This document shows, piece after piece, positions 1 to 64,000 of a DNA stretch of 64,000 bases (within the stretch, counting starts at the first letter, position 1; each line of letters opens with the position of its first letter). A program made the position numbers and the translations under genes. Source of the DNA: Pelomonas aquatica (lineage in GTDB: Bacteria; Pseudomonadota; Gammaproteobacteria; Burkholderiales; Burkholderiaceae_C); contig NZ_JAPPUW010000020.1 of the NCBI RefSeq assembly GCF_026712205.1, positions 1-64,000 of the forward strand, read 5' to 3'. The notes below the pieces were generated by a model, which worked only from the letters and a program-made list of their open reading frames with translations, searched no databases and was not told where the DNA came from.

Positions 1-1622
1 CGCTCGCTGACCCACGCCGGCGCGCCCAGCCGCCACAGCCGGCCGGTGGCGTCGCGGGCCTCGATGCCGCGGCCGGCCAGCTCGCGCACGTCGACCCAGG
101 CGCCCGCCTCGCAGCCCTCGGCCAGCGCCCGCGCATGCGGGTGGCGGGACAGCGCCGCCAGGCTGCGCGCCACGGCCAGCAGCGCGTCGGCATCCGCGCC
201 CTCGGCCCAATGGCGCTGCAACTGCAGCCGGTCTTCGCTGACGGTGCCGGTCTTGTCGAAGACCACGGTGTCGACCGTGCACAGCCGCTCCAGCGCCGAC
301 AGGTCGACCAGCAGCAGGCCGCGCCGGGCCAGCGCGCCGCTGGCCGTCAGCCAGGCCGCCGGCGCGGCCAGCGTCAGCGCGCAGGGGCAGGTCACGATGA
401 GCACGGCCACCGCGACGGCCACCGCCCGCGAGGGCTCGACCCACCACCAGCCGATGCCGGCCGCCAGCGCCAGCAGCAGCACGCCGGCCGTGAAGCCCGC
501 GGCCACTCGGTCCAGGATGCCGCCGGCCGCGGGGCGCCGGCTCTGCGCCTGCTGCATCAGCCTGACGATGCCCTGGGCCGTGGTGTCGGCGCCCACGCGC
601 TGCGCGGCGACGAGCAGCGGGCCGTCGCCATTGATGCTGCCGGCCACGACCGCGTCGCCCGGCGCCTTGGCGACCGGCGCGGACTCGCCCGTCAGCAGCG
701 CCTCGTTGACCCAGCCCTGGCCGGCCAGCACATGGCCGTCGGCCGCGAAGGCCTCGCCGGCCGCGACGCGGATGCGGTCGCCCACGCGCAGCGCCTCGGG
801 CGGCACGCGCTCGCTCGTGCCGTCGTCCAGCAGCCGCTCGGCCAGCGTCGGCAGCGCGCCGGCCGCGGCCTCCAGCGCCTCGGCGGCGCGGTGGCGCGTA
901 CCGAGCTCGAACCAGCGCGCCAGCAGCAGCAGCGCGATGAACATGGTCAGAGAATCGAAATAGACCTCGTGGCCGAACAGGCCGCCCGGGTCGAACAGCG
1001 CGCCGCTGCTGGCCACGAAGGTGACGGCCAGCCCCAGGGCCACGGGCACGTCCATGCCCAGCCGGCCCGCGCGCAGTTGCCGCCAGGCGCCCACGAAGAA
1101 GGGGGCCGCCGAGAACACCATGACCGGCAGGGTCAGCATCCAGGCGGCCCAGCGCAGCAGCCGGTCCAGGTCGGGCGCCAACTCGCCCGGGCCGGCCACA
1201 TAGGCGGGCGTGGCCATCATCATGACCTGCATCATCAGGAAGCCGGCGACGAAGAGTCGCCACAGCGCCTGCCGCCTTTCCTGGCGGCGCAGCTCGCGCG
1301 CCGACGCGGCCACGTCGGGCGTCGCGCCATAACCGGCGGACTGCAGGGCGCCGAGCACATCGGCCAGCGCGATGCGCGAGGGCTGCCAGCGCAGCGACAG
1401 GCGGGCGGAGGCCGGGTTGACGCTGGCGCCCTCCACGCCCTGCAGCTTCAGCAGGGCCGCCTCGACGATGCCCGAGCAGGCCGCGCAGTGCATGCCGGCC
1501 ACCTGGAACTGCGACAGCGCGACGCCGCCGGGGCCGTCCGGCCAGGTCGTGAAGGGGGCGAGAAGGCGCGCGTCTGAATCAGCCGCAGGCAAGCCGGGGG
1601 GAGGAACGCTCACGGTGCGCAT
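1..1622 (-). CDS. Copper-type heavy-metal-translocating P1B ATPase (CcoI/FixI-like), 3' end beyond window
   Basis: An inner-membrane pump that couples ATP hydrolysis to export of a soft metal, most likely Cu(I). The gene is on the minus strand and its C-terminal part lies left of base 1. About 540 codons are visible. They show a heavy-metal-associated domain with a GMHCAACSG metal site (about residues 43-51), several hydrophobic segments, the actuator motif LLTGESAPV, the membrane metal motif CPC (about residue 409, followed by ALTLAAPAA) and the phosphorylation motif DKTGT (about residue 455). The single CPC and single HMA domain fit the CopA2/CcoI/FixI branch that feeds cbb3 oxidase assembly, but no cco genes are in view, so that is inference. 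The chosen start is ATG at 1622; its Shine-Dalgarno is poor and a GTG three codons later is possible. An FNR-like site lies just upstream. Confidence 0.85.
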   Translation of the reverse strand, partial: MRTVSVPPPGLPAADSDARLLAPFTTWPDGPGGVALSQFQVAGMHCAACSGIVEAALLKLQGVEGASVNPASARLSLRWQPSRIALADVLGALQSAGYGATPDVAASARELRRQERRQALWRLFVAGFLMMQVMMMATPAYVAGPGELAPDLDRLLRWAAWMLTLPVMVFSAAPFFVGAWRQLRAGRLGMDVPVALGLAVTFVASSGALFDPGGLFGHEVYFDSLTMFIALLLLARWFELGTRHRAAEALEAAAGALPTLAERLLDDGTSERVPPEALRVGDRIRVAAGEAFAADGHVLAGQGWVNEALLTGESAPVAKAPGDAVVAGSINGDGPLLVAAQRVGADTTAQGIVRLMQQAQSRRPAAGGILDRVAAGFTAGVLLLALAAGIGWWWVEPSRAVAVAVAVLIVTCPCALTLAAPAAWLTASGALARRGLLLVDLSALERLCTVDTVVFDKTGTVSEDRLQLQRHWAEGADADALLAVARSLAALSRHPHARALAEGCEAGAWVDVRELAGRGIEARDATGRLWRLGAPAWVSE

Positions 1623-1648
1623 CTTGGCCGCGCCCTCGGGCCGGGGGC

Positions 1649-1662
1649 ATGACCTTTGTCAA
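1649..1662 (-). promoter_or_regulatory. FNR/ANR-like palindrome upstream of the P1B ATPase gene
   Basis: Read on the minus strand the site is TTGAC-AAAG-GTCAT, close to the FNR consensus TTGAT-N4-ATCAA, with both half-sites recognisable. It is centred about 33 bases before the annotated ATG. FNR control of CcoI-type ATPases is common in proteobacteria. If the site acts at -41.5, the transcript would start at or just inside the annotated start, so either the start is slightly downstream or the site acts differently. Confidence 0.45.
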
Positions 1663-1697
1663 GGATTGCGCATTCTCTGCCCGGCTTTCGCCGGTGG

Positions 1698-1866
1698 GCT
1701 CAGAGGTTGAGAGTATTGCGGCCGTGCCCGAAAGGCGCGTCAAAACGCCCCCGATCTAGGCGCAAAGCACAGCCATAGCTCGGGCTATGGCGAGCATTTG
1801 CAACGACGAGCGGGGGTGTTTTGGCGTGCAGGGCGGGCATGGGCGAAAGACTATCAACCTCTCAGC
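1698..1866. repeat. Large imperfect inverted repeat (about 85-base arms) with a central palindrome
   Basis: The left half (1698-1781) and the reverse complement of the right half (1782-1866) align over their full length at roughly three quarters identity. The outer ends are GGCTCAGAGGTTGAGAGT and the complement of ACTATCAACCTCTCAGCC. The centre is a near-perfect palindrome, GCCATAGCTCGGGCTATGGC (1772-1791). It fills the space between two minus-strand genes and overlaps the stop codon of the downstream hydrolase gene at 1862. It resembles a REP/MITE-like palindromic unit and could also act as a transcriptional barrier. Confidence 0.75.
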
Positions 1867-2977
1867 CCAGGTCGCGCAACGGATGCTCGGCCGGCGCCCA
1901 GGGGCTGACGAAGAAGGCCGCCACCTCGGCCGCATCGACCTCGGCGACGCTGGCCGGCTGCCAGCGCGGCGCATGGTCCTTGTCCACGGCCAGAGCGCGC
2001 ACGCCCTCGACGGTCTCGCTGCGCGCCGCGCCCCGCAGATGGAAGGCGTGGTGGACGAGGTCGCGCTCCAGGCGCAGGTCGTCGGCCAGGCCGAGCCGGC
2101 GGCCGCGGCGCACCAGTTCCAGCGTGACGGCCATCATCGTCGGCGAGCGCTCCAGCAGCGTCGCCCGGGTGTCGCGCGCCCAGTCGTCGTCGACCGCGGC
2201 GAGCGAGGCGAGGATGGCTGGCAGCGTCGGCTGGCCGAAGTGGCGGTCGATGCGCTCCATCGTCGCCTTGGGCGCCGACAGGGGCGCCAGGTCGGCCCGT
2301 TCCATGACCGTGGCGACGACATGCTCGGCGCTCGGCTGGTCGCCCTGGCGCAGGTCGTCGACCAGGGCCTGCCACTGCTCGGCGCGCACGAAGACGTCGC
2401 CCAGGCCCCATTCGATCGCATCGCCCGCGGAGATCGCGTGGCCGGTCAGCGCCAGCCATTCGCCGACATGGCCAGGGCATTGCGCGAGGAACCAGCCGCC
2501 GCCCACGTCGGGGAAGAGGCCGATGGCGGTCTCGGGCATCGCGAGCCTGGAGCGCTCGCTGAGCACGCGCAGCCTGGCGCCCTGGCTGATGCCCATGCCG
2601 CCGCCCATGACGATGCCGTCCATCAGCGCGACATAGGGCTTGGGGAAGGCGTGGATCAGGTGGTTGAGGCGGTATTCCTCGGTGAAGAAGTCCTCCAGCG
2701 CCGGGTCGCCCGCGTGGGCGGCCTGGTGGAAGAAGCGGATGTCGCCGCCCGCGCAGAAGGCCGGCGGCTTGCCTTCGCGGCCGGCGCCCAGCACGGCCAC
2801 GGCCTGGATCTCGGGGCGGCCGGCCCAGTGCTTCAGCAGCGCGGTCATGTCGCGGATCATGGCCAGCGACAGCGCGTTCAAGGCCTGCGGGCGGTTCAGC
2901 GTGATGAGGCCGAGGCAGCCGTTGACGTCGGCCAGGATCTGGCCTTCTGCACCTAAGGGCGGGATCAGGTCGTTCAT
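1862..2977 (-). CDS. 3-hydroxyisobutyryl-CoA hydrolase-like enoyl-CoA hydratase/isomerase family protein
   Basis: A 371-residue crotonase-fold protein. The length, the FCAGGDIR segment, the oxyanion-loop segment GIVMGGGMGIS and the MPETAIGLFPDVGG block match 3-hydroxyisobutyryl-CoA hydrolases of valine degradation, which release 3-hydroxyisobutyrate from its CoA ester. Enoyl-CoA hydratases are usually about 260 residues, so the extra C-terminal region supports the hydrolase branch. The start ATG at 2977 overlaps the stop of the upstream DMT transporter gene (2974), so the two are probably co-transcribed. Other short branched acyl-CoA substrates cannot be excluded. Confidence 0.85.
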   Translation of the reverse strand: MNDLIPPLGAEGQILADVNGCLGLITLNRPQALNALSLAMIRDMTALLKHWAGRPEIQAVAVLGAGREGKPPAFCAGGDIRFFHQAAHAGDPALEDFFTEEYRLNHLIHAFPKPYVALMDGIVMGGGMGISQGARLRVLSERSRLAMPETAIGLFPDVGGGWFLAQCPGHVGEWLALTGHAISAGDAIEWGLGDVFVRAEQWQALVDDLRQGDQPSAEHVVATVMERADLAPLSAPKATMERIDRHFGQPTLPAILASLAAVDDDWARDTRATLLERSPTMMAVTLELVRRGRRLGLADDLRLERDLVHHAFHLRGAARSETVEGVRALAVDKDHAPRWQPASVAEVDAAEVAAFFVSPWAPAEHPLRDLG

Positions 2978-3921
2978 GCGTTCTTCAGGACGGTTTTGAC
3001 GGCGGGAGGCGCCAGCGCCTCGTTGGCGATCAGCGCGGCAAGCACAAGGCTACCGCCGATCAGCGCGGCGCTGCCCGGGTGTTCGCCCGCAAACAGCCAG
3101 GCCCAGAGCACACCCAGCAGCGTCTCGGCCTGGCCGAGCAGCGCCAGCTCGTGGCTGGGCAGTTCGCGCGCGAGGCGCACCGCGAGCAGGCAGGGCATGG
3201 CGAGCTGGAAGACGCCGAGGAAGGCCAGCAGGCCCAGGTCATGCGCACCGGCCTGCAGCGGCCAGGCCAGCGGCAGCGTGGCGGCCATGCAGAGCAGCGC
3301 GCCGATCAGCACGGCGGGCAGCATGTCAGGGGCGCTCGGCCGCCCGGAGGCCCTGACGCGCCCCCTCGGGGGGCAGGGAGCGGAGCTCCCGTGGGGGTCA
3401 ACTTCTTGGCCGCGCTGGCCGACCTTCTGCAGCAGGCACCAGTTCGATGCCGCGGCCAGCGGCACGCCCAGCGCGACGAAGACACCGGTCAGCGGCCCGC
3501 CGAGCTGGCCGCCGAACATCCATGCGATGCCAGCGCCGGCCACCGCGATGGCAGCCCAGGTGCGGCCCGGAATGGGCTGGTGCAGGAAGGCGCGCGCGAA
3601 CAGCGCCGTGAACAGCGGCGACAGCGACATCGTGACCAGCACATTGGCCACCGTCGTCAGCGACAGCGCGACCATGAAGGCCGTGAACATGACGGCCCAG
3701 CACAGCCCCGAGGCCCAGACGGCCACGCCGCGCATCGCCGCCAGCAGCGCCCTGCCCCGCATGACGCCCAGGATCAGCAGCAGCGCCGCCGCATTGAACA
3801 GCGCACGCCAGAACGTGATCTCGAAGCCCCGCGCCGCCTCCAGATGCCGCGTGACCACGCCCGCCGAACTCCACATCAGCGTGACCAGCAGCATCAGAAA
3901 AACAGCGCTTCGGTGACTCAC
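2974..3921 (-). CDS. EamA/DMT-family inner-membrane transporter carrying a repeat-derived insertion
   Basis: A 315-residue protein with about ten hydrophobic segments in two EamA halves, a family that exports metabolites or amino acids; the substrate is unknown. The start GTG at 3921 is preferred over an upstream in-frame TTG at 3951, because an AAGGGG Shine-Dalgarno sits nine bases before the GTG and the extra residues would be encoded by a hairpin. Between the two halves, residues about 170-198 are polar and proline/arginine-rich (including VDPHGSSAPCPPRGRVRASG). They are encoded by a palindromic repeat (3331-3412) of the type seen between genes elsewhere in this window. The insertion keeps the frame and falls in the central loop, so function may survive. 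Confidence 0.85.
   Translation of the reverse strand: MSHRSAVFLMLLVTLMWSSAGVVTRHLEAARGFEITFWRALFNAAALLLILGVMRGRALLAAMRGVAVWASGLCWAVMFTAFMVALSLTTVANVLVTMSLSPLFTALFARAFLHQPIPGRTWAAIAVAGAGIAWMFGGQLGGPLTGVFVALGVPLAAASNWCLLQKVGQRGQEVDPHGSSAPCPPRGRVRASGRPSAPDMLPAVLIGALLCMAATLPLAWPLQAGAHDLGLLAFLGVFQLAMPCLLAVRLARELPSHELALLGQAETLLGVLWAWLFAGEHPGSAALIGGSLVLAALIANEALAPPAVKTVLKNA
3331..3412. repeat. Palindromic repeat element inserted in frame in the DMT transporter gene
   Basis: This stretch holds the hairpins GCCCCCTCGGGGGGC and GGGAGCGGAGCTCCC. It shares the core GCCCCCTCGGGGGG with the intergenic element near 56870, and GGCGCTCGGCC with the elements at 38909 and 56797 (on the opposite strand). Its length keeps the reading frame of the host gene open. 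Confidence 0.65.
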
Positions 3922-3926
3922 AGCAG

Positions 3927-3982
3927 AGCGCCCCTTTCGGGGCGCGGGCAATCAACTGGCTAGAACCCCCTCCTGGAGGGGG
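3927..3982 (-). terminator. Two hairpins between typA and the DMT transporter gene
   Basis: GCGCCCC-TTTC-GGGGCGC (3928-3945) and CCCCCT-CCTGG-AGGGGG (3966-3982) form stable stems just after typA on the minus strand. Neither is followed by a clear T tract, so they may only weaken read-through into the transporter gene. Confidence 0.4.
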
Positions 3983-4030
3983 CAGGGGGAGCGCAACATG
4001 CCGCGGGGACCGCGAGCGCGCTGCGTGCGC

Positions 4031-5854
4031 TCAAGCGCGCGCGGCGCGCTTGCGGTCGTTCTCCGACAAGTGGCGCTTGCGCAGGCGGACCGACTTCGGC
4101 GTGATCTCGACCAGCTCGTCGTCGTCGATGAAGTCCACGCCGTATTCCAGCGTCAGGTCGATGGGCGGCGTGATCTTGATCGCGTCTTCCTTGCCGGACA
4201 CGCGGAAGTTGGTCAGCTGCTTGGTGCGCGTCGCGTTGACGACGAGGTCGTTGTCGCGGCTGTGGATGCCGACGATCATGCCCTCGTAGACCGGGTCGTT
4301 GGGCTTGACGAACATGCGTCCGCGGTCGTCCAGCTTGCCCAGGGCGTAGGTGAAGATCTCGCCGTCGTCCATGGAGATCAGCACGCCGTTCTTGCGGCCG
4401 CCGATGTCGCCCTTGTGGGCCTCGTAGCCGTCGAAGATGGACGAGATCAGGCCGGAGCCGCGGGTCAGGTTCATGAACTCGTTGGCGAAGCCGATCAGGC
4501 CGCGCGCCGGGATGCGGTACTCCAGGCGCACGCGGCCATGGCCGTCCGGCTCCATGTTGATCATCTCGCCCTTGCGCAGGCCCAGCGCCTGCATGACGCC
4601 GCCCTGGTGGGTCTCTTCGACGTCGGCGGTGACGAGTTCCATCGGCTCGCTCTTCACGCCGTCGATGTCCTTGAACATCACGCGCGGCTTGGACACGGCC
4701 AGCTCGTAGCCTTCGCGGCGCATGTTTTCCAGCAGGATGGTCAGGTGCAGTTCGCCGCGGCCACAAACCTCGAAGATGCCGTCCTCGTCCGTCTCGGAGA
4801 CGCGCAGCGCGACGTTGTGCTGCAGTTCCTTCTGCAGGCGGTCCCAGATCTGGCGGCTGGTGACGTACTTGCCTTCACGGCCGGCCAGCGGGCTGGTGTT
4901 GACGCAGAAATTCATCGTCAGCGTCGGCTCGTCCACCTTCAGCATGGGCAGCGGCGCCGGGTTGGCCGGGTCGGTCACGGTCACGCCGATGCCGATGTCC
5001 TCGATGCCGTTGATCAGCACGATCTCGCCGGGGCCGGCTTCCGTGACCTGCACGCGGTCCAGGCCGTGGAAGGTCAGCACCTGGTTGATGCGGCCGTTGA
5101 CGCTCTTGCCGTCCGGGCCTTCCATGACGGCGACCTGCATGCCGGGCTTGATGGTGCCCTGGCTGATGCGGCCCACGCCGATGCGGCCGACGAAGGTGGA
5201 GAAGTCCAGCGCGGAAATCTGCAGTTGCAGCGGGGCGGCCGGGTCACCCTTCTGGGGCGGCACATGCTTCAGGATGGTCTCGAACAGGGCCGACATGTCG
5301 GGGCCCCACTGCTCGCCGGGAGCGCCTTCGGTCAGCGAGGTCCAGCCGTTGATGCCGGAGGCGTAGACGACCGGGAAGTCCAGCTGCTCGTCGTTGGCGC
5401 CGAGCTTGTCGAACAGGTCGAAGGCGGCGTTGATGACGGCATCGGGCTTGGCGCCCGGCTTGTCGACCTTGTTGACGACGACGATGGGCTTCAGGCCCAG
5501 GGCCAGCGCCTTCTTCGTGACGAAGCGGGTCTGCGGCATCGGGCCTTCCTGGGCGTCGATCAGCAGCACCACGCCGTCCACCATGGACAGCGCACGCTCG
5601 ACCTCGCCGCCGAAGTCTGCGTGTCCGGGCGTGTCGACGATGTTGATGTGGGTGCCACCCCAGCTGACCGCGCAGTTCTTGGCCAGGATGGTGATGCCGC
5701 GCTCGCGCTCGATGGCATTGCTGTCCATCACGGTGTCGACGACCTTTTCATGGTCGGCGAAGGTGCCGCTCTGGCGCAGCAGTTGGTCCACCATGGTGGT
5801 CTTGCCGTGGTCGACGTGGGCAATGATGGCGATGTTGCGGATCGGGGTGGTCAT
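4031..5854 (-). CDS. typA: Ribosome-associated translational GTPase TypA/BipA
   Basis: A 607-residue GTPase of the elongation-factor superfamily, which binds the ribosome and helps 50S assembly and growth under stress. The N-terminal G domain shows the P-loop HVDHGKTT (residues 13-20), the DTPGHADF switch II and the NKVDKPG specificity motif. They are followed by EF-G-like domains II, III and V and the TypA-specific C-terminal region (EYGVDFIDDDELVEITP). The length is normal for the family. It lies 24 bases downstream of truB as the last core gene of the nusA operon, the usual position in Burkholderiales. Confidence 0.97.
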   Translation of the reverse strand: MTTPIRNIAIIAHVDHGKTTMVDQLLRQSGTFADHEKVVDTVMDSNAIERERGITILAKNCAVSWGGTHINIVDTPGHADFGGEVERALSMVDGVVLLIDAQEGPMPQTRFVTKKALALGLKPIVVVNKVDKPGAKPDAVINAAFDLFDKLGANDEQLDFPVVYASGINGWTSLTEGAPGEQWGPDMSALFETILKHVPPQKGDPAAPLQLQISALDFSTFVGRIGVGRISQGTIKPGMQVAVMEGPDGKSVNGRINQVLTFHGLDRVQVTEAGPGEIVLINGIEDIGIGVTVTDPANPAPLPMLKVDEPTLTMNFCVNTSPLAGREGKYVTSRQIWDRLQKELQHNVALRVSETDEDGIFEVCGRGELHLTILLENMRREGYELAVSKPRVMFKDIDGVKSEPMELVTADVEETHQGGVMQALGLRKGEMINMEPDGHGRVRLEYRIPARGLIGFANEFMNLTRGSGLISSIFDGYEAHKGDIGGRKNGVLISMDDGEIFTYALGKLDDRGRMFVKPNDPVYEGMIVGIHSRDNDLVVNATRTKQLTNFRVSGKEDAIKITPPIDLTLEYGVDFIDDDELVEITPKSVRLRKRHLSENDRKRAARA

Positions 5855-5878
5855 GGTGGTGCTTCTAAAAAAACCGGT

Positions 5879-6835
5879 TCAGGCGGAAAGCAGGGCCTGG
5901 ACCTCCGGCGGGGTCAACAGGCGGTCGGCGATCAGTTCGCCGGAAGTGATGTGAGCGCTGCCGAGGAAGGCGCGCGGCTCGGGGCCGTAGACGCGCACGC
6001 GCTCGGCATCGGGCACGTCGACACGGCGGCGCAGGCCGGACAGGAAGCGCACGGCGTCGGGCATGTCCAGCCGCAGTTCGGGTGCATCCGCCAGCAGGCG
6101 GTCGGGCGAGGTCAGCAGAGCGGCGCGCTCTGCGTCGGGCAGGGCCTCGATCTGGGCCAGCGTGACGGCGCCGTCCAGCGTCAGGCCACCGGAGCCGGTG
6201 CGGCGCAGCGCGGCCAGCGAGGCGCCCACGCCCAGCTTCGCGCCGATGTCTTCGGCCAGCGTGCGGATGTAGGTGCCTTTGGTGCAACGGACGTCGAGGG
6301 TCACGGTGCCAGCATGCATCGCGACGATGGCTATGGCATGAATCGTCACGCGGCGGCTCTTGCGCTCGATCTCGACCCCGGCACGCGCGTACTCGTAGAG
6401 CGCCTTGCCCTCGTGCTTCAACGCCGAATACATCGGCGGCATCTGGGCTATCTCGCCGACGAAGGCGCGGCTGGCGGCCTCCACCTGCTCGCGCGTGATG
6501 TGGTCGGCGTCCAGGCGCTCCAGCACCTCGCCTTCGGCGTCGCCCGTCGTCGTGCGGATGCCCAGGGCCAGCGTGGCCAGATAGCGCTTGTCGGCGTCCA
6601 GGCTGAGCTGGCTGAACTTGGTGGCGGCGCCGAAGCACAGCGGCAGCAGGCCTGTGGCCAGCGGGTCCAGCGTGCCGGTGTGGCCGGCCTTCTCGGCGCG
6701 CAGCAGCCACTTGGCCTTCTGCAGTGCGTCGTTGCTCGACAGGCCCAGCGGCTTGTCGAGCAACAACACGCCATGCAGCGGCCGGCGCTGGATGCGAACC
6801 CGCGCCGGCTTGGCAGTGGCCAGGGCCTCAGTCAT
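5879..6835 (-). CDS. truB: tRNA pseudouridine(55) synthase TruB
   Basis: A 318-residue cytoplasmic enzyme that isomerises U55 to pseudouridine in the T loop of tRNAs. The family core [18 protein letters not shown] contains the catalytic aspartate, and the [15 protein letters not shown] opening and [13 protein letters not shown] motif are also typical. The C-terminal part carries a PUA-like extension. The ATG overlaps the end of rbfA by 8 bases, which indicates translational coupling inside the nusA operon. Confidence 0.97.
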
Positions 6836-7208
6836 TGGGCTCCTCGTCGTCCGCGGCGCGCGTCGCGTTGGCCTTGCTGATCAGCGCGCTCATCTCGGCC
6901 GCCCGCTCGGTCGTGCGGTCGAACTGGAAGTGCAGCGTCGGCACCGTGTGGATCTGCAGGCGCTTGAACAGGCCGTTGCGCAGATAGCCCGCCGCCTCGT
7001 TCAGCGCCGCCTGCGTCTCGGCGGCATCGCCGATCAGCACGGAGAAGAACACCTTGGCGTGGGCGTAGTCGGGCGTGACCTCGACCGCGCTGATGGTGGC
7101 CATGCCGATGCGCGGGTCCTTGAGCTCGCGGATCAGCTCGGCCAGATCACGCTGGATCTGGTCGGCGACGCGAAAGCTGCGGTTGGGGATGGCGCGTTTG
7201 TGTTTCAT
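6828..7208 (-). CDS. rbfA: 30S ribosome-binding factor RbfA
   Basis: A 126-residue KH-fold protein that binds the 30S subunit during 16S rRNA maturation. The start ([20 protein letters not shown]), the [20 protein letters not shown] block and the overall length are typical. It follows infB after a 64-base gap containing a stem-loop and overlaps truB. Confidence 0.96.
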
Positions 7209-7230
7209 GGCATGGTTTCCTGAAAGGACA

Positions 7231-7254
7231 AACCCCGCCCCGAGGGGCGGGGTT
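7231..7254. terminator. Perfect stem-loop in the infB-rbfA gap
   Basis: AACCCCGCCCC-GA-GGGGCGGGGTT can form a 10-11 bp stem. On the minus strand it is followed only by TTTGTCC, so it is at best a partial terminator or an RNA-processing or stabilising structure inside the operon. Confidence 0.5.
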
Positions 7255-7272
7255 CACCCTCAGTGCGAAGCG

Positions 7273-10200
7273 TTAAAGCGTGCGGGCCACTTCCTTGATC
7301 TCGAAGAATTCGAGCTGATCACCTTCCTTGATGTCGCTGTAGTTCTTGAGCTTGATGCCGCACTCGAAGCCTTCCTTGACCTCGCGCACGTCGTCCTTCT
7401 CGCGGCGCACCGACTCGACCTCGCCCGTGTAGACGACGGTGTTGTCGCGCAGCAGGCGGAAGCGTGCGCCACGGCGTACCAGGCCGCTGGTGACCATGGA
7501 GCCGGCCACCGTGCCGATCTTGGATGCGACGAACACGACGCGGATCTCGGCCGTGCCCAGCGCTTCCTCGCGCTGCTCGGGCGCCAGCATGCCGGACATC
7601 GCCTTGGTCACATCGTCCACGGCGTCGTAGATGATGCTGTAGTAGCGCAGGTCGACCGAGTTGCCCTCGGCCAGCTTGCGCGCACCGGCGTCGGCGCGCA
7701 CATTGAAGCCGATGATGACGGCCTTGGACGCGATGGCGAGGTTGATGTCGCTTTCGCTGATGCCGCCGACCGCCGCGTGGACGATCTGCACCTTGACCTC
7801 GGCCGTGCTGAGCTTGAGCAGCGAGGCGGCCAGCGCTTCCTGCGAGCCCTGCACGTCGCTTTTGATGATCAGCGGCAGGGTCTGCACGTCGCCGGCGCCC
7901 ATCTCGCTGAACATGTTCTCGAGCTTGGCGGCCTGCTGCTTGGCCAGCTTGACGTCGCGGTACTTGCCCGAACGGAAGGTGGCCACTTCGCGGGCACGGC
8001 GCTCGTCGGACAGCACCATGAACTCGTCGCCGGCCTGCGGCACTTCGGTCAGGCCCTGGATCTCGACCGGGATGGACGGGCCGGCCTCGGTGGTCGCCTT
8101 GCCGTCTTCGTCCAGCATGGCGCGCACGCGGCCAAAGGTGGAGCCGGCCAGCACGACGTCGCCGCGCTTGAGCGTGCCGCTCTGCACCAGCACCGTCGCG
8201 ACCGGGCCGCGACCCTTGTCCAGCTTGGCTTCGATGACCAGGCCCTTGGCCATCGATTCGACGGGCGCCTTCAGTTCCAGCACTTCGGCCTGCAGCAGCA
8301 CCTGCTCCAGCAGTTCGTCCACGCCCTGGCCGGTCTTGGACGACACGCCGATGAAGGGGGCATCGCCGCCGAAGTCCTCGGGCACGACCTCTTCGCCGAC
8401 GAGCTCGCTCTTCACGCGCTCGATGTTGGCATCGGGCTTGTCGACCTTGGTCATCGCGACCACGATGGGCACGCCGGCCGCCTTCGCGTGGTGGATGGCT
8501 TCCTTGGTCTGGGGCATGACGCCGTCATCGGCCGCACAGACCAGAATGACGATGTCGGTCGCCTTCGCGCCGCGGGCCCGCATGGCCGTGAAGGCCGCGT
8601 GACCCGGGGTGTCCAGGAAGGTGATCACGCCGCGCGGCGTCTCGACGTGGTAGGCGCCGATGTGCTGCGTGATGCCGCCGGCTTCGCCTGCAGCCACGCG
8701 GCTGCGGCGGATGTAGTCCAGCAGCGAGGTCTTGCCGTGGTCGACGTGGCCCATGACGGTGACGACCGGCGCACGCGGCAGCGACTCGTGCTGCTGCTCC
8801 GCCGTGCCCTCCTCCTCGAGGAAGGCGTCCGGGTCGTCCAGCTTGGCGGCAAAGGCCTTGTGGCCCATTTCCTCGACGAGGATCATGGCCGTTTCCTGGT
8901 CCAGTTGCTGGTTGATGGTGACCATCTGGCCCAGCTTCATCAGCTGCTTGATGACCTCGGCCGCCTTGACCGACATCTTGTGCGCGAGGTCGGCCACCGA
9001 GATGGTCTCGGGAATGTGCACCTCCTGCACCTGCTGCTCGACGGGCGCCTGGAAGCTGGAGCCGCCATTGCCTGCGCCGCGATCGCCGCGACGGCCACCC
9101 GCACCACCGCGCGCCGGAGCACGCCAGTTGCCGCCGCCACCCGGGCGGTTGGCGCCGGCCGGGCCGGCGCCGATGGTCTTCAGGCCACGCTTCTTTGCGG
9201 CGTCGTCAGCCCAGCTGGACGACAGCTTCTCGGACTTGACCGACTTCTTGTCGCCCGGCTTGCCGGCACCCGCGGGCGCCGGCGCGGCCGGTGCCGTGGC
9301 GCCGGCCTTCTTGTGGATGGTGCCCTTGATGCCCGCGCCTTCGGCCGGCTTGGGCTCTTCCTTCTTGGGCGCCACCAGCACCTTCTTGGGCGCGTTCATC
9401 ATCGCGCGGATCTTGGCGGCCTCTTCCTCGGCAGCCTTGCGGCGGCGGGCCAGGTCGTCCTGCTTCTGCTTCTCTTCGGCAGCGGCATCGACGGCCTTGA
9501 CGACACGCAGCGCCGGCTTGGGCGCCTCGACGGGCGCGGCCGGTGCCGCCACCACGGCAGGGGCGACCTCAGGCGCGGGCGGCGGCGGTGCCACCACTTC
9601 CTGCGCCGGCGCGGCCTTGGGCGCGCGCTTGGCGGCGGCAGCCTTGTTGATGGCCGCGGCTTCCGCAGCGGCAGCGGCGGCGTTGCGCTGGCGCGCCTCG
9701 GCGGCCTGTGCGTCGCTCTTGTCGCCGGCCTTGGCGGCTTCCGCGGCAGCGGCGGCCTCGGCAGCGGCGCGGGCGGCGGCCTCAGCGGCGGCCTGCTCCT
9801 CGGCGCGGCGCGCTTCGGCGGCTTCGCGCGCGGCGCGCTCGGCCTCCTCGCGGGCCTTCACCTTGGCGGCGAGTTCCTCTTCCTGGGCGCGCAGCGCGGC
9901 GGCCTGAGCCTGCGCCTCTTCCTCCCGGCGCAGCAGTTCGGCCTCGTCGGGGCCGGCAGAGGCCTCGTCGCCGGCATCGTCACGCTTGACGAAGGTGCGC
10001 TTCTTGCGCACTTCGACCTGGATGGTGCGGGCCTTGCCGGAGGCATCGGCCTGCTTGATCTCGGTGGTCGATTTCTTGACGAGCGTGATCTTCTTGCGCT
10101 CGGTGCCGGCGGTGCCATGCGAGGAACGCAGGTGGTCGAGCAGGCGTTCCTTGTCGGCTTCGCTCAGGGCGTCGTCGACGGAAGACTTCTTGACGCCCGC

Positions 10201-10278
10201 GGCTAGCAGCTGCTCCAGCAGCGTGCCCGCCGGCTTGCTCAGCTCGGCGGCGAATTGGGCGACGGTAGTCACGGCCAT
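7273..10278 (-). CDS. infB: Translation initiation factor IF-2
   Basis: A 1001-residue GTPase that brings initiator fMet-tRNA to the 30S subunit. The N-terminal domain starts [16 protein letters not shown], and a long alanine/glutamate-rich, probably coiled-coil linker follows. Near residue 500 the G domain begins with [16 protein letters not shown], then [15 protein letters not shown] and MTKVDKP. Domains II, III and the tRNA-binding C-terminus complete it. The start chosen is the ATG at 10278, because the IF-2 N-terminal helix begins there; an ATG five codons upstream adds unrelated residues. It is the third gene of the nusA operon. Confidence 0.97.
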
Positions 10279-10331
10279 GTGGGGGTCCTTCAAATTGCTT
10301 TCGGTGCGGTGCGGCGTGTGCTGTTGATCGA

Positions 10332-11810
10332 TCAGTCGTTGAACCAGTGTTCACGGGCCTTCATGATCAGCGCGCGCGCCGCCGCTTCGTCCAGGCCGGA
10401 CAGGTCGACCAGTTCGTCCACGGCCAGATCGGCCAGGTCGTCGCGGGTGTTGATGCCGCCTTCGGCCAGCTTGCTCAGCAGTTCGGGCGTGACGCCTTCG
10501 AGGTCGCGCAGGTCCTGCGAGACCTCCTCGACCTTCTCTTCCTTGGCGATTTCCATCGTCAGCAGCGCATCCTTGGCACGGGTGCGCAGCTCGGTGACGG
10601 TGTCCTCGTCGAAGGCCTCGATCTCGAGCATTTCCTGCATCGGGACGTAGGCGACTTCCTCCAGGCTGGTGAAGCCTTCGGCGATCAGGATGTCGGCGAC
10701 CTCGGCGTCCACGTCGAGCTTCTCGACGAAGAGCTTGCGCACCGATTCGCTTTCCTGCTCGTGCTTGGCGGCCGATTCCTCGGCCGACATGATGTTGATG
10801 CGCCAGCCGGTCAGCTCGGAGGCCAGGCGCACGTTCTGGCCGCCGCGGCCGATGGCGATGGCGAGGTTCTCCTCGTCGACGACGACGTCCATGGCGTGGC
10901 GCTCTTCATCGACGACGATGGACTGCACATTGGCCGGGGCCAGCGCGCCGATGACGAACTGGGCGGGATCCTCGCTCCACAGCACGATGTCGACGCGCTC
11001 GCCGGCCAGCTCGGTCGTCACGCCGTTGACGCGCGAACCGCGCACGCCGACGCAGGTGCCGATGGGGTCGACGCGGCGGTCGTGGCTGATGACGGCGATC
11101 TTGGCGCGGCTGCCGCTGTCGCGGGCGCAGCTCTTGATCTCCAGCAGGCCCTGCTCGATCTCGGGCACTTCCTGCGCGAACAGCTCCTTCATGAACTCGG
11201 GCGAGGAGCGCGACAGCATGATCTGCGGGCCGCGCTGGGTCGGGTCGACGCCGAGGATGACGGCGCGCACGCGGTCGCCGGTGCGCAGGTTCTCCTTCGA
11301 GATCATCTCGCTGCGCTTCAGGCGGCCTTCGACGCGGCCGCTCTCGACGATGATGTCGCCCTTGTCCAGGCGCTTGACGGTGCCGACGAAGATCTTCTCG
11401 CCGCGCGACATGAAGTCGTTCAGCAGCTGCTCGCGCTCGGCGTCGCGGATCTTCTGCAGGATGACCTGCTTGGCGGCCTGGGCGCCGATGCGGCCGATGG
11501 GCACGGACTCGACGGGCTCCTCGATGTGGTCGTCCACCTCGATGTCGGCGATCTGCTCCTGGGCCTCGAACAGCAGGATCTCGGCGTCGGCGTTCTGCAG
11601 GCCGGCCTCGTTGGGCACGACATGCCAGCGGCGGAAGGTCTCGTACTCGCCGGAATCGCGGTCCACGCTGACGCGGATGTCGGCCTCACCGCCGTAAATC
11701 TTCTTGGTGGCCGAGGCCAGCGCGGCTTCGACCGCACCGAACACGACATCGCGCTCCACGCTCTTCTCGCGCGAGATCGCGTCCACCAGCATCAACATTT
11801 CGCGGTTCAT
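10332..11810 (-). CDS. nusA: Transcription termination/antitermination factor NusA
   Basis: A 492-residue RNA polymerase-binding factor that modulates pausing, intrinsic termination and rRNA antitermination. It shows the N-terminal RNAP-binding domain, an S1 domain (about residues 135-200), the KH1/KH2 RNA-binding pair (including [21 protein letters not shown] and [18 protein letters not shown]) and two acidic helical repeats at the C-terminus ending [13 protein letters not shown]. The ATG overlaps the rimP stop (ATGA). NusA often autoregulates its own operon, which fits the leader terminator upstream of rimP. Confidence 0.97.
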
Positions 11811-12430
11811 TGCTTGAGACCTCCGTCAACCTTGTCTTGGCCGGGCGCCGCCTCCGTGGGCTCGCCCGCTTGTTTCTTGGGTACTGCCTTTTTCGGCTTG
11901 ATGACGCCGCGCTGGCCCGGCTTGCGGTCGGGCGCCGGCTCGCCGCCGCGGCCCTTGAAACTGAACGCCGGCACGAGGCGCGCCTCGCGCACCTCGTCGA
12001 GCGTGAAGTCGAGCGCCTGCTCCGCGGTGCCGTCGTCGAAGACCAGGCGCCACGCCTGGTCGCCCTCCGCGCCGGGCTGCGCGCCGAGCACGCCGCGGTA
12101 CTTCTTGCGGCCCTGGAAGGGCAGCTTCAGCGTGATGTCGATTTCCTGGCCGGCAAAGCGCGCATAGTGCGCGGCGTTGCGCAACGGCCGGTCCAGCCCC
12201 GGCGAGGACACCTCGAGCCGGGCGTAATCAAAGCCTTCGACCTCCAGCACATACTGCAGCTGGCGAGTGAGCTTCTCGCAATCGTCCACCGTGATCAGCT
12301 CGCCGGCATCCGCCTGGGCCGGCAGTTTGTCGATCGTCACGCGCAGCAATCCCCCGGCGCTGCGTTCGCAGTCCACGAGTTCGTAACCCAAGCCAGTCAC
12401 GGTCGTTTCAACAGCGGTTTGCCAACTCAT
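11807..12430 (-). CDS. rimP: Ribosome maturation factor RimP
   Basis: A 207-residue 30S assembly factor. The [22 protein letters not shown] start, the [14 protein letters not shown] motif and the alpha/beta plus SH3-like layout are typical. A lysine/proline-rich tail of about 45 residues extends beyond the usual 150-160. The frame stays open upstream to 12523, but those codons lie over the leader terminator and give an atypical phenylalanine-rich stretch, so the ATG at 12430 is chosen. It is the first gene of the rimP-nusA-infB-rbfA-truB-typA operon. Confidence 0.94.
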
Positions 12431-12480
12431 GCGGGGATTGCGTTCCTGGGTCCGAAAAAAGAAGCGAGAAAATCGAAAAG

Positions 12481-12509
12481 CAAAAAAAATGGGCTGGATG
12501 AATCCGCCC
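12481..12509 (-). terminator. Intrinsic terminator in the rimP-nusA operon leader (possible attenuator)
   Basis: On the minus strand, GGGCGGATTCATCCAGCCC is followed at once by ATTTTTTTTG, a textbook Rho-independent terminator. It lies 51 bases before the rimP start and downstream of the likely operon promoter. No other minus-strand gene sits upstream that it could serve, so it looks like an attenuator or an autoregulatory site for the operon. Confidence 0.7.
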
Positions 12510-12589
12510 ACCTCGTTCACCAAATCCGGCCCCGGGGGATATCGTCCGGGGCTCGTTGAGAGAGTTCTCTCATTTCTGGTGAAGCCGGG

Positions 12590-12618
12590 ATTGTACTGTG
12601 CAAGTCCCGTGCCGGCAA
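12590..12618 (-). promoter_or_regulatory. Sigma-70 promoter candidate for the rimP-nusA operon
   Basis: On the minus strand a -35 TTGCCG (12618-12613) and a -10 TACAAT (12595-12590) are separated by exactly 17 bases. Transcription would begin near 12583 and give a leader of about 150 nucleotides that contains the terminator at 12481-12509. Confidence 0.6.
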
Positions 12619-12678
12619 GATGCCGCCCCTATCGCGTGCCAGAATCGCGGGCTGTTTGAGACCTCACAGGAGACAAGA

Positions 12679-13461
12679 ATGGGCTTTCTCGCCGGCAAGC
12701 GGCTGCTGATCACGGGCGTGCTGTCCAACCGCTCCATCGCCTACGGCATTGCCCGCGCCTGCCACCGCGAAGGCGCCGAGCTGGCCTTCAGCTACCAGGG
12801 CGAGCGCTTCAAGGAGCGCATCAGTGAATTCGCTGCCGAATTCGGCTCCAAGCTGGTCTACGACTGCGACGTGACCAGCGACGAGCAGATGGCAGCCCTG
12901 TTCGCCCAGTTAGGCGAGGTCTGGCCCGAGTTCGACGGCTTCGTGCATTCCATCGGTTTCGCACCGCGCGACGCGATCGCCGGCAATTTCCTCGACGGCA
13001 TGACGCGCGAGAACTTCCGCATCGCCCACGACATCTCGGCCTACAGCTTCCCGGCGATGGCCAAGCTGGCCGCGCCGCGCCTGCGCGCCGGCGCCTCGCT
13101 GCTGACGCTGAGCTACCTGGGCGCCGAGCGCTATGTGCCCAACTACAACACCATGGGCCTGGCCAAGGCCGCGCTGGAAGCCAGCGTGCGCTACCTGGCC
13201 TACGACCTGGGCGCCAAGGGCGTGCGCGTGAACGGCATCTCGGCCGGCCCGATCAAGACGCTGGCCGCCTCGGGCATCAAGGACTTCGGCAAGCTGCTGA
13301 GCCAGTTCGCCGCGGCCGCACCGATCCGCCGCAACGTGACCATCGACGACGTGGGCAATGCCGCGGCCTTCCTGCTGTCGGACCTGGCTGGCGGCGTCAG
13401 CGCCGAGATCATGTACGTGGACGGCGGCTTCAGCCACGTGGCCCTGGCCGGCGGCGAGTGA
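12679..13461 (+). CDS. fabI: NADH-dependent enoyl-[acyl-carrier-protein] reductase FabI
   Basis: A 260-residue short-chain-reductase-fold enzyme that does the last reduction of each fatty-acid elongation cycle. It begins with the FabI-type nucleotide motif ([20 protein letters not shown]), and its active site has the FabI spacing of two tyrosines and a lysine ([18 protein letters not shown]). The start ATG at 12679 follows a CAGGAGACA Shine-Dalgarno; the upstream codons are non-coding. It is divergent from the rimP operon and ends before a strong terminator. Confidence 0.96.
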
Positions 13462-13476
13462 CCCCACGCCACCACT

Positions 13477-13591
13477 GATACGGGTTTGCAATCAAAGTGA
13501 TAACAAGGCAACAAGGCGCGAAGCCGCAGACAGTGCTTTGGCACGGCAAGGCGAAGCAACGCAGTGAGCGCTTTGATTGCGAAGCCGTATG
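13477..13591. repeat. Palindromic repeat element downstream of fabI
   Basis: The ends ATACGGGTTTGCAATCAAAG (13478-13497) and CTTTGATTGCGAAGCCGTAT (13571-13590) are inverted copies with about 17 of 20 positions matching. The inside is a GC-rich segment with two partial direct copies of AAGGCG(CG)AAG. It looks like a small non-autonomous palindromic element of a different family from the one at 1698-1866. Confidence 0.65.
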
Positions 13592-13599
13592 AAATGACC

Positions 13600-13626
13600 G
13601 AGGGCCCCGCGGGGCCCTCTTTCCTT
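13600..13626 (+). terminator. Rho-independent terminator of fabI
   Basis: GAGGGCCCC-GC-GGGGCCCTC followed by TTTCCTT. It sits between the convergent fabI and decarboxylase genes, with its T-rich side overlapping the end of the decarboxylase gene. It may work in both directions. Confidence 0.8.
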
Positions 13627-15898
13627 ACTGCTTCACGCAGTCCACGTAGTAGTGGCCGCGGCCGGTTTCCTCGTCCACCTCGTGGACGAGGCCGTGCACG
13701 TCCGTCGCGAAGCCCGGGAACCTGGCGTTGAAGCTGCGCGTGAACTTCAAGTAGTCGACGATCTTCTTGTTGAAGCGCTCGCCCGGGATCAGCAGCGGGA
13801 TGCCGGGCGGGTAAGGCGTAAGCAGCGAGGTCGTGATGCGGCCTTCCAGCTCGTCGATACCGACGCGCTCGGTCTTGCGCTGCGCGATGTGGGCGTAGGC
13901 GTCAGTCGGCGTCATGGCCGGCTGCAGATTGGACAGATACATGTCCGTCGTCAGCCGCGCGATGTCGCCCTCGGCATAGGCCTGGTGGATGCTCTGGCAG
14001 AGGTCGCGCAGGCCCATGCGCTCGTACTTCGGGTGGGCCGCGCAGAACTCCGGCAGGATGCGCCACAGCGGCGCGTTCTTGTCGTAGTCGTCCTTGAACT
14101 GCTGCAGCGCCGTCAGCAGCGTGTTCCAGCGGCCCTTGGTGATGCCGATGGTGAACATGATGAAGAAGGAGTACAGGCCCGTCTTCTCGACGACGACGCC
14201 ATGCTCGACGAGGAACTTGGTGACCACCGACGCCGGGATGCCGGTCGCCGCGAAGCGGCCCTCCATGTCCAGCCCCGGCGTGATGACGGTGGACTTGATC
14301 GGGTCCAGCATGTTGAAGCCTTCGGCCAGCGCGCCGAAGCCATGCCAGTCCTCGTCGGCATGCAGCATCCAGTCGGCTGCCACGGGCTCGCTGCCCTCGT
14401 CGTCCTGCGCGCGCAGGAAGTCGGGGCCCCAGACCTTGAACCACCAGTCGTCGCCATAGTCTTCGTCGACCTTGCGCATCGCGCGGCGGAAGTCCAGCGA
14501 CTCCTTGATGCTCTCCTCCACCAGCGCCGTGCCGCCGGGCGGCTCCATCATCGCGGCGGCCACGTCGCAGCTCGCGATGATCGAATACTGAGGGCTGGTG
14601 CTGGTGTGCATCAGATAGGCCTCGTTGAAGAGGTGCTTGTCGAGCTTGACCGTCTGCGAGTCCTGCACCAGCACCTGCGAGGCCTGCGAGATGCCGGCCA
14701 GCAGCTTGTGCGTGGACTGGGTCGCGTAGACGACGGCCTCCTTCGGGCGCGGGCGGTTCTTGCCCATTGCATGGAACTGGCCGTAGAAATCATGGAAGGC
14801 CGCGTGCGGCAGCCAGGCCTCGTCGAAGTGCAGCGTCGGGATGTAGCCGTCGAGCTTCTTCTTGATGGTCTCGGTGTTGTAGAGCACGCCGTCGTAGGTG
14901 CTCTGCGTCAGCGTCAGGATGGCGGGCTTGACGGTCGCCGGGTCCACGCCGGCCAGCAGCGGGTTGGCCGCGATCTTGGCGCGGATGGCCTCGGGGCTGA
15001 ACTCGCTCTCGGGGATGGGGCCGATGATGCCGTAGTGGTTGCGCGTCGGCGGCAGGAACACGGGGATCGCGCCGCACATGATGATGGCGTGCAGATTGCT
15101 CTTGTGGCAGTTGCGGTCGATGACGACCACGTCGCCCGGCGCCACCGTGTGGTGCCAGACCATCTTGTTGGACGTGGATGTGCCGTTGGTGACGAAGAAG
15201 CAATGGTCGGCGTTGAAGATGCGCGCCGCGTTCTTCTCGCTGGCCGCCACGGGGCCGGTATGGTCCAGCAGCTGGCCCAGTTCCTCCACGGCGTTGCAGA
15301 CGTCGGCGCGCAGCATGTTCTCGCCGAAGAACTGGTGGAACATCTGGCCGACCGGGCTCTTCAGGAAGGCCACGCCGCCGGAGTGGCCCGGGCAATGCCA
15401 GGAGTAGGAGCCGTCGGCCGCGTAGTCCATCAGCGCCTTGAAGAAGGGCGGCGCCAGGCCATCCAGATAACTCTTGGCCTCGCGGATGATGTGGCGGGCC
15501 ACGAACTCCGGCGTGTCCTCGAACATGTGGATGAAGCCGTGCAGTTCGCGCAGCACGTCGTTGGGCAGGTGCTGGCTGGTGCGCGTCTCGCCGTAGACGT
15601 AGATCGGGATGTCCGGGTTGCGGAAGCGGATCTCCTCGATGAATTTGCGCAGGTTCAGCACGGCCGGGTCGAGGTCTGGGCCAGGCGTGAACTCCTCGTC
15701 GTCGATGGACAGGATGAAGGCCGACGCACGGCTCTGCTGCTGGGCGAACTGCGACAGGTCGCCATAGCTCGTCACGCCCAGCACCTCCATGCCCTCCTTC
15801 TGGATGGCCTCGGCCAGCGCGCGGATGCCCAGGCCCGAGGTGTTCTCGGAACGGTAGTCCTCGTCGATGATGACGATGGGAAAGTGAAAACGGATCAT
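13625..15898 (-). CDS. PLP-dependent arginine/lysine/ornithine decarboxylase
   Basis: A 757-residue fold-type-I decarboxylase of the large biodegradative class (AdiA/LdcI/SpeF-like). It has an N-terminal response-regulator-like wing domain (residues 1-130) and the CPGHSGG segment at about residues 169-175. The PLP-binding domain has HFDEAW (aspartate 359) and the Schiff-base lysine K398 in STHKLL, and a C-terminal domain follows. The length matches acid-inducible decarboxylases. The exact substrate cannot be read from the motifs; arginine or lysine is most likely. It would make a polyamine or diamine and consume a proton. It is a single gene, divergent from the NfeD gene. Confidence 0.88.
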   Translation of the reverse strand: MIRFHFPIVIIDEDYRSENTSGLGIRALAEAIQKEGMEVLGVTSYGDLSQFAQQQSRASAFILSIDDEEFTPGPDLDPAVLNLRKFIEEIRFRNPDIPIYVYGETRTSQHLPNDVLRELHGFIHMFEDTPEFVARHIIREAKSYLDGLAPPFFKALMDYAADGSYSWHCPGHSGGVAFLKSPVGQMFHQFFGENMLRADVCNAVEELGQLLDHTGPVAASEKNAARIFNADHCFFVTNGTSTSNKMVWHHTVAPGDVVVIDRNCHKSNLHAIIMCGAIPVFLPPTRNHYGIIGPIPESEFSPEAIRAKIAANPLLAGVDPATVKPAILTLTQSTYDGVLYNTETIKKKLDGYIPTLHFDEAWLPHAAFHDFYGQFHAMGKNRPRPKEAVVYATQSTHKLLAGISQASQVLVQDSQTVKLDKHLFNEAYLMHTSTSPQYSIIASCDVAAAMMEPPGGTALVEESIKESLDFRRAMRKVDEDYGDDWWFKVWGPDFLRAQDDEGSEPVAADWMLHADEDWHGFGALAEGFNMLDPIKSTVITPGLDMEGRFAATGIPASVVTKFLVEHGVVVEKTGLYSFFIMFTIGITKGRWNTLLTALQQFKDDYDKNAPLWRILPEFCAAHPKYERMGLRDLCQSIHQAYAEGDIARLTTDMYLSNLQPAMTPTDAYAHIAQRKTERVGIDELEGRITTSLLTPYPPGIPLLIPGERFNKKIVDYLKFTRSFNARFPGFATDVHGLVHEVDEETGRGHYYVDCVKQ

Positions 15899-16028
15899 CG
15901 CGGCCTCCAGCGGGCGGGCTCAAAAAAACGAAGCGGCGAAGTGTAGGGCCGCAGCGTGTCCGGCCTGAGTCGCCGCAGGCAGAAGCGCGGTCTACACTGG
16001 CTCGCCATCGCAAAGCTCGGGAGGCGAG

Positions 16029-16457
16029 ATGGATTGGAGTACGGCCACCGTCTGGTGGATCGCGGCGGGCCTGCTGGTCGCCGCGGAGCTGGCCAGCGGC
16101 ACTTTCTACCTGCTGATGCTGGCCGTCGGCGCCTGTGCCGGCGCGCTGGCGGCGCATCTGGGCCTGGGCGAGACCACGCAGATGGTGATGGCCGCCATCG
16201 TCGGCGGCACCGCCGTCATCGCGCTGAACCGCCGCCGCAGTCGCGGCTCGAAGGCTGCGCCGGCCGCGAGCAACCCGGACATGAACCTCGACATCGGCCA
16301 AAGCGTGCAGGTCGACGCCTGGTCCGCAGACGGCCTGGCCCAGGTCCAGTACCGCGGTGCGGCCTGGCAGGCCCGCTTCATCGGCAGCGCGCCGGCCCGC
16401 AGCGGCCGCCACGTCATCCGCGCCGTGGAAGGCAGCTGCCTGCTGCTGGACCGCTGA
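16029..16457 (+). CDS. NfeD-family membrane protein
   Basis: A 142-residue protein with two or three hydrophobic segments in the first 70 residues, then a C-terminal OB-fold domain (IGQSVQVDAWSADGLAQVQYRGAAW) typical of NfeD-like proteins. These proteins pair with SPFH/stomatin partners in membrane microdomains. Here the SPFH gene starts 43 bases downstream, which supports a functional pair. Its molecular role is not established. Confidence 0.88.
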   Translation: MDWSTATVWWIAAGLLVAAELASGTFYLLMLAVGACAGALAAHLGLGETTQMVMAAIVGGTAVIALNRRRSRGSKAAPAASNPDMNLDIGQSVQVDAWSADGLAQVQYRGAAWQARFIGSAPARSGRHVIRAVEGSCLLLDR

Positions 16458-16499
16458 TCCCCTCCCCTTCATCCGACCACCACCCGCCCGAGAGGCTTC

Positions 16500-17411
16500 A
16501 TGGAAATCGCACTCGTCATCCTCGTCATTGCCGCCATCTTCGTGGTCCAGTCGATCAAGGTCGTGCCCCAGCAGCACGCCTGGGTCGTCGAACGACTGGG
16601 GCGCTATCACGCCACGCTGACGCCCGGGCTGAACTTCCTCGTGCCCTTCGTCGACCGGCTGGCCTACCGGCATTCGCTGAAGGAGATCCCGCTGGACGTG
16701 CCCAGCCAGGTCTGCATCACCAAGGACAACACCCAGCTGACCGTCGACGGCATCCTCTACTTCCAGGTCACCGACCCGATGCGCGCGAGCTACGGCGCCA
16801 GCAACTATGTCGTCGCCATCACCCAGCTCGCGCAGACGACGCTGCGCTCCGTCATCGGCCGCATGGAGCTGGACCGCACCTTCGAGGAACGCGCCGTCAT
16901 CAACAGCTCCGTCGTCGAGGCGCTGGACGAGGCCGCGCTCAACTGGGGCGTCAAGGTGCTGCGCTACGAGATCAAGGACCTGACGCCGCCGCCGGCCATC
17001 CTGCACTCCATGCAGGCGCAGATCACGGCCGAGCGCGAGAAGCGCGCGCTGATCGCCGCGTCCGAGGGCCGGCGCCAGGAACAGATCAACATCGCCACCG
17101 GCGAGCGCGAAGCGGCCATCGCCAAGTCCGAGGGCCAGAAGCAGGCCGAGATCAACAAGGCCCAGGGCGAGGCCGCCGCCATCACGGCGGTGGCCGAGGC
17201 CACGTCGGACGCGATCCGCAAGATCGCCGCGGCCATCCAGCAACCGGGCGGCGACCAGGCCGTGCAGCTCAAGGTCGCCGAGAAGGCCGTCGAGGCCTAT
17301 GCCCAGCTCGCGCAGAAGAACAACACGATGATCGTGCCGGGCAACATGACCGAAGTCGCCGGCCTCATCGGCACGGCCATGGGCCTGCTCAAGGGCGGCG
17401 GCAAGAGCTGA
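16500..17411 (+). CDS. SPFH/Band 7 (stomatin/QmcA-like) membrane protein
   Basis: A 303-residue protein with one N-terminal membrane anchor (EIALVILVIAAIFVVQSIKV), a Band 7 domain (VVPQQHAWVVERLGRYHATL onward) and an alanine/glutamate-rich coiled-coil region. Such proteins oligomerise in the inner membrane and often organise membrane microdomains or regulate proteolysis. It is co-directional with the NfeD gene and probably in one operon with it. A hairpin with a T tract follows at 17491. Confidence 0.93.
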   Translation: MEIALVILVIAAIFVVQSIKVVPQQHAWVVERLGRYHATLTPGLNFLVPFVDRLAYRHSLKEIPLDVPSQVCITKDNTQLTVDGILYFQVTDPMRASYGASNYVVAITQLAQTTLRSVIGRMELDRTFEERAVINSSVVEALDEAALNWGVKVLRYEIKDLTPPPAILHSMQAQITAEREKRALIAASEGRRQEQINIATGEREAAIAKSEGQKQAEINKAQGEAAAITAVAEATSDAIRKIAAAIQQPGGDQAVQLKVAEKAVEAYAQLAQKNNTMIVPGNMTEVAGLIGTAMGLLKGGGKS

Positions 17412-17422
17412 CCCTCAAATAC

Positions 17423-17462
17423 AAAAAACCCGCGAGGGCCCCGGCAAAGGGGCGGTCGCGGG
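17423..17462 (-). terminator. Strong intrinsic terminator downstream of the 16-codon ORF (minus strand)
   Basis: On the minus strand CCCGCGA ... TCGCGGG forms a 7-bp outer stem with a GC-rich inner stem (CGCCCC/GGGGCC region), followed by TTTTTT. It ends any transcript that comes leftward from luxR or from the short ORF at 17541-17591. Confidence 0.8.
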
Positions 17463-17489
17463 AACAGGACGTTCGGGGGGCACCGAACG

Positions 17490-17513
17490 AAAGCGATGGA
17501 GGTGTCGCTTTTT
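17490..17513 (+). terminator. Intrinsic terminator of the NfeD-SPFH pair
   Basis: AAAGCGA-TGGAGGTG-TCGCTTTTT gives a 6-7 bp stem and a run of five T on the plus strand. A second hairpin, GTTCGG-GGGGCA-CCGAAC, lies just before it (17471-17488). Confidence 0.65.
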
Positions 17514-17540
17514 CCAGTGGTCTTCCTCGACAGCGACGGC

Positions 17541-17591
17541 TCAACCGCCGGTGTAGGGCAGACCGAAAACTACAGCAATCAAGTTCCACAT
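17541..17591 (-). CDS. Putative 16-residue peptide gene downstream of luxR
   Basis: The ATG at 17591 opens 16 codons (MWNLIAVVFGLPYTGG) and a TGA. A GGAG Shine-Dalgarno lies six bases before the ATG, the best in this intergenic region. The peptide is hydrophobic with a small Tyr-Thr-Gly-Gly tail. About 80 bases upstream, on the same strand, is a 16-bp palindrome nearly identical to the one between luxR and the RsaM-like gene, with a TACAAA -10 candidate between them. A strong terminator follows. The layout suggests a short dedicated transcript under LuxR control, whose product could be a signal, a toxin-like effector or a leader peptide. I do not recognise the peptide. Expression is unproven, and a chance ORF remains possible. 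Confidence 0.45.
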   Translation of the reverse strand: MWNLIAVVFGLPYTGG

Positions 17592-17662
17592 GTTTCGCTC
17601 CATCTGGCCGTCAGGCCGTACTCAGATGGGCGCAGTTTGTAGGACAGCGAACGACCAGGGAA

Positions 17663-17678
17663 CTACAAACCCTGGTAG
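17663..17678 (-). promoter_or_regulatory. LuxR-type operator box 1 (CT-N12-AG) upstream of the 16-codon ORF
   Basis: On the minus strand the site reads CTACCAGGGTTTGTAG, a palindrome CTAC...GTAG of the CT-N12-AG form used by LasR/RhlR-class regulators. It matches box 2 (18405-18420) at 14 of 16 positions. It lies just after the luxR stop and is centred about 80 bases before the ORF start. Confidence 0.6.
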
Positions 17679-17687
17679 GGGACTGGA

Positions 17688-18392
17688 TCACAGAAGGCCG
17701 AGTTCCATGGCCTTCAGCACCGCCGCCTGCTTTGTCGACACATCCAACTGCTTGAACAGTTGCTTCATATGGTAGTTCACGGTGTTCTCACTGATGCCGA
17801 GTAGGGTGCCGACGACCCAGGCACTCTTCCCTTCCATCGTGAGCTTCAGGATCTCGAGCTGTCGCGCAGGTAACTTAGGGCGGTCTCCCCGCACGAGCAG
17901 TCGCGCAGCAGCTTCCTGGGCATGCACCGCGAGCAGCTGCAGGTCGGCGATCATCCGGTTGAGCTTGATCGGCTCCCTCGGCAGATCGTCATGGCGATCC
18001 ACACCCAGCAGGAAGCGCCGGTATCCCGGCATGTGCACGCTGACAGCCAAGCCCGTCCGATAACCGAACGGCGCCTGCATTTCCCACAGATCACCAGCCC
18101 CCGCCTTCACATACAGGCGCTGGTCATACACCAGGGGGGCTGCGTTGCTCATTACGTGGAGATGCACCGGATCGCGCTTGGCGTTCTCAGGATCGACCTG
18201 TGCCGCAAGGAACTCGGCAGGGGTATTGCCGATGGAGAAATAGTCCACCTTTGAGCCCGCGCTACGACGCTGCGTGGCCAATACGCCGGAGATCAGGCCG
18301 AAGTCCAAGTCATTGGCGAAGTCGATCAGCCCTTGCTTGAAAGACGCTAAATCTGCCGCTTGACTGACTTGTTCGTACCGCTGCAGGTTCAT
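17688..18392 (-). CDS. LuxR-family autoinducer-binding-domain transcriptional regulator (orphan, no luxI nearby)
   Basis: A 234-residue protein with an N-terminal autoinducer-binding domain (about residues 15-160) and a C-terminal LuxR helix-turn-helix (LPARQLEILKLTMEGKSAWV, then ISENTVNYHMKQLFKQLDVS). The RDPV aspartate-proline pair and the downstream glycine (GYRTGLAVSVHMPG) are conserved. The positions usually held by Trp57, Tyr61 and Trp85 (TraR numbering) appear to be Phe, Gln and Tyr, so the ligand may not be a standard acyl-homoserine lactone. No synthase gene is in the window. It is divergent from an RsaM-like gene, and a 16-bp palindrome lies 13-28 bases before its ATG. No clear Shine-Dalgarno precedes that ATG. 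Confidence 0.88.
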   Translation of the reverse strand: MNLQRYEQVSQAADLASFKQGLIDFANDLDFGLISGVLATQRRSAGSKVDYFSIGNTPAEFLAAQVDPENAKRDPVHLHVMSNAAPLVYDQRLYVKAGAGDLWEMQAPFGYRTGLAVSVHMPGYRRFLLGVDRHDDLPREPIKLNRMIADLQLLAVHAQEAAARLLVRGDRPKLPARQLEILKLTMEGKSAWVVGTLLGISENTVNYHMKQLFKQLDVSTKQAAVLKAMELGLL

Positions 18393-18404
18393 CGAGGCAG
18401 GGCG

Positions 18405-18420
18405 CTACTAGGGTTGGTAG
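18405..18420 (+). promoter_or_regulatory. LuxR-type operator box 2 in the luxR/rsaM-like intergenic region
   Basis: CTACTAGGGTTGGTAG, a palindrome of the CT-N12-AG form. Its centre is 66 bases before the RsaM-like start and 20 bases before the luxR start. That position allows activation of the RsaM-like gene and repression of luxR by one bound dimer. It is 14/16 identical to box 1. Confidence 0.6.
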
Positions 18421-18478
18421 GAGCAGTGCGGCGCTGATGAACGCACACTGCAAACCATCCAAATGACGGGAGACCCGA

Positions 18479-18883
18479 ATGCAGATAGCAGCCTGGCAAC
18501 TGATGGCCTGCGAAACGGTCGTTAAGACTGTAAACGAGTTCGAAAAGGTGGCACCTGATCTCCGACAAATCGGCAGCAGCCTCCGAGTGGACGATGCACG
18601 GTCCGGCCTGCGTTCGGGCCAGGAAGTCTGGGCGACCGAGGCGAATGGCGAGCCCATCCAGATCGCCTGGGAATGGACCGAGATCCAGCCGGACGTGGTC
18701 GCGCTGTTCGACCCGATGAACATCCTGTGCAACGTCGCACTGATCGACGGCGAGGGCCACACGCTCGCCCGCTCCAAGCGCATGCTGCACCTGAACAACG
18801 TCGTCCACCAGCTCGGCTGGCGCGAATGTCTCGACGAGCCCAGATCGCCCCCTCGCTTCAGCTTGTCTGCCTGGGCTCCATGA
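18479..18883 (+). CDS. RsaM-like (DUF4902) quorum-sensing modulator
   Basis: A 134-residue cytoplasmic protein with a GGGAGA Shine-Dalgarno seven bases before the ATG at 18479. The pattern EVWATEANGEPIQIAWEW ... NILCNVALIDGEGHTL ... VVHQLGWR resembles DUF4902/RsaM proteins of Burkholderia and Pseudomonas. Those proteins lie next to luxI/luxR genes and damp quorum sensing. The match is from memory of the family pattern and is moderate. The context (divergent luxR, shared operator-like box) supports it strongly. A minus-strand ORF covers the same bases but has no family features. The last 15 residues are probably outside the conserved domain. Confidence 0.65.
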   Translation: MQIAAWQLMACETVVKTVNEFEKVAPDLRQIGSSLRVDDARSGLRSGQEVWATEANGEPIQIAWEWTEIQPDVVALFDPMNILCNVALIDGEGHTLARSKRMLHLNNVVHQLGWRECLDEPRSPPRFSLSAWAP

Positions 18884-18906
18884 TGGGTTATGATGGCGGG
18901 CTTGCA

Positions 18907-19001
<95 letters not shown>

Positions 19002-19005
19002 TGAC

Positions 19006-19030
19006 CGGGCCCGCAAGGGCCCGTTTTGCT
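19006..19030 (+). terminator. Terminator of tRNA-Ser
   Basis: CGGGCCC-GCAA-GGGCCCG followed by TTTTGCTTT, directly after the tRNA. Confidence 0.8.
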
Positions 19031-19181
19031 TTCCAGGCACGGCTAACAGATCGGGAACAACAGTCGGTCAGCCGCAATTCATCCCCTGCAAAACGCAATT
19101 CGTCGCTCGACGCTGGCTTGCCGGCACGGGTTGCTAAACACTGCAAATCGTGCCTTGCCGTCCGCAAGGCTGGAGCCGGAG

Positions 19182-19433
19182 ATGTCGCAACTGCGTAAGG
19201 GATGGATGAGCCTGAGCCTGGCTCTGGGGCTCGTGATCGGCGGCTTGCCGGCCGAGGCCAGCGAGGTCGTCAAGCTTGCGCGCCTGGTCGTCAGCGGCAA
19301 GCGCAGCCCGAGCGAAACGCCGCGCAGCGCGCCTAGCGAGCCCCGGGCCAGCAGTTCGGGCCAACAAGCCCATGGCAGCGGCGGCAATGACGAGACCGGC
19401 ACGGCCCCCGCCCCGGCCCGCGGCGTTTCCTGA
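19182..19433 (+). CDS. Small secreted or membrane-anchored protein, unknown function
   Basis: An 83-residue ORF. The chosen ATG at 19182 has a GGAGCCGGAG stretch just upstream. Residues 1-26 look like a signal peptide (hydrophobic core LSLALGLVIGG, small residues PAEA before the likely cleavage). Then comes EVVKLARLVVSGKR, a short motif I have seen in small Burkholderiales exported proteins, and a low-complexity Ser/Pro/Gly/Ala tail. No domain is recognised. It lies alone between tRNA-Ser and the tRNA array. The antisense strand is also open, so the call rests on the signal peptide and ribosome site. Confidence 0.5.
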   Translation: MSQLRKGWMSLSLALGLVIGGLPAEASEVVKLARLVVSGKRSPSETPRSAPSEPRASSSGQQAHGSGGNDETGTAPAPARGVS

Positions 19434-19441
19434 AATAGATT

Positions 19442-19487
19442 CCCCAAAAACGAAATGCGCCGAAACCCGCGAGGGCTTCGGCGCATT
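19442..19487 (-). terminator. Terminator of the tRNA Ala-Glu-Asp array
   Basis: On the minus strand AATGCGCCGAA ... TTCGGCGCATT forms an 11-bp stem followed by TTCGTTTTTGG, just after the last tRNA-Asp. Confidence 0.75.
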
Positions 19488-19495
19488 GCCATATC

Positions 19496-19572
19496 TGGCG
19501 GAGTGGACGGGGCTCGAACCCGCGACCCCCGGCGTGACAGGCCGGTATTCTGACCAACTGAACTACCACTCC
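19496..19572 (-). tRNA. tRNA-Asp (anticodon GTC), copy 1
   Basis: A 77-nucleotide tRNA with encoded CCA. The anticodon arm CCGGC-CTGTCAC-GCCGG carries GTC, and the T arm has GGGTTCGAGCCCC. It is identical in its mature part to the copy at 19920. Confidence 0.97.
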
Positions 19573-19644
19573 GTATGGGATGAATACGATACCGTCTTTC
19601 GACAATATCCAAGCTCATCAAACTCGCCCGTCTTTCGACAGGAA

Positions 19645-19720
19645 TGGCGTCCCCTAGGGGATTCGAACCCCTGTAATCACCGTGAAAGGGTGGTGTCCTA
19701 GGCCTCTAGACGAAGGGGAC
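19645..19720 (-). tRNA. tRNA-Glu (anticodon TTC), copy 1
   Basis: A 76-nucleotide tRNA with encoded CCA. The acceptor GTCCCCT pairs with AGGGGAC, and the anticodon loop CTTTCAC carries TTC. It is the substrate of the GltX enzyme encoded upstream on the same strand. Confidence 0.97.
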
Positions 19721-19768
19721 TGAATTTTCACTACCTAACTGCGTTCCACCCGAAACCCACAAAGGCCT

Positions 19769-19844
<76 letters not shown>

Positions 19845-19860
19845 GTCAAATGACGGTCGC

Positions 19861-19890
19861 AAAAAGCAAACGGCCAACTGATTGGCCGTT
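19861..19890 (-). terminator. Terminator between the two tRNA triplets
   Basis: On the minus strand AACGGCCAA-TCAG-TTGGCCGTT is followed by TGCTTTTTG. It would reduce transcription of the second (left) Ala-Glu-Asp unit unless read through or processed. Confidence 0.65.
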
Positions 19891-19919
19891 CGCTGATCGG
19901 GCGGACCCGACGGAATCCT

Positions 19920-19996
19920 TGGCGGAGTGGACGGGGCTCGAACCCGCGACCCCCGGCGTGACAGGCCGGTATTCTAACCAACTGAACTACCACTCC
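19920..19996 (-). tRNA. tRNA-Asp (anticodon GTC), copy 2
   Basis: A 77-nucleotide tRNA with encoded CCA. It is the last tRNA of the promoter-proximal Ala-Glu-Asp unit, with the same anticodon arm and T arm as the copy at 19496. Confidence 0.97.
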
Positions 19997-20070
19997 GCGT
20001 GGGATGAATTCGATACCGTCTTTCGACAATATCCAAGCTCATCAAACTCGCCCGTCTTTCGACGGGAATT

Positions 20071-20146
20071 TGGCGTCCCCTAGGGGATTCGAACCCCTGT
20101 AATCACCGTGAAAGGGTGGTGTCCTAGGCCTCTAGACGAAGGGGAC
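20071..20146 (-). tRNA. tRNA-Glu (anticodon TTC), copy 2
   Basis: A 76-nucleotide tRNA with encoded CCA. The sequence is identical to copy 1, and the spacer to tRNA-Asp is nearly identical in both units. Confidence 0.97.
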
Positions 20147-20198
20147 TAAACTTTCGCCGCTTGAACTGCGCGCCACGCAAAACCCTTTTCAGGAAATT

Positions 20199-20274
<76 letters not shown>

Positions 20275-20350
20275 GGTTTGATTTTGATTCCACCGTTGCC
20301 GGCATCTTCAAGAATCGCTTCGTTCGCAGCGCCGTTCAAGCGAGACCAAG

Positions 20351-20380
20351 AGTATATGACGAATTTCAGACTGTTTGCAA
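20351..20380 (-). promoter_or_regulatory. Promoter candidate of the tRNA array
   Basis: On the minus strand a -35-like TTGCAA (20380-20375) and a -10 TATACT (20356-20351) are 18 bases apart and end about 77 bases before tRNA-Ala. The -35 lies within the last codons of gltX. Confidence 0.45.
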
Positions 20381-21796
20381 GCGATCGACGACTTTTTTCT
20401 GGTCGAAGTGTTCGAGCACCGCATCCAGGCTTGGCGTTTGTGCACGACCGCACACGGCGAAGCGCACGGGAACGGCCAATTGCGGCATCTTGAGCCCGGT
20501 CGCAGCCAGCGTCTCCTTCAACGCCTGCTGGATGCCGGTCTTGTGCCAGTCGGTCAGCGCGGACAGGCGCTCGGCCAGCGCGCGCAAAGCGGGGCGCACG
20601 GCCTCCGTGATGTGGGTCGCAAGATCGTCGGCCGAGGGGCTGACCGGCGCGAAATACATCGCCAGCCAATCCGCCAGCGCCGCCGTCGTCGCGCAACGGT
20701 CCTTGAACAGGCCGACCTTGGGCTGGACCTGCTCGACCGTGGCGGCGATGCCCTTGGCCGCCAGCTGGGCCACGACCAGCTCCGCCAGCCGAGCCTCGTC
20801 AATCTGCTTCACATAGTGGCCGTTGACCCAGTCCAGCTTGGCCGGGTCCCATTGGGCCGGGCTCTTGGAAAGGTGGGAGCCGTCGAACCAGGACACCATC
20901 TGCGCGGCGCTGAACAGTTCCTCGTCGCCGTGGCTCCAGCCGAGGCGGGCCAGGTAGTTCAGCATGGCCTCGGGCAGGTAGCCGTCGGCGGCGTAGTCCA
21001 TCACGCTGACGGCGCCGCGACGCTTGGACAGCTTCAGGCCGTCGTCGCCCAGGATGATGGGCAGGTGGCCGAAAGCCGGCAGCGGCGCGCCCAGTGCGTT
21101 GAAGATGTTGATCTGCCAGGGCGTGTTGTTGACGTGCTCGTCGCCGCGGAAGACATGGCTGATGCGCATGTCCCAGTCGTCGACGACGACGGCGAAGTTG
21201 TAGGTCGGCACGCCCGGCGCGCCGACAGGTGCGCCATCCGATGGAGCGCGGGCGATGATCAGGTCGTCGATCTCGCGGTTGTTGATCGTGATCGGGCCCT
21301 TGACGAGGTCGTCCCAGGTCACGTCGCCGTCGATGGGGTTGGCGAAGCGGATGACGGGCTTCACGCCCTCGGGCGGCGTCGCCAACGTCTTGCCAGGCTC
21401 CGGGCGCCAGCGGCGGTCGTAGTGGGTCTTCTCGCCGCGGGCGCGCTGGGCCTCGCGCATGGCGTCTAGCTCTTCGGGCGTCGCATAGCATCGATAGGCG
21501 CGGCCAGCGGCGATCATCTGGTCGATGACGGCCTGGTAGCGGTCCAGGCGCTGCATCTGGTAGATCGGGCCCTCGTCGTAATTCAGGCCCAGCCAGTTCA
21601 TCGCCGCGATGATCTGGTCGACCGAGTCCTGCGTGGAGCGGGCGACGTCGGTGTCCTCGATGCGCAGCACGAACTCGCCGCCGTGGTGGCGGGCATAGGC
21701 CCAGGAGTAGAGCGCCGTGCGGGCGGTGCCCAGGTGCAGGAAGCCGGTCGGCGACGGCGCGATGCGCGTGCGGACCTTGTCGAAAGTGGGGCTCAT
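20366..21796 (-). CDS. gltX: Glutamyl-tRNA synthetase
   Basis: A 476-residue class I aminoacyl-tRNA synthetase that charges tRNA-Glu. It shows the HIGH-type motif HLGTARTA near residue 22 and the KLSKRRG (KMSKS-type) loop in the second half, with RIAPSPTGFLH at the start. A short Ala/Pro/Gly-rich segment (APSDGAPVGAPG) interrupts the region before PTYNFAVVVDDWDM and is longer than in most relatives. The start overlaps the metZ stop by one base (TGATG). Downstream on the same strand is the tRNA array, which includes two tRNA-Glu genes. Confidence 0.96.
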   Translation of the reverse strand: MSPTFDKVRTRIAPSPTGFLHLGTARTALYSWAYARHHGGEFVLRIEDTDVARSTQDSVDQIIAAMNWLGLNYDEGPIYQMQRLDRYQAVIDQMIAAGRAYRCYATPEELDAMREAQRARGEKTHYDRRWRPEPGKTLATPPEGVKPVIRFANPIDGDVTWDDLVKGPITINNREIDDLIIARAPSDGAPVGAPGVPTYNFAVVVDDWDMRISHVFRGDEHVNNTPWQINIFNALGAPLPAFGHLPIILGDDGLKLSKRRGAVSVMDYAADGYLPEAMLNYLARLGWSHGDEELFSAAQMVSWFDGSHLSKSPAQWDPAKLDWVNGHYVKQIDEARLAELVVAQLAAKGIAATVEQVQPKVGLFKDRCATTAALADWLAMYFAPVSPSADDLATHITEAVRPALRALAERLSALTDWHKTGIQQALKETLAATGLKMPQLAVPVRFAVCGRAQTPSLDAVLEHFDQKKVVDRLQTV

Positions 21797-23019
21797 CAGG
21801 TCTTGAGTGTGGAAAGGCCGCGGAGCAGGTCGTCGCAGATGTCGTCGACATGCTCAAGGCCGACAGACAGCCGGATCAGGCCCTGGCCGACGCCCGCGGC
21901 CTGGCGCTGCGCCTCCGTGAGACGGCCATGCGAGGTCGTCGCGGGGTGAGTGATGATGGATTTCGTGTCGCCGAGGTTGGTGGCGATGGACACGACACGG
22001 GTGCTGTCGATGACGTGGAAGGCGGCGGCGCGGGCGGCTTCGGGGCCATCGGCCTTCACGTCGAAGGACAGCACCGCCCCGCCCTGCCCGCCCTGCTGGC
22101 GCATGGCCAGCTCGTGCTGGGGATGGGAGGCGAGCGACGGGTAGTAGACGCGGTCGACCTCGGGCCGAGCCTCCAGCCAGCGGGCCACGGCCAGGGCCTG
22201 CTCGCTCTGCGCCTTCATGCGCAGGCTCAAGGTCTCCAGCCCCTTCAGCACCACCCAGGCGTTGAAGGGCGACAGCGTCATGCCCACCGTGCGCAGGATG
22301 GGGCCGAAGACGTCGCGGATGAGCTTGTTCGGCCCGCACAGCGCGCCGGCCATCACGCGGCCCTGGCCATCCATGTATTTGGTGGCCGAGTGCATGATGA
22401 TGTCGGCGCCCATCTCGGCGGGGCGCTGCAGGGCCGGCGTCGAGTAGGTGTTGTCGACGGCGAGGATGGCGCCCGCCGCGCGGGCCATGTCGGCCAGCGC
22501 GCGGATGTCGCAGACCTCGGTCAGCGGGTTGGTGGGCGTCTCGGCGAAGAAGAGCCGCGTCGTCGGCCGGATGGCGGCCCGCCACTCGGCGAGGTCGGTC
22601 TGCGACACGAAGCTCGCCTCGACGCCGAACTTGCCGAACTCCTTGGCGAACAGGTTGATCGTCGAGCCGAACACCGAGCGCGAGCAGACGACATGGTCGC
22701 CGGCCTTCAGCGTGCCCATCGCGAGCAGCAGGATGGCGCTCATGCCGGTGGACGTGGCGATGGCGGCTTCCGTGCCCTCCATCGCGGCCAGGCGCGCCTC
22801 CAGGCTGCGCACGGTCGGGTTGCTGGTGCGCGTGTAGGTGAAGTCCTCGGCGTTGGAGAACTTGCGCGCCGAGGTCTCGGCGTCGGGCTGGACGTAGGCC
22901 GTCGTCAGGAACAGCGCCTCGGAGTTCTCGCCGTGCTGGCTGGGCGCGAGCGCGGTGCGGACGGCCAGCGTCTCGGAGCGCAGGCCTTCGGGCAGCGGGC
23001 GATGGGCGGGGTCATGCAT
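21796..23019 (-). CDS. metZ: O-succinylhomoserine sulfhydrylase
   Basis: A 407-residue PLP enzyme of the Cys/Met-metabolism family that makes homocysteine from O-succinylhomoserine and sulfide. The PLP lysine is K214 in SATKYMDGQGRV. The TYTRTSNPTVRSLEARLAAMEG and DNTYSTPALQRP blocks are typical. The ATG at 23019 is chosen because the family N-terminus (HDPAHRPLPEGLRSETLAVR) starts there; the frame upstream lies inside purF. It follows purF with a 4-base gap, the order known from Pseudomonas. Confidence 0.93.
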   Translation of the reverse strand: MHDPAHRPLPEGLRSETLAVRTALAPSQHGENSEALFLTTAYVQPDAETSARKFSNAEDFTYTRTSNPTVRSLEARLAAMEGTEAAIATSTGMSAILLLAMGTLKAGDHVVCSRSVFGSTINLFAKEFGKFGVEASFVSQTDLAEWRAAIRPTTRLFFAETPTNPLTEVCDIRALADMARAAGAILAVDNTYSTPALQRPAEMGADIIMHSATKYMDGQGRVMAGALCGPNKLIRDVFGPILRTVGMTLSPFNAWVVLKGLETLSLRMKAQSEQALAVARWLEARPEVDRVYYPSLASHPQHELAMRQQGGQGGAVLSFDVKADGPEAARAAAFHVIDSTRVVSIATNLGDTKSIITHPATTSHGRLTEAQRQAAGVGQGLIRLSVGLEHVDDICDDLLRGLSTLKT

Positions 23020-23023
23020 GCGC

Positions 23024-24538
<1,515 letters not shown>

Positions 24539-24549
24539 GGCAGGAGTCC

Positions 24550-25083
24550 TTAGTCAGTCGATGCCGCATCAGATGGGGTCATCGAGCGGGAAATGAAATG
24601 GGCAAGCGGTTGGGGCAGCAGCGGCGCGGCGTCGTGCAGCACGCCGGCCAGGACCGGCGCCGCGCGCGAGGCCCGCCAGGTGGCCGACTGGGCCAGCGGC
24701 GAGGCGCCGACGACGAGCACCAGCAGCAGCGCGATGAAGACGCCGCGCAGCGCGCCGAAGCCGGCGCCGCCGAGGCGGTCCACGACGGACAACGGCGTGG
24801 CGTGGATCAGCGCCTTGACGAGGCGGCTGGCCAGGCTCCAGACGATGAGCACGGCGAAGAAGGCCAGGGCCAGCGCGACGAGGTGGACGGCCGCGGGGCC
24901 GAACTGCCCCTCGGGCAGCATCGGCTCGATGACGGGCGCCAGCGGCGCGGCCGCGAAATAGGCCACGACCCAGCCGGCCAGCGACATCACCTCGAAAATC
25001 AGGCCACGCCACAGGCCCAGGCCGATCGAGATCAGCAGCAGGGCTGCCAGCGCGAGGTCGACCCAGCTCAGCGTGACGTCCAC
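24550..25083 (-). CDS. cvpA: CvpA-family inner-membrane protein
   Basis: A 177-residue protein with about four membrane segments ([17 protein letters not shown] onward). The pattern [20 protein letters not shown] in the second half is diagnostic of CvpA. The family is linked to envelope maintenance and, in E. coli, to colicin V export. It lies 11 bases upstream of purF. Confidence 0.92.
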
Positions 25084-25093
25084 GTCGCGGCCT

Positions 25094-25906
25094 TCAGAGC
25101 GTCAGGATGGCGCCGGGCAGGCCCGCGCCCTTGAGCTTGGCGGCGGCGCGCTCGGCCTCGTCGCGGCTGGCGAAGGGCCCCAGGCGCACGCGCACGCGGC
25201 GGCCGTCGGCCGTGTCCACGGCCTGCGCATAGGTCTTGAGGCCGAGCTTCTCGACCTTCATCCGCACGTCCTGGGCCGTCTTGTTCTCGCCGTAGGCGCC
25301 GACCTGCACGATGAAGCGCGCCGCGGCGGCCGGTGCAGAGGCCGTGTCCTTGCCATCCAGCAGGGCCTGGGCACGGGCGCCATCGTTGGCGTGGGCCTTG
25401 GGCTTGTCCGCCGGGCGGTCGGCCGGCTTCTCGGCGAGCTTGACCGGCGTGGCTGGCTTGTCGTGCGGCTTGTCGGCCACCGGCTTGTCGGCGGCGGGCG
25501 CCTTCTCGACGGGCTTCTCCGCCGTCTTTTCGACCGGCTTGGCCGCGGCGACCGGCGCGCTCGGCGTCTGCGCGACGGGCGCAGGCGCGGGCTTGGACGC
25601 CGGCTCGGCCGCCTGCGACAGCGGCTCGCGCGTCGGCACGGTCAGCGGCGGCGCGGTCTCCTTGCGCGGGATGTCGATGGGCAGGTCGACGGGAATCGGC
25701 CGCGGCTGGGTCTCGAAGATCAGCGGGAAACCGACGACACCGGCCGCCACCAGCACGGCCGCACCGATGAGACGCCGACGCGCGCGGATGCGCAGCACCT
25801 GGACGTCGTCGGCCGCACTGGCCTTGGCGCCGGCCCGGGCCGAAGACTTCTTGGGCGCCGCCGCGGTGGCGGCGTCATCGCGCTTGAGGAAGGAAAACAG
25901 GCCCAT
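25094..25906 (-). CDS. dedD: SPOR-domain cell-division-associated protein (DedD-like)
   Basis: A 270-residue protein with a short cytoplasmic N-terminus and one transmembrane segment (LIGAAVLVAAGVVGFPLIF, about residues 50-68). A long Ala/Pro/Lys-rich periplasmic linker contains repeated EKPVEK/DKPVADKP units, and a C-terminal SPOR domain (FIVQVGAYGENKTAQDVRMK onward) binds denuded septal peptidoglycan. Its position between folC and cvpA matches dedD in other proteobacteria. Confidence 0.9.
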   Translation of the reverse strand: MGLFSFLKRDDAATAAAPKKSSARAGAKASAADDVQVLRIRARRRLIGAAVLVAAGVVGFPLIFETQPRPIPVDLPIDIPRKETAPPLTVPTREPLSQAAEPASKPAPAPVAQTPSAPVAAAKPVEKTAEKPVEKAPAADKPVADKPHDKPATPVKLAEKPADRPADKPKAHANDGARAQALLDGKDTASAPAAAARFIVQVGAYGENKTAQDVRMKVEKLGLKTYAQAVDTADGRRVRVRLGPFASRDEAERAAAKLKGAGLPGAILTL

Positions 25907-25921
25907 CGGCGGCGTCTGACG

Positions 25922-27232
25922 TCAGTGGAGGGTGGGAGGCTTGGGCTCGGCAGCGCCGGCCGTCACGCGGGGCAGGCCCTGCTGGAGCACCCCGCCCACG
26001 GTGTAGAAGGAACCAAAGACCAGGATTCTATCGGCCGTGGTCGCCCCGGCCGCCGCGGCATGGAGGGCGTCTAGCGGATTGGCATGGGTGTGCGTCGCCA
26101 CGTCGGGCGGCGTCTTCAGCCCCGCAGCGAGGAAGGCGGCCTCCAGTTGCGCGGCCGTCGCGGCGCGCGGGATGGGCAGGTCCGTGAAATGCCAGGCGTC
26201 CACGAGCGGCGCGACCTTGGCCAGGATGCCGGCCAGGTCCTTGTCCGCCATCGCGCCGAAGACGGCATGGGTGCGCGGGAAGAAGCCCATCTGGTCGAGG
26301 TTCTGCGCCAGCGCGGCGACCGCGTGGGGGTTGTGGGCCACGTCCAGCACGACGGCCGGCTGACCGGCCAGCACCTGGAAGCGCCCGGGCAGCTCGACCA
26401 GGGCCAGGCCGGTGCGCACGGCCTGGGCGCTGATGGGCAGGCGGTCGGCCAGGGCCTCGAAGGCGGCCAGCACGCCGGAGGCATTCAGCAGCTGGTTCAC
26501 GCCGCGCAGCGCCGGGTAGGCCAGGCCCGAGAAGCGCTTGCCGCGGCCGGCCCACTGCCATTGCGTGCGGTCGCCGCTGAACGTGAAGTCGCGGCCGAGC
26601 TGGCGCAGGTCGGCGGCTATCTCCAGCGCCCGCTCGGCCAGCGAGGCAGGCGGCATCGGGTCGCTGACGACGACCGGCCGGCCGGTGCGCATGATGCCGG
26701 CCTTCTCGCGGCCCACGCTCTCGCGGTCGGAGCCGAGGAATTCGGTGTGGTCGAGGTCGATGCTGGTGATGACGGCGCAGTCGCCGTCGATGACGTTGAC
26801 CGCGTCCAGCCGTCCGCCCAGGCCGACTTCGAGGATGACGAGGTCCAGCGGCTCGTGCTGCAGCCGGCGCATGATGGCCAGCGTCGTGAACTCGAAATAG
26901 GTCAGCGTGATGTCGCCGCGCGCGGCCTCGACGGCCTCGAAATGCGGTTCCAGCGACTCGGCCGCCACCGGCGCACCGCCCACGCGGCAGCGCTCCTGGA
27001 AATGCACGAGATGGGGCTTGATGTAGAGGCCCACGCGGTAGCCGGCATGCAGCGCGATGGACTCCAGCATCGCGCAGGTCGAGCCCTTGCCGTTGGTGCC
27101 GGCGACGACGATGGCCGGGCAGTCGAAGGCGATGCCGAGCTTCTCCTTCACCGCCCTGACGCGATCCAGCGTCATGTCGATGGTCTTGGGGTGCAGGCGC
27201 TCGCAGTGGGCGAGCCAGTCTTCAAGCGTCAT
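25922..27232 (-). CDS. folC: Bifunctional dihydrofolate synthase/folylpolyglutamate synthase
   Basis: A 436-residue Mur-ligase-family ATPase that makes dihydrofolate and adds glutamates to folates. The P-loop GTNGKGSTCAMLE, the SIDLDHTEFLGSDRESVGREK stretch with a Mg-binding histidine, and DVAHNPHA in the C-terminal domain are typical. It lies after accD, separated by a terminator, and 15 bases before dedD. Confidence 0.95.
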   Translation of the reverse strand: MTLEDWLAHCERLHPKTIDMTLDRVRAVKEKLGIAFDCPAIVVAGTNGKGSTCAMLESIALHAGYRVGLYIKPHLVHFQERCRVGGAPVAAESLEPHFEAVEAARGDITLTYFEFTTLAIMRRLQHEPLDLVILEVGLGGRLDAVNVIDGDCAVITSIDLDHTEFLGSDRESVGREKAGIMRTGRPVVVSDPMPPASLAERALEIAADLRQLGRDFTFSGDRTQWQWAGRGKRFSGLAYPALRGVNQLLNASGVLAAFEALADRLPISAQAVRTGLALVELPGRFQVLAGQPAVVLDVAHNPHAVAALAQNLDQMGFFPRTHAVFGAMADKDLAGILAKVAPLVDAWHFTDLPIPRAATAAQLEAAFLAAGLKTPPDVATHTHANPLDALHAAAAGATTADRILVFGSFYTVGGVLQQGLPRVTAGAAEPKPPTLH

Positions 27233-27243
27233 GGCGGATCACT

Positions 27244-27275
27244 GAAAAACAAAAGCCAGGCTCGGGGCCTGGCTT
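27244..27275 (-). terminator. Intrinsic terminator between accD and folC
   Basis: On the minus strand AAGCCAGG-CCCCGAG-CCTGGCTT is followed by TTGTTTTTC. It divides the long minus-strand block into a trp/accD part and a folC-purF part. Confidence 0.75.
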
Positions 27276-27294
27276 GGAACTATCGCGACGAGGT

Positions 27295-28167
27295 TCAGGC
27301 CACCGCGTCGGCGCTCTGGCGCTGCAGCATCGCGAGCTGGCGGGCGATGGTCTCGCGCAGCTGGCGGCGGTCCACGATCATGTCGACGGCGCCCTTCTCC
27401 ATCAGGAACTCGGCGCGCTGGAAGCCCGGGGGCAGCTTCTCGCGCACGGTGTTCTCGATGACGCGCGGGCCGGCAAAGCCGATCAGCGCTTTGGGCTCGG
27501 CCAGCACGATGTCGCCGACGAAGGCGAACGAGGCCGACACGCCGCCCATCGTCGGGTCGGTCAGCACGCTGATGTAGGGCAGCTTGGCCTTGGCCAGGCG
27601 CGTCAGCGACGCGTTGGTCTTGGCCATCTGCATCAGGCTCAGCAGGCCCTCCTGCATCCGCGCGCCGCCGGTGGCGGTGAAGCAGATGAAGGGCGTCTTC
27701 TGCTCGATGGCCGTCTCGACGCCGCGCACGAAGCGCTCGCCGACGACGGAGCCCATGGAGCCGCCCATGAAGTCGAACTCGAAGCAGGCCGCGACGACGG
27801 GCACGCTCATGACGGCGCCGCCGATGACGACCAGCGCATCGGTCTCGCCGGTGTTCTCCAGCGCTTCCTTCAGGCGGTCGGGATACTTCTTGCTGTCCTT
27901 GAACTTCAGCGCGTCGACCGGCAGCACCTCCTGGCCGATCTCGTAGCGGCCCTCGCCGTCGAGGAAGGCGTCCAGACGGGCACGCGCGCCGATGCGGTGG
28001 TGGAAGCTGCACTTGGGGCAGACATTGATGTTCTGCTCCAGGTCGGTCTTGTAGAGCACCGTCTCGCAGCTCGGGCACTTGATCCACAGGCCTTCGGGCA
28101 CCGTGCGGCGGTCGGCCGGGTCGCCTTGCTGGATCTTGGGCGGGAGCAGTTTGTCGAGCCAACTCAT
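27295..28167 (-). CDS. accD: Acetyl-CoA carboxylase carboxyltransferase subunit beta
   Basis: A 290-residue subunit that, with AccA, transfers CO2 from biotin to acetyl-CoA for fatty acid synthesis. It has the N-terminal four-cysteine zinc ribbon ([10 protein letters not shown] and NVCPKCSFH) and the crotonase-type carboxyltransferase core with [11 protein letters not shown]. It starts 3 bases after the trpA stop. Confidence 0.97.
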
Positions 28168-28170
28168 GTC

Positions 28171-28971
28171 TCAGTCCTTGTCGAGTGCGGCGCGGATTTC
28201 ACGGATGAAGGCCGCGCCAGTCAAGGCGACATTATCGGCCGGCTGGCGCTCCAGCAATTCGACCAGCCTGGAGCCGATGACGACGGCGTCGGAAACATCG
28301 GCAACCGCCCGCGCCGTGGCACCATCGCGGATGCCGAAGCCCACGCCCACCGGCGTGCTGACATGGCGGCGGATGCGCGGCACGGCCTCGGCGACGGCGG
28401 CGGTGTTCAGGTGGCCGGCGCCGGTCACGCCCTTCAGCGACACGTAGTAGACATAACCGCTGGCGAGCTGGCCGACCTGGGCCATGCGCGCCTCGGTGGA
28501 CGTGGGCGCGAGCAGGAAGATCGCGTCCATGTTCGCGGCCCGCAGCCTGGCGGCGAATTCGGCGCACTCCTCGGGCGGGTAGTCGACGATGAGGACGCCG
28601 TCGACGCCCGCCGCGCTCGCATCGGCCACGAAGGCCTCCAGGCCGTAATGCTCGACCGGGTTGGCATAGCCCATCAGCACCAGCGGCGTGGCGTCGTTGC
28701 GGGCGCGGAACTCGCGCACATAGGCCAGCACCTTGCGCAGGCCGATGCCGTGCTTCAGCGCCCGTTCGCCCGCACGCTGGATGACGGGGCCGTCGGCCAT
28801 GGGGTCGGAGAAAGGCACGCCCAGCTCGATGACGTCCGCGCCGGCCTCGGCCATGGCCAGCAGCAGGTCGACGGTCGCGCTGGGGTGCGGATCACCAGCG
28901 GTGACGAAGGGGATCAGGGCCTTGCGGCCATCAGCCTTGAGCCGGCCGAAGGTGGTCTTGATGCGGCTCAT
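28171..28971 (-). CDS. trpA: Tryptophan synthase alpha subunit
   Basis: A 266-residue TIM-barrel enzyme that cleaves indole-3-glycerol phosphate to indole. The catalytic glutamate lies in [14 protein letters not shown] and the catalytic aspartate in [12 protein letters not shown]; the phosphate site is VGFGIRDG. The start overlaps the trpB stop by 4 bases. Confidence 0.97.
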
Positions 28972-30221
28972 TGCTTCACCTTTTCACCGGCTTGCGACGG
29001 ACGATCGAAATAGGCGGCGCCGGACAGGTCGGCGACGGTGCCGATGTCCTTGTCGCCGCGGCCGGAGAGGTTCACGAGCAGCACCTTGTCCTTCCCCAGC
29101 GTCGGCGCGAGCTTGATCGCATGCGCGACGGCATGGCTGGATTCCAGCGCCGGGATGATGCCTTCCGTGCGGCACAGCCGGTGGAAGGCCGCCAGCGCCT
29201 CGGCATCGGTGATGCCGACGTATTCGGCGCGGCCGATGTCCTTCAGGTGGGCATGCTCGGGGCCGACGCCGGGGTAGTCCAGGCCGGCGGAGATCGAGTG
29301 CGTCTCGATGATCTGGCCATCCTCGTCCTGCAGCAGATAGGTGCGGTTGCCGTGCAGCACGCCGGGGCTGCCGGCCGTCAGCGTCGCGGCATGCTTGCCG
29401 CTGGCCACGCCCTGCCCTTCGGCCTCGACGCCGATCAGCCGAACGCCCTCGTGAGGGATGTAGGGATGGAAGATGCCGATGGCATTGCTGCCGCCGCCGA
29501 CGCAGGCGATGACGGCGTCCGGCTGGCGGCCGGCCAGCTCGGGCATCTGCTCCAGGCACTCCAGGCCGATGATGCGCTGGAAGTCGCGCACCATCATCGG
29601 GTAGGGATGCGGGCCGGCCACGGTGCCGATGATGTAGAAGGTGTTCTCGACGTTGGTGACCCAGTCGCGCATCGCCTCGTTGAGCGCGTCCTTCAGCGTC
29701 CTGCTGCCGCTCTCCACCGGCACGACGGTCGCGCCGAGCAGCTTCATGCGGTAGACATTGGGCGACTGGCGCTTCACGTCTTCGCTGCCCATGTAGACGA
29801 CGCACTCCAGGCCGTAGCGCGCGCAGATCGTGGCCGTCGCCACGCCATGCTGGCCGGCGCCGGTCTCGGCGATGACACGCGGCTTGCCCATGCGCTTGGC
29901 CAGCAAGGCCTGGCCGATGACGTTGTTGATCTTGTGCGCGCCGGTGTGGTTGAGATCCTCACGCTTCAGGTAGATCTGCGCGCCGCCCAGCTCCCGGCTC
30001 AAGCGCTCGGCGTGGTAGATCGGGCTGGGCCGTCCGACGAAGTGCTTGAGCTCCTTCTGGAACTCGGCGATGAACTCGGGATCGTTGCGGTAGTGGGCGT
30101 AGGCGTCCTTGAGCTGGTCGAGCGCATGGACAAGGGTCTCGGACACGAAGCTGCCGCCATAGGTCGGCGTGCCCGCATGGCGGAAATGCCCGGTCGCATC
30201 GGGCTGGTCGTAGGGGAACAT
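28968..30221 (-). CDS. trpB: Tryptophan synthase beta subunit
   Basis: A 417-residue PLP enzyme that joins indole and serine. The PLP lysine is in [11 protein letters not shown], the [13 protein letters not shown] loop binds the substrate carboxylate, and [10 protein letters not shown] binds the PLP phosphate. It starts 9 bases after trpF. Confidence 0.97.
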
Positions 30222-30229
30222 GGTCTTTC

Positions 30230-30859
30230 CTAGCAGGTCGGTTCGGCATCGACGCGGCGTACCGCGCGGCAGAACTCGTGGATCAGGTCGGCGCTCTTGA
30301 GCCCAAAGGCCACCTCGACGCCGGAACTCACATCAACGGCCCAAGGCCGCATCCGGGCGATGCCATCGGCTACGTTGGCAGCACTCAACCCACCAGACAA
30401 AACGAGGCGAGAGCTGACGCTTGGAGGAACGAGTGACCAATCGAAGACCTTGCCGCCGCCGCCATAGCCGTCGACATGGGCGTCGAGCAGGATGGCCTGG
30501 GCGCTGGAAAAACGAGAGCCGAAGTCTACCAAGTCGAAACCCGGCGCCATGCGGGCGGCGCGCAGATAGGGCCGCCTCACGCGCTCGCAGTCGGCCGGCG
30601 TTTCGTCGCCATGGAATTGCATCAGCATATTGGGCAATGCCTCCAGGCCGGCCTGCAACTCCGCGTCACTCGCGTTGACGAACAGGCCGACCGGCATTAC
30701 GAAGGGCGGCAGCAGGCGCGCCAGCGCCTTCGCCCGCTCCGGCGTCACGGCGCGCGGGCTTTTCGCGTAGAAGACGAAGCCGATGGCGTCGGCACCGGCT
30801 TCGACGGCGGCCTCGACGTCGGCCTCGCGCGTCAGGCCGCAGATCTTGATTCGAGTCAT
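30230..30859 (-). CDS. trpF: Phosphoribosylanthranilate isomerase
   Basis: A 209-residue TIM-barrel enzyme of tryptophan synthesis. It begins [20 protein letters not shown] with the catalytic cysteine in [23 protein letters not shown] carries the catalytic aspartate, and [10 protein letters not shown] binds phosphate. The ATG overlaps the truA stop by 4 bases. Confidence 0.96.
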
Positions 30860-31638
30860 GGGAGCCAATCGAGGGCGGCGACATGCCGCGGGATGTCCAG
30901 TTCGGCATCGTAGGTCGGGCCGAGGAAGTAGAGGCCGTCGGGGGCAAAGGTCGGCGCGGCCACCTTGCGGTCGCGTGCGGCCAGCACCTCGGACACCCAG
31001 TCCGCCGACCGCGTGCCGCTGCCGACGGCGAGGATGCAGCCCATCAGGTTGCGCACCATGTGATGCAGGAAGGCGCTGGCCTCGAACTCGAAGCGCCAAT
31101 AGACGCCGCGGCGCTGCACGGTGATCTCGCGCAGCGTCTTGATGGGCGACGCGGCCTGGCATTCCGACGAGCGGAAGGACGAGAAGTCGTGCTCGCCGAT
31201 CAGGCGCCCGGCCGCGGCCTCGAGCGCCGCCTGGTCGAGCGGGCGGAAGATCCAGCCGCATTGGCCGGACTCGATGGCCGGCCGCACCGCTGACTCCAGC
31301 AGCAGATAGGCATAACGCCGGCCTCGTGCGGAGTTGCGCGCATGGAAGGCGTCGCCGGGAAAGCGGCACCACTGGATCGCGATGTCGGGCGGCAGGTAGC
31401 GGTTGCTGCCGCGCACCCAGGAGAAAGGCTCGCGGTCGACCTCGGTGTCGAAATGGACGACCTGGTTGATGCCGTGCACACCGGCGTCGGTGCGGCCGGC
31501 GCAGATCGTGCGGATGGGCTGGGCGGCAAAGGCCGACAGGCCTTTTTCGAGGGCGTCCTGCACGGTGCGGCCGTCGGGCTGGCTCTGCCAGCCGTTGTAG
31601 CCGCCGCCGCGGTAGCTGACTCCAAGTGCGACTCTCAT
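30856..31638 (-). CDS. truA: tRNA pseudouridine(38-40) synthase TruA
   Basis: A 260-residue enzyme that modifies the anticodon stem-loop of tRNAs. It starts MRVALGVSYRGGGYNGWQSQ and has the catalytic aspartate in CAGRTDAGVHGINQVVHF. The ATG at 31638 is chosen over an upstream ATG at 31689, which would add 17 residues outside the family. It lies between fimV and trpF, as in many proteobacteria. Confidence 0.95.
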   Translation of the reverse strand: MRVALGVSYRGGGYNGWQSQPDGRTVQDALEKGLSAFAAQPIRTICAGRTDAGVHGINQVVHFDTEVDREPFSWVRGSNRYLPPDIAIQWCRFPGDAFHARNSARGRRYAYLLLESAVRPAIESGQCGWIFRPLDQAALEAAAGRLIGEHDFSSFRSSECQAASPIKTLREITVQRRGVYWRFEFEASAFLHHMVRNLMGCILAVGSGTRSADWVSEVLAARDRKVAAPTFAPDGLYFLGPTYDAELDIPRHVAALDWLP

Positions 31639-31691
31639 GGGCTCCCAGGTAATCAGGCCGGCTTGCACGGTTAACGTGCAAGTCGCCAACG

Positions 31692-31715
31692 AAAACGCCC
31701 GGCCAGGGCCGGGCG
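31692..31715 (-). terminator. Terminator of fimV
   Basis: On the minus strand CGCCCGGCC-CT-GGCCGGGCG is followed by TTTTCGTT, in the gap between fimV and truA. Confidence 0.7.
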
Positions 31716-31736
31716 TCGAAGTATCGCGGCAGCGCT

Positions 31737-34250
31737 CTACCGCAGCTCGTTCAGCATCGCCTGCGCCTTGTCGCGCAGCGGGCCGCTGGCGCGCTGGATC
31801 AGCTCCTGCAGCACCTCGCGGGCGCCTTCGGTGTCGCCGATCTGGCGGAACTCGTCAGCCAGCTCAAGCTGGCGCAGCAGGGGGTCGCCATCGTCGTCGC
31901 CCAACGCACTCAACGCCTCGGACAGGTGGTCGGGGTGAGCCTCGCCGGGCCGGGTCGACTCGCCGAGGTCGAAGTCCAGGTCCGTGGACGCCGCGGCGGG
32001 CGCCGACGCAGGGCTGGGGGACAGGCCGCCCATGCCGCTGAGGTCGAAGTTCAGGTCGGGTGCAGGCGGTGCAGTGCGCGTGCCGCGACTGGAGATGTCG
32101 AAGTCCATCGTCATCGGCGCCTGCTCGACCGAAGCCGGCATGGCCTGGGTCGCGGCCATCGCGCTCGGCGAGACGGGCTCGGGCGCATCGAGGTCCAGGT
32201 CCAGCGCGAGATCGAAGCCGCTGACCGGGCCGGTATCGGGGCCGCTGCCGCGGTTCACCGCGTCCGTCGCCACGTGGGCCACATTCGGGACGCTGGGCAG
32301 GGCCGTCTGCGGCAGCGTGCTGGCGTTCATCGGCTCGGGACGCAGCTCGGGGCCGTTCTCGGCATGGGCCGGCGCGCCGCCGGGCTGGTAGAGCGGGTTG
32401 TCCGGATCGATGCCGCGGCCCAGCTCCTGGGCCTTGGCCCAGTCCTCGCCCTCGCCCTTGGTCTCGGCATAGAGCTGCACGGCCAGTTGCTCGAAGCCCT
32501 TGGTGTCGCGGCGCTTGGCGTAGACCTCGAGCAGCTTCAGGCGGATGGCCAGGCGCGTCGGATTGGCGCGCAGGGCTTCCTTCAGGATTTCCTCGGCCTG
32601 CAGGTCGCGGCCATAGGCCAGGTAGACGTCGGCCTCCGCGACCGGATCCACGTCGCCAATGGCGTCGAGCTGGCTCAGCGAATAGCTCATCGACGACTGG
32701 CCGCTGTTCTGCGCATCGCGCGTGTCGACGCGCTGGCCGCCGGTGCCGCCGAAGAAGGAATCCGGCTGCAGGCGGCTTTCGTGGAAGCCGGTCTCGGCCG
32801 CATGGGCCGGGCGGCGCGAGCGCAGGCGGTACAGGCCCAGCCCGCCGAGCACGGCGACGAGCACACCGGCCAGCGGCAGCACGATGGGGCTGTCGAGCAG
32901 CTGCTCGATGAAGCCCCGCGGCTCGGGTGCCGGCGGCGGCGCAAGCGGCGCGCTGGCGCGCGCCATCGGCTTGGCGGCCGCAGCGCTCGCCGCCACCGCG
33001 GGAGCAGGCGTCGATGCCGCTTCGACGGCGGCCGCCACCGGTGCCGGCAGCGCGGGCGCCGCGGGCGCGGACGAAGCCCCGGCGGCACCGGGCTTGGCGG
33101 CGCTGGAGAGCTGCTTCAGCTCTTCGACGTTGCGGGTCAGCTCGGCAACGCGCGCCGCGGCATCCTTCTTCTCGGCGTCCTTGGACAGCTTGGTCTCGGC
33201 GGCGCTGGCGGCGGCGGCCTTGCTGAGCGTCAGCTTGTCCGGCGTCGACGCGGCGGCCGGCTTGCGGTCCTCGACGGCGGCCTGCACCTTGCCCTTGGAC
33301 TGGCGCTCGCTCTCGGTGTTCTGCAGCGTCGGCGCGGCGGACGCGAGGCGCTGGCGGTAGGCGGAGAAGTCGGCGCTCTGGGCCAGGATGATGCGGCGCG
33401 CCTCGGGCGCCGGAACGCTCGCCAGCGCGTCGCTGGACGGCACCTGCAACACGGCGCCCGACTTCAGCAGGTTCATGTTGCCGTCGATGAAGGCGTCCGG
33501 GTTGTTGCGGAACAGGCCGACCAGCATCTGGTCCAGCGAGATGCCGCTGACCTGGGTGTGCGAGGCCACCCTGGACAGCGAGTCGCCCGGGCGCACCGTG
33601 TACTCGGAGGCGGCGGTGACGGGCGGGCGCGTCTGCACCTGGGCCGGCGCAGGCAGGCGCGCCACGGCCGGCGCGGCGGCCGATGCGGCGCCGTTGCGCG
33701 GCAGGGTCGCGGTGACCGCGGGGGCCGGTGCCGGCACGGCCTCGGTGGAGGCCGCCTGGGCCGGCGCCGCGGCGATGGCCGGCGGCGCGGTGACGACGGG
33801 CGCGGGCTTGGGCAGGCTCGGCGGGTCGAACAGCAGCGTGTATTCGCGCACCAGCCGGCCGCTGGACCAGGTCAGCTCCAGGATGACGTCGACGAAGGGC
33901 TCCTGCACGGCGCGGTCGCTGACGACGCGCAGCACGGTGCGGCCGTCGCGCCGCGTGACCTGGACCTGGGTCGAGGTCAGCACCGGGTTGTAGTCGACGC
34001 CCGTCGCGCGGTAGGACTCCGGCGGCGCGACGCGCACCTTCAGCGTGGCGGCCTCCTCGGCCGTCAGGCTGGAGACGTCGATCTCGGCGCGCATGGTTTC
34101 GCCCAGCGCCGACTGCACGTTCAGCTTGCCCAGGCCCAGGGCCTGCGCGCCGCTGCCTGCGACGAGAAGGGCAGCGGCGAGCGCCAGATGGTGACGGACA
34201 AAGCCCGTGGGGCGGATTCCCTCGGATGCGTCGCGGGTGTGGTCTTTCAA
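31737..34250 (-). CDS. fimV: FimV/HubP-family polar peptidoglycan-binding protein
   Basis: About 837 residues. The N-terminus holds a signal sequence (hydrophobic core HHLALAAALLVAGSGAQA), then the FimV beta-domain (LGLGKLNVQSALGETMRAEI), a LysM domain (YTVRPGDSLSRVASHTQVSG), a coiled coil and a long Ala/Pro linker. One transmembrane segment (VLPLAGVLVAVLGGLGLYRL) and a cytoplasmic acidic part with TPR-like helices follow, and the conserved C-terminal motif includes DPLLRQLELADEFRQIGDTEGA. FimV scaffolds type IV pili and cell poles. No ATG precedes the signal peptide; a TTG at 34250 with GGGGAA before it is the likeliest start, and a further in-frame TTG at 34280 lies inside a hairpin. Confidence 0.88.
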   Translation of the reverse strand: MKDHTRDASEGIRPTGFVRHHLALAAALLVAGSGAQALGLGKLNVQSALGETMRAEIDVSSLTAEEAATLKVRVAPPESYRATGVDYNPVLTSTQVQVTRRDGRTVLRVVSDRAVQEPFVDVILELTWSSGRLVREYTLLFDPPSLPKPAPVVTAPPAIAAAPAQAASTEAVPAPAPAVTATLPRNGAASAAAPAVARLPAPAQVQTRPPVTAASEYTVRPGDSLSRVASHTQVSGISLDQMLVGLFRNNPDAFIDGNMNLLKSGAVLQVPSSDALASVPAPEARRIILAQSADFSAYRQRLASAAPTLQNTESERQSKGKVQAAVEDRKPAAASTPDKLTLSKAAAASAAETKLSKDAEKKDAAARVAELTRNVEELKQLSSAAKPGAAGASSAPAAPALPAPVAAAVEAASTPAPAVAASAAAAKPMARASAPLAPPPAPEPRGFIEQLLDSPIVLPLAGVLVAVLGGLGLYRLRSRRPAHAAETGFHESRLQPDSFFGGTGGQRVDTRDAQNSGQSSMSYSLSQLDAIGDVDPVAEADVYLAYGRDLQAEEILKEALRANPTRLAIRLKLLEVYAKRRDTKGFEQLAVQLYAETKGEGEDWAKAQELGRGIDPDNPLYQPGGAPAHAENGPELRPEPMNASTLPQTALPSVPNVAHVATDAVNRGSGPDTGPVSGFDLALDLDLDAPEPVSPSAMAATQAMPASVEQAPMTMDFDISSRGTRTAPPAPDLNFDLSGMGGLSPSPASAPAAASTDLDFDLGESTRPGEAHPDHLSEALSALGDDDGDPLLRQLELADEFRQIGDTEGAREVLQELIQRASGPLRDKAQAMLNELR

Positions 34251-34260
34251 GGCATTCCCC

Positions 34261-34291
34261 AAAGCAACAAGGCGGGGCAATGGGCCCCGCC
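34261..34291 (-). terminator. Terminator of asd overlapping the fimV start region
   Basis: On the minus strand GGCGGGGC-CCATT-GCCCCGCC is followed by TTGTTGCTTT. It separates asd from fimV. The rest of 34292-34482 shows no gene. Confidence 0.55.
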
Positions 34292-34482
34292 TGTCTCGAT
34301 CTTCAGCACGCGCTGCACGAACCTGGTCTGCACGGTATGGCCTGCGTCGAGTCGCGAATCAAAAACACAACGGCATCAAGCATATACGCGGAAATGCTCA
34401 AGAGGTACCTGATGTGTCGCTTCGTTTCAATATCGACGCCCGGGTGAACCCTATGTTTCGAGGTAAGCGCGTGTAAGCGCGG

Positions 34483-35604
34483 TCAGCGCTCCAACAGAAT
34501 GCGCAACATGCGGCGCAGCGGCTCGGCCGCGCCCCACAGCAACTGGTCGCCGACCGTGAACGCGCCGACGTACTCGGGGCCCATGGCCAGCTTGCGCAGG
34601 CGGCCGACGGGAATGGTCATCGTGCCGGTGACGGCCACGGGAGTCAGATGCTTGAGCGTGTCCTCGCGCGTGTTGGGCACGTACTGCACCCACTCGTTGT
34701 CGGCGCGGATCATGGCCTCGATGTCGGCCAGCGGCACGTCCTTCTTCAGCTTGAAGGTCAGCGCCTGACTGTGGCAGCGCATCGCGCCGACGCGCACGCA
34801 GAAGCCGTCGACGGGGATGGCCTGAGCCGATCCATTGCCGAGGATCTTGTTGGTTTCGGCCATGCCCTTCCATTCCTCCTTGGACTGGCCGTTGCCCAGG
34901 TCGCGGTCGATCCACGGGATCAGCGAGCCGCCCAGCGGCACGCCGAAGTTGGCCGTCTCTTCAGCCGACAGCGAACGCTGCTTGGCGATGACCTGGCGGT
35001 CGATCTCGAGGATGGCGCTCTTGGGGTCGTCCAGCAGCGACTTGACCGAGGCGTTCAGCGTGCCGTATTGCGTCAGCAGCTCGCGCATGTGCTGCGCGCC
35101 GCCGCCGGAAGCGGCCTGGTAGGTCTGCGTGGACATCCACTCGACGAGGCCGGCCTTGTAGAGGGCGCCCACGCCCATCAGCATGCAGCTGACGGTGCAG
35201 TTGCCGCCGATCCAGTTCCTGCCGCCGCTGCCCAGCGCCTTGTCGATGACGGGGCGGTTGACGGGGTCGAGGATGATGACGGCGTCATCGGCCATGCGCA
35301 GCGTCGAGGCCGCGTCGATCCAGTGGCCGGCCCAGCCCGCGGCGCGCAGCTTGGGGAAGACCTCGGTCGTGTAGTCGCCGCCCTGGGCGGTGATGATGAT
35401 GTCGCAGCGCTTGAGCTGTTCGATGTCGAAGGCGTTCTGCAGCGTCTTCTCGTTCTTCGCCTGGGCCGGGGCGGCGCCGCCGGCGTTGGAGGTCGAGAAG
35501 AACAGCGGCTCGATCAGGTCGAAATCGCGCTCGGCGGTCATGCGCTCCATGAGCACCGAGCCCACCATGCCGCGCCAGCCTACGAGGCCTACCAGGGTCG
35601 TCAT
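34483..35604 (-). CDS. asd: Aspartate-semialdehyde dehydrogenase
   Basis: A 373-residue NADPH enzyme that makes aspartate semialdehyde for lysine, methionine and threonine synthesis. It starts [22 protein letters not shown] (nucleotide motif). The catalytic cysteine is in [12 protein letters not shown] and the histidine region is near [13 protein letters not shown]. It matches the gammaproteobacterial-type Asd in length. It lies downstream of leuB in the usual order. Confidence 0.96.
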
Positions 35605-35700
35605 CTCATCAGTCCTTTCGTCTTTAGCTCACCAAACCCTTCTCACTTTGGGCCCCGGCTCGTTCGCCGGGTCTGGAGGGGGCGAGACGAGACGGAGCGG

Positions 35701-36795
35701 TCAGCTCTTGATGGTTTTGGTGGTCGTGATGGCTTTGACGACGGCGTCGCCCATCTCGACGGTCGAAACCTTCGAGGTGCCTTCACTCCAGATGTCGGCG
35801 GTGCGCAAGCCCTCGGCCAGCACCGATTGCACCGCGGCTTCGATACGCGCGGCGGCTTCGGGCAGGTTGAGGGAGAACTTGAGCATCATGGCAGCGGACA
35901 GGATTGTAGCCAGAGGGTTGGCAATCCCCTTCCCTGCGATGTCCGGCGCGCTGCCGTGGCTGGGCTCGTAGAGGCCCTTGTTGTTCGCATCCAGCGACGC
36001 CGACGGCAGCATGCCGATGGAGCCGGTCAGCATCGCGGCCTCGTCGGACAGGATGTCGCCGAACATGTTGCCGGTCACGACGACGTCGAACTTCTTCGGC
36101 GCCTTGACGAGCTGCATGGCCGCGTTGTCCACGTACATGTGGTCCAGCTCGACGTCCGGGTAGCTCGCGTGGACCTCGGTGACGACGTCCTTCCAGAGCT
36201 GCGAGGTCTCCAGCACATTGGCCTTGTCGACGCTGGTCAGACGCTTGTTGCGCTTGCGTGCGGCCTGGAAGGCGACGTGGGTGATGCGTTCGATCTCGGG
36301 GCGCGAGTAGCGCATGGTGTCGAAGGCTTCATCGGCACCGGGGAAATGGCCGTCCACCGCCGTGCGGCGGCCGCGCGGCTGACCGAAATAGATGTCGCCG
36401 GTGAGTTCCCGAATGATCAGGATGTCCAAACCCGCGACCAGCTCCGGCTTCAACGACGAGGCATGCGTGAGCTGCTCGTAGCAGATGGCCGGCCGGAGGT
36501 TTGCAAACAGGCCCAGGGCCTTGCGCAGGCCGAGGATGGCCTGTTCAGGCCGCAGCGAACGCTCGAGCTTGTCGTACTTCCAGTCGCCCACGGCGCCGAA
36601 CAGCACCGCGTCGGCTTCCTGCGCCAGCTTCAGCGTGGCCGGCGGCAGCGGGTGGCCGCTGGTCTCGTAGGCTTTGCCGCCCACGTCGGCCCATTCGAGC
36701 GTCAGCGGCAGGTCCAGTGCGTTCAGCACCTTGACCGCCTCGGCCATGATCTCGGGGCCGATGCCGTCGCCTGGCAATACTGCAATCTTCTTCAT
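35701..36795 (-). CDS. leuB: 3-isopropylmalate dehydrogenase
   Basis: A 364-residue NAD enzyme of leucine synthesis. [16 protein letters not shown] opens the protein, [11 protein letters not shown] and the YSRPEIERI arginine bind substrate, and [25 protein letters not shown] is the family signature. The ATG at 36795 overlaps the leuD stop by one base; the in-frame TTG just upstream is not needed. Confidence 0.97.
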
Positions 36796-37442
36796 CAAAT
36801 CACTCGGTTGTTCAGCCAGGGTTTGGCGGCGATGCGCGCCGCCTCGAAGGCACGGATCTTGTCGGCATGCTGCAGCGTCAGGCCGATCTCATCGAGACCG
36901 CCGAGCAGGCACTCCTTGCGGAAAGGCTCGATGTCGAACGGGATCTCGGCGCCATCGGGCTTGACGACGACCTGGCGCGGCAGATCGACGACGAGTTGGT
37001 AACCCGGGAAGGCCTTCACCTCATCGAACAGCTGGCTCATCGCCGACTCGGGCATGACGATGGGCAGCAGCCCGTTCTTGAAGCAGTTGTTGAAGAAGAT
37101 GTCGGCAAAGCTCGGCGCCAGGATGGCGCGGAAGCCGTACTGCTGCAGCGCCCAGGGCGCGTGCTCGCGGCTGGAGCCGCAGCCGAAGTTCTGGCGCGCG
37201 ATCAGGATGCTGGCGCTGGCATAGCGCGGCTGGTTCAGCACGAAGTCGGGGTTGGGCCGGCGGCTGGCCGGGTCCTGGCCGGGCTCGCCGTGGTCAAGGT
37301 AGCGCCATTCATCAAACAGGTTAGGGCCAAAGCCCGTGCGCTTGATCGACTTCAGGAACTGCTTCGGGATGATCGCGTCGGTGTCGACGTTCTCGCGGTC
37401 CATGGGCGCGACCAGGCCCTTGTGGAGGGTGAACTTGTCCAT
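36795..37442 (-). CDS. leuD: 3-isopropylmalate dehydratase small subunit
   Basis: A 215-residue aconitase-type swivel domain that completes isopropylmalate isomerase with LeuC. The [15 protein letters not shown] motif binds the substrate. It starts 2 bases after leuC and overlaps leuB. Confidence 0.97.
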
Positions 37443-37444
37443 GC

Positions 37445-38860
37445 TCAGCTCAGCGTGCGAACGTCAACGAAATGGCCGGTCATCGCGGCCGCAGCAGCCA
37501 TGGCCGGGCTGACCAAGTGAGTGCGCCCACCGGCGCCCTGGCGGCCTTCGAAATTGCGGTTGCTCGTGGAGGCGCAACGCTCGCCCGGCTCCAGCCGGTC
37601 GGCGTTCATCGCGAGGCACATCGAGCAGCCCGGCTCGCGCCATTCGAAGCCGGCGGCCTTGAAGACCTGGTCCAGGCCTTCGGCTTCGGCCTGCGCCTTC
37701 ACAAGGCCCGAGCCCGGCACAACCAGGGCCAGCTTGATGTTCCGGGCCACACGTCCGCCCACGCGACGCACGACGGCCGCGGCCTCGCGCATGTCCTCGA
37801 TGCGGCTGTTGGTGCAGGAGCCGATGAATACCTTGTCGACGTGGATGTCGCTGATGGCCTTGTTGGGCTCCAGCGCCATATAGGTCAGCGCGCGCTCGAT
37901 GGCGCCGCGCTTGACGGCGTCGCGCTCCTTGTCGGGGTCGGGTACGCGGTCGTCGATGGACAGCACCATCTCGGGCGAGGTGCCCCAGGTAACCTGCGGG
38001 CGGATCTGCGCGGCATCGATCTCGACGACCTTGTCGAAGTGGGCGCCGGGGTCGGAGTGCAGCGTGCGCCAGTAGGCGACGGCCTGGTCCCATTCCACGC
38101 CCTGCGGCGAGAAGGGGCGGCCCTGCACGTAGTTGATCGTCGTGTCGTCCACGGCGATCAGGCCGGCGCGTGCGCCCGCCTCGATGGCCATGTTGCAGAC
38201 CGTCATGCGGCCTTCCATGCTCAGCGCGCGGATGGCCGAGCCGGCGAACTCGATGGTGTAGCCGGTGCCGCCGGCCGTGCCGATGCGGCCGATGATGGCC
38301 AGCACGATGTCCTTGGCGCCGACGCCCTTGGCGCATTGGCCTTCGACCTTGACGAGCAGGTTCCTGGCCTTCTTGGCCGACAGCGTCTGCGTGGCCAGCA
38401 CATGCTCGACCTCGCTGGTGCCGATGCCGTGGGCCAGCGCGCCGAAGGCACCGTGCGTGGACGTGTGGCTGTCGCCGCAGACGACGGTCATGCCGGGCAG
38501 CGTGGCGCCCTGCTCCGGGCCGATGACATGCACGATGCCCTGGCGCTTGTCGTTCATCTTGAACTGCGTGATGCCGACGCGGTCGCAGTTGGCGTCCAGC
38601 GTGTCGACCTGCAGCTTCGAGACCGGGTCGGCGATGCCGTGGGAGCGGTCGGTCGTCGGCACGTTGTGGTCGCTGACGGCCAGGTTGGCGGACAGGCGCC
38701 AGACCTTGCGGCCCGCCAGGTCCAGGCCTTCGAAGGCCTGCGGGCTGGTCACCTCGTGCACGAGGTGGCGGTCGATGTAGAGCAGTGCCGTGCCATCCGG
38801 TTCGGAGTGCACGACATGCTCGTCCCAGAGCTTGTCGTAAAGGGTACGGGAGGTCGTCAT
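37445..38860 (-). CDS. leuC: 3-isopropylmalate dehydratase large subunit
   Basis: A 471-residue [4Fe-4S] enzyme that isomerises 2- to 3-isopropylmalate. The cluster cysteines are in GSCTNSR and [10 protein letters not shown], and [14 protein letters not shown] is a family block. It is the first gene of leuCDB. Upstream are a short repeat element and a LysR regulator gene on the same strand. Confidence 0.97.
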
Positions 38861-38908
38861 GTCTGCCCCTCGTCTGGCGAGTGCACCAGCCGATCCCCCG
38901 AGGGGATA

Positions 38909-38942
38909 CGGGCCGGCTTGGGAGCGGCCCGGCGCTCGGCCC
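38909..38942. repeat. 34-base repeat shared exactly with 56797-56830
   Basis: Read on the minus strand this is the same 34 bases as at 56797-56830. The core is CGCCGGGCCGCTCCCAAG, also present inside pccA at 42951-42968. It sits in the gap between the LysR gene and leuC, beside a small CCCCGAGGGG hairpin. Confidence 0.8.
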
Positions 38943-38972
38943 GGCGCGCGCCGTGAACGGCGTTAAATGGAA

Positions 38973-39866
38973 TCATTGCTTGTCTCGGGGAATGAGGGTG
39001 TCCACGAAGCGTTGCACCACGGTGGGCAGGCGCTGCTGGCGCAGCACACCCAACACATATTCGCGCTCGGCCCAGGGCTCTTCAAGGCGCAGGCAGCGCA
39101 CGCCGAAGACGCGCGTGAAGCGCTCGGCCGGCTGCTCGGGCAGCACGGCCACGCCCAGGCCCGCCTCGACGAGCTGGGCGATGGCGTCGAAGCCGCGCAC
39201 CTGCCAGCGCGCGTTCAGCGTCCTGCCGCGCGCCGCGGCCTGCTCGCGCATCAGCTCCTGGGCGCTGGCGCCCGCGTGCAGGCCGATGAGGTCGTAGGCC
39301 AACAGGTCGTCGAAGGTGACTTCCTCGCGCTGCGCCAGCGGGTGCTTCAGCGGCACCAGGGCCGCCAGCCGGCCGTGGGCGAAGACCCAGGTCTGCAGGC
39401 GGTTGTCCAGCAGCGGCGGCGAGAACACGCCAACGTCCGCCCTGCCCTCGGCGACCGCGGCCTGCGCCTCGGCGCTGGTCAGGTCCTCGAGGCTGATGCG
39501 GATCTGGCCATGGGCCTGCGAGAAGCCCACCAGATGCGGCGGCAGCGCCTCGGTGATCGCACTGCTGTTGGCCGCGATGCGCAGATGGCCCTTGATGCCG
39601 CGCGAGAACTCCATGACCTCGGTCTCGAGGGCATAGAGGGACGCGTGCAGCGAACGGATGTGGCGCACCAGCGCCCGCCCCGCCTCGGTCGGCTCGACGC
39701 CCCGCGCGCGCCGCTCGAAGAGCTGCACGCCGAGGCGGCTTTCCAGGTCGGACAGGCGCTTGCTCGCCGCGGCCAGGGCCAGATGCTCCTGGGCCGCGCC
39801 GCGCGTGATCGAGCGGGTCTGCTCGATGGCCAGCACGAGGTTGAGGGTGGTGAGGTCGTGGCGCAT
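38973..39866 (-). CDS. LysR-family transcriptional regulator
   Basis: About 297 residues. The N-terminal winged helix-turn-helix (TTLNLVLAIEQTRSITRGAA, SKRLSDLESRLGVQLFERRA) is followed by a substrate-binding domain. The ATG at 39866 fits the LysR N-terminus and has a GGAG nine bases upstream; an ATG six codons earlier is the alternative. It is co-directional with leuC, 112 bases downstream, so regulation of the leu genes is possible but unproven. Confidence 0.9.
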   Translation of the reverse strand: MRHDLTTLNLVLAIEQTRSITRGAAQEHLALAAASKRLSDLESRLGVQLFERRARGVEPTEAGRALVRHIRSLHASLYALETEVMEFSRGIKGHLRIAANSSAITEALPPHLVGFSQAHGQIRISLEDLTSAEAQAAVAEGRADVGVFSPPLLDNRLQTWVFAHGRLAALVPLKHPLAQREEVTFDDLLAYDLIGLHAGASAQELMREQAAARGRTLNARWQVRGFDAIAQLVEAGLGVAVLPEQPAERFTRVFGVRCLRLEEPWAEREYVLGVLRQQRLPTVVQRFVDTLIPRDKQ

Positions 39867-39946
39867 ATCGTCTGACTCCAGCATAGCCTTCGTGAAGAAC
39901 GCAATTCTGCGCCAAGAAACGATAGAGATTTCGCCAGAGACGAAAT

Positions 39947-41278
39947 TCAACGGGGCGATTTCCCGGCTTCCTTCAGCATGCCCCGCAGCGCATTGCGGCT
40001 GTGCGCGCCGAAATGGCCGAGCAGTTCGGCGACCTGGCGCTGCAGGGCCGGGTGCCGGCCCTGCGTGTCGCGCTCCAGCTCGGGGCCGTAGCGCGCCTCG
40101 TCGGCCGCGAAGTCCAGCCCCGGGTCGCTGACGAAACGTGCCGGTGCGCCGGCCACGACGGCCGCGTCCGTCGCCGGCCCGGCCGCATGGGCCTCGGCCG
40201 CGACGACGTCGCGCGCATAGGCCCAGCCCCAGGCCGGGTAGCGCGCATCGCGGCTCGCGTCGCGCAGCGCCAGCTCCAGCGGCCCGTCACGCCGCTGGCG
40301 TGCATCGTCCAGGATCCAGTTCGTCTGGAACTTCTCCAGCACGAAATGCCGGTTGCCCTGCAACACGACGAGGCCGTGCAGCTCCGCCGCCGCGCCGAGC
40401 CCCGCCTGCAGATTGGCCCACAGCATGCGGCCGAGCGTGGCGCCGGGCGCCGCGCTGGCGTGGTAGGGCTGGGTCAGATCCTCGATGTGGTGCAGCGCCA
40501 TGCCGGCGAAGCGCCAGCCCCAGTAGGCATGGCCGCTGCGCCAGGCCAGTTGGGCCAGGCCGGCGTACTGCATCACGCGCATCTCGACGAAGCTGCGCGT
40601 GAAGCCCGGCGCCAGCATGTCGAAGATGGCCCCCTGGTGGAAGAAGCCCATGTGGAAAGGCGCCTGCGAGCCGATGGCGACGGCCGGATTGCCGAAGGGC
40701 TGCCTGCCGAAGCCGTAGCCGGGGTGGCCGGGGTTGTCGTCGAAGAGATTGAGGTCGTGGCCGTAGTCGGGCTCGTCGCAGGCCGAGGCCAGCACGGCCA
40801 GCGGCGCCACCGCCTCGCCGGGGCTGAGCGCGATGAAGCGCTGCGTCGCGCCGGCACCGGGCTTCACGGCGGTGACGAGGGCGGCATCCAGTGGCGGCCT
40901 CTGCGTGTCGGGCTCGCGCGGGTCAGGCTGCAGATAGAGCGCCAGCCTGGATTGCGGCGAAAGCCGCAGCGCCCGCAGCAAGGCGGCACGACGGTCGGCA
41001 TCGCTGCGCCGGGCATCGGCCGTGAAGCGCAGCGCCTCGGGCCGCGGCGCATAGGTCTTCAGGTGCTCGCGGGAGGCGGCTTCCTGCCCGTCCAGCAAGG
41101 CGGCGATGGGCGCCTCCTGGCTGCGCAGGAAATCGACGAGGGGTTCGGCCGTCACGGGCGCGGCATTCGCGACCTCGGGCATGCGCTCGAAGGCGCGGTA
41201 GCACATGGGGCTGTGGTTGCCCCAGGCCTGCGCCAGCGTGGGCAGCAGCAGGGCCAGCAGCGGGAAGATCGGGCGCAT
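39947..41278 (-). CDS. Secreted zinc-dependent phospholipase C/S1-P1 nuclease-fold protein
   Basis: A 443-residue protein. The signal peptide MRPIFPLLALLLPTLAQA is followed directly by WGNHSP, so cleavage would expose an N-terminal tryptophan, the first zinc ligand in the PLC/P1-nuclease fold. A later ALHHIEDLTQPYHA segment supplies the typical histidine and acidic zinc ligands. The protein is much longer than Bacillus PLC (about 245), with a large insertion before the HHIEDL block. The substrate (phospholipid or nucleic acid) is unknown. It lies upstream of the LysR gene on the same strand. The ATG at 41278 is chosen to fit the signal peptide. Confidence 0.7.
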   Translation of the reverse strand: MRPIFPLLALLLPTLAQAWGNHSPMCYRAFERMPEVANAAPVTAEPLVDFLRSQEAPIAALLDGQEAASREHLKTYAPRPEALRFTADARRSDADRRAALLRALRLSPQSRLALYLQPDPREPDTQRPPLDAALVTAVKPGAGATQRFIALSPGEAVAPLAVLASACDEPDYGHDLNLFDDNPGHPGYGFGRQPFGNPAVAIGSQAPFHMGFFHQGAIFDMLAPGFTRSFVEMRVMQYAGLAQLAWRSGHAYWGWRFAGMALHHIEDLTQPYHASAAPGATLGRMLWANLQAGLGAAAELHGLVVLQGNRHFVLEKFQTNWILDDARQRRDGPLELALRDASRDARYPAWGWAYARDVVAAEAHAAGPATDAAVVAGAPARFVSDPGLDFAADEARYGPELERDTQGRHPALQRQVAELLGHFGAHSRNALRGMLKEAGKSPR

Positions 41279-41538
41279 CGGGCGGCGTGACGGACAAAAG
41301 ACGCCGATTCTGGCCCCATCAGTGCAAAGCCTTGCGACCGAATCCACACGCCGGCTTGTGGCCACCGCGCCTCCCGGTGTGCCACGGGCCGGTCAGCCCA
41401 GCGCGGCACGCGCAAGTTTTGCAGGCCTCAGGTTACGCAGCGGTACGGCTGCGCGGAAGCGGCAAGTCGGGAATCGCCGCTTCGCCGGCAGCGAACCGCT
41501 TCGCGGGCCGGCAAGCGAGCTTTGACGGGGCTGTGAAA

Positions 41539-41997
41539 TCAGCCCAGCGCCGCGACGACCTCGGGCGGCGCCTGCACGAGCTCGATCAGCACGCCTTCGC
41601 CGCCGATCGGGAATTCGTCATTGCTCTTCGGGTGGATGAAGCAGATGTCGAAACCGGCCGCGCCCTTGCGGATGCCGCCGGGCGCGAAGCGCACGCCGTT
41701 GGCGCTCATCCACTCGACGGCCTTGGGCAGGTCGTCCACCCACAGGCCGACATGGTTCAGCGGCGTCGTGTGCACGGCGGGCTTCTTGTCGGGGTCCAGC
41801 GGCTGCATCAGGTCCACCTCGACCTTGTGCGGCCCCTGGCCGATGGCGCAGATGTCCTCGTCCACGTTCTCCCGCGCGGACACGAAATTGCCGGTGAGCT
41901 GCAGGCCCAGCACATCCACCCAGAGCTTGCGCAGCGCGGCCTTGTCGGGGCCGCCGATGGCGATCTGCTGGATGCCGAGGATGCGGTAGGGCTTCAT
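41539..41997 (-). CDS. VOC-family protein, likely methylmalonyl-CoA epimerase
   Basis: A 152-residue protein with two glyoxalase-type half-modules. The metal ligands fit QQIAIGG (Gln), [11 protein letters not shown] (His) and [12 protein letters not shown] (Glu). The closing [10 protein letters not shown] resembles methylmalonyl-CoA epimerases, which convert (S)- to (R)-methylmalonyl-CoA, but the first ligand is Gln where most epimerases have His. It directly follows pccA (one-base TGATG overlap) in a propionyl-CoA locus, which supports the role. A GTG one codon earlier is also possible. Confidence 0.7.
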
Positions 41998-44123
41998 CAC
42001 GCGAACCTCAGGATGGGTTGGTCCACCGACAGGCTCTCGCCCGGCCTGGCCAGCACCTCGGCCACGGTGACGTCCTGGCTGGCGCTGAGGATGTTCTCCA
42101 TCTTCATCGCCTCGATGACCGCGAGCCTTTCGCCGGCCTGAACGGTCTGGCCGACCTGGGCCGCCAGCTGCACCAGCAGGCCCGGCATCGGCGACAGCAG
42201 CAGCTTGGACGTGTCCGGCGGCGCCTTGTAGGGCATCAGCGCCTGCAGCTCGGCCGCGCGCGGGCTCAGCACGGTCAGCTCGACGGAGCGCCCGCCGTGC
42301 TGGATGCGGTAGGCCAGCGGGTTCTTGGCCGTGCCGCGCTCGGCCTGGGCCGTGAAGGCCTGGCCGTTGACCGTGCCGCTGATGCGCACATCGTTCAGCC
42401 GCGAGCCGGAGACAAGCCGAAAGTCCTTGCCCCCCACCTGCACGCGCGCCTCGCCCAGCGCGCCGGCGAACTCGGTGATGCGCAGCGCATGCGGCTCGGA
42501 GCGGCCGCCGCCCAGGTTCACGACGGCGACGTAGTCGTGCTCGATCTGCACCTCGTGGCCCGGCAGCTGGCCGCTGATGCCGGCCTCGCGCTCACGCGCC
42601 TTGCGGCGGATGAAGCCGGCCAGCGCGACGAGGAAGAGCGGGTCGTCGTGCGGCACGTCCTCGGCCTTGAAGCCGCCCGCGTAATGCTGGGCGATGAAGC
42701 CGGTGTTGAAGTTGCCGGTGGCGAAGTCTGGATGCGCCAGCAACGCGGCCTGGAAGGGAATGTTGCTGGACACGCCGCGGATGACGAAGCCGTTCAGCGC
42801 CTCGCGCATCTTGGCGATGGCCTCGGTGCGATCCTTGCCGTGCACGATGAGCTTGGCGATCATCGAGTCGTAGAACATCGGGATCTCGCCGCCTTCGTAG
42901 ACGCCGGTGTCCACGCGCACGCCGAAGCGCTGCGGCTCGGCCAGGCCGACCGCCGGGCCGCTCCCAAGGTCGGCCGCGCCCCCTTGGGGGGCGTTCGCTG
43001 TACCCAGCGAGCGGGGGCTGGCAGCCTCCATCGAGGCCTCGGGCGGCTGGTAGCGCACCAGGCGGCCGGTCGAGGGCAGGAAGTTGCGGAAGGGGTCTTC
43101 CGCATTGATGCGGCATTCAATGGCCCAGCCGTCGCGCCTGATGTCGGCCTGCTTGAAGGTCAGCGCCTCCCCGGCCGCGACGCGGATCATCTGCTCGACG
43201 AGGTCCAGCCCCGTGATGCATTCCGTCACCGGGTGCTCGACCTGCAGCCGCGTGTTCATCTCCAGGAAGTAGAAGTCCTGGTCCTTGCCGACGACGAACT
43301 CCACGGTGCCGGCGCTCTGGTAGTTGACGGCCTTGGCCAGGGCCACGGCCTGCTCGCCCATGGCCTTGCGCGTGGCCTCGCTGATGAAGGGCGACGGCGC
43401 CTCCTCGATGACCTTCTGGTGGCGGCGCTGGATGGAGCACTCGCGCTCGTGCAGGTAGACGACGTTGCCGTGGCCGTCGCCCAGCACCTGGATCTCGATG
43501 TGGCGCGGCTGCTCGACGAACTTCTCCATGAAGACGCGGTCGTCGCCGAAGCTGTTGCGCGCCTCGTTGCGGCAGGAGCTGAAGCCCTCGAAGCATTCCT
43601 TGTCGTTGAAGGCCACGCGCAGGCCCTTGCCACCGCCGCCGGCGCTGGCCTTGATCATGACCGGATAGCCGATGCGTTGCGCGATCGCTACCGCCTCTTC
43701 CGGCGACAGGATGGGCTCGTTGTGGCCGGGGATGGTGCTGACCTGGGCTTCATTGGCCAGCTTCTTGGACGCGATCTTGTCGCCCATGGCCGCGATGCTG
43801 TAGTGCTTGGGGCCGATGAAGACGATACCCTCGGCCTCGCAGCGGCGCGCGAAGTCCTCGTTCTCGGACAGGAAGCCGTAGCCCGGGTGCAGCGCCTCGG
43901 CGCCGGTCTGCTTGCAGGCGGCAATGATCTTGTCGGCGACGAGATAGCTCTCGCGCGACGGCGCCGGGCCGAGCAGCACGGCCTCGTCGGCCAGCTCGAC
44001 ATGGCGGGCATCCTTGTCGGCCTCGGAGTAGACGGCGACGGTGGCAATGCCCATCTTCTTCGCCGTTGCGATAACCCGGCAGGCGATTTCACCCCGGTTG
44101 GCGATCAGGATCTTCTTAAACAT
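41997..44123 (-). CDS. pccA: Propionyl-CoA carboxylase biotin-containing alpha subunit, with repeat-derived insertion
   Basis: A 708-residue protein: biotin carboxylase N-domain from [21 protein letters not shown]-grasp with GGGGKGLRV (about residues 162-170) and [14 protein letters not shown] (288-301), a BT linker domain and a C-terminal biotinyl domain with the biotin lysine at about K674 in EAMKM. Residues about 366-395, between RYQPPE and [15 protein letters not shown], are a foreign-looking Ala/Gly/Ser/Pro stretch encoded by a palindromic repeat (42951-43028); relatives have a shorter segment there. The ATG at 44123 has AGAGGTG before it. It overlaps the upstream acyltransferase gene by 8 bases. 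Confidence 0.93.
42951..43028. repeat. Palindromic repeat element inserted in frame in pccA
   Basis: It starts with CGCCGGGCCGCTCCCAAG, which is identical to part of the element at 56797, and contains the hairpin GCCCCCTTGGGGGGC like that element. It adds about 26-30 codons without a stop in the pccA frame. Confidence 0.7.
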
Positions 44124-45192
44124 TTGCACCTCTAGCGGTCAGGCTTCGCGTGAACCAGCGACGGCTCTCTACATAACGATGAAAAACAAGGGACAGCCCC
44201 AGCGTTCCGGCCACGTAGGCCAGCAGGGCCAGGGGCTGCAGGTCGGGCCCGACCACGACCCAGGGCAGGGCCAGCATCAGCACCAATACGATGGGGTGGA
44301 CCAGGTAGGTGGAGTAGGAAGCGTCGCCCAGTCGGACCAGCCAGCCCAGCGACGGCCTGCCCGCCAGCCAGCCCTCGCACCGGATGACCATCACCACGGC
44401 GGCAACTGCAGTCAGCAACCGCAACGGGAAATCGAATCGCCATAGCAGTGGCAGGGGCTTGAAGCCGAGATAGGCGAAGGTCCAGATCGACACGAGCACC
44501 GCGAACAGCAGCTCAAGCCGCCAGGATGGCGAACCTGCCGTGCCGCGAGCCTGCATCCACTGCAAGCAGCGGCTGATGAGCAAGCCCGCGACGAAGAACA
44601 ACAGCAGCGGTGACGCGAGCACTGCGGCCCAGGGGGCATTGACAGGCCAGATCCATGGCAGGGCAACCAGCAGCAAGGCGACCGCCCACATCCAGAATCG
44701 TCCCGCCAAGACCAGCATCAAGGTCAGGAACGTGTAGAAGAACATCTCGAAGTTGAGCGACCAGCCGACCGTGAGCACGGGGTACTGACCCATGCTGCTT
44801 AGGTGCTTGTGGGGAATGAACAGCGCAGACAGGATCAGGCGCTGCGCGTCCCATTGAGTCCAGCGGTCTTCGGCACGCCCCAGTACGGCAACGCAGACCG
44901 CGAACACAACCGTCGCCAGCCAATAGGCCGGCACGATGCGATCGACTCGACGCATCAGGAAGTCTGCAGGTCGCTGCTCGCGCCCGGTCAGCGAGCTGTG
45001 CATGATGAAACCGCTGATGACGAAGAACACGTCAACGCCGTAGGGCCCGGCCTCGACGAGCAGCCGCCCCACCAGCGTGGACTTGTCGAACCCGTGGATC
45101 AGTTGGTGGTAGTGATGCAGCACGACCAGCCAGGCCGCAAATGCACGCAGCATCTGGAGGCCCGCGAACGACATCGCACCCTGCCTGCTCAT
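44116..45192 (-). CDS. Acyltransferase-3 (OafA-like) membrane protein
   Basis: A 358-residue inner-membrane protein with about ten hydrophobic segments. The early WLVVLHHYHQL (family histidine region) and DVFFVISGFIM blocks are typical of acyltransferase family 3, which O-acetylates cell-surface sugars or peptidoglycan. It overlaps the Cdd1 gene upstream (ATGA) and pccA downstream (8 bases), so it is embedded in the carboxylase operon although it has no obvious metabolic link. Its base composition is clearly less GC-rich than its neighbours, suggesting later acquisition. Confidence 0.85.
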   Translation of the reverse strand: MSRQGAMSFAGLQMLRAFAAWLVVLHHYHQLIHGFDKSTLVGRLLVEAGPYGVDVFFVISGFIMHSSLTGREQRPADFLMRRVDRIVPAYWLATVVFAVCVAVLGRAEDRWTQWDAQRLILSALFIPHKHLSSMGQYPVLTVGWSLNFEMFFYTFLTLMLVLAGRFWMWAVALLLVALPWIWPVNAPWAAVLASPLLLFFVAGLLISRCLQWMQARGTAGSPSWRLELLFAVLVSIWTFAYLGFKPLPLLWRFDFPLRLLTAVAAVVMVIRCEGWLAGRPSLGWLVRLGDASYSTYLVHPIVLVLMLALPWVVVGPDLQPLALLAYVAGTLGLSLVFHRYVESRRWFTRSLTARGANV

Positions 45193-45479
45193 TTCGTTTT
45201 CGCGAACAGCTTCTTGCGCTGCTCGGTGAAGTTCCACCACGGCTGGGCGGGCCCGCCGTTCATGAAGTCGTGCGCGACCATGAAGGTGTCCAGCACGCAG
45301 GGGTCGTGCAGCCGGCCCTGGGCGTCGCGAAGGCGGTCGTAGGTCTCGAAGGGGTCCATGGCCTTCACATGTGCAGGCGTCGGCAGCCCCAGGCCGATCA
45401 GGTCGGCCTCCAGGGCCTTGCCGATGTTGGGGATGTCGGTGAGCCGCTTCGCTTCGGCGGCACAGGTTGCCTTGGCCAT
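45189..45479 (-). CDS. Cdd1-like helix-hairpin-helix protein
   Basis: A 96-residue protein. TDIPNIGKALEADLIGLGL is a helix-hairpin-helix, and HDPCVLDTFMVAHDFMNGGP with PWWNFTEQRKKL matches the small Cdd1 (pathogenicity locus/mitomycin-resistance-like) family. DNA or RNA binding is likely, but its role is unknown. It starts 6 bases after pccB and overlaps the acyltransferase gene. Confidence 0.8.
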   Translation of the reverse strand: MAKATCAAEAKRLTDIPNIGKALEADLIGLGLPTPAHVKAMDPFETYDRLRDAQGRLHDPCVLDTFMVAHDFMNGGPAQPWWNFTEQRKKLFAKTK

Positions 45480-45484
45480 GGCCG

Positions 45485-47017
<1,533 letters not shown>

Positions 47018-47032
47018 GGTGGTCGGCTCTCT

Positions 47033-47422
47033 TCAGAACGGGAAATTGATCTCCACGCCGTTGCCGGCGGGGTCTTGCAGGAAGAACTGGTGCTGGCCGG
47101 TCACGGCCGAGCGGGATTCGTGAAAGGCCACGCCCAGCTGGCGCAGCTGCGCGGCGGTGGCCTCGGGGTCGGTGCCGGCAAAGGCGGTGTGGTCGTAGGT
47201 CGTCGGCGCGGCCGGGTCCACGGCGCCGCGCCGCGGCTCGTGCGGCGCCTGCTCGGACAGGTGCAGCACCGGGTGGCCGCCCGCATAGAGCCAGTAGCCG
47301 GACGTGCCGAAGTTCGGCCGCGGGCCGGGTTCGAGGCCGAGCGCATCGCGGTAGAAATCGCGCAGCACGGCGAGCATCGGAGCAGGCGCGCGCAGGTTGA
47401 GGTGATGCAGGCCCGTGATCAT
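47033..47422 (-). CDS. VOC-family (glyoxalase/dioxygenase superfamily) protein
   Basis: A 129-residue protein starting [13 protein letters not shown], with metal-ligand-type His, [11 protein letters not shown] and the terminal [13 protein letters not shown] glutamate. The function is unknown; it could be a second epimerase-like or glyoxalase-like enzyme. It overlaps the meaB stop by 4 bases and precedes pccB by 15 bases. Confidence 0.85.
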
Positions 47423-48387
47423 GCGACGCTCCCGGCTTGAAAGGCCGCCAGCAGCTGGCGGGCGGCGGTGGAGGCCGGCGTGCGGCCTTCGCGCACGGCG
47501 GCCGTGGTGATGTCCAGCTGCGCATGCACGCCGGGATGGGCCATGAAGGCCTGCTTCAGCCCGGACTGGATACGCTCCCACATCCAGGCCAGCGACTGCT
47601 CGCGGCGCCTGGCGCCCCAGGCGCCGCTGGCCTCGCGCTCGGTGCGCAGCGCCGTCAGCGCGGCCCACACGGGTTCGATGCCGTCGGACTTCAGCGCGCT
47701 GACCTTCATGACGCGCTGCGTGGCATGGGCATGGGTGGGCAGCAGCCGCAGCGCCGACGTGATCTGCGCCTGCGCGCGCATCGCGGCGGCCTGGTCCAGG
47801 TCGGCCTTGTTGATGACGACGAGGTCGGCCAGCTCCATGACGCCCTTCTTGATGGCCTGCAGGTCGTCGCCGGCATTGGGCAACTGCAGCAGCAGGTAGA
47901 GGTCGGTCATGCCGGCCACGGCGGTTTCGCTCTGGCCCACGCCGACGGTCTCGACGATGACGACGTCGAAGCCCGCCGCCTCGCACAGCAGCAGGGCCTC
48001 ACGCGTCTTCTCGGCCACACCGCCCAGCGTGCCGCCGCTGGGGCTGGGGCGGATGAAGGCACGCGTGTCCATGGAGAGCTTCTCCATGCGCGTCTTGTCG
48101 CCCAGGATGGCGCCGCCGGACACGCTGCTGGAGGGGTCAATCGTCAGCACCGCGACGCGGTGGCCGCGCTCCAGCAGGAAGACGCCCAGGGCCTCGATGA
48201 AGGTGCTCTTGCCCACGCCCGGCACGCCGGAGATGCCCAGCCGCAGCGCGCCGCCGGTGGCGGGCATCAGCGCGGTCAACAGCGCGTCGGCCTGCTCGCG
48301 GTGGTCGGCCCGGGTGGACTCGATCAGCGTGATGGCCTTGGCCAGCGCGCGGCGGTCGCCGCCCTGCAGCGGCTCAGCGAGGCTCAA
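47419..48387 (-). CDS. meaB: Methylmalonyl-CoA mutase-associated GTPase MeaB
   Basis: A 322-residue G3E-family GTPase that protects and reloads the B12-dependent mutase. The P-loop is [15 protein letters not shown] (about residues 53-67), with [29 protein letters not shown] and NKADLDQ following. It lies two genes downstream of the mutase in one operon. Confidence 0.95.
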
Positions 48388-48809
48388 GCGGCCTCCCAGC
48401 GGTATTCGATGTCGAAGTCCTGTTCCTCGACGGCACGGAAGCCGTGGCGACGATAGAAGTCGTTGGCACGGCTGTCGCGCAACGCGGCCAGCGTGATCGG
48501 CAGACCTCGTGACTTGATCAGGTCGAGCACCCAGGCGCCGACGCCCTGCCCTTGCGCGGCCGGCCGCAGATAGAGGTGGTGCAGACGCAACTCGCCGTCG
48601 CGCGGCTCAACAGTGAAATAGCCGACGCGCTCGCCGTCGACGACGAGGTGCTGCATCCACTCGGGCCGGAACTGGCTCTTCAGCCGCGCCCGGGCGACGT
48701 CGGGGTTGAAGCGGCCCAGCCGCTCCAGGCTCTCGCGCAGCGCCTCGATGCGCAGGGCCAGCATGGCCTCGAAGTCCTCGTCGGCAACGGGCGCCAGCGT
48801 CGGCGTCAT
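48384..48809 (-). CDS. GNAT-family N-acetyltransferase
   Basis: A 141-residue protein with [22 protein letters not shown], the acetyl-CoA-binding V/I-x-x-x-x-Q/R-G-x-G/A motif, and a C-terminal [21 protein letters not shown] block. The substrate is unknown. It is translationally coupled to both the mutase (TGATG) and meaB (ATGA), an uncommon addition to this operon. Confidence 0.88.
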
Positions 48810-50992
48810 CAGGCGGTCACTCCAGCCAGTTGCGCCTTGATGGACTCCAGCACGCTCTTGGCGCTGGCCGGGATGGGCGTGCCCGGGCCATAGATGCCCT
48901 TGACGCCGGCCTCGTACAGGAAGTCGTAGTCCTGCTGCGGGATGACGCCGCCGACGAAGACGATGATGTCGTCGGCGCCCTGCTTCTTCAGCTCGGCGAG
49001 GATGGCCGGCACCAGCGTCTTGTGGCCGGCGGCCAGCGTCGACACGCCCACGGCGTGCACGTCGTTCTCGATGGCCTGGCGGGCGCACTCCTCAGGGGTC
49101 TGGAACAACGGGCCGATGTCGACGTCGAAGCCGAGGTCGGCAAACGCGGTGGCGACGACCTTGGCGCCGCGGTCGTGGCCGTCCTGGCCGAGCTTGGCGA
49201 TCATCACGCGCGGGCGCCGGCCTTGTTCGTCGCCGAATGCGGCGATCTCGCCCTGCAGCTTGGCCCAGCCCTCGGCCGAGTCATAGGCCGCGGCATAGAC
49301 GCCGCTGACCTTGTGGGTGTCGGCGCGGTGGCGGCCAAAGACGGCTTCCAACGCGTCGGAGATCTCGCCCACCGTCGCGCGCACGCGCACGGCCTGAATG
49401 CTGAGGTCCAGCAGGTTGCCCTCGCCGGTCTCGGCCGCCTGGGTCAGCGCGGCCAGCGCCGCCTGGACCGACTCGGCATTGCGCGTGGCCTTGATCTTCT
49501 TCAGCCGCTCAATCTGTGCGTCGCGCACCTTGACGTTGTCCACTTCCAGGATCTCGACCGGGTCTTCCTTGGCGAGCTTGTACTTGTTGACGCCGACGAT
49601 GACGTCGGCGCCGGAGTCGATGCGGGCCTGCTTCTCCGCCGCGCTGGCCTCGATCTTGAGCTTGGCCCAGCCCGAATCCACCGCCTTGATCATGCCGCCC
49701 TGGGCGTTCACCTCCTCGATGATGGCCCAGGCCTTGTCGGCCATGTCCTGGGTGAGCTTCTCCATCATGTAGCTGCCGGCCCAGGGGTCGACGACGCTGG
49801 TGATGTGGGTCTCTTCCTGGATGATGAGCTGGGTGTTGCGCGCGATGCGGCTGCTGAACTCGGTGGGCAGCGCGATGGCCTCGTCCAGCGAGTTGGTGTG
49901 CAGGGATTGCGTGCCGCCGAACACGGCGGCCATGGCCTCGATGGTGGTGCGCACGACGTTGTTGTACGGGTCCTGCTCGGTCAGGCTCCATCCCGAAGTC
50001 TGGCAGTGGGTGCGCAGCATCAGGCTCTTGGGCGACGCAGCGCCGAAGTCCTTCATGATGCGGCACCACAGCAGGCGCGCGGCGCGCATCTTGGCGATCT
50101 CGAGATAGAAGTTCATCCCGATGGCCCAGAAGAAGGACAGGCGCGGCGCGAAGTCGTCCACGCTCAGGCCCTTGGCCATCGCGGTCCTCACATACTCCTG
50201 GCCGTCTGCCAGCGTGAAGGCCAGCTCCAGCGCCTGGTTGGCGCCCGCCTCCTGCATGTGATAGCCCGAGATGGAGATGGAGTTGAACCTGGGGCACTCC
50301 CGGGCCGTGTACTCGATGATGTCGCCGACGATGCGCATCGATGGCTCCGGCGGGTAGATATAGGTGTTGCGGACCATGAACTCCTTCAGGATGTCGTTCT
50401 GGATGGTCCCCGCCAGCTGCTGCTGGCCCACGCCCTGCTCTTCCGCCGCCACGACATAGCCGGCCAGCACCGGCAGCACGGCACCGTTCATCGTCATCGA
50501 CACCGAGACCTTGTCCAGCGGGATGCCGTCGAACAGGATCTTCATGTCCTCCACCGAATCGATGGCCACGCCGGCCTTGCCGACGTCGCCCGTCACGCGC
50601 GGATGGTCGCTGTCGTAGCCGCGGTGGGTGGCCAGGTCGAAGGCCACCGACACGCCCTGGCCGCCGGCGGCGAGCGCCTTTCTATAAAAGGCATTGCTCT
50701 CCTCGGCGGTGGAGAAGCCGGCGTACTGGCGGATGGTCCAGGGCCGCGCGGCATACATCGTCGCCTGCGGGCCGCGCAGGAAGGGTTCGAAGCCGGGCAA
50801 GGTGTCGGCATGCGGCAGGCCGGCCGTGTCGGCCGCGGTGTAGAGCGGCTTGACCGTCAGGCCCTCGGGCGTGACCCAGTTCAGCGCAGCCACGTCACCG
50901 CCCGGGGCGGACTTGGCTGCTGCCTTGTTCCACTGCTCCAGCGTGGCGGTCTTGAACTCCGGGGCGCCTGCGGCGCGGCTGGCATCCGACAT
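48809..50992 (-). CDS. scpA: Methylmalonyl-CoA mutase (adenosylcobalamin-dependent)
   Basis: A 727-residue enzyme that rearranges (R)-methylmalonyl-CoA to succinyl-CoA. The N-terminal TIM-barrel contains [20 protein letters not shown] and the substrate/cofactor residues of [12 protein letters not shown]; the C-terminal B12 domain carries the base-on-replacing motif [13 protein letters not shown]. The full single-chain form has both domains. The ATG at 50992 has AGGAG seven bases upstream; the frame's earlier starts lie over the promoter. It is the first gene of the operon, divergent from a GntR regulator. Confidence 0.96.
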
Positions 50993-51035
50993 CGAAACTC
51001 TCCTGTAACTCGGTCGGCATCTTAGCCGATTCGTC

Positions 51036-51054
51036 ATTCATAATTATAAATTCA
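51036..51054. promoter_or_regulatory. AT-rich palindrome and promoter between scpA and the GntR gene
   Basis: ATTCATAATTATAAATTCA, centred on the perfect ATAATTAT, stands out in 70% GC DNA. On the minus strand it contains TATAAT (51048-51043) that can serve as the -10 of scpA. The overlap of a palindrome with the -10 suggests repression by the divergent GntR protein. Confidence 0.55.
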
Positions 51055-51088
51055 GAAGCGCTACACTGAACTGACACCCGCCCCGCCC

Positions 51089-51742
51089 ATGACCGACCGG
51101 CACGCCGCCCCACTCGCCTCCACGGCCCTGTACGAGCAGGTGGCCGACCGGCTGCGCCAGCGCATCCTGGGCCGCGAGCTGGAGCCGGGCTCGTGGATCG
51201 ACGAGCTCAAGCTCTGCGGCGAACTGGGCATCAGCCGCACGCCGCTGCGCGAGGCGCTGAAGGTGCTGGCCGCCGAAGGCCTGGTGACGATGAAGCTGCG
51301 CCGCGGCGCCTACGTGACCGAGATGAGCGAGCGCGACGTGCGGGAAGCCTACCAACTGCTGTCGCTGCTCGAAAGTGACGCGGCCGCCGAGGTGGCCAGC
51401 CGCGCCACGAACGCCGAGTTGGCCGAACTCGGCCAGTTGCACCGCGAGTTGGAGGACGCCCTCCCCGACCAGGACCGCTTCTTCGCCGCCAACGAGCGCT
51501 TCCACCTGCGCGTGCTGGAGATCGACGGCAACCGCTGGCGGCTGCAGATCGTGGGCGATCTGCGCCGGCTGATGAAGCTCAACCGCCACCATTCGCTGTT
51601 CCGCGAGGGCCGGCTGGCGGAATCGCTGGACGAGCACCGGGCCATCGTCGCCGCGCTGCTGGCGCGCGACGCCCAGGCCTGCCGCAGCCTCGTCAGCGCC
51701 CATTTCCGCAACGGCCTGAGCGCCACCCAGGCTGCCGCCTGA
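51089..51742 (+). CDS. GntR-family regulator (FCD domain)
   Basis: A 217-residue protein. The N-terminal winged helix (LYEQVADRLRQRILGRELEP, ISRTPLREALKVLAAEGLV) and the C-terminal all-helical FCD ligand domain with ERFHLRVLE and DEHRAIVAALLARDAQA are typical. It is divergent from the mutase operon and probably controls it in response to an acyl-CoA or organic acid. The ligand is inferred only. Confidence 0.92.
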   Translation: MTDRHAAPLASTALYEQVADRLRQRILGRELEPGSWIDELKLCGELGISRTPLREALKVLAAEGLVTMKLRRGAYVTEMSERDVREAYQLLSLLESDAAAEVASRATNAELAELGQLHRELEDALPDQDRFFAANERFHLRVLEIDGNRWRLQIVGDLRRLMKLNRHHSLFREGRLAESLDEHRAIVAALLARDAQACRSLVSAHFRNGLSATQAAA

Positions 51743-51827
51743 AGGAATCGGGACAGGTCGTGAACCGCCGCCGACAGGGCTTGCCCATCGAAGCCAGGAG
51801 CGGCTGGCAGCCGCCCCCGGCCTTCGC

Positions 51828-52334
51828 TCAGCCCAGGTAATCGCTCTTGCCCAGCGGCACGCCGGCATGGCGCAACAGCGCGTAAGTGGTGGTGGCGTGG
51901 AAATAGAAGTTGGGCTGGGCGAAATGCGTCAGATAGCTCAGCCCGTCGAACTTCAGCGCCTCGCCCGAGCGGCGCGGGATCGTGATCTCGCGGTCCTCGC
52001 TGCCCTCGAAGGCCGCCGCCGGCACCGACAGCACATAGTCGCGCGTCTTGCGGATGCGCTCGGCCAGTTCGGCCAGCGTCGCCTCGTCGTCCTCGTACTT
52101 CGGGATCTCCTGGCCGGCCAGGCGGGCCACGCAGCCCTTGGCCGCGTCGCTGGCGATCTGGATCTGCTTCGTGAACGGCAGCATGTCGGGCGCCAGACGC
52201 AGGCCCAGGTAGTTGTCGGCCGGGAACTTGCGCGCCTCGGCATGGGCCTTGGCGGCTTCCAGCCAGCTCAGCATGTTGCCCAGCATCTTCGCGAAGGCGG
52301 GAACGCTCGCGGCATGCATCGAGATCTTCGTCAT
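51828..52334 (-). CDS. DUF1993-family protein
   Basis: A 168-residue protein starting MTKISMHAASVPAFAKMLGN. FAQPNFYFHATTTYALLRHAGVPLGKSDYLG at the C-terminus matches the DUF1993 family, an all-helical fold related to DinB-like proteins. The function is unknown. The ATG at 52334 fits the family N-terminus. It is convergent with the GntR gene. Confidence 0.85.
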   Translation of the reverse strand: MTKISMHAASVPAFAKMLGNMLSWLEAAKAHAEARKFPADNYLGLRLAPDMLPFTKQIQIASDAAKGCVARLAGQEIPKYEDDEATLAELAERIRKTRDYVLSVPAAAFEGSEDREITIPRRSGEALKFDGLSYLTHFAQPNFYFHATTTYALLRHAGVPLGKSDYLG

Positions 52335-52414
52335 CGGGGGTCTCCTTTGCGGGAAAACTATCGTAGCCAGCACGGCCGACGCTTGCCGCACGGCGGGGCA
52401 AAATGCCCCGAGCC

Positions 52415-53422
52415 ATGAACGTGATCATTCTTGACGACTACCAGGACGCCGTCCGAAAACTGCGCTGCGCAGCCAAGCTGGAGCCCCTGAACGCCAAGGT
52501 GTTCACCAACACGGTGAAGGGCATCGGGCAACTCTCCGTGCGGCTGCGCGACGCCGAGGTGCTGGTGCTGATCCGCGAGCGCACCGCCTTCCCGCGCCAG
52601 CTGCTCGAGAAGCTGCCCAAGCTCAAGCTCATCTCGCAGACCGGCCGCGTCGGCAGCCACATCGACGTCGAGGCCTGCACGCGACTGGGCATCGCGGTGG
52701 CCGAGGGCATGGGCAGCCCGGTCGCGCCGGCCGAACTGACCTGGGCCCTCATCATGGCGTCCATGCGTCGGCTGCCGCAGTACATCGGCAACCTCAAGCA
52801 CGGCGCCTGGCAGCAGGCGGGGCTGAAGGCGGCCTCCATGCCGGCCAATTTCGGCGTCGGCATGGTGCTCAAGGGCAGGACGCTGGGCATCTGGGGCTAC
52901 GGCAAGATCGGCCAGCTCGTCGCCGGCTACGGCCGCGCCTTCGGCATGACGGTGCTAGTCTGGGGCAGCGAGTCCTCGCGGCTGAAGGCCGAGGCCGACG
53001 GCCACGAGGCCGCGGCCAGCCGCGAGGCCTTCTTCGCCGAGGCCGACGTGCTGAGCGTGCACCTGCGCCTGTGCAACGCGACCCGCGGCATCGTCACGCC
53101 CGAAGACCTCGCGCAGATGAAGCCGACCGCGCTGTTCGTGAACACCTCGCGGGCCGAGCTGCTGCAGGAGAACGCGCTGGTGTCCGCGCTGAACCGCGGC
53201 CGCCCCGGCATGGCCGCCATCGACGTGTTCGAGAGCGAGCCCATCCTGCAGGGCCACCCGCTGCTGCGGCTGGAGAACGCGGTCTGCACGCCCCATATCG
53301 GCTATGTCGAGCAGGACGGTTACGAGCTCTACTTCGACGCCGCCTTCGACAATGTGCTGAACTTCATGCAGTCGCGGCCGACGAACATCGTCAACCCCGA
53401 GGCGCTCAAGGTTCTGCGCTGA
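52415..53422 (+). CDS. D-isomer-specific 2-hydroxyacid dehydrogenase
   Basis: A 335-residue NAD(P)-dependent enzyme. The Rossmann motif is LGIWGYGKIGQLVAGYGRAF; the catalytic arginine is in VNTSRAELL, the glutamate in DVFESEP and the histidine in CTPHIGYVEQDGYELYF. It acts on 2-oxo or D-2-hydroxy acids; the substrate is not evident. The ATG at 52415 fits the family start (MNVIILDDYQDAV). The stop codon is directly followed by the chromate transporter start. Confidence 0.9.
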   Translation: MNVIILDDYQDAVRKLRCAAKLEPLNAKVFTNTVKGIGQLSVRLRDAEVLVLIRERTAFPRQLLEKLPKLKLISQTGRVGSHIDVEACTRLGIAVAEGMGSPVAPAELTWALIMASMRRLPQYIGNLKHGAWQQAGLKAASMPANFGVGMVLKGRTLGIWGYGKIGQLVAGYGRAFGMTVLVWGSESSRLKAEADGHEAAASREAFFAEADVLSVHLRLCNATRGIVTPEDLAQMKPTALFVNTSRAELLQENALVSALNRGRPGMAAIDVFESEPILQGHPLLRLENAVCTPHIGYVEQDGYELYFDAAFDNVLNFMQSRPTNIVNPEALKVLR

Positions 53423-53980
53423 ATGAGCCAGAACCGGCCGCGGTCGCTGACCGAGCTCTTCCTCGCGTTCTCGCGGCTGGCGCTGCAGGGCTTCGGCGGC
53501 GTGCTGGCCGTGGCCCAGCGCGAGCTGGTCGAGCGCCTGGGCTGGATGAGCAAGGAGGACTTCGTCGAGACCCTGGCCATCGCCCAGGTGCTGCCGGGGC
53601 CCAATATCGTCAACCTGTCGATGATGATCGGCGACCGCTTCTTCGGGCTGCGCGGCGCCGTCGTCGCGCTGGCCGGCATGCTGGGCGTGCCCTCGGTCAT
53701 CGTGCTCGGCATGGCCGCCATCTACGGCCAGGTCGCCGGCCACCCCGTCGCCGCGGACGCGCTGCGCGGCATGGGCGCGGTGTCGGCCGGGCTCATCCTG
53801 GCCACCGGCCTCAAGCTGCTGCCGGCGCTGAAGAAGAGCCCGCTCGGGCGCCCGCTGGCCCTGGGCCTGGCCCTGCTGGCCTTCGCGCTGATCGGCCTGC
53901 TGCGCTGGCCGCTGATCGACGTCCTCGCGCTGCTGGGCGGCAGCGGCATGCTCGTCGCCTGGTGGAGGCTCAGGCAGTGA
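53423..53980 (+). CDS. Chromate transporter, N-terminal-type half (short-chain CHR)
   Basis: A 185-residue membrane protein with about six hydrophobic segments. LFLAFSRLALQGFGGVLAVAQRELVE and the QVLPGPNIVNLSMMIGDRF loop are CHR-family signatures. It belongs to the short-chain group in which two adjacent genes encode the two halves of a ChrA-like transporter. It may efflux chromate or another oxyanion. It starts right after the dehydrogenase stop. Confidence 0.9.
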   Translation: MSQNRPRSLTELFLAFSRLALQGFGGVLAVAQRELVERLGWMSKEDFVETLAIAQVLPGPNIVNLSMMIGDRFFGLRGAVVALAGMLGVPSVIVLGMAAIYGQVAGHPVAADALRGMGAVSAGLILATGLKLLPALKKSPLGRPLALGLALLAFALIGLLRWPLIDVLALLGGSGMLVAWWRLRQ

Positions 53981-54519
53981 GCACGCCCGTCGACCTCTCC
54001 AGCCTCTTCCTGCATTTCCTGACGCTGTCGCTGCTGGCCATCGGCGGCGGCATCACGACGGTGCCGGAGATGCACCGCTACCTCGTCGACAGGACGGGCT
54101 GGCTGACCGACACCTCCTTCACCTCGTCCATCGCGCTGGCCCAGGCCGCGCCGGGGCCCAACATCCTCTTCGTCGCGGTGCTGGGCTGGAACGTCGCCGG
54201 CCTGCCGGGGGCCGCCGCGTCCATGGCCGGCATGATGCTGCCGTCCAGCGTGCTGACGCTGACCGCCACGCGCTGGGCGCGCGCCAACCGCGAGCATGTC
54301 GTGCTGCGCGCCTTCTCGGCCGGCATGACGCCGCTGACGCTGGGCCTCATCATCGCGACCGGCTGGCTGCTGGCCCTGCCCTTCCTGAAGGTCGACGCGC
54401 ACCGCTGGGGCACGCTGGCACTGATGGCCGCGACGGTGCTGCTGACGCTGAAGACGCGCCTGGGCCTGGTCTGGATGGTGCTGGCCGGCGGCCTGCTGGG
54501 CGCGCTCGGCCTGGTCTGA
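53977..54519 (+). CDS. Chromate transporter, C-terminal-type half (short-chain CHR)
   Basis: A 180-residue membrane protein starting with GTG at 53977, which overlaps the previous stop (GTGA) and has GGAGG upstream. HFLTLSLLAIGGGITTVPEM and LAQAAPGPNILFVAVLGW repeat the CHR pattern with inverted topology expected. Together with the gene before it, it should form a heterodimeric transporter. Confidence 0.9.
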   Translation: MSTPVDLSSLFLHFLTLSLLAIGGGITTVPEMHRYLVDRTGWLTDTSFTSSIALAQAAPGPNILFVAVLGWNVAGLPGAAASMAGMMLPSSVLTLTATRWARANREHVVLRAFSAGMTPLTLGLIIATGWLLALPFLKVDAHRWGTLALMAATVLLTLKTRLGLVWMVLAGGLLGALGLV

Positions 54520-54536
54520 GAAGCGCGTCGGGCGGT

Positions 54537-55505
54537 TCAGGCCGCGGCGGAACGCAGCGCCGCCGGCGGCCGCCCCAGCAGGCGCAGAAAGGCGCGCCGC
54601 ATGCGCTCGGTGTTGCCGAAGCCGCAGTCCACGGCCACGCGCAGCACCGACGCCGCCCCCTGCTCCAGCGCCGCCCGCGCCGCCTCCACCCGCAGGCGTT
54701 CCACGGCCTGGGCGGGCGTCGCGCCCGTCTCGGCCCGGAAGCAGCGCGCGAAGTGGCGCGGGCTCATGCAGGCGAGTGCGGCCAGCGCCTCCACGCCGAG
54801 GTCCTGCCGCAGGTCGCGGCGCACCTCGTCGAGCAGCGCACCGAAGCGGCCCTCCGGGCGCTGCAGGTCCAGCAGCGGCGAGAACTGCGACTGCCCGCCC
54901 GGCCGCCGGCGCTCCACCACCAGTTGCCGGGCGGCCTGCTTCGCCACCTCCTCGCCATGGTCGTGGGCGACGAGGGCCAGGCACAGGTCGATGCCGGCCG
55001 TCATGCCGGCGCTGGTCCAGAGCTCGGGCAGTTGCCGCCGCCGCAGGGCCGGCTCGCGCACATAGATGCGGTCGGGCTGCAGGCGCACGGCGGGGAAGTC
55101 GGTGGCGAACTGCCGGCTGCGCGACCAGTGCGTCGTGGCCGTGCGCTCGTCCAGCAGGCCGGCCGCCGCCAGCAACAGGCTGCCGCTGCAGATGCTGGCG
55201 ATGCGCGCCCCCGAGCGGCTGGCCCGCTGCAGCCAGGCGACGAGGCGCGCATCCCGGCAGGCGGCATCGACGCCGTCGCCGCCGATCACCATGACGGTGT
55301 CCCCGCCACCCAGCCGGCGCGGCAGGGCCTGCACCGGCCAGGCCACGCCGGCGGAACTGCGCACGGCCGGCGGCGCGCTGGCCACCAGCCGCCAGTCGTA
55401 GCTGCCGGGCCGGGCGAGCCGGGCCACCTCGAACACCGCCATCGGGCCGGCCAGGTCGAGCTGCTGGAAGCCCGGGAAGAGCACGAAGACGATGCGGCAG
55501 GCCAT
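54537..55505 (-). CDS. GlxA-family AraC-type regulator with DJ-1/PfpI-like domain
   Basis: A 322-residue protein. The N-terminal class-I-glutaminase-like domain (IVFVLFPGFQQLDLAGPMAVFE, with the nucleophile-elbow-like SICSGSLLLAAAGLLD) is followed by two AraC helix-turn-helix motifs (LAALACMSPRHFARCFRAET, VAVDCGFGNTERMRRAFLRL). Relatives include the arginine regulator ArgR of Pseudomonas. It is divergent from an aminotransferase gene 100 bases away, so regulation of that gene is plausible but not shown. Confidence 0.9.
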   Translation of the reverse strand: MACRIVFVLFPGFQQLDLAGPMAVFEVARLARPGSYDWRLVASAPPAVRSSAGVAWPVQALPRRLGGGDTVMVIGGDGVDAACRDARLVAWLQRASRSGARIASICSGSLLLAAAGLLDERTATTHWSRSRQFATDFPAVRLQPDRIYVREPALRRRQLPELWTSAGMTAGIDLCLALVAHDHGEEVAKQAARQLVVERRRPGGQSQFSPLLDLQRPEGRFGALLDEVRRDLRQDLGVEALAALACMSPRHFARCFRAETGATPAQAVERLRVEAARAALEQGAASVLRVAVDCGFGNTERMRRAFLRLLGRPPAALRSAAA

Positions 55506-55604
55506 GCCCCACTATGGCAGGAAAGGTGGGAACTGCGTCCTGGCGGCCAGGCACGCCGCGCCGCACACTGGCCGCCGCATCGACCACAGCGGCACCGCAG
55601 CGCC

Positions 55605-56786
55605 ATGACCTCCCCCGGACAAGACCTCCTCACCATCACCCGCCGGCCCGACACCGTGTTCGCCTCGGGCCAGGGCGCCTGGCTGACCGACGAAGGCGGC
55701 AAGCGCCACCTGGACCTGGTACAGGGCTGGGCCGTGAACAGCCTGGGCCACAGCCCGGCGCTGATCACCGAGGCCCTGCTGCGGCAGTCGCAGCGGCTGC
55801 TGAACCCCAGCCCGGCCTACTACAACCGGCCGCTGCTGGATCTGGCCGCGCGGCTGGTGGGCCTGAGCTGCTTCGACCGCGTCTTCCTCGCCAGCTCGGG
55901 CGCCGAGGCCAACGAGGGCGCCGTCAAGCTCGCGCGCCGCTGGGGCAGCCGCATGCGCGGCGGCGCGCACGAGGTCATCGGCTTCGAGCAGGGCTTCCAC
56001 GGCCGCACGCTGGCCATGATGAGCGCGTCCGGCAAGCCGGGCTGGAGCGAGATCTACCCGCCCATGCCCACCGGCTTCGCGAAGGCCAGGCTCAACGACC
56101 TGGCCTCGGTGGAGCGCGCGATGTCGCCGCGCACGGTGGCCGTGATGATCGAGTTCGTGCAGGGCGAGGCCGGCGTCGTGATGGCCGACCCCGGCTTCGT
56201 GCGCGAGCTGCGCGCACTGACGGCCGAACGCGGCGTGCTGCTGATCGCCGACGAGGTGCAGACCGGCATCGGCCGCTGCGGAGCAGCCTTCGCCTACGAG
56301 CTGTTCGGCATCGAGCCCGACATCATGACCCTGGCCAAAGGCCTGGGCGGCGGCGTGCCGCTGGCGGCGCTGCTGTGCAAGGAGGCCCTCAACTGCTTCC
56401 AGCCCGGCGACCAGGGCGGCACCTTCTGCGGCAACCCGCTGATGGCGGCCGTGGGGCTGGCGGTCGTGGACGAGATCTGCCGGGCGGACTTCCTGGCCGG
56501 CGTGCGCGAGCGCGCCGCGCAGCTGTCCGCAGGCCTGCGGGCCATCTCGCGCGACCACGCCCTGCAGGGCGAGCGCGGGCTGGGGCTGCTGCGCGCGCTG
56601 GTGCTGCCGGCCGACTGCGCCGACCAGGTGGTGGCCGCGGCGCAGGCGCTGGCGCCGGTGGGCCTGCTGCTCAACGCGCCGCGGCCCAACCTGCTGCGCC
56701 TGATGCCGGCGCTGAACATCAGCGCCGCCGAGGTGGACGAAGGCCTGGCGCTGCTGCGCCGCGCGCTGGCCGAGGTGCTCGGCTGA
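55605..56786 (+). CDS. Class III aminotransferase, acetylornithine aminotransferase-like
   Basis: A 393-residue PLP enzyme. The PLP lysine is K245 in TLAKGLGGGVPLAAL, preceded by LIADEVQTGIGRCG; FLASSGAEANEGAVKLARRW binds the PLP phosphate. It matches ArgD/succinylornithine aminotransferases in length and motifs. An argininosuccinate or 4-aminobutyrate-type substrate cannot be excluded. The ATG at 55605 is the first start outside the overlapping antisense regulator gene. It ends in a repeat element with strong hairpins. Confidence 0.88.
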   Translation: MTSPGQDLLTITRRPDTVFASGQGAWLTDEGGKRHLDLVQGWAVNSLGHSPALITEALLRQSQRLLNPSPAYYNRPLLDLAARLVGLSCFDRVFLASSGAEANEGAVKLARRWGSRMRGGAHEVIGFEQGFHGRTLAMMSASGKPGWSEIYPPMPTGFAKARLNDLASVERAMSPRTVAVMIEFVQGEAGVVMADPGFVRELRALTAERGVLLIADEVQTGIGRCGAAFAYELFGIEPDIMTLAKGLGGGVPLAALLCKEALNCFQPGDQGGTFCGNPLMAAVGLAVVDEICRADFLAGVRERAAQLSAGLRAISRDHALQGERGLGLLRALVLPADCADQVVAAAQALAPVGLLLNAPRPNLLRLMPALNISAAEVDEGLALLRRALAEVLG

Positions 56787-56796
56787 CGGGCTTTGC

Positions 56797-56932
56797 GGGC
56801 CGAGCGCCGGGCCGCTCCCAAGCCGGCCCGCCTAGGGCGATGCTTGCGGCTCAACGCCGCAAGCATCGCCGCCCCCTCGGGGGGCCGATCAGCTTCGCCC
56901 GCGTTCAACGCGGCGAAGCTGGGCGGGGGGCT
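56797..56932. repeat. Intergenic repeat element with two long perfect hairpins
   Basis: It begins with 34 bases identical to 38909-38942 (other strand). Then come a 14-bp stem GCGATGCTTGCGGC / GCCGCAAGCATCGC (56837-56869), the palindrome GCCCCCTCGGGGGGC, and a stem GCTTCGCC...GGCGAAGC (56892-56919). It fills the gap between the convergent aminotransferase and upp genes and may act as a bidirectional terminator. Confidence 0.75.
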
Positions 56933-57559
56933 TCAATTCGTACCGAAGATCTTGTCGCCGGCGTCGCCCAGGCCCGGGATGATGTAGCCGACATCGTTCA
57001 GGTGGCTGTCGATGGCGGCCGTCCAGCAGCGCACGTCGGGGTGGGCCTCGATGAGCGCCTTCACGCCCTCGGGCGCGGCCACCAGCACCAGCGCGCGCAC
57101 GTCCCTACAGCCGCGCGCCTTCAGCAGGTCGACGGTGGCGATCATGCTGCCGGCCGTGGCCAGCATGGGGTCGATGATGAGGGCCGTGCGGGCCTCCAGG
57201 TTGCCGACGAACTTGTCGAAGTAGTTCACCGGCTTGAGCGTCTCGTGGTCGCGCGCCAGGCCGACGACCGAGACCTTGGCGTTGGGCAGGATGTCCAGCA
57301 CGCCATCCAGCATGCCCAGGCCGGCGCGCAGGATGGGCACGACGGTGACCTTCTTGCCGGCGATCTGCTCCACCTCGGCCGGGCCGCTCCAGCACTCGAT
57401 CGCGACCTTCTCGGTCGGGAAGTCGGCCGTCGCCTCGTAGGCCAGCAGGCGCGCCACCTCGCCGGTCAGCTCGCGGAACTTCTTCGTCGAGATGTCGGCC
57501 TCGCGCATCAGGCCGATCTTGTGCTTGACCAGCGGGTGCTTGACTTCGATGACGGCCAT
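56933..57559 (-). CDS. upp: Uracil phosphoribosyltransferase
   Basis: A 208-residue pyrimidine-salvage enzyme (uracil plus PRPP to UMP). It starts [19 protein letters not shown], with [13 protein letters not shown] and the PRPP loop [21 protein letters not shown]; the C-terminal [18 protein letters not shown] is the uracil-binding end. The length is typical. Confidence 0.97.
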
Positions 57560-57592
57560 GGCGGGCTTCCCAGTTTTTCTGAATAGTCAGAA

Positions 57593-58345
57593 TTATCGGC
57601 TGCCGGATGCCGAACGCTGGCGCAGCGCCTCGTACAGGCATACGCCCGACGCGACGGACACGTTCAGGCTCTCGACCGCGCCCGCCATCGGGATGCGCAC
57701 CAGCTCGTCGCAGGTCTTGGCCGTCAGCTGGCGCATGCCCTCGCCCTCGGCGCCCAGCACCAGGGCCACGGGGCGCTTCAGGTCGATGTCGTAGATGGAG
57801 CGCTCGGCGCGGTCGGACGTGCCGACGACCCAGATGTCGCGCTCCTTCAGTTCGCCCAGCGTGCGGGCCAGGTTGGTGACCATCAGATAGGGCACCGTCT
57901 CGGCCGCGCCGCTGGCCACCTTGGCCACCGTCGCGTTCAGGCCCACGGCGCGATCCTTGGGCGCGACGACGGCATGGGCGCCGGCGCCATCGGCCACGCG
58001 CAGGCAGGCGCCGAGGTTGTGCGGGTCGGTCACGCCGTCCAGCACCAGCACCAGCGGCGGGCCTTCCACGGCGTCGAGCACGTCGTCCAGCGAATGCGGC
58101 TGCGCGATGGCCGCCACGCGGGCGACGACGCCCTGGTGGCGCGGGCTGCCGGCCAGCTGGCTCAGGCGCTCGTCGCTGCTCTCCACCAGCTTGGCTCCGG
58201 CCTCCTTCGCACGCTCGATGAAGGCGCGCATGCGCTGGTCGCGCCGGGCCGGGTCGAAATGGACCTCGGCGACGGAGCCGGGGTGGGTCTTGAGGCGGAC
58301 GGTGACGGCATGGAAGCCGAACAGGACGGACTTGGCGGAACTCAT
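57593..58345 (-). CDS. rlmB: 23S rRNA (guanosine-2'-O-)-methyltransferase RlmB
   Basis: A 250-residue SPOUT methyltransferase for G2251 of 23S rRNA. The L30e-like N-terminal domain ([17 protein letters not shown]) is followed by the three SPOUT motifs: [33 protein letters not shown] and [20 protein letters not shown]. It lies after a membrane-acetyltransferase-like gene. Confidence 0.95.
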
Positions 58346-58349
58346 GCCG

Positions 58350-59078
58350 TCATTGTCCGCGCATCCCGCCGTGCAGCAGTTGCGCGGCCATCAGCAGGCC
58401 GATCAGCACGGGCTGGTGGAGCATGTAGAAGCTCAGCGACCAGCGCCCCAGCACGGCCAGCGGGCGCGGCGCCGCGCCGGCCCACAGCCCCGGCCGCGCG
58501 CGCGTGGCGACGAAGCCCAGCAGCATCAGGCCCAGCCAGGGCAGCACCGGCACATAGTCCTCGGTGATGGGCTTGTGCGTGACCAGGCCCACCCAGTTCG
58601 CCCAGCGCGTGTCGAAGAAGGGCAGCTGCACGAAGCGCGGCGCCGCGATGGCCAGAGCCGCGAGCCCCAGCAGCGCCACGTTCGGCAGCCTCGCCAGGCC
58701 CAGGCGCAGCATCAGCAGCATCAGCGCGATGCCATGCAGCACACCGAAGCTGATCCAGCTGCCCGGGAACATGACCCACGAGCCCAGTGACACCAGCACC
58801 GCGCAGCCGGCCACCTGGCCCCAGCGCTTCCAGAACCGTCCGCTGCCTTGCCCCCCCAGCACCGCGAAGGCCTGGCCGCCGCCGGCGCAGAACAGGAAGA
58901 GGCTGACGATGCAGACGCGCTGCCAGGTCCAGACCGGGTCGCGGTAGAAGTCCTGGCGAATCCAGCCGAAGTGGTTCAGGTCGAAGCTGAAATGGAAGGC
59001 CGCCATCCAGACGATGGCGGCGCCGCGCAGCGCGTCGAGGCGGTCGGAACGGGAAGACGGTGCGGCGGCCTCGGGCAT
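58350..59078 (-). CDS. DUF1624/heparan-alpha-glucosaminide N-acetyltransferase-like membrane protein
   Basis: A 242-residue protein with about seven hydrophobic segments. [27 protein letters not shown], with its membrane histidine, and the C-terminal [14 protein letters not shown] are typical of the DUF1624 (HGSNAT-like) acyltransferase group. The substrate is unknown. The ATG at 59078 is the first start after the upstream gene's stop at 59081. It ends 5 bases before rlmB. Confidence 0.85.
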
Positions 59079-59080
59079 GG

Positions 59081-59692
59081 CTAGGGAGTCGGCGTGGACG
59101 CCGGATTCTGGCCCCTGCGCGCCCACTCCTGTTGCGCGCGCAGCCTCTCGTCGGCGATGCGGCGGCGCGCGATGCGGTCGCCCTCGTCCGGGTCGGCCGC
59201 GCTGTGCATGGCCTCGGCGCGCAGGCGGGCGTCGCGGCGGTCGCGGTCGCCGTTGTTGGACTGCGTAGCCTGGGCCGCGCGGCTCACGGCCCAGTCGGAC
59301 TCGCTGTAGCGCCCCTGCCCCTTGCGGCACTGCCAGGCGCGGCGCAGCTCGTCCTGCATGAACTGGCGCTCCGCGTCGCCCAGCGTCGTCGAGTTGCCGC
59401 GCGTCTGCATGTCGCGGATCTCCGCGTCGCCCGGGCAGGCATTGGCCGCGGGCGCATTCGGCGCCGACCCGGCCGATGCAGGCGCCAGCGCCGCGCGCAC
59501 CGCCTCGGGCGCGAGGCCGCCTGCCACATTGGGCTGCAGCCGGCGCGCGGGCAGCGGCTGGCCGGCGGCCTCGCAGGGCCGGTCGCTGTAGCGCACCTGG
59601 CCGGCCACCTCGCATTTCCAGACCGGCTGCGCCCCCACGCCCGACAGGCCGCAGGCCATCCCCAAACCCAGAACCCAATGCACGACCTTCAT
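59081..59692 (-). CDS. DUF4124-domain exported protein
   Basis: A 203-residue protein with a signal peptide (MKVVHWVLGLGMACGLSGVGA). The DUF4124-type start of the mature chain (VWKCEVAGQVRYSDRPCEAAGQ) has two cysteines likely to form a disulfide. The rest is charged and Ala/Arg-rich, probably helical. The function is unknown; the family is common in beta- and gammaproteobacterial envelopes. Confidence 0.8.
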   Translation of the reverse strand: MKVVHWVLGLGMACGLSGVGAQPVWKCEVAGQVRYSDRPCEAAGQPLPARRLQPNVAGGLAPEAVRAALAPASAGSAPNAPAANACPGDAEIRDMQTRGNSTTLGDAERQFMQDELRRAWQCRKGQGRYSESDWAVSRAAQATQSNNGDRDRRDARLRAEAMHSAADPDEGDRIARRRIADERLRAQQEWARRGQNPASTPTP

Positions 59693-59844
59693 GCGCCACC
59701 CCTTTCAAGCCGATGCGATCGGAGGCTAACGCAGCAACCGGGCGCCAGGCCGACAGCGCCGCCGAATTCGGCACGAGCGCAGCCGCTTGACGCCATAAGA
59801 TGGGCCGGCGCCGCCGTGGCGCCAATCATGGAAAGCGTGTGGAC

Positions 59845-60336
59845 ATGAAGGCATTGCTGATCTCGACCCTCCTCGCCGCCTCGATGCCGCTGATGGCACT
59901 GGCGGCCCCCCCGGCCGACGCACCGGCCGGCACCACCGGGCTGTGCAAGGACGGCAGCTACTACAGCGGCGCCAAGAAGGGCGCCTGCCGCGGACACAAG
60001 GGCGTGAAGGACTGGTATGGCGACGCCGCGGCACCGGCGCCTGCGACCGCCCCCGCGACCGCACCGGCTGCCAAGCCCGTCGCCGCCGCGCCGGCACCTG
60101 CCCCGGCCACGGCAGCGGCGCCCGCCAAGACCGGCAAGCCCCAGCCCCCGCAGCCGGCCGCCACGGCCGCGCCCGGCGGCGGCCCCGGCCTGGTCTGGGC
60201 CAACGAGAAGACCAAGGTCTACCACTGCGAAGGCGACCGCTGGTACGGCAAGACCAAGGAAGGCGAATACATGAAGGAAGCCGACGCCAAGGCCAAGGGC
60301 TTCAAGGGCCCGCGCGGCAAGGACTGCAAGGCATAA
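59845..60336 (+). CDS. DUF3761-type exported protein with two cysteine domains
   Basis: A 163-residue protein. The signal peptide MKALLISTLLAASMPLMALA is followed by a DUF3761-like module (CKDGSYYSGAKKGACRGHKG), a long Ala/Pro linker of about 55 residues and a second module (KVYHCEGDRWYGKTKEGEYM, ending RGKDCKA) with two cysteines. The function is unknown. The start at 59845 fits the signal peptide. Confidence 0.8.
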   Translation: MKALLISTLLAASMPLMALAAPPADAPAGTTGLCKDGSYYSGAKKGACRGHKGVKDWYGDAAAPAPATAPATAPAAKPVAAAPAPAPATAAAPAKTGKPQPPQPAATAAPGGGPGLVWANEKTKVYHCEGDRWYGKTKEGEYMKEADAKAKGFKGPRGKDCKA

Positions 60337-60530
60337 ATCCGCCCGCCCCCTGCGGCCTGACGGCCGCCCCCTCAAGGGGCTGAGCCCGGACACAAACAGT
60401 CCTGAGGACTGTTTGTGCCTGGCGAGGGCCAAGGCCTCTGGCCTTGGCAACTCCCGACGGCCCGGCAAAGCCGGTTCCGTGGGAGTCGCTGGATGAAGCG
60501 GCGCCGCAGGGCGCCGTTGCTTTATTCACC
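60337..60530. repeat. Cluster of palindromic hairpins upstream of the HtrA-like gene
   Basis: Several perfect stems follow each other: GCCCCCTCAAGGGGC (about 60366-60380), CACAAACAGTCC-TGA-GGACTGTTTGTG (60391-60417) and GCCAAGGCC-TCT-GGCCTTGGC (60428-60448), then GGCCCGGCAAAGCCGG. The composition resembles the other repeat elements of this window. No gene is supported here, although the protease frame stays open back to 60444. Confidence 0.65.
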
Positions 60531-61601
60531 ATGTTGATCAAGCCTCTGTTTCTTGCCCCGCTGCTCGCCGCGACGCTGGCCTGGGCTGCCCCCGCCGTCC
60601 AGCCCCGCGCCATCGCGCCCCGTGCCGCGCTCGACGCCGAGGAGCTGAACAACATCGGCGTCTTCAAGCGCGTGTCGCCCTCGGTCGTTCACATCACGAC
60701 GCTGGCCGTGCAGCGCGACTTCTTCTCGCTGCGCACCAGCGAGCAGCCGCGCGGCACGGGCACCGGCTTCGTCTGGGACGAGGCCGGCCACATCGTCACC
60801 AACTTCCACGTCATCCAGGACGGCGACCGCGCCACCGTCACGCTGGCCGACCAGAGCAGCTACCCGGCCCGGCTCGTCGGCGCCTTCCCCGACCGTGACA
60901 TCGCCGTGCTGCGCATCGAGGCGCCGCGCGACAAGCTGCCCGCTATTCCAGTCGGCAGCAGCCGCGAGCTGCAGGTGGGCCAGAAGGTCTATGCCATCGG
61001 CAACCCCTTCGGCCTGGACCAGACCTTGACGACCGGCATCGTGTCGGCGCTGAACCGCGAGATCGAGTCCGTCACGCGCCGCACGATCAAGGGTGCGATC
61101 CAGACGGACGCCGCCATCAACCCTGGAAACTCAGGCGGGCCGCTGCTGGATTCGGCCGGCCGCCTCATCGGCGTCAACACGGCGATCTACAGCCCAAGCG
61201 GCGCGAGCGCGGGCATCGGCTTCGCAATCCCTGTCGACGAGGTCAACCGCATCGTGCCGCGGCTCATCCGCGACGGCCGCTTCATCCGCCCGGCGCTGGG
61301 CGTGACGTCCGGCCCAGCCCAACTGTCGCAGGCGCTGGGGGCGCCCAAGGGCGTGCTGCTCGTCAACGTGGCGGCCGGCAGCCCTGCCGCCGCGGCCGGC
61401 CTCAAGCCCTATGGCCGCGACCACAGTGGGCACATCGTGCAGGGCGACGTCATCACGGCCGTCGACGGGCAGGCGGTGGCGGACCTGGACGACCTGCTGT
61501 CGCTGCTGGAGACGCGGCAGATCGGGGACAGGGTGACGTTGACGGTGTGGCGGGCAGGGCAGACACGGAAGGTGACGGCAACGTTGGGCAGTTCCGACTG
61601 A
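60531..61601 (+). CDS. Periplasmic S1C serine protease (HtrA/DegP-like)
   Basis: A 356-residue protein. The signal peptide (LIKPLFLAPLLAATLAWAAP) is followed by a trypsin-like domain with the triad His in IVTNFHVIQ, Asp in DRDIAVLRI and Ser in NPGNSGGPLLDS, then one PDZ domain (GVLLVNVAAGSPAAAAGLKP). A single PDZ fits DegS-like or short HtrA proteases of envelope quality control. The ATG at 60531 is chosen because the upstream codons are repeat DNA. Confidence 0.92.
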   Translation: MLIKPLFLAPLLAATLAWAAPAVQPRAIAPRAALDAEELNNIGVFKRVSPSVVHITTLAVQRDFFSLRTSEQPRGTGTGFVWDEAGHIVTNFHVIQDGDRATVTLADQSSYPARLVGAFPDRDIAVLRIEAPRDKLPAIPVGSSRELQVGQKVYAIGNPFGLDQTLTTGIVSALNREIESVTRRTIKGAIQTDAAINPGNSGGPLLDSAGRLIGVNTAIYSPSGASAGIGFAIPVDEVNRIVPRLIRDGRFIRPALGVTSGPAQLSQALGAPKGVLLVNVAAGSPAAAAGLKPYGRDHSGHIVQGDVITAVDGQAVADLDDLLSLLETRQIGDRVTLTVWRAGQTRKVTATLGSSD

Positions 61602-61622
61602 GGCTGGATCAACGGGGGATAC

Positions 61623-62084
61623 ATGACTCGAATCGACAGGCTCACAAGAATGGTCGCTGTGTTCGATCAATTCCACGGCGCAATCGAGGTGCTGGAAGAT
61701 CCGGTAGCAAAAAGACTTGTGGCAAATTGGGCTGACGTTCGAGGCAACTACGTCGCCCCCACTGAAGCCCCTCGCTCAGCGCTCGCGGCGGGCATGGAAC
61801 AGGGTCTTCGTGAGACGCCGATGCTGCTAGGGTCGATGCGCCTTGAAGCGAGAAAGGCTGCAAATGAAGCTCTCGGTGCCGCGATTGCAGCGCACTACCC
61901 CGAGTTCTTGGTCAAGGACGCGGCGCAGCTCGAAAAGATCAGACTACGCGGCTCCATCCGTGGCGAACGCGAGTTCCACCTCGTCCGCCACCGCATCGAC
62001 ATCTTGGAAGCCGAACCAGGCTGGAAAGAAGACCTACTTCAGCTATACGAGCTGCTAGATAGATTCGAAGCGCGCGGCAAATAG
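61623..62084 (+). CDS. Hypothetical protein with atypical base composition
   Basis: A 153-residue soluble, mainly helical protein ([20 protein letters not shown] start). No domain is recognised. Its codons use many more A/T third bases than the genes on either side, which suggests recent acquisition. No good Shine-Dalgarno apart from GGGG at 61614 is seen before the ATG. It lies between the HtrA-like gene and yebC on the same strand. Confidence 0.6.
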
Positions 62085-62163
62085 TCTCCCAACTCGTAAA
62101 GTAGCGCCCCCCACCCGGCCGCCGCGCTGGGCTCATTCGACAGACCGACAGACAGGACACCCC

Positions 62164-62877
62164 ATGGGCGCCCAATGGAAAGCCAAGCACAAAGACATCG
62201 CGGCCAATGCCAAGGGCAAGCTGTTCGGCAAGCTGGCCAAGGACATCATGATCGCGGCGCGCAACGGCGCTGACCCCAAGGACAACGCCAGGCTGCGCAT
62301 GGCCGTGGAGGCGGCGCGCAAGGTGTCCATGCCCAAGGACACGCTGGACCGCGCCATCAAGAAGGGCGCCGGGCTGACCGGGGAGACCGTGCACTTCGAT
62401 CAGGTCATCTACGAGGGCTTTGCGCCGCACCGCGTGCCGGTCATGGTGGAGGTGCTGACCGACAACACCAACCGCGCCGCGTCCGACATGCGCGTGCTGT
62501 TCCGCAAGGGCCAGCAGGGCACGCCGGGCTCGGTGAGCTGGGATTTCGACCATCTCGGCCTGATCGAAGCCGAACCCGCCACGCCGGGGGCGGACGCCGA
62601 CACGGCCGCCATCGAGGCCGGCGCGCAGGACCTGCTGCCCGCCGACGAAGACGGCGTGACGGTCTTCCTGACCGACCCGACCGACCTCGACCTCGTGGCC
62701 CGTGCCCTGCCGGCACAGGGCTTCACGGTGCTGAGCGCCAAGCTGGGCTACCGGCCCAAGAACCCCATCGACCCGGCGAGCCTGAGCGCCGAACAACTGG
62801 AAGAGGTGGAGAGCTTCCTCGCCGCGATGGACGACAACGACGACGTGCAGCACGTCTACGCCGGCCTCGCCGGCTGA
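62164..62877 (+). CDS. YebC/PmpR-family protein
   Basis: A 237-residue protein starting [20 protein letters not shown], with [28 protein letters not shown] and the acidic C-terminal [20 protein letters not shown]. The family was described as transcriptional regulators and more recently as ribosome-associated factors that help with polyproline stalling. The length is typical. Confidence 0.95.
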
Positions 62878-62883
62878 CCGCGC

Positions 62884-63798
62884 TCAGCCGGCGCATTGCG
62901 TCAGCAGCCACTGCTCGAAGGCCTTGACCGCCGGCCGTGACTTGGCCGCCGGGTCGACGATGAGCCGATACGCCCGCGCCGACGCGATGCCGGCATCGAA
63001 GGGCGTGACGAGCTGGCCGCTGGCCAGCAGCGCATCCACCAGCGGCCGCCGGCCCAGCGCCACGCCCTGCCCCGCCACGGCGGCGGCGATCGCCTCCGAA
63101 TAGCTCGAAAAACTCAGCCGCGCCACCGGCCGCAGGTCGGCCAGGCCCCAGGCGCTCAGCCAGGGCTCCCATTCGGCCGGCATGCCGGCGCTGTCGTCGT
63201 CCATGGCCAGGTGCAGCAGCGTGTGCCGGGCCAGGTCGGCCGGCTCGCGCAGCGGCAGCGCCAGCTCATCGACCAGGCGCGGGCTGCAGACCGGCAGCAT
63301 GGACTCGGCGAACAGCTGCGTCCCCAAGGCCGTGCCGACCGGGCTGTAGCGGATGGCGAGGTCGAAGCCCTCGCTGGCCAGGTTGCGGTTGCCCAGGCCG
63401 GCGTCCAGCCGCACGTCGATGCCCGGGTGGGCGCGCGTGAAGGCCGTCAAGCGCGGGATCAGCCAGAGCGACGCAAAACCCGGCGTCGTCGTCAGCGCCA
63501 GCAGCTGGCGTTGGTGCGGCTCGCGCACGGTACGCACGGCGACGCGCAGCGTGTTCAACGCGGCGGCGCAGGCGGCATGCAGGCGCTGGCCGTCCTCGGT
63601 CAGCGCGAGCGCGCGGTGGCGGCGCTCGAACAGCGTGACGCCCAGCGCCTCCTCCAGCGCCCGCATCTGCCGGCTCATGGCCGACTGCGTGACAAAGCGC
63701 TCCTCGGCCGCCTGCGTGAAGCTCAAGTGGCGCGCCGCCGCCTCGAAGGCGGCCAGCAGCTGCAGCGGCGGGAGACGGTCTAGCGGCTTGTCTTGCAT
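62884..63798 (-). CDS. LysR-family regulator, GcvA-like
   Basis: A 304-residue protein. PPLQLLAAFEAAARHLSFTQAAEERFVTQSAMSRQMRALEE is the GcvA-type DNA-binding domain, and the substrate-binding domain includes DLAIRYSPVGTALGTQLFAE. The target is unknown; the most likely one is the divergent gene that starts at 63928. Confidence 0.92.
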   Translation of the reverse strand: MQDKPLDRLPPLQLLAAFEAAARHLSFTQAAEERFVTQSAMSRQMRALEEALGVTLFERRHRALALTEDGQRLHAACAAALNTLRVAVRTVREPHQRQLLALTTTPGFASLWLIPRLTAFTRAHPGIDVRLDAGLGNRNLASEGFDLAIRYSPVGTALGTQLFAESMLPVCSPRLVDELALPLREPADLARHTLLHLAMDDDSAGMPAEWEPWLSAWGLADLRPVARLSFSSYSEAIAAAVAGQGVALGRRPLVDALLASGQLVTPFDAGIASARAYRLIVDPAAKSRPAVKAFEQWLLTQCAG

Positions 63799-63927
63799 GA
63801 GTTGGAGGAATGCGAAGCCTTCCGAATCATCGTTTGTCGGTAGATGGCGCGGCGCTCACTATCCGCGCCAGACGGCCACGATGCAAGCATCCCAACCCGG
63901 CATGCAGCGCCGCCCAAGGAGCACACG

Positions 63928-64000
63928 ATGCCCAATGCCACCACCCGCCTGCTGCTGCAACGCGGCCAGGCCTCCCGCCTCGCCAATGCCCGCGCCACCC
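63928..64000 (+). CDS. Start of an unidentified gene, cut by the window edge
   Basis: AAGGAG lies seven bases before the ATG at 63928, and 24 codons are visible (MPNATTRLLLQRGQASRLAN and on). The pattern is weakly reminiscent of DUF2917 proteins, which often sit divergent to GcvA-like LysR genes, but too little is visible to name it. Confidence 0.5.
   Translation, partial: MPNATTRLLLQRGQASRLANARAT

Follow-up and report, generated by a model that had tools for sequence, protein, structure and literature searches.

A LuxR-type regulator paired with a short gene-encoded peptide beside an RsaM-like gene in Pelomonas: a candidate peptide-based autoinduction module

Introduction

LuxR proteins are usually regarded as sensors of small molecules, and pheromones that are ribosomal peptides are known mainly from Gram-positive bacteria. 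In a 64-kb stretch of Pelomonas aquatica DNA (the window, by which we mean the whole stretch analyzed), a luxR gene is accompanied by a 16-codon open reading frame (ORF) and an RsaM-like gene, and we think, at slightly better than even confidence, that this locus is a module for autoinduction whose LuxR-type regulator has a gene-encoded peptide as its signal, instead of an acyl-homoserine lactone (AHL) made by LuxI. The broader reading, which we hold more tentatively and at just short of even confidence, is that LuxR proteins of the Sphaerotilaceae have swapped AHLs for ribosomal pheromones of about six residues (xPxxxW, xPxxGG), a new Gram-negative class of quorum sensing with single- or multi-copy precursors in the place of luxI, C39-ABC export in many lineages, RsaM as a brake and, in the window's lineage, a signal mRNA that is also a conserved regulatory RNA. 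Both readings are drawn from sequence comparison. The module would be a LuxR autoinduction with another signal class. Should the encoded peptide prove to be the ligand, the module would amount to a new class of quorum sensing, would tell what the solos of this LuxR type sense, would offer many natural receptor-peptide pairs for specificity studies as well as genetically encoded signals, and would put RsaM in a new context.

Organization of the Locus

The luxR gene product belongs to the LuxR family, with matches to PF03472 (55.3 bits, cut-off 23) and PF00196 (45.3 bits, cut-off 23.5). The luxR and RsaM-like genes are divergent, and the other neighbor of luxR is a gene for an SPFH-type protein, recognized by eye (Table 1). 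The peptide ORF stands after luxR, behind the box CTACCAGGGTTTGTAG, in the place of luxI.

Table 1. Features of the luxR-peptide locus in the window.
Feature	Position	Strand	Basis
luxR, 234 aa, autoinducer-binding and GerE domains	17688-18392	minus	Pfam; LasR and 81-row alignments
RsaM-like gene, 134 aa	18479-18883	plus	profile match to PDB 4o2h
Peptide ORF MWNLIAVVFGLPYTGG, 16 codons, C-terminal core LPYTGG	17541-17591	minus	15/15 syntenic loci
lux-type box CTACCAGGGTTTGTAG, toward peptide transcript	17678-17663	minus	15/15 syntenic loci
lux-type box CTACTAGGGTTGGTAG, luxR/RsaM-like intergenic region, toward RsaM-like gene	18405-18420	plus	15/15 syntenic loci, variants allowed
-10-like element ACAAACTG, peptide promoter	17633-17640	minus	consensus by comparison
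-10-like element GCACACTG, rsaM-facing promoter	18443-18450	plus	ACTG position in 13/15 loci
Predicted 5' hairpin CCATCT..AGATGG, would overlie part of Shine-Dalgarno region	17600-17629	minus	minimum-free-energy fold
3' hairpin AAAGCGA / TCGCTTT, loop CACCTCCA	17490-17511	minus	alignment and consensus fold
3' hairpin CGTTCGG / CCGAACG, C-rich loop	17470-17489	minus	alignment, single-sequence fold, consensus fold
Intrinsic terminator CCCGCGA..TCGCGGG and T-run	17423-17462	minus	terminator scan, alignment, folds

Boxes and Promoters

An earlier note, made from the window sequence, had pointed to two near-identical boxes and no other copy, and the window scan agrees with it. CTACCAGGGTTTGTAG and CTACTAGGGTTGGTAG are identical at 14 of 16 positions, both are CT-N12-AG, and a third box is absent from the 64-kb window at up to three mismatches to the merged pattern. 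This pattern, which was drawn up after both sites were known, matched two sites in the window (0.18 expected), and none of 100 shuffles reached two. When 60 related genomes were searched, another 14 luxR genes (72–86% identity) with the same surroundings were found, which make up, together with the window, a set of 15 syntenic loci of the Roseateles/Pelomonas type. All elements of the arrangement, namely luxR, the RsaM-like gene divergent from it, the two boxes, and the short ORF, are present in 15/15 of them.

The start of the box lies 87 nt from the ATG of the ORF in the window. A -10-like ACTG begins 26 nt past the box in the peptide promoters of 15/15 loci (ACTT in L012) and in the rsaM-facing promoters of 13/15 (27 nt in L019; ACTC in L014), and each box is therefore near -42, a usual box place for LuxR-type activators. 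A scan with the sigma-70 consensus gave no promoter at the window locus. In the wider set of loci described below, CTGT-N8-ACAG was found upstream of the peptide in 47/48 loci with a double-glycine (GG) leader; the leaderless loci (n = 44) matched one of three simple box patterns in 23 cases and none of them in 21.

The Short ORF and its Transcript

The proposal was to count as refuted if relatives carrying this luxR did not conserve the ORF; the ORF is in fact kept in 15/15 loci, with a codon-level signal. The ortholog peptides span MWKLIAEVFGLPYTGG to MEKVSFWDVVAELLGFPFTGG, and pairwise differences at codon positions 1/2/3 were 0.367/0.118/0.531 over 15 aligned codons; pN/pS was 0.36 in frame and rose to 0.97 and 3.0 when the frame was shifted. 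Judging from these alignments, the short ORF evolves as a protein. The peptide of the window is a 16-residue leaderless one, with neither a double-glycine leader nor an adjacent C39-ABC gene, and the sole C39 match of its own genome sits on a different contig. A leader-peptide attenuator was ruled out because the ORF is followed by a terminator and a convergent gene.

The 16-codon ORF followed by a terminator, as first read from the window, was confirmed, and the hairpin after the ORF, which has a T-run, is terminator-like; a simple scan found 2 such sites in the stretch, with 1.1 expected by chance. In 14/15 loci, L019 being diverged, conservation is higher in the 3' part of the transcript than in the ORF. 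This part holds two hairpins with C-rich loops, on which the earlier note does not comment, and then the terminator. The first of these hairpins is near-invariant, again diverged in L019, and is found in the consensus fold and not in the single-sequence minimum-energy fold, while the exact pattern of the second was found in 13 of 40 genomes searched, its own included, all of the same genus. The 5' hairpin is present in the minimum-free-energy fold of 17425-17630 and missing from the consensus fold that RNAalifold gave for all 15 loci, so that it is not supported as conserved. The window transcript (17425-17630) has a fold z-score of -3.8. Most pairs of the consensus fold are invariant and two-sided changes occur in 2/38, and covariation therefore says little on the RNA fold. 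The 3' hairpins had no Rfam match at the gathering score (GadY, 18 of 45 bits). The transcript may double as a small RNA, that is, a dual-function RNA.

Recurrence of the Pairing in Relatives

Out of 255 relatives, a scan of genome contigs retained 80, which belong to Roseateles, Pelomonas, Rubrivivax, Ideonella, Aquincola, Paucibacter, Mitsuaria, and others. The 128 LuxR ORFs were reduced to 102 distinct ones by identity from residue 31 on, and a peptide was recognized by eye after luxR in 94 of these 102 LuxR of the Sphaerotilaceae, a count that comes from a relaxed rule (likewise 94) minus L056 and L058 (judged false) plus L075 and L119 (added by eye). A strict rule (Shine-Dalgarno and C-terminal motif), which was devised after examples were known, was tested on the 101 with 400 nt downstream, L095 with 31 nt downstream being excluded, and it gave a peptide in 72/101 on the forward strand vs. 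4/101 on the reverse strand. Shuffles gave a mean of 4.1 and a maximum of 9 (20 rounds), and random windows of the same loci 17/1803. In loci collected after the rule was fixed (a set of 91 new LuxR), the strict rule gave 45/89 forward vs. 0/89 reverse; the relaxed-rule count of 68 in this later set contains false ORFs and was not used. Other LuxR-type genes had a peptide by the strict rule in 1/26, tandem luxR arrays carried one recognized peptide or none, and five extra luxR copies in one genome, G019 (L055 twice, L056 twice, L058), were without a peptide downstream.

Distant luxR genes of the same genus (43–50% identity) mostly have their own peptide downstream, e.g., MKVIDLICEILGLPKLGG. 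In other genera the precursor is often longer and has a double-glycine-like leader; TSLPVKGW and GPKGGW are examples of its core. The core common to the peptides is x-P-(K/R/Y)-x-x-(W/G), seen in relatives as xPKGGW, xPRGGW, and similar. Some precursors hold several copies (seven of GPRGTW in L136, five of TPRGG(G/S)W in L133), and that of L073 is the nine-residue MTSYPRVGW; an exact repeat of a proline-holding 5-mer, in up to 7 copies, was found in 34 of 146 candidate precursors, which include some false ORFs. A tree of 94 LuxR, midpoint-rooted and with a long-branch warning (L055 twice, L056 twice, L058, L072 twice, and L095 dropped), separated a leaderless clade (n = 38) from a second clade, in which 49 rows are GG-leader and 7 leaderless.

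Downstream of many GG-leader precursors lie two genes, one of HlyD type and one for an ABC transporter with a C39 peptidase, and Pfam confirms HlyD and C39-ABC beside L041. The exporter adjoins 44/48 GG-leader vs. 1/21 leaderless loci counted (Fisher 1.8e-12), a count that omits 23 loci (<2.5 kb downstream and no MFP match), including all 15 window-type loci, and in which L118 was assigned to the leaderless class by hand. In the later set, scored by MFP only, the exporter was found at 28/32 GG-leader and 0/13 leaderless loci, where the regex classes the leaderless L258 as GG-leader and L248 looks false. No signal accompanies the leaderless peptides either. No modification enzyme was recognized beside L039, L041, or L044 with a simple gene caller and a Pfam scan of the L041 neighbors only.

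The RsaM-like Gene

PF16245 is RsaM, and a divergent rsaM-luxR solo arrangement is classed as type 6, Pelomonas included, in the available parts of the source, which give the mode of action of RsaM as unknown (PMC10710839). The earlier assignment of an RsaM-like gene stood at the level of the family and not for the window protein alone, which scored 16.6 bits against PF16245, under the Pfam gathering cut-off of 25, and had no phmmer match in the PDB. A profile of 64 relatives matched PDB 4o2h (BCAM1869) at E 2.9e-5, and 55/64 family members matched PF16245 at E ≤1. We consider that the RsaM assignment holds by the family profile and by the place beside luxR. A divergent RsaM-like gene was found at 80/80 named loci, with 95/102 distinct LuxR, and with 72/91 LuxR of the later set.

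The Receptor

The invariants of AHL-type receptors in TraR are W57, Y61, D70, P71, W85, and G113, as given in the accessible part of the source (PMC4338825). Aligned through LasR, the window LuxR keeps three of these six (D74, P75, and G114) and has F61, Q65, and Y89 at the places of W57, Y61, and W85. Among 81 clade members, the place of LasR Y56 is Y in 0/81 and that of W60 is W in 2/81, while 13/15 order-level LuxR outside the clade retain Y-x3-W-x3-Y. By these alignments, the LuxR clade has in part lost key AHL contacts. The place of LasR Y64 is Y in 20/81, the places of D73 and P74 are kept in 81/81, and that of W88 holds W in 51 members and Y in the other 30; because of the D73/P74 pair and the W in 51/81, a small-molecule ligand is still conceivable.

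No luxI was found beside the window luxR or in its own genome, in which the sole PF00765 (luxI-type) match, at 31.9 bits, was rejected as a TIGR03694 exosortase acyltransferase (244.7 bits). A PF00765 match is missing from 15/23 genomes, and the matches in the other 8 are weak in 7 and strong in G032, which has two. This LuxR type (E ≤1e-55) was found in 90/349 sampled family genomes and 38/141 genera, and 300 order genomes gave 23 matches at 1e-35. Among 16 order-level loci retrieved, L159, which is of the same family, carries the full module, and the strict peptide is missing from the other 15. A plasmid search with the window LuxR gave no match; with a GG-type LuxR it gave 10 records, all at or below about 33% identity.

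Covariation of Peptide and LuxR

The distance between peptide cores correlated with that between ligand domains when the DNA-binding domain was controlled for (0.24, a value that includes some wrongly cut cores; 0/500 permutations), and the reverse gave -0.07. An enrichment analysis, with 8 cores set by hand, used positions which we take to form the LasR pocket. In the GG-leader loci (n = 49), the pocket AUC was 0.58 at core position 0 and 0.68, 0.72, 0.68, and 0.66 at positions 2–5; when 79 RsaM columns served as control traits (34 shared loci), none reached the peptide maximum and 2 reached the peptide mean. In the leaderless loci, the class of the window (n = 45), the pocket AUC was 0.48–0.62 and that of the whole core 0.46, and the control with columns of the DNA-binding domain gave a mean of 0.41 and a maximum of 0.63. 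For 50 further loci, the AUC was 0.61, 0.70, 0.64, and 0.55 at core positions 0, 2, 3, and 4, and when 91 non-pocket columns took the place of the traits, 0 reached the peptide maximum and 13 the peptide mean, an analysis confined to xPxxxW cores (94 loci of both sets). Core variation tracks the positions of the AHL pocket in LuxR to a moderate degree, and to a weak one in the leaderless class of the window. This covariation favors, without proving, the peptide as the ligand of LuxR, and the weakness of the pocket result in the leaderless class slightly lowers our confidence in both readings given above. Charge complementarity at column 66 (Fisher 1.0e-4 and 5.8e-7) was rejected, since it comes down to 4 independent pairs and is not significant under phylogeny.

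Proposed Circuit and Alternative Readings

The circuit of an orphan LuxR, an RsaM-like gene, and a peptide transcript that was first suggested from the window has gained support from the two conserved boxes, which share one promoter geometry, from the codon conservation of the ORF, and from the recurrence of the luxR-peptide pairing in diverged homologs. In this circuit LuxR would act at the two boxes near -42 and would drive the peptide transcript from one and the RsaM-like gene from the second. The ligand domain of LuxR would sense the peptide as its signal, via the C-terminal core (LPYTGG in the window), and LuxR activity would therefore feed back on its own signal gene; RsaM would presumably be a brake, as it is in AHL systems. 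Cleavage and export of the precursor would fall, in GG-leader relatives, to the C39-ABC/HlyD pair next to it, and the leaderless peptide of the window, with no exporter alongside, might take another exit or act within the cell.

The peptide may instead be an output of LuxR only, a secreted effector (bacteriocin-like, RiPP-like, or directed at a neighbor or host), with LuxR sensing foreign AHLs or another metabolite. We consider this unlikely, though it deserves serious attention: a GG leader with C39-ABC/HlyD also exports microcins and bacteriocins, the D73/P74 equivalents are kept in 81/81, and lux boxes indicate regulation, not sensing. It fits poorly with cores of only about 6 residues, with the single peptide per locus in luxI's place, with the pocket covariation, and with the neighborhoods of L039, L041, and L044, where no modification enzyme was recognized. 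Rather improbable in our judgment, and yet the best fit for the leaderless window type, is an intracellular modulator (anti-activator or stabilizer) of LuxR or RsaM, a role suggested by the 20/21 leaderless loci counted without an exporter alongside and by small anti-activator proteins known to target LuxR proteins, according to the accessible part of one source (PMC13043044). The same core, however, is found in GG-leader precursors beside exporters, and multi-copy precursors suit the release of short units.

That the transcript in the window's lineage is mainly a small RNA, whose C-rich loops pair with Shine-Dalgarno regions and whose ORF is secondary, seems to us very improbable. The 3' hairpins are indeed more conserved than the ORF (14/15 loci) and the fold z-score is -3.8, but the ORF has a protein-coding signal, the exact hairpin pattern did not turn up outside one genus (13/40 genomes) while the peptide is family-wide, two-sided change is seen in only 2/38 pairs, and Rfam gave no match at the gathering score. 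Near-palindromes of 16 bases occur commonly, as do short ORFs, and an unrelated ORF might by chance lie near look-alike boxes; this chance reading is contradicted by conservation, codon signal, and controls, and we regard its probability as negligible.

Comparison with Known Systems

PMC searches, which covered titles and the starts of abstracts (subscription papers and bioRxiv being mostly outside), gave no description of a LuxR paired with an encoded peptide, and PMC searches found no ligand in print for this LuxR type. LuxR solos of the PipR/OryR type do not respond to AHLs, and PipR answered the tripeptide Ser-His-Ser at high concentration and required a peptide ABC importer, according to the available text of two sources (PMC4981722, PMC10134790). 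These solos are LuxR homologs with an AHL-independent ligand, like the LuxR proposed here. They differ in that their ligand is external or plant-derived and that a proline iminopeptidase gene flanks them, and a dedicated encoded peptide is unmentioned in the same parts of these sources (PMC4981722, PMC10134790). The marks of that subgroup, as far as the accessible part of the source gives them, are the flanking proline iminopeptidase and the changes W57M and Y61W (PMC4338825); the window has SPFH-type and RsaM-like genes as neighbors, and F and Q as residues. The class C LuxR solos PluR and PauR are described in the available text as responding to endogenous photopyrones or dialkylresorcinols, which are made by enzymes (PMC4981722, PMC10134790). 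They share with the present proposal a LuxR solo and a self-made non-AHL signal, and differ in that their ligands are not ribosomal peptides. The type 6 rsaM topology likewise has rsaM divergent from a luxR solo; a peptide gene goes unmentioned there, the word "peptide" being absent from the main text (PMC10710839).

AHL autoinduction by LuxI/LuxR likewise has luxR, a lux box near -42, and then the signal gene, with RsaM alongside, whereas here a peptide ORF replaces luxI and the positions of LasR Y56 and W60 are changed. Gram-positive pheromones, such as double-glycine peptides with C39-ABC export and the Rgg/SHP and PlcR/PapR systems, resemble the present peptides in their short C-terminal core, their GG leader or short hydrophobic precursor, and the place of their gene beside that of the regulator. 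Their receptors are histidine kinases or TPR regulators, whereas the regulator here is a LuxR.

luxR genes and short peptides beyond the module

The second luxR of the Sphaerotilaceae clade type in the P. aquatica genome appears to be split into two parts (see the table below). Codons 1-176 are adjoined by IS66 TnpA/TnpB genes, and the C-terminal part lies close to the end of a different contig and is accompanied by its own peptide, MKIIDLVYQILGLPKLGG. The same genome carries an acyltransferase gene (L038) that could be mistaken for luxI on account of its PF00765 score, but is actually exosortase-associated.

Five loci (L206, L207, L208, L209, and L210) each contain a tandem array of several luxR genes of the clade; one peptide with a double-glycine leader was recognized in each of four of them, and none was recognized in the L207 array. 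At L083, two short ORFs follow luxR in succession, 205 and 294 nt after it, and they share one core, in the forms GFPRVGF and SFPRVGF. Outside the clade, at L169 (an order-level LuxR), a short ORF located 303 nt after luxR has a double-glycine-like stretch and the C-terminal end FPIFPR.

Coordinates of features discussed in this section
Feature	Position	Remark
Second luxR of the clade type in the P. aquatica genome, apparently split	L002:1501-2013 and L003:1391-1704	contigs C20 and C27
Exosortase-associated acyltransferase	L038 = C1:108814-109020, P. aquatica genome	PF00765 score above cut-off
Small ORF ..TLxxAKxLGYxQIGQIRxTP..	L045:9102-9458	3' of paralog-type peptide
Second hairpin copy in G019	C20:2058-2077	L148; also L056
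tRNA gene block	window 19495-20280 (-)	duplicated, judged by eye

Neighboring elements

A 3' hairpin of the window's peptide transcript, CGTTCGG..CCGAACG, has a second copy in genome G019, close to another luxR of the clade and on the opposite strand. The two copies of the window's tRNA block are near-identical by eye.

The small ORF following the paralog-type peptide is, judged by eye, also present in several relatives. A Pfam search with the L045 ORF gave no match; it is nonetheless reminiscent of the C-terminal domain of RpoA.
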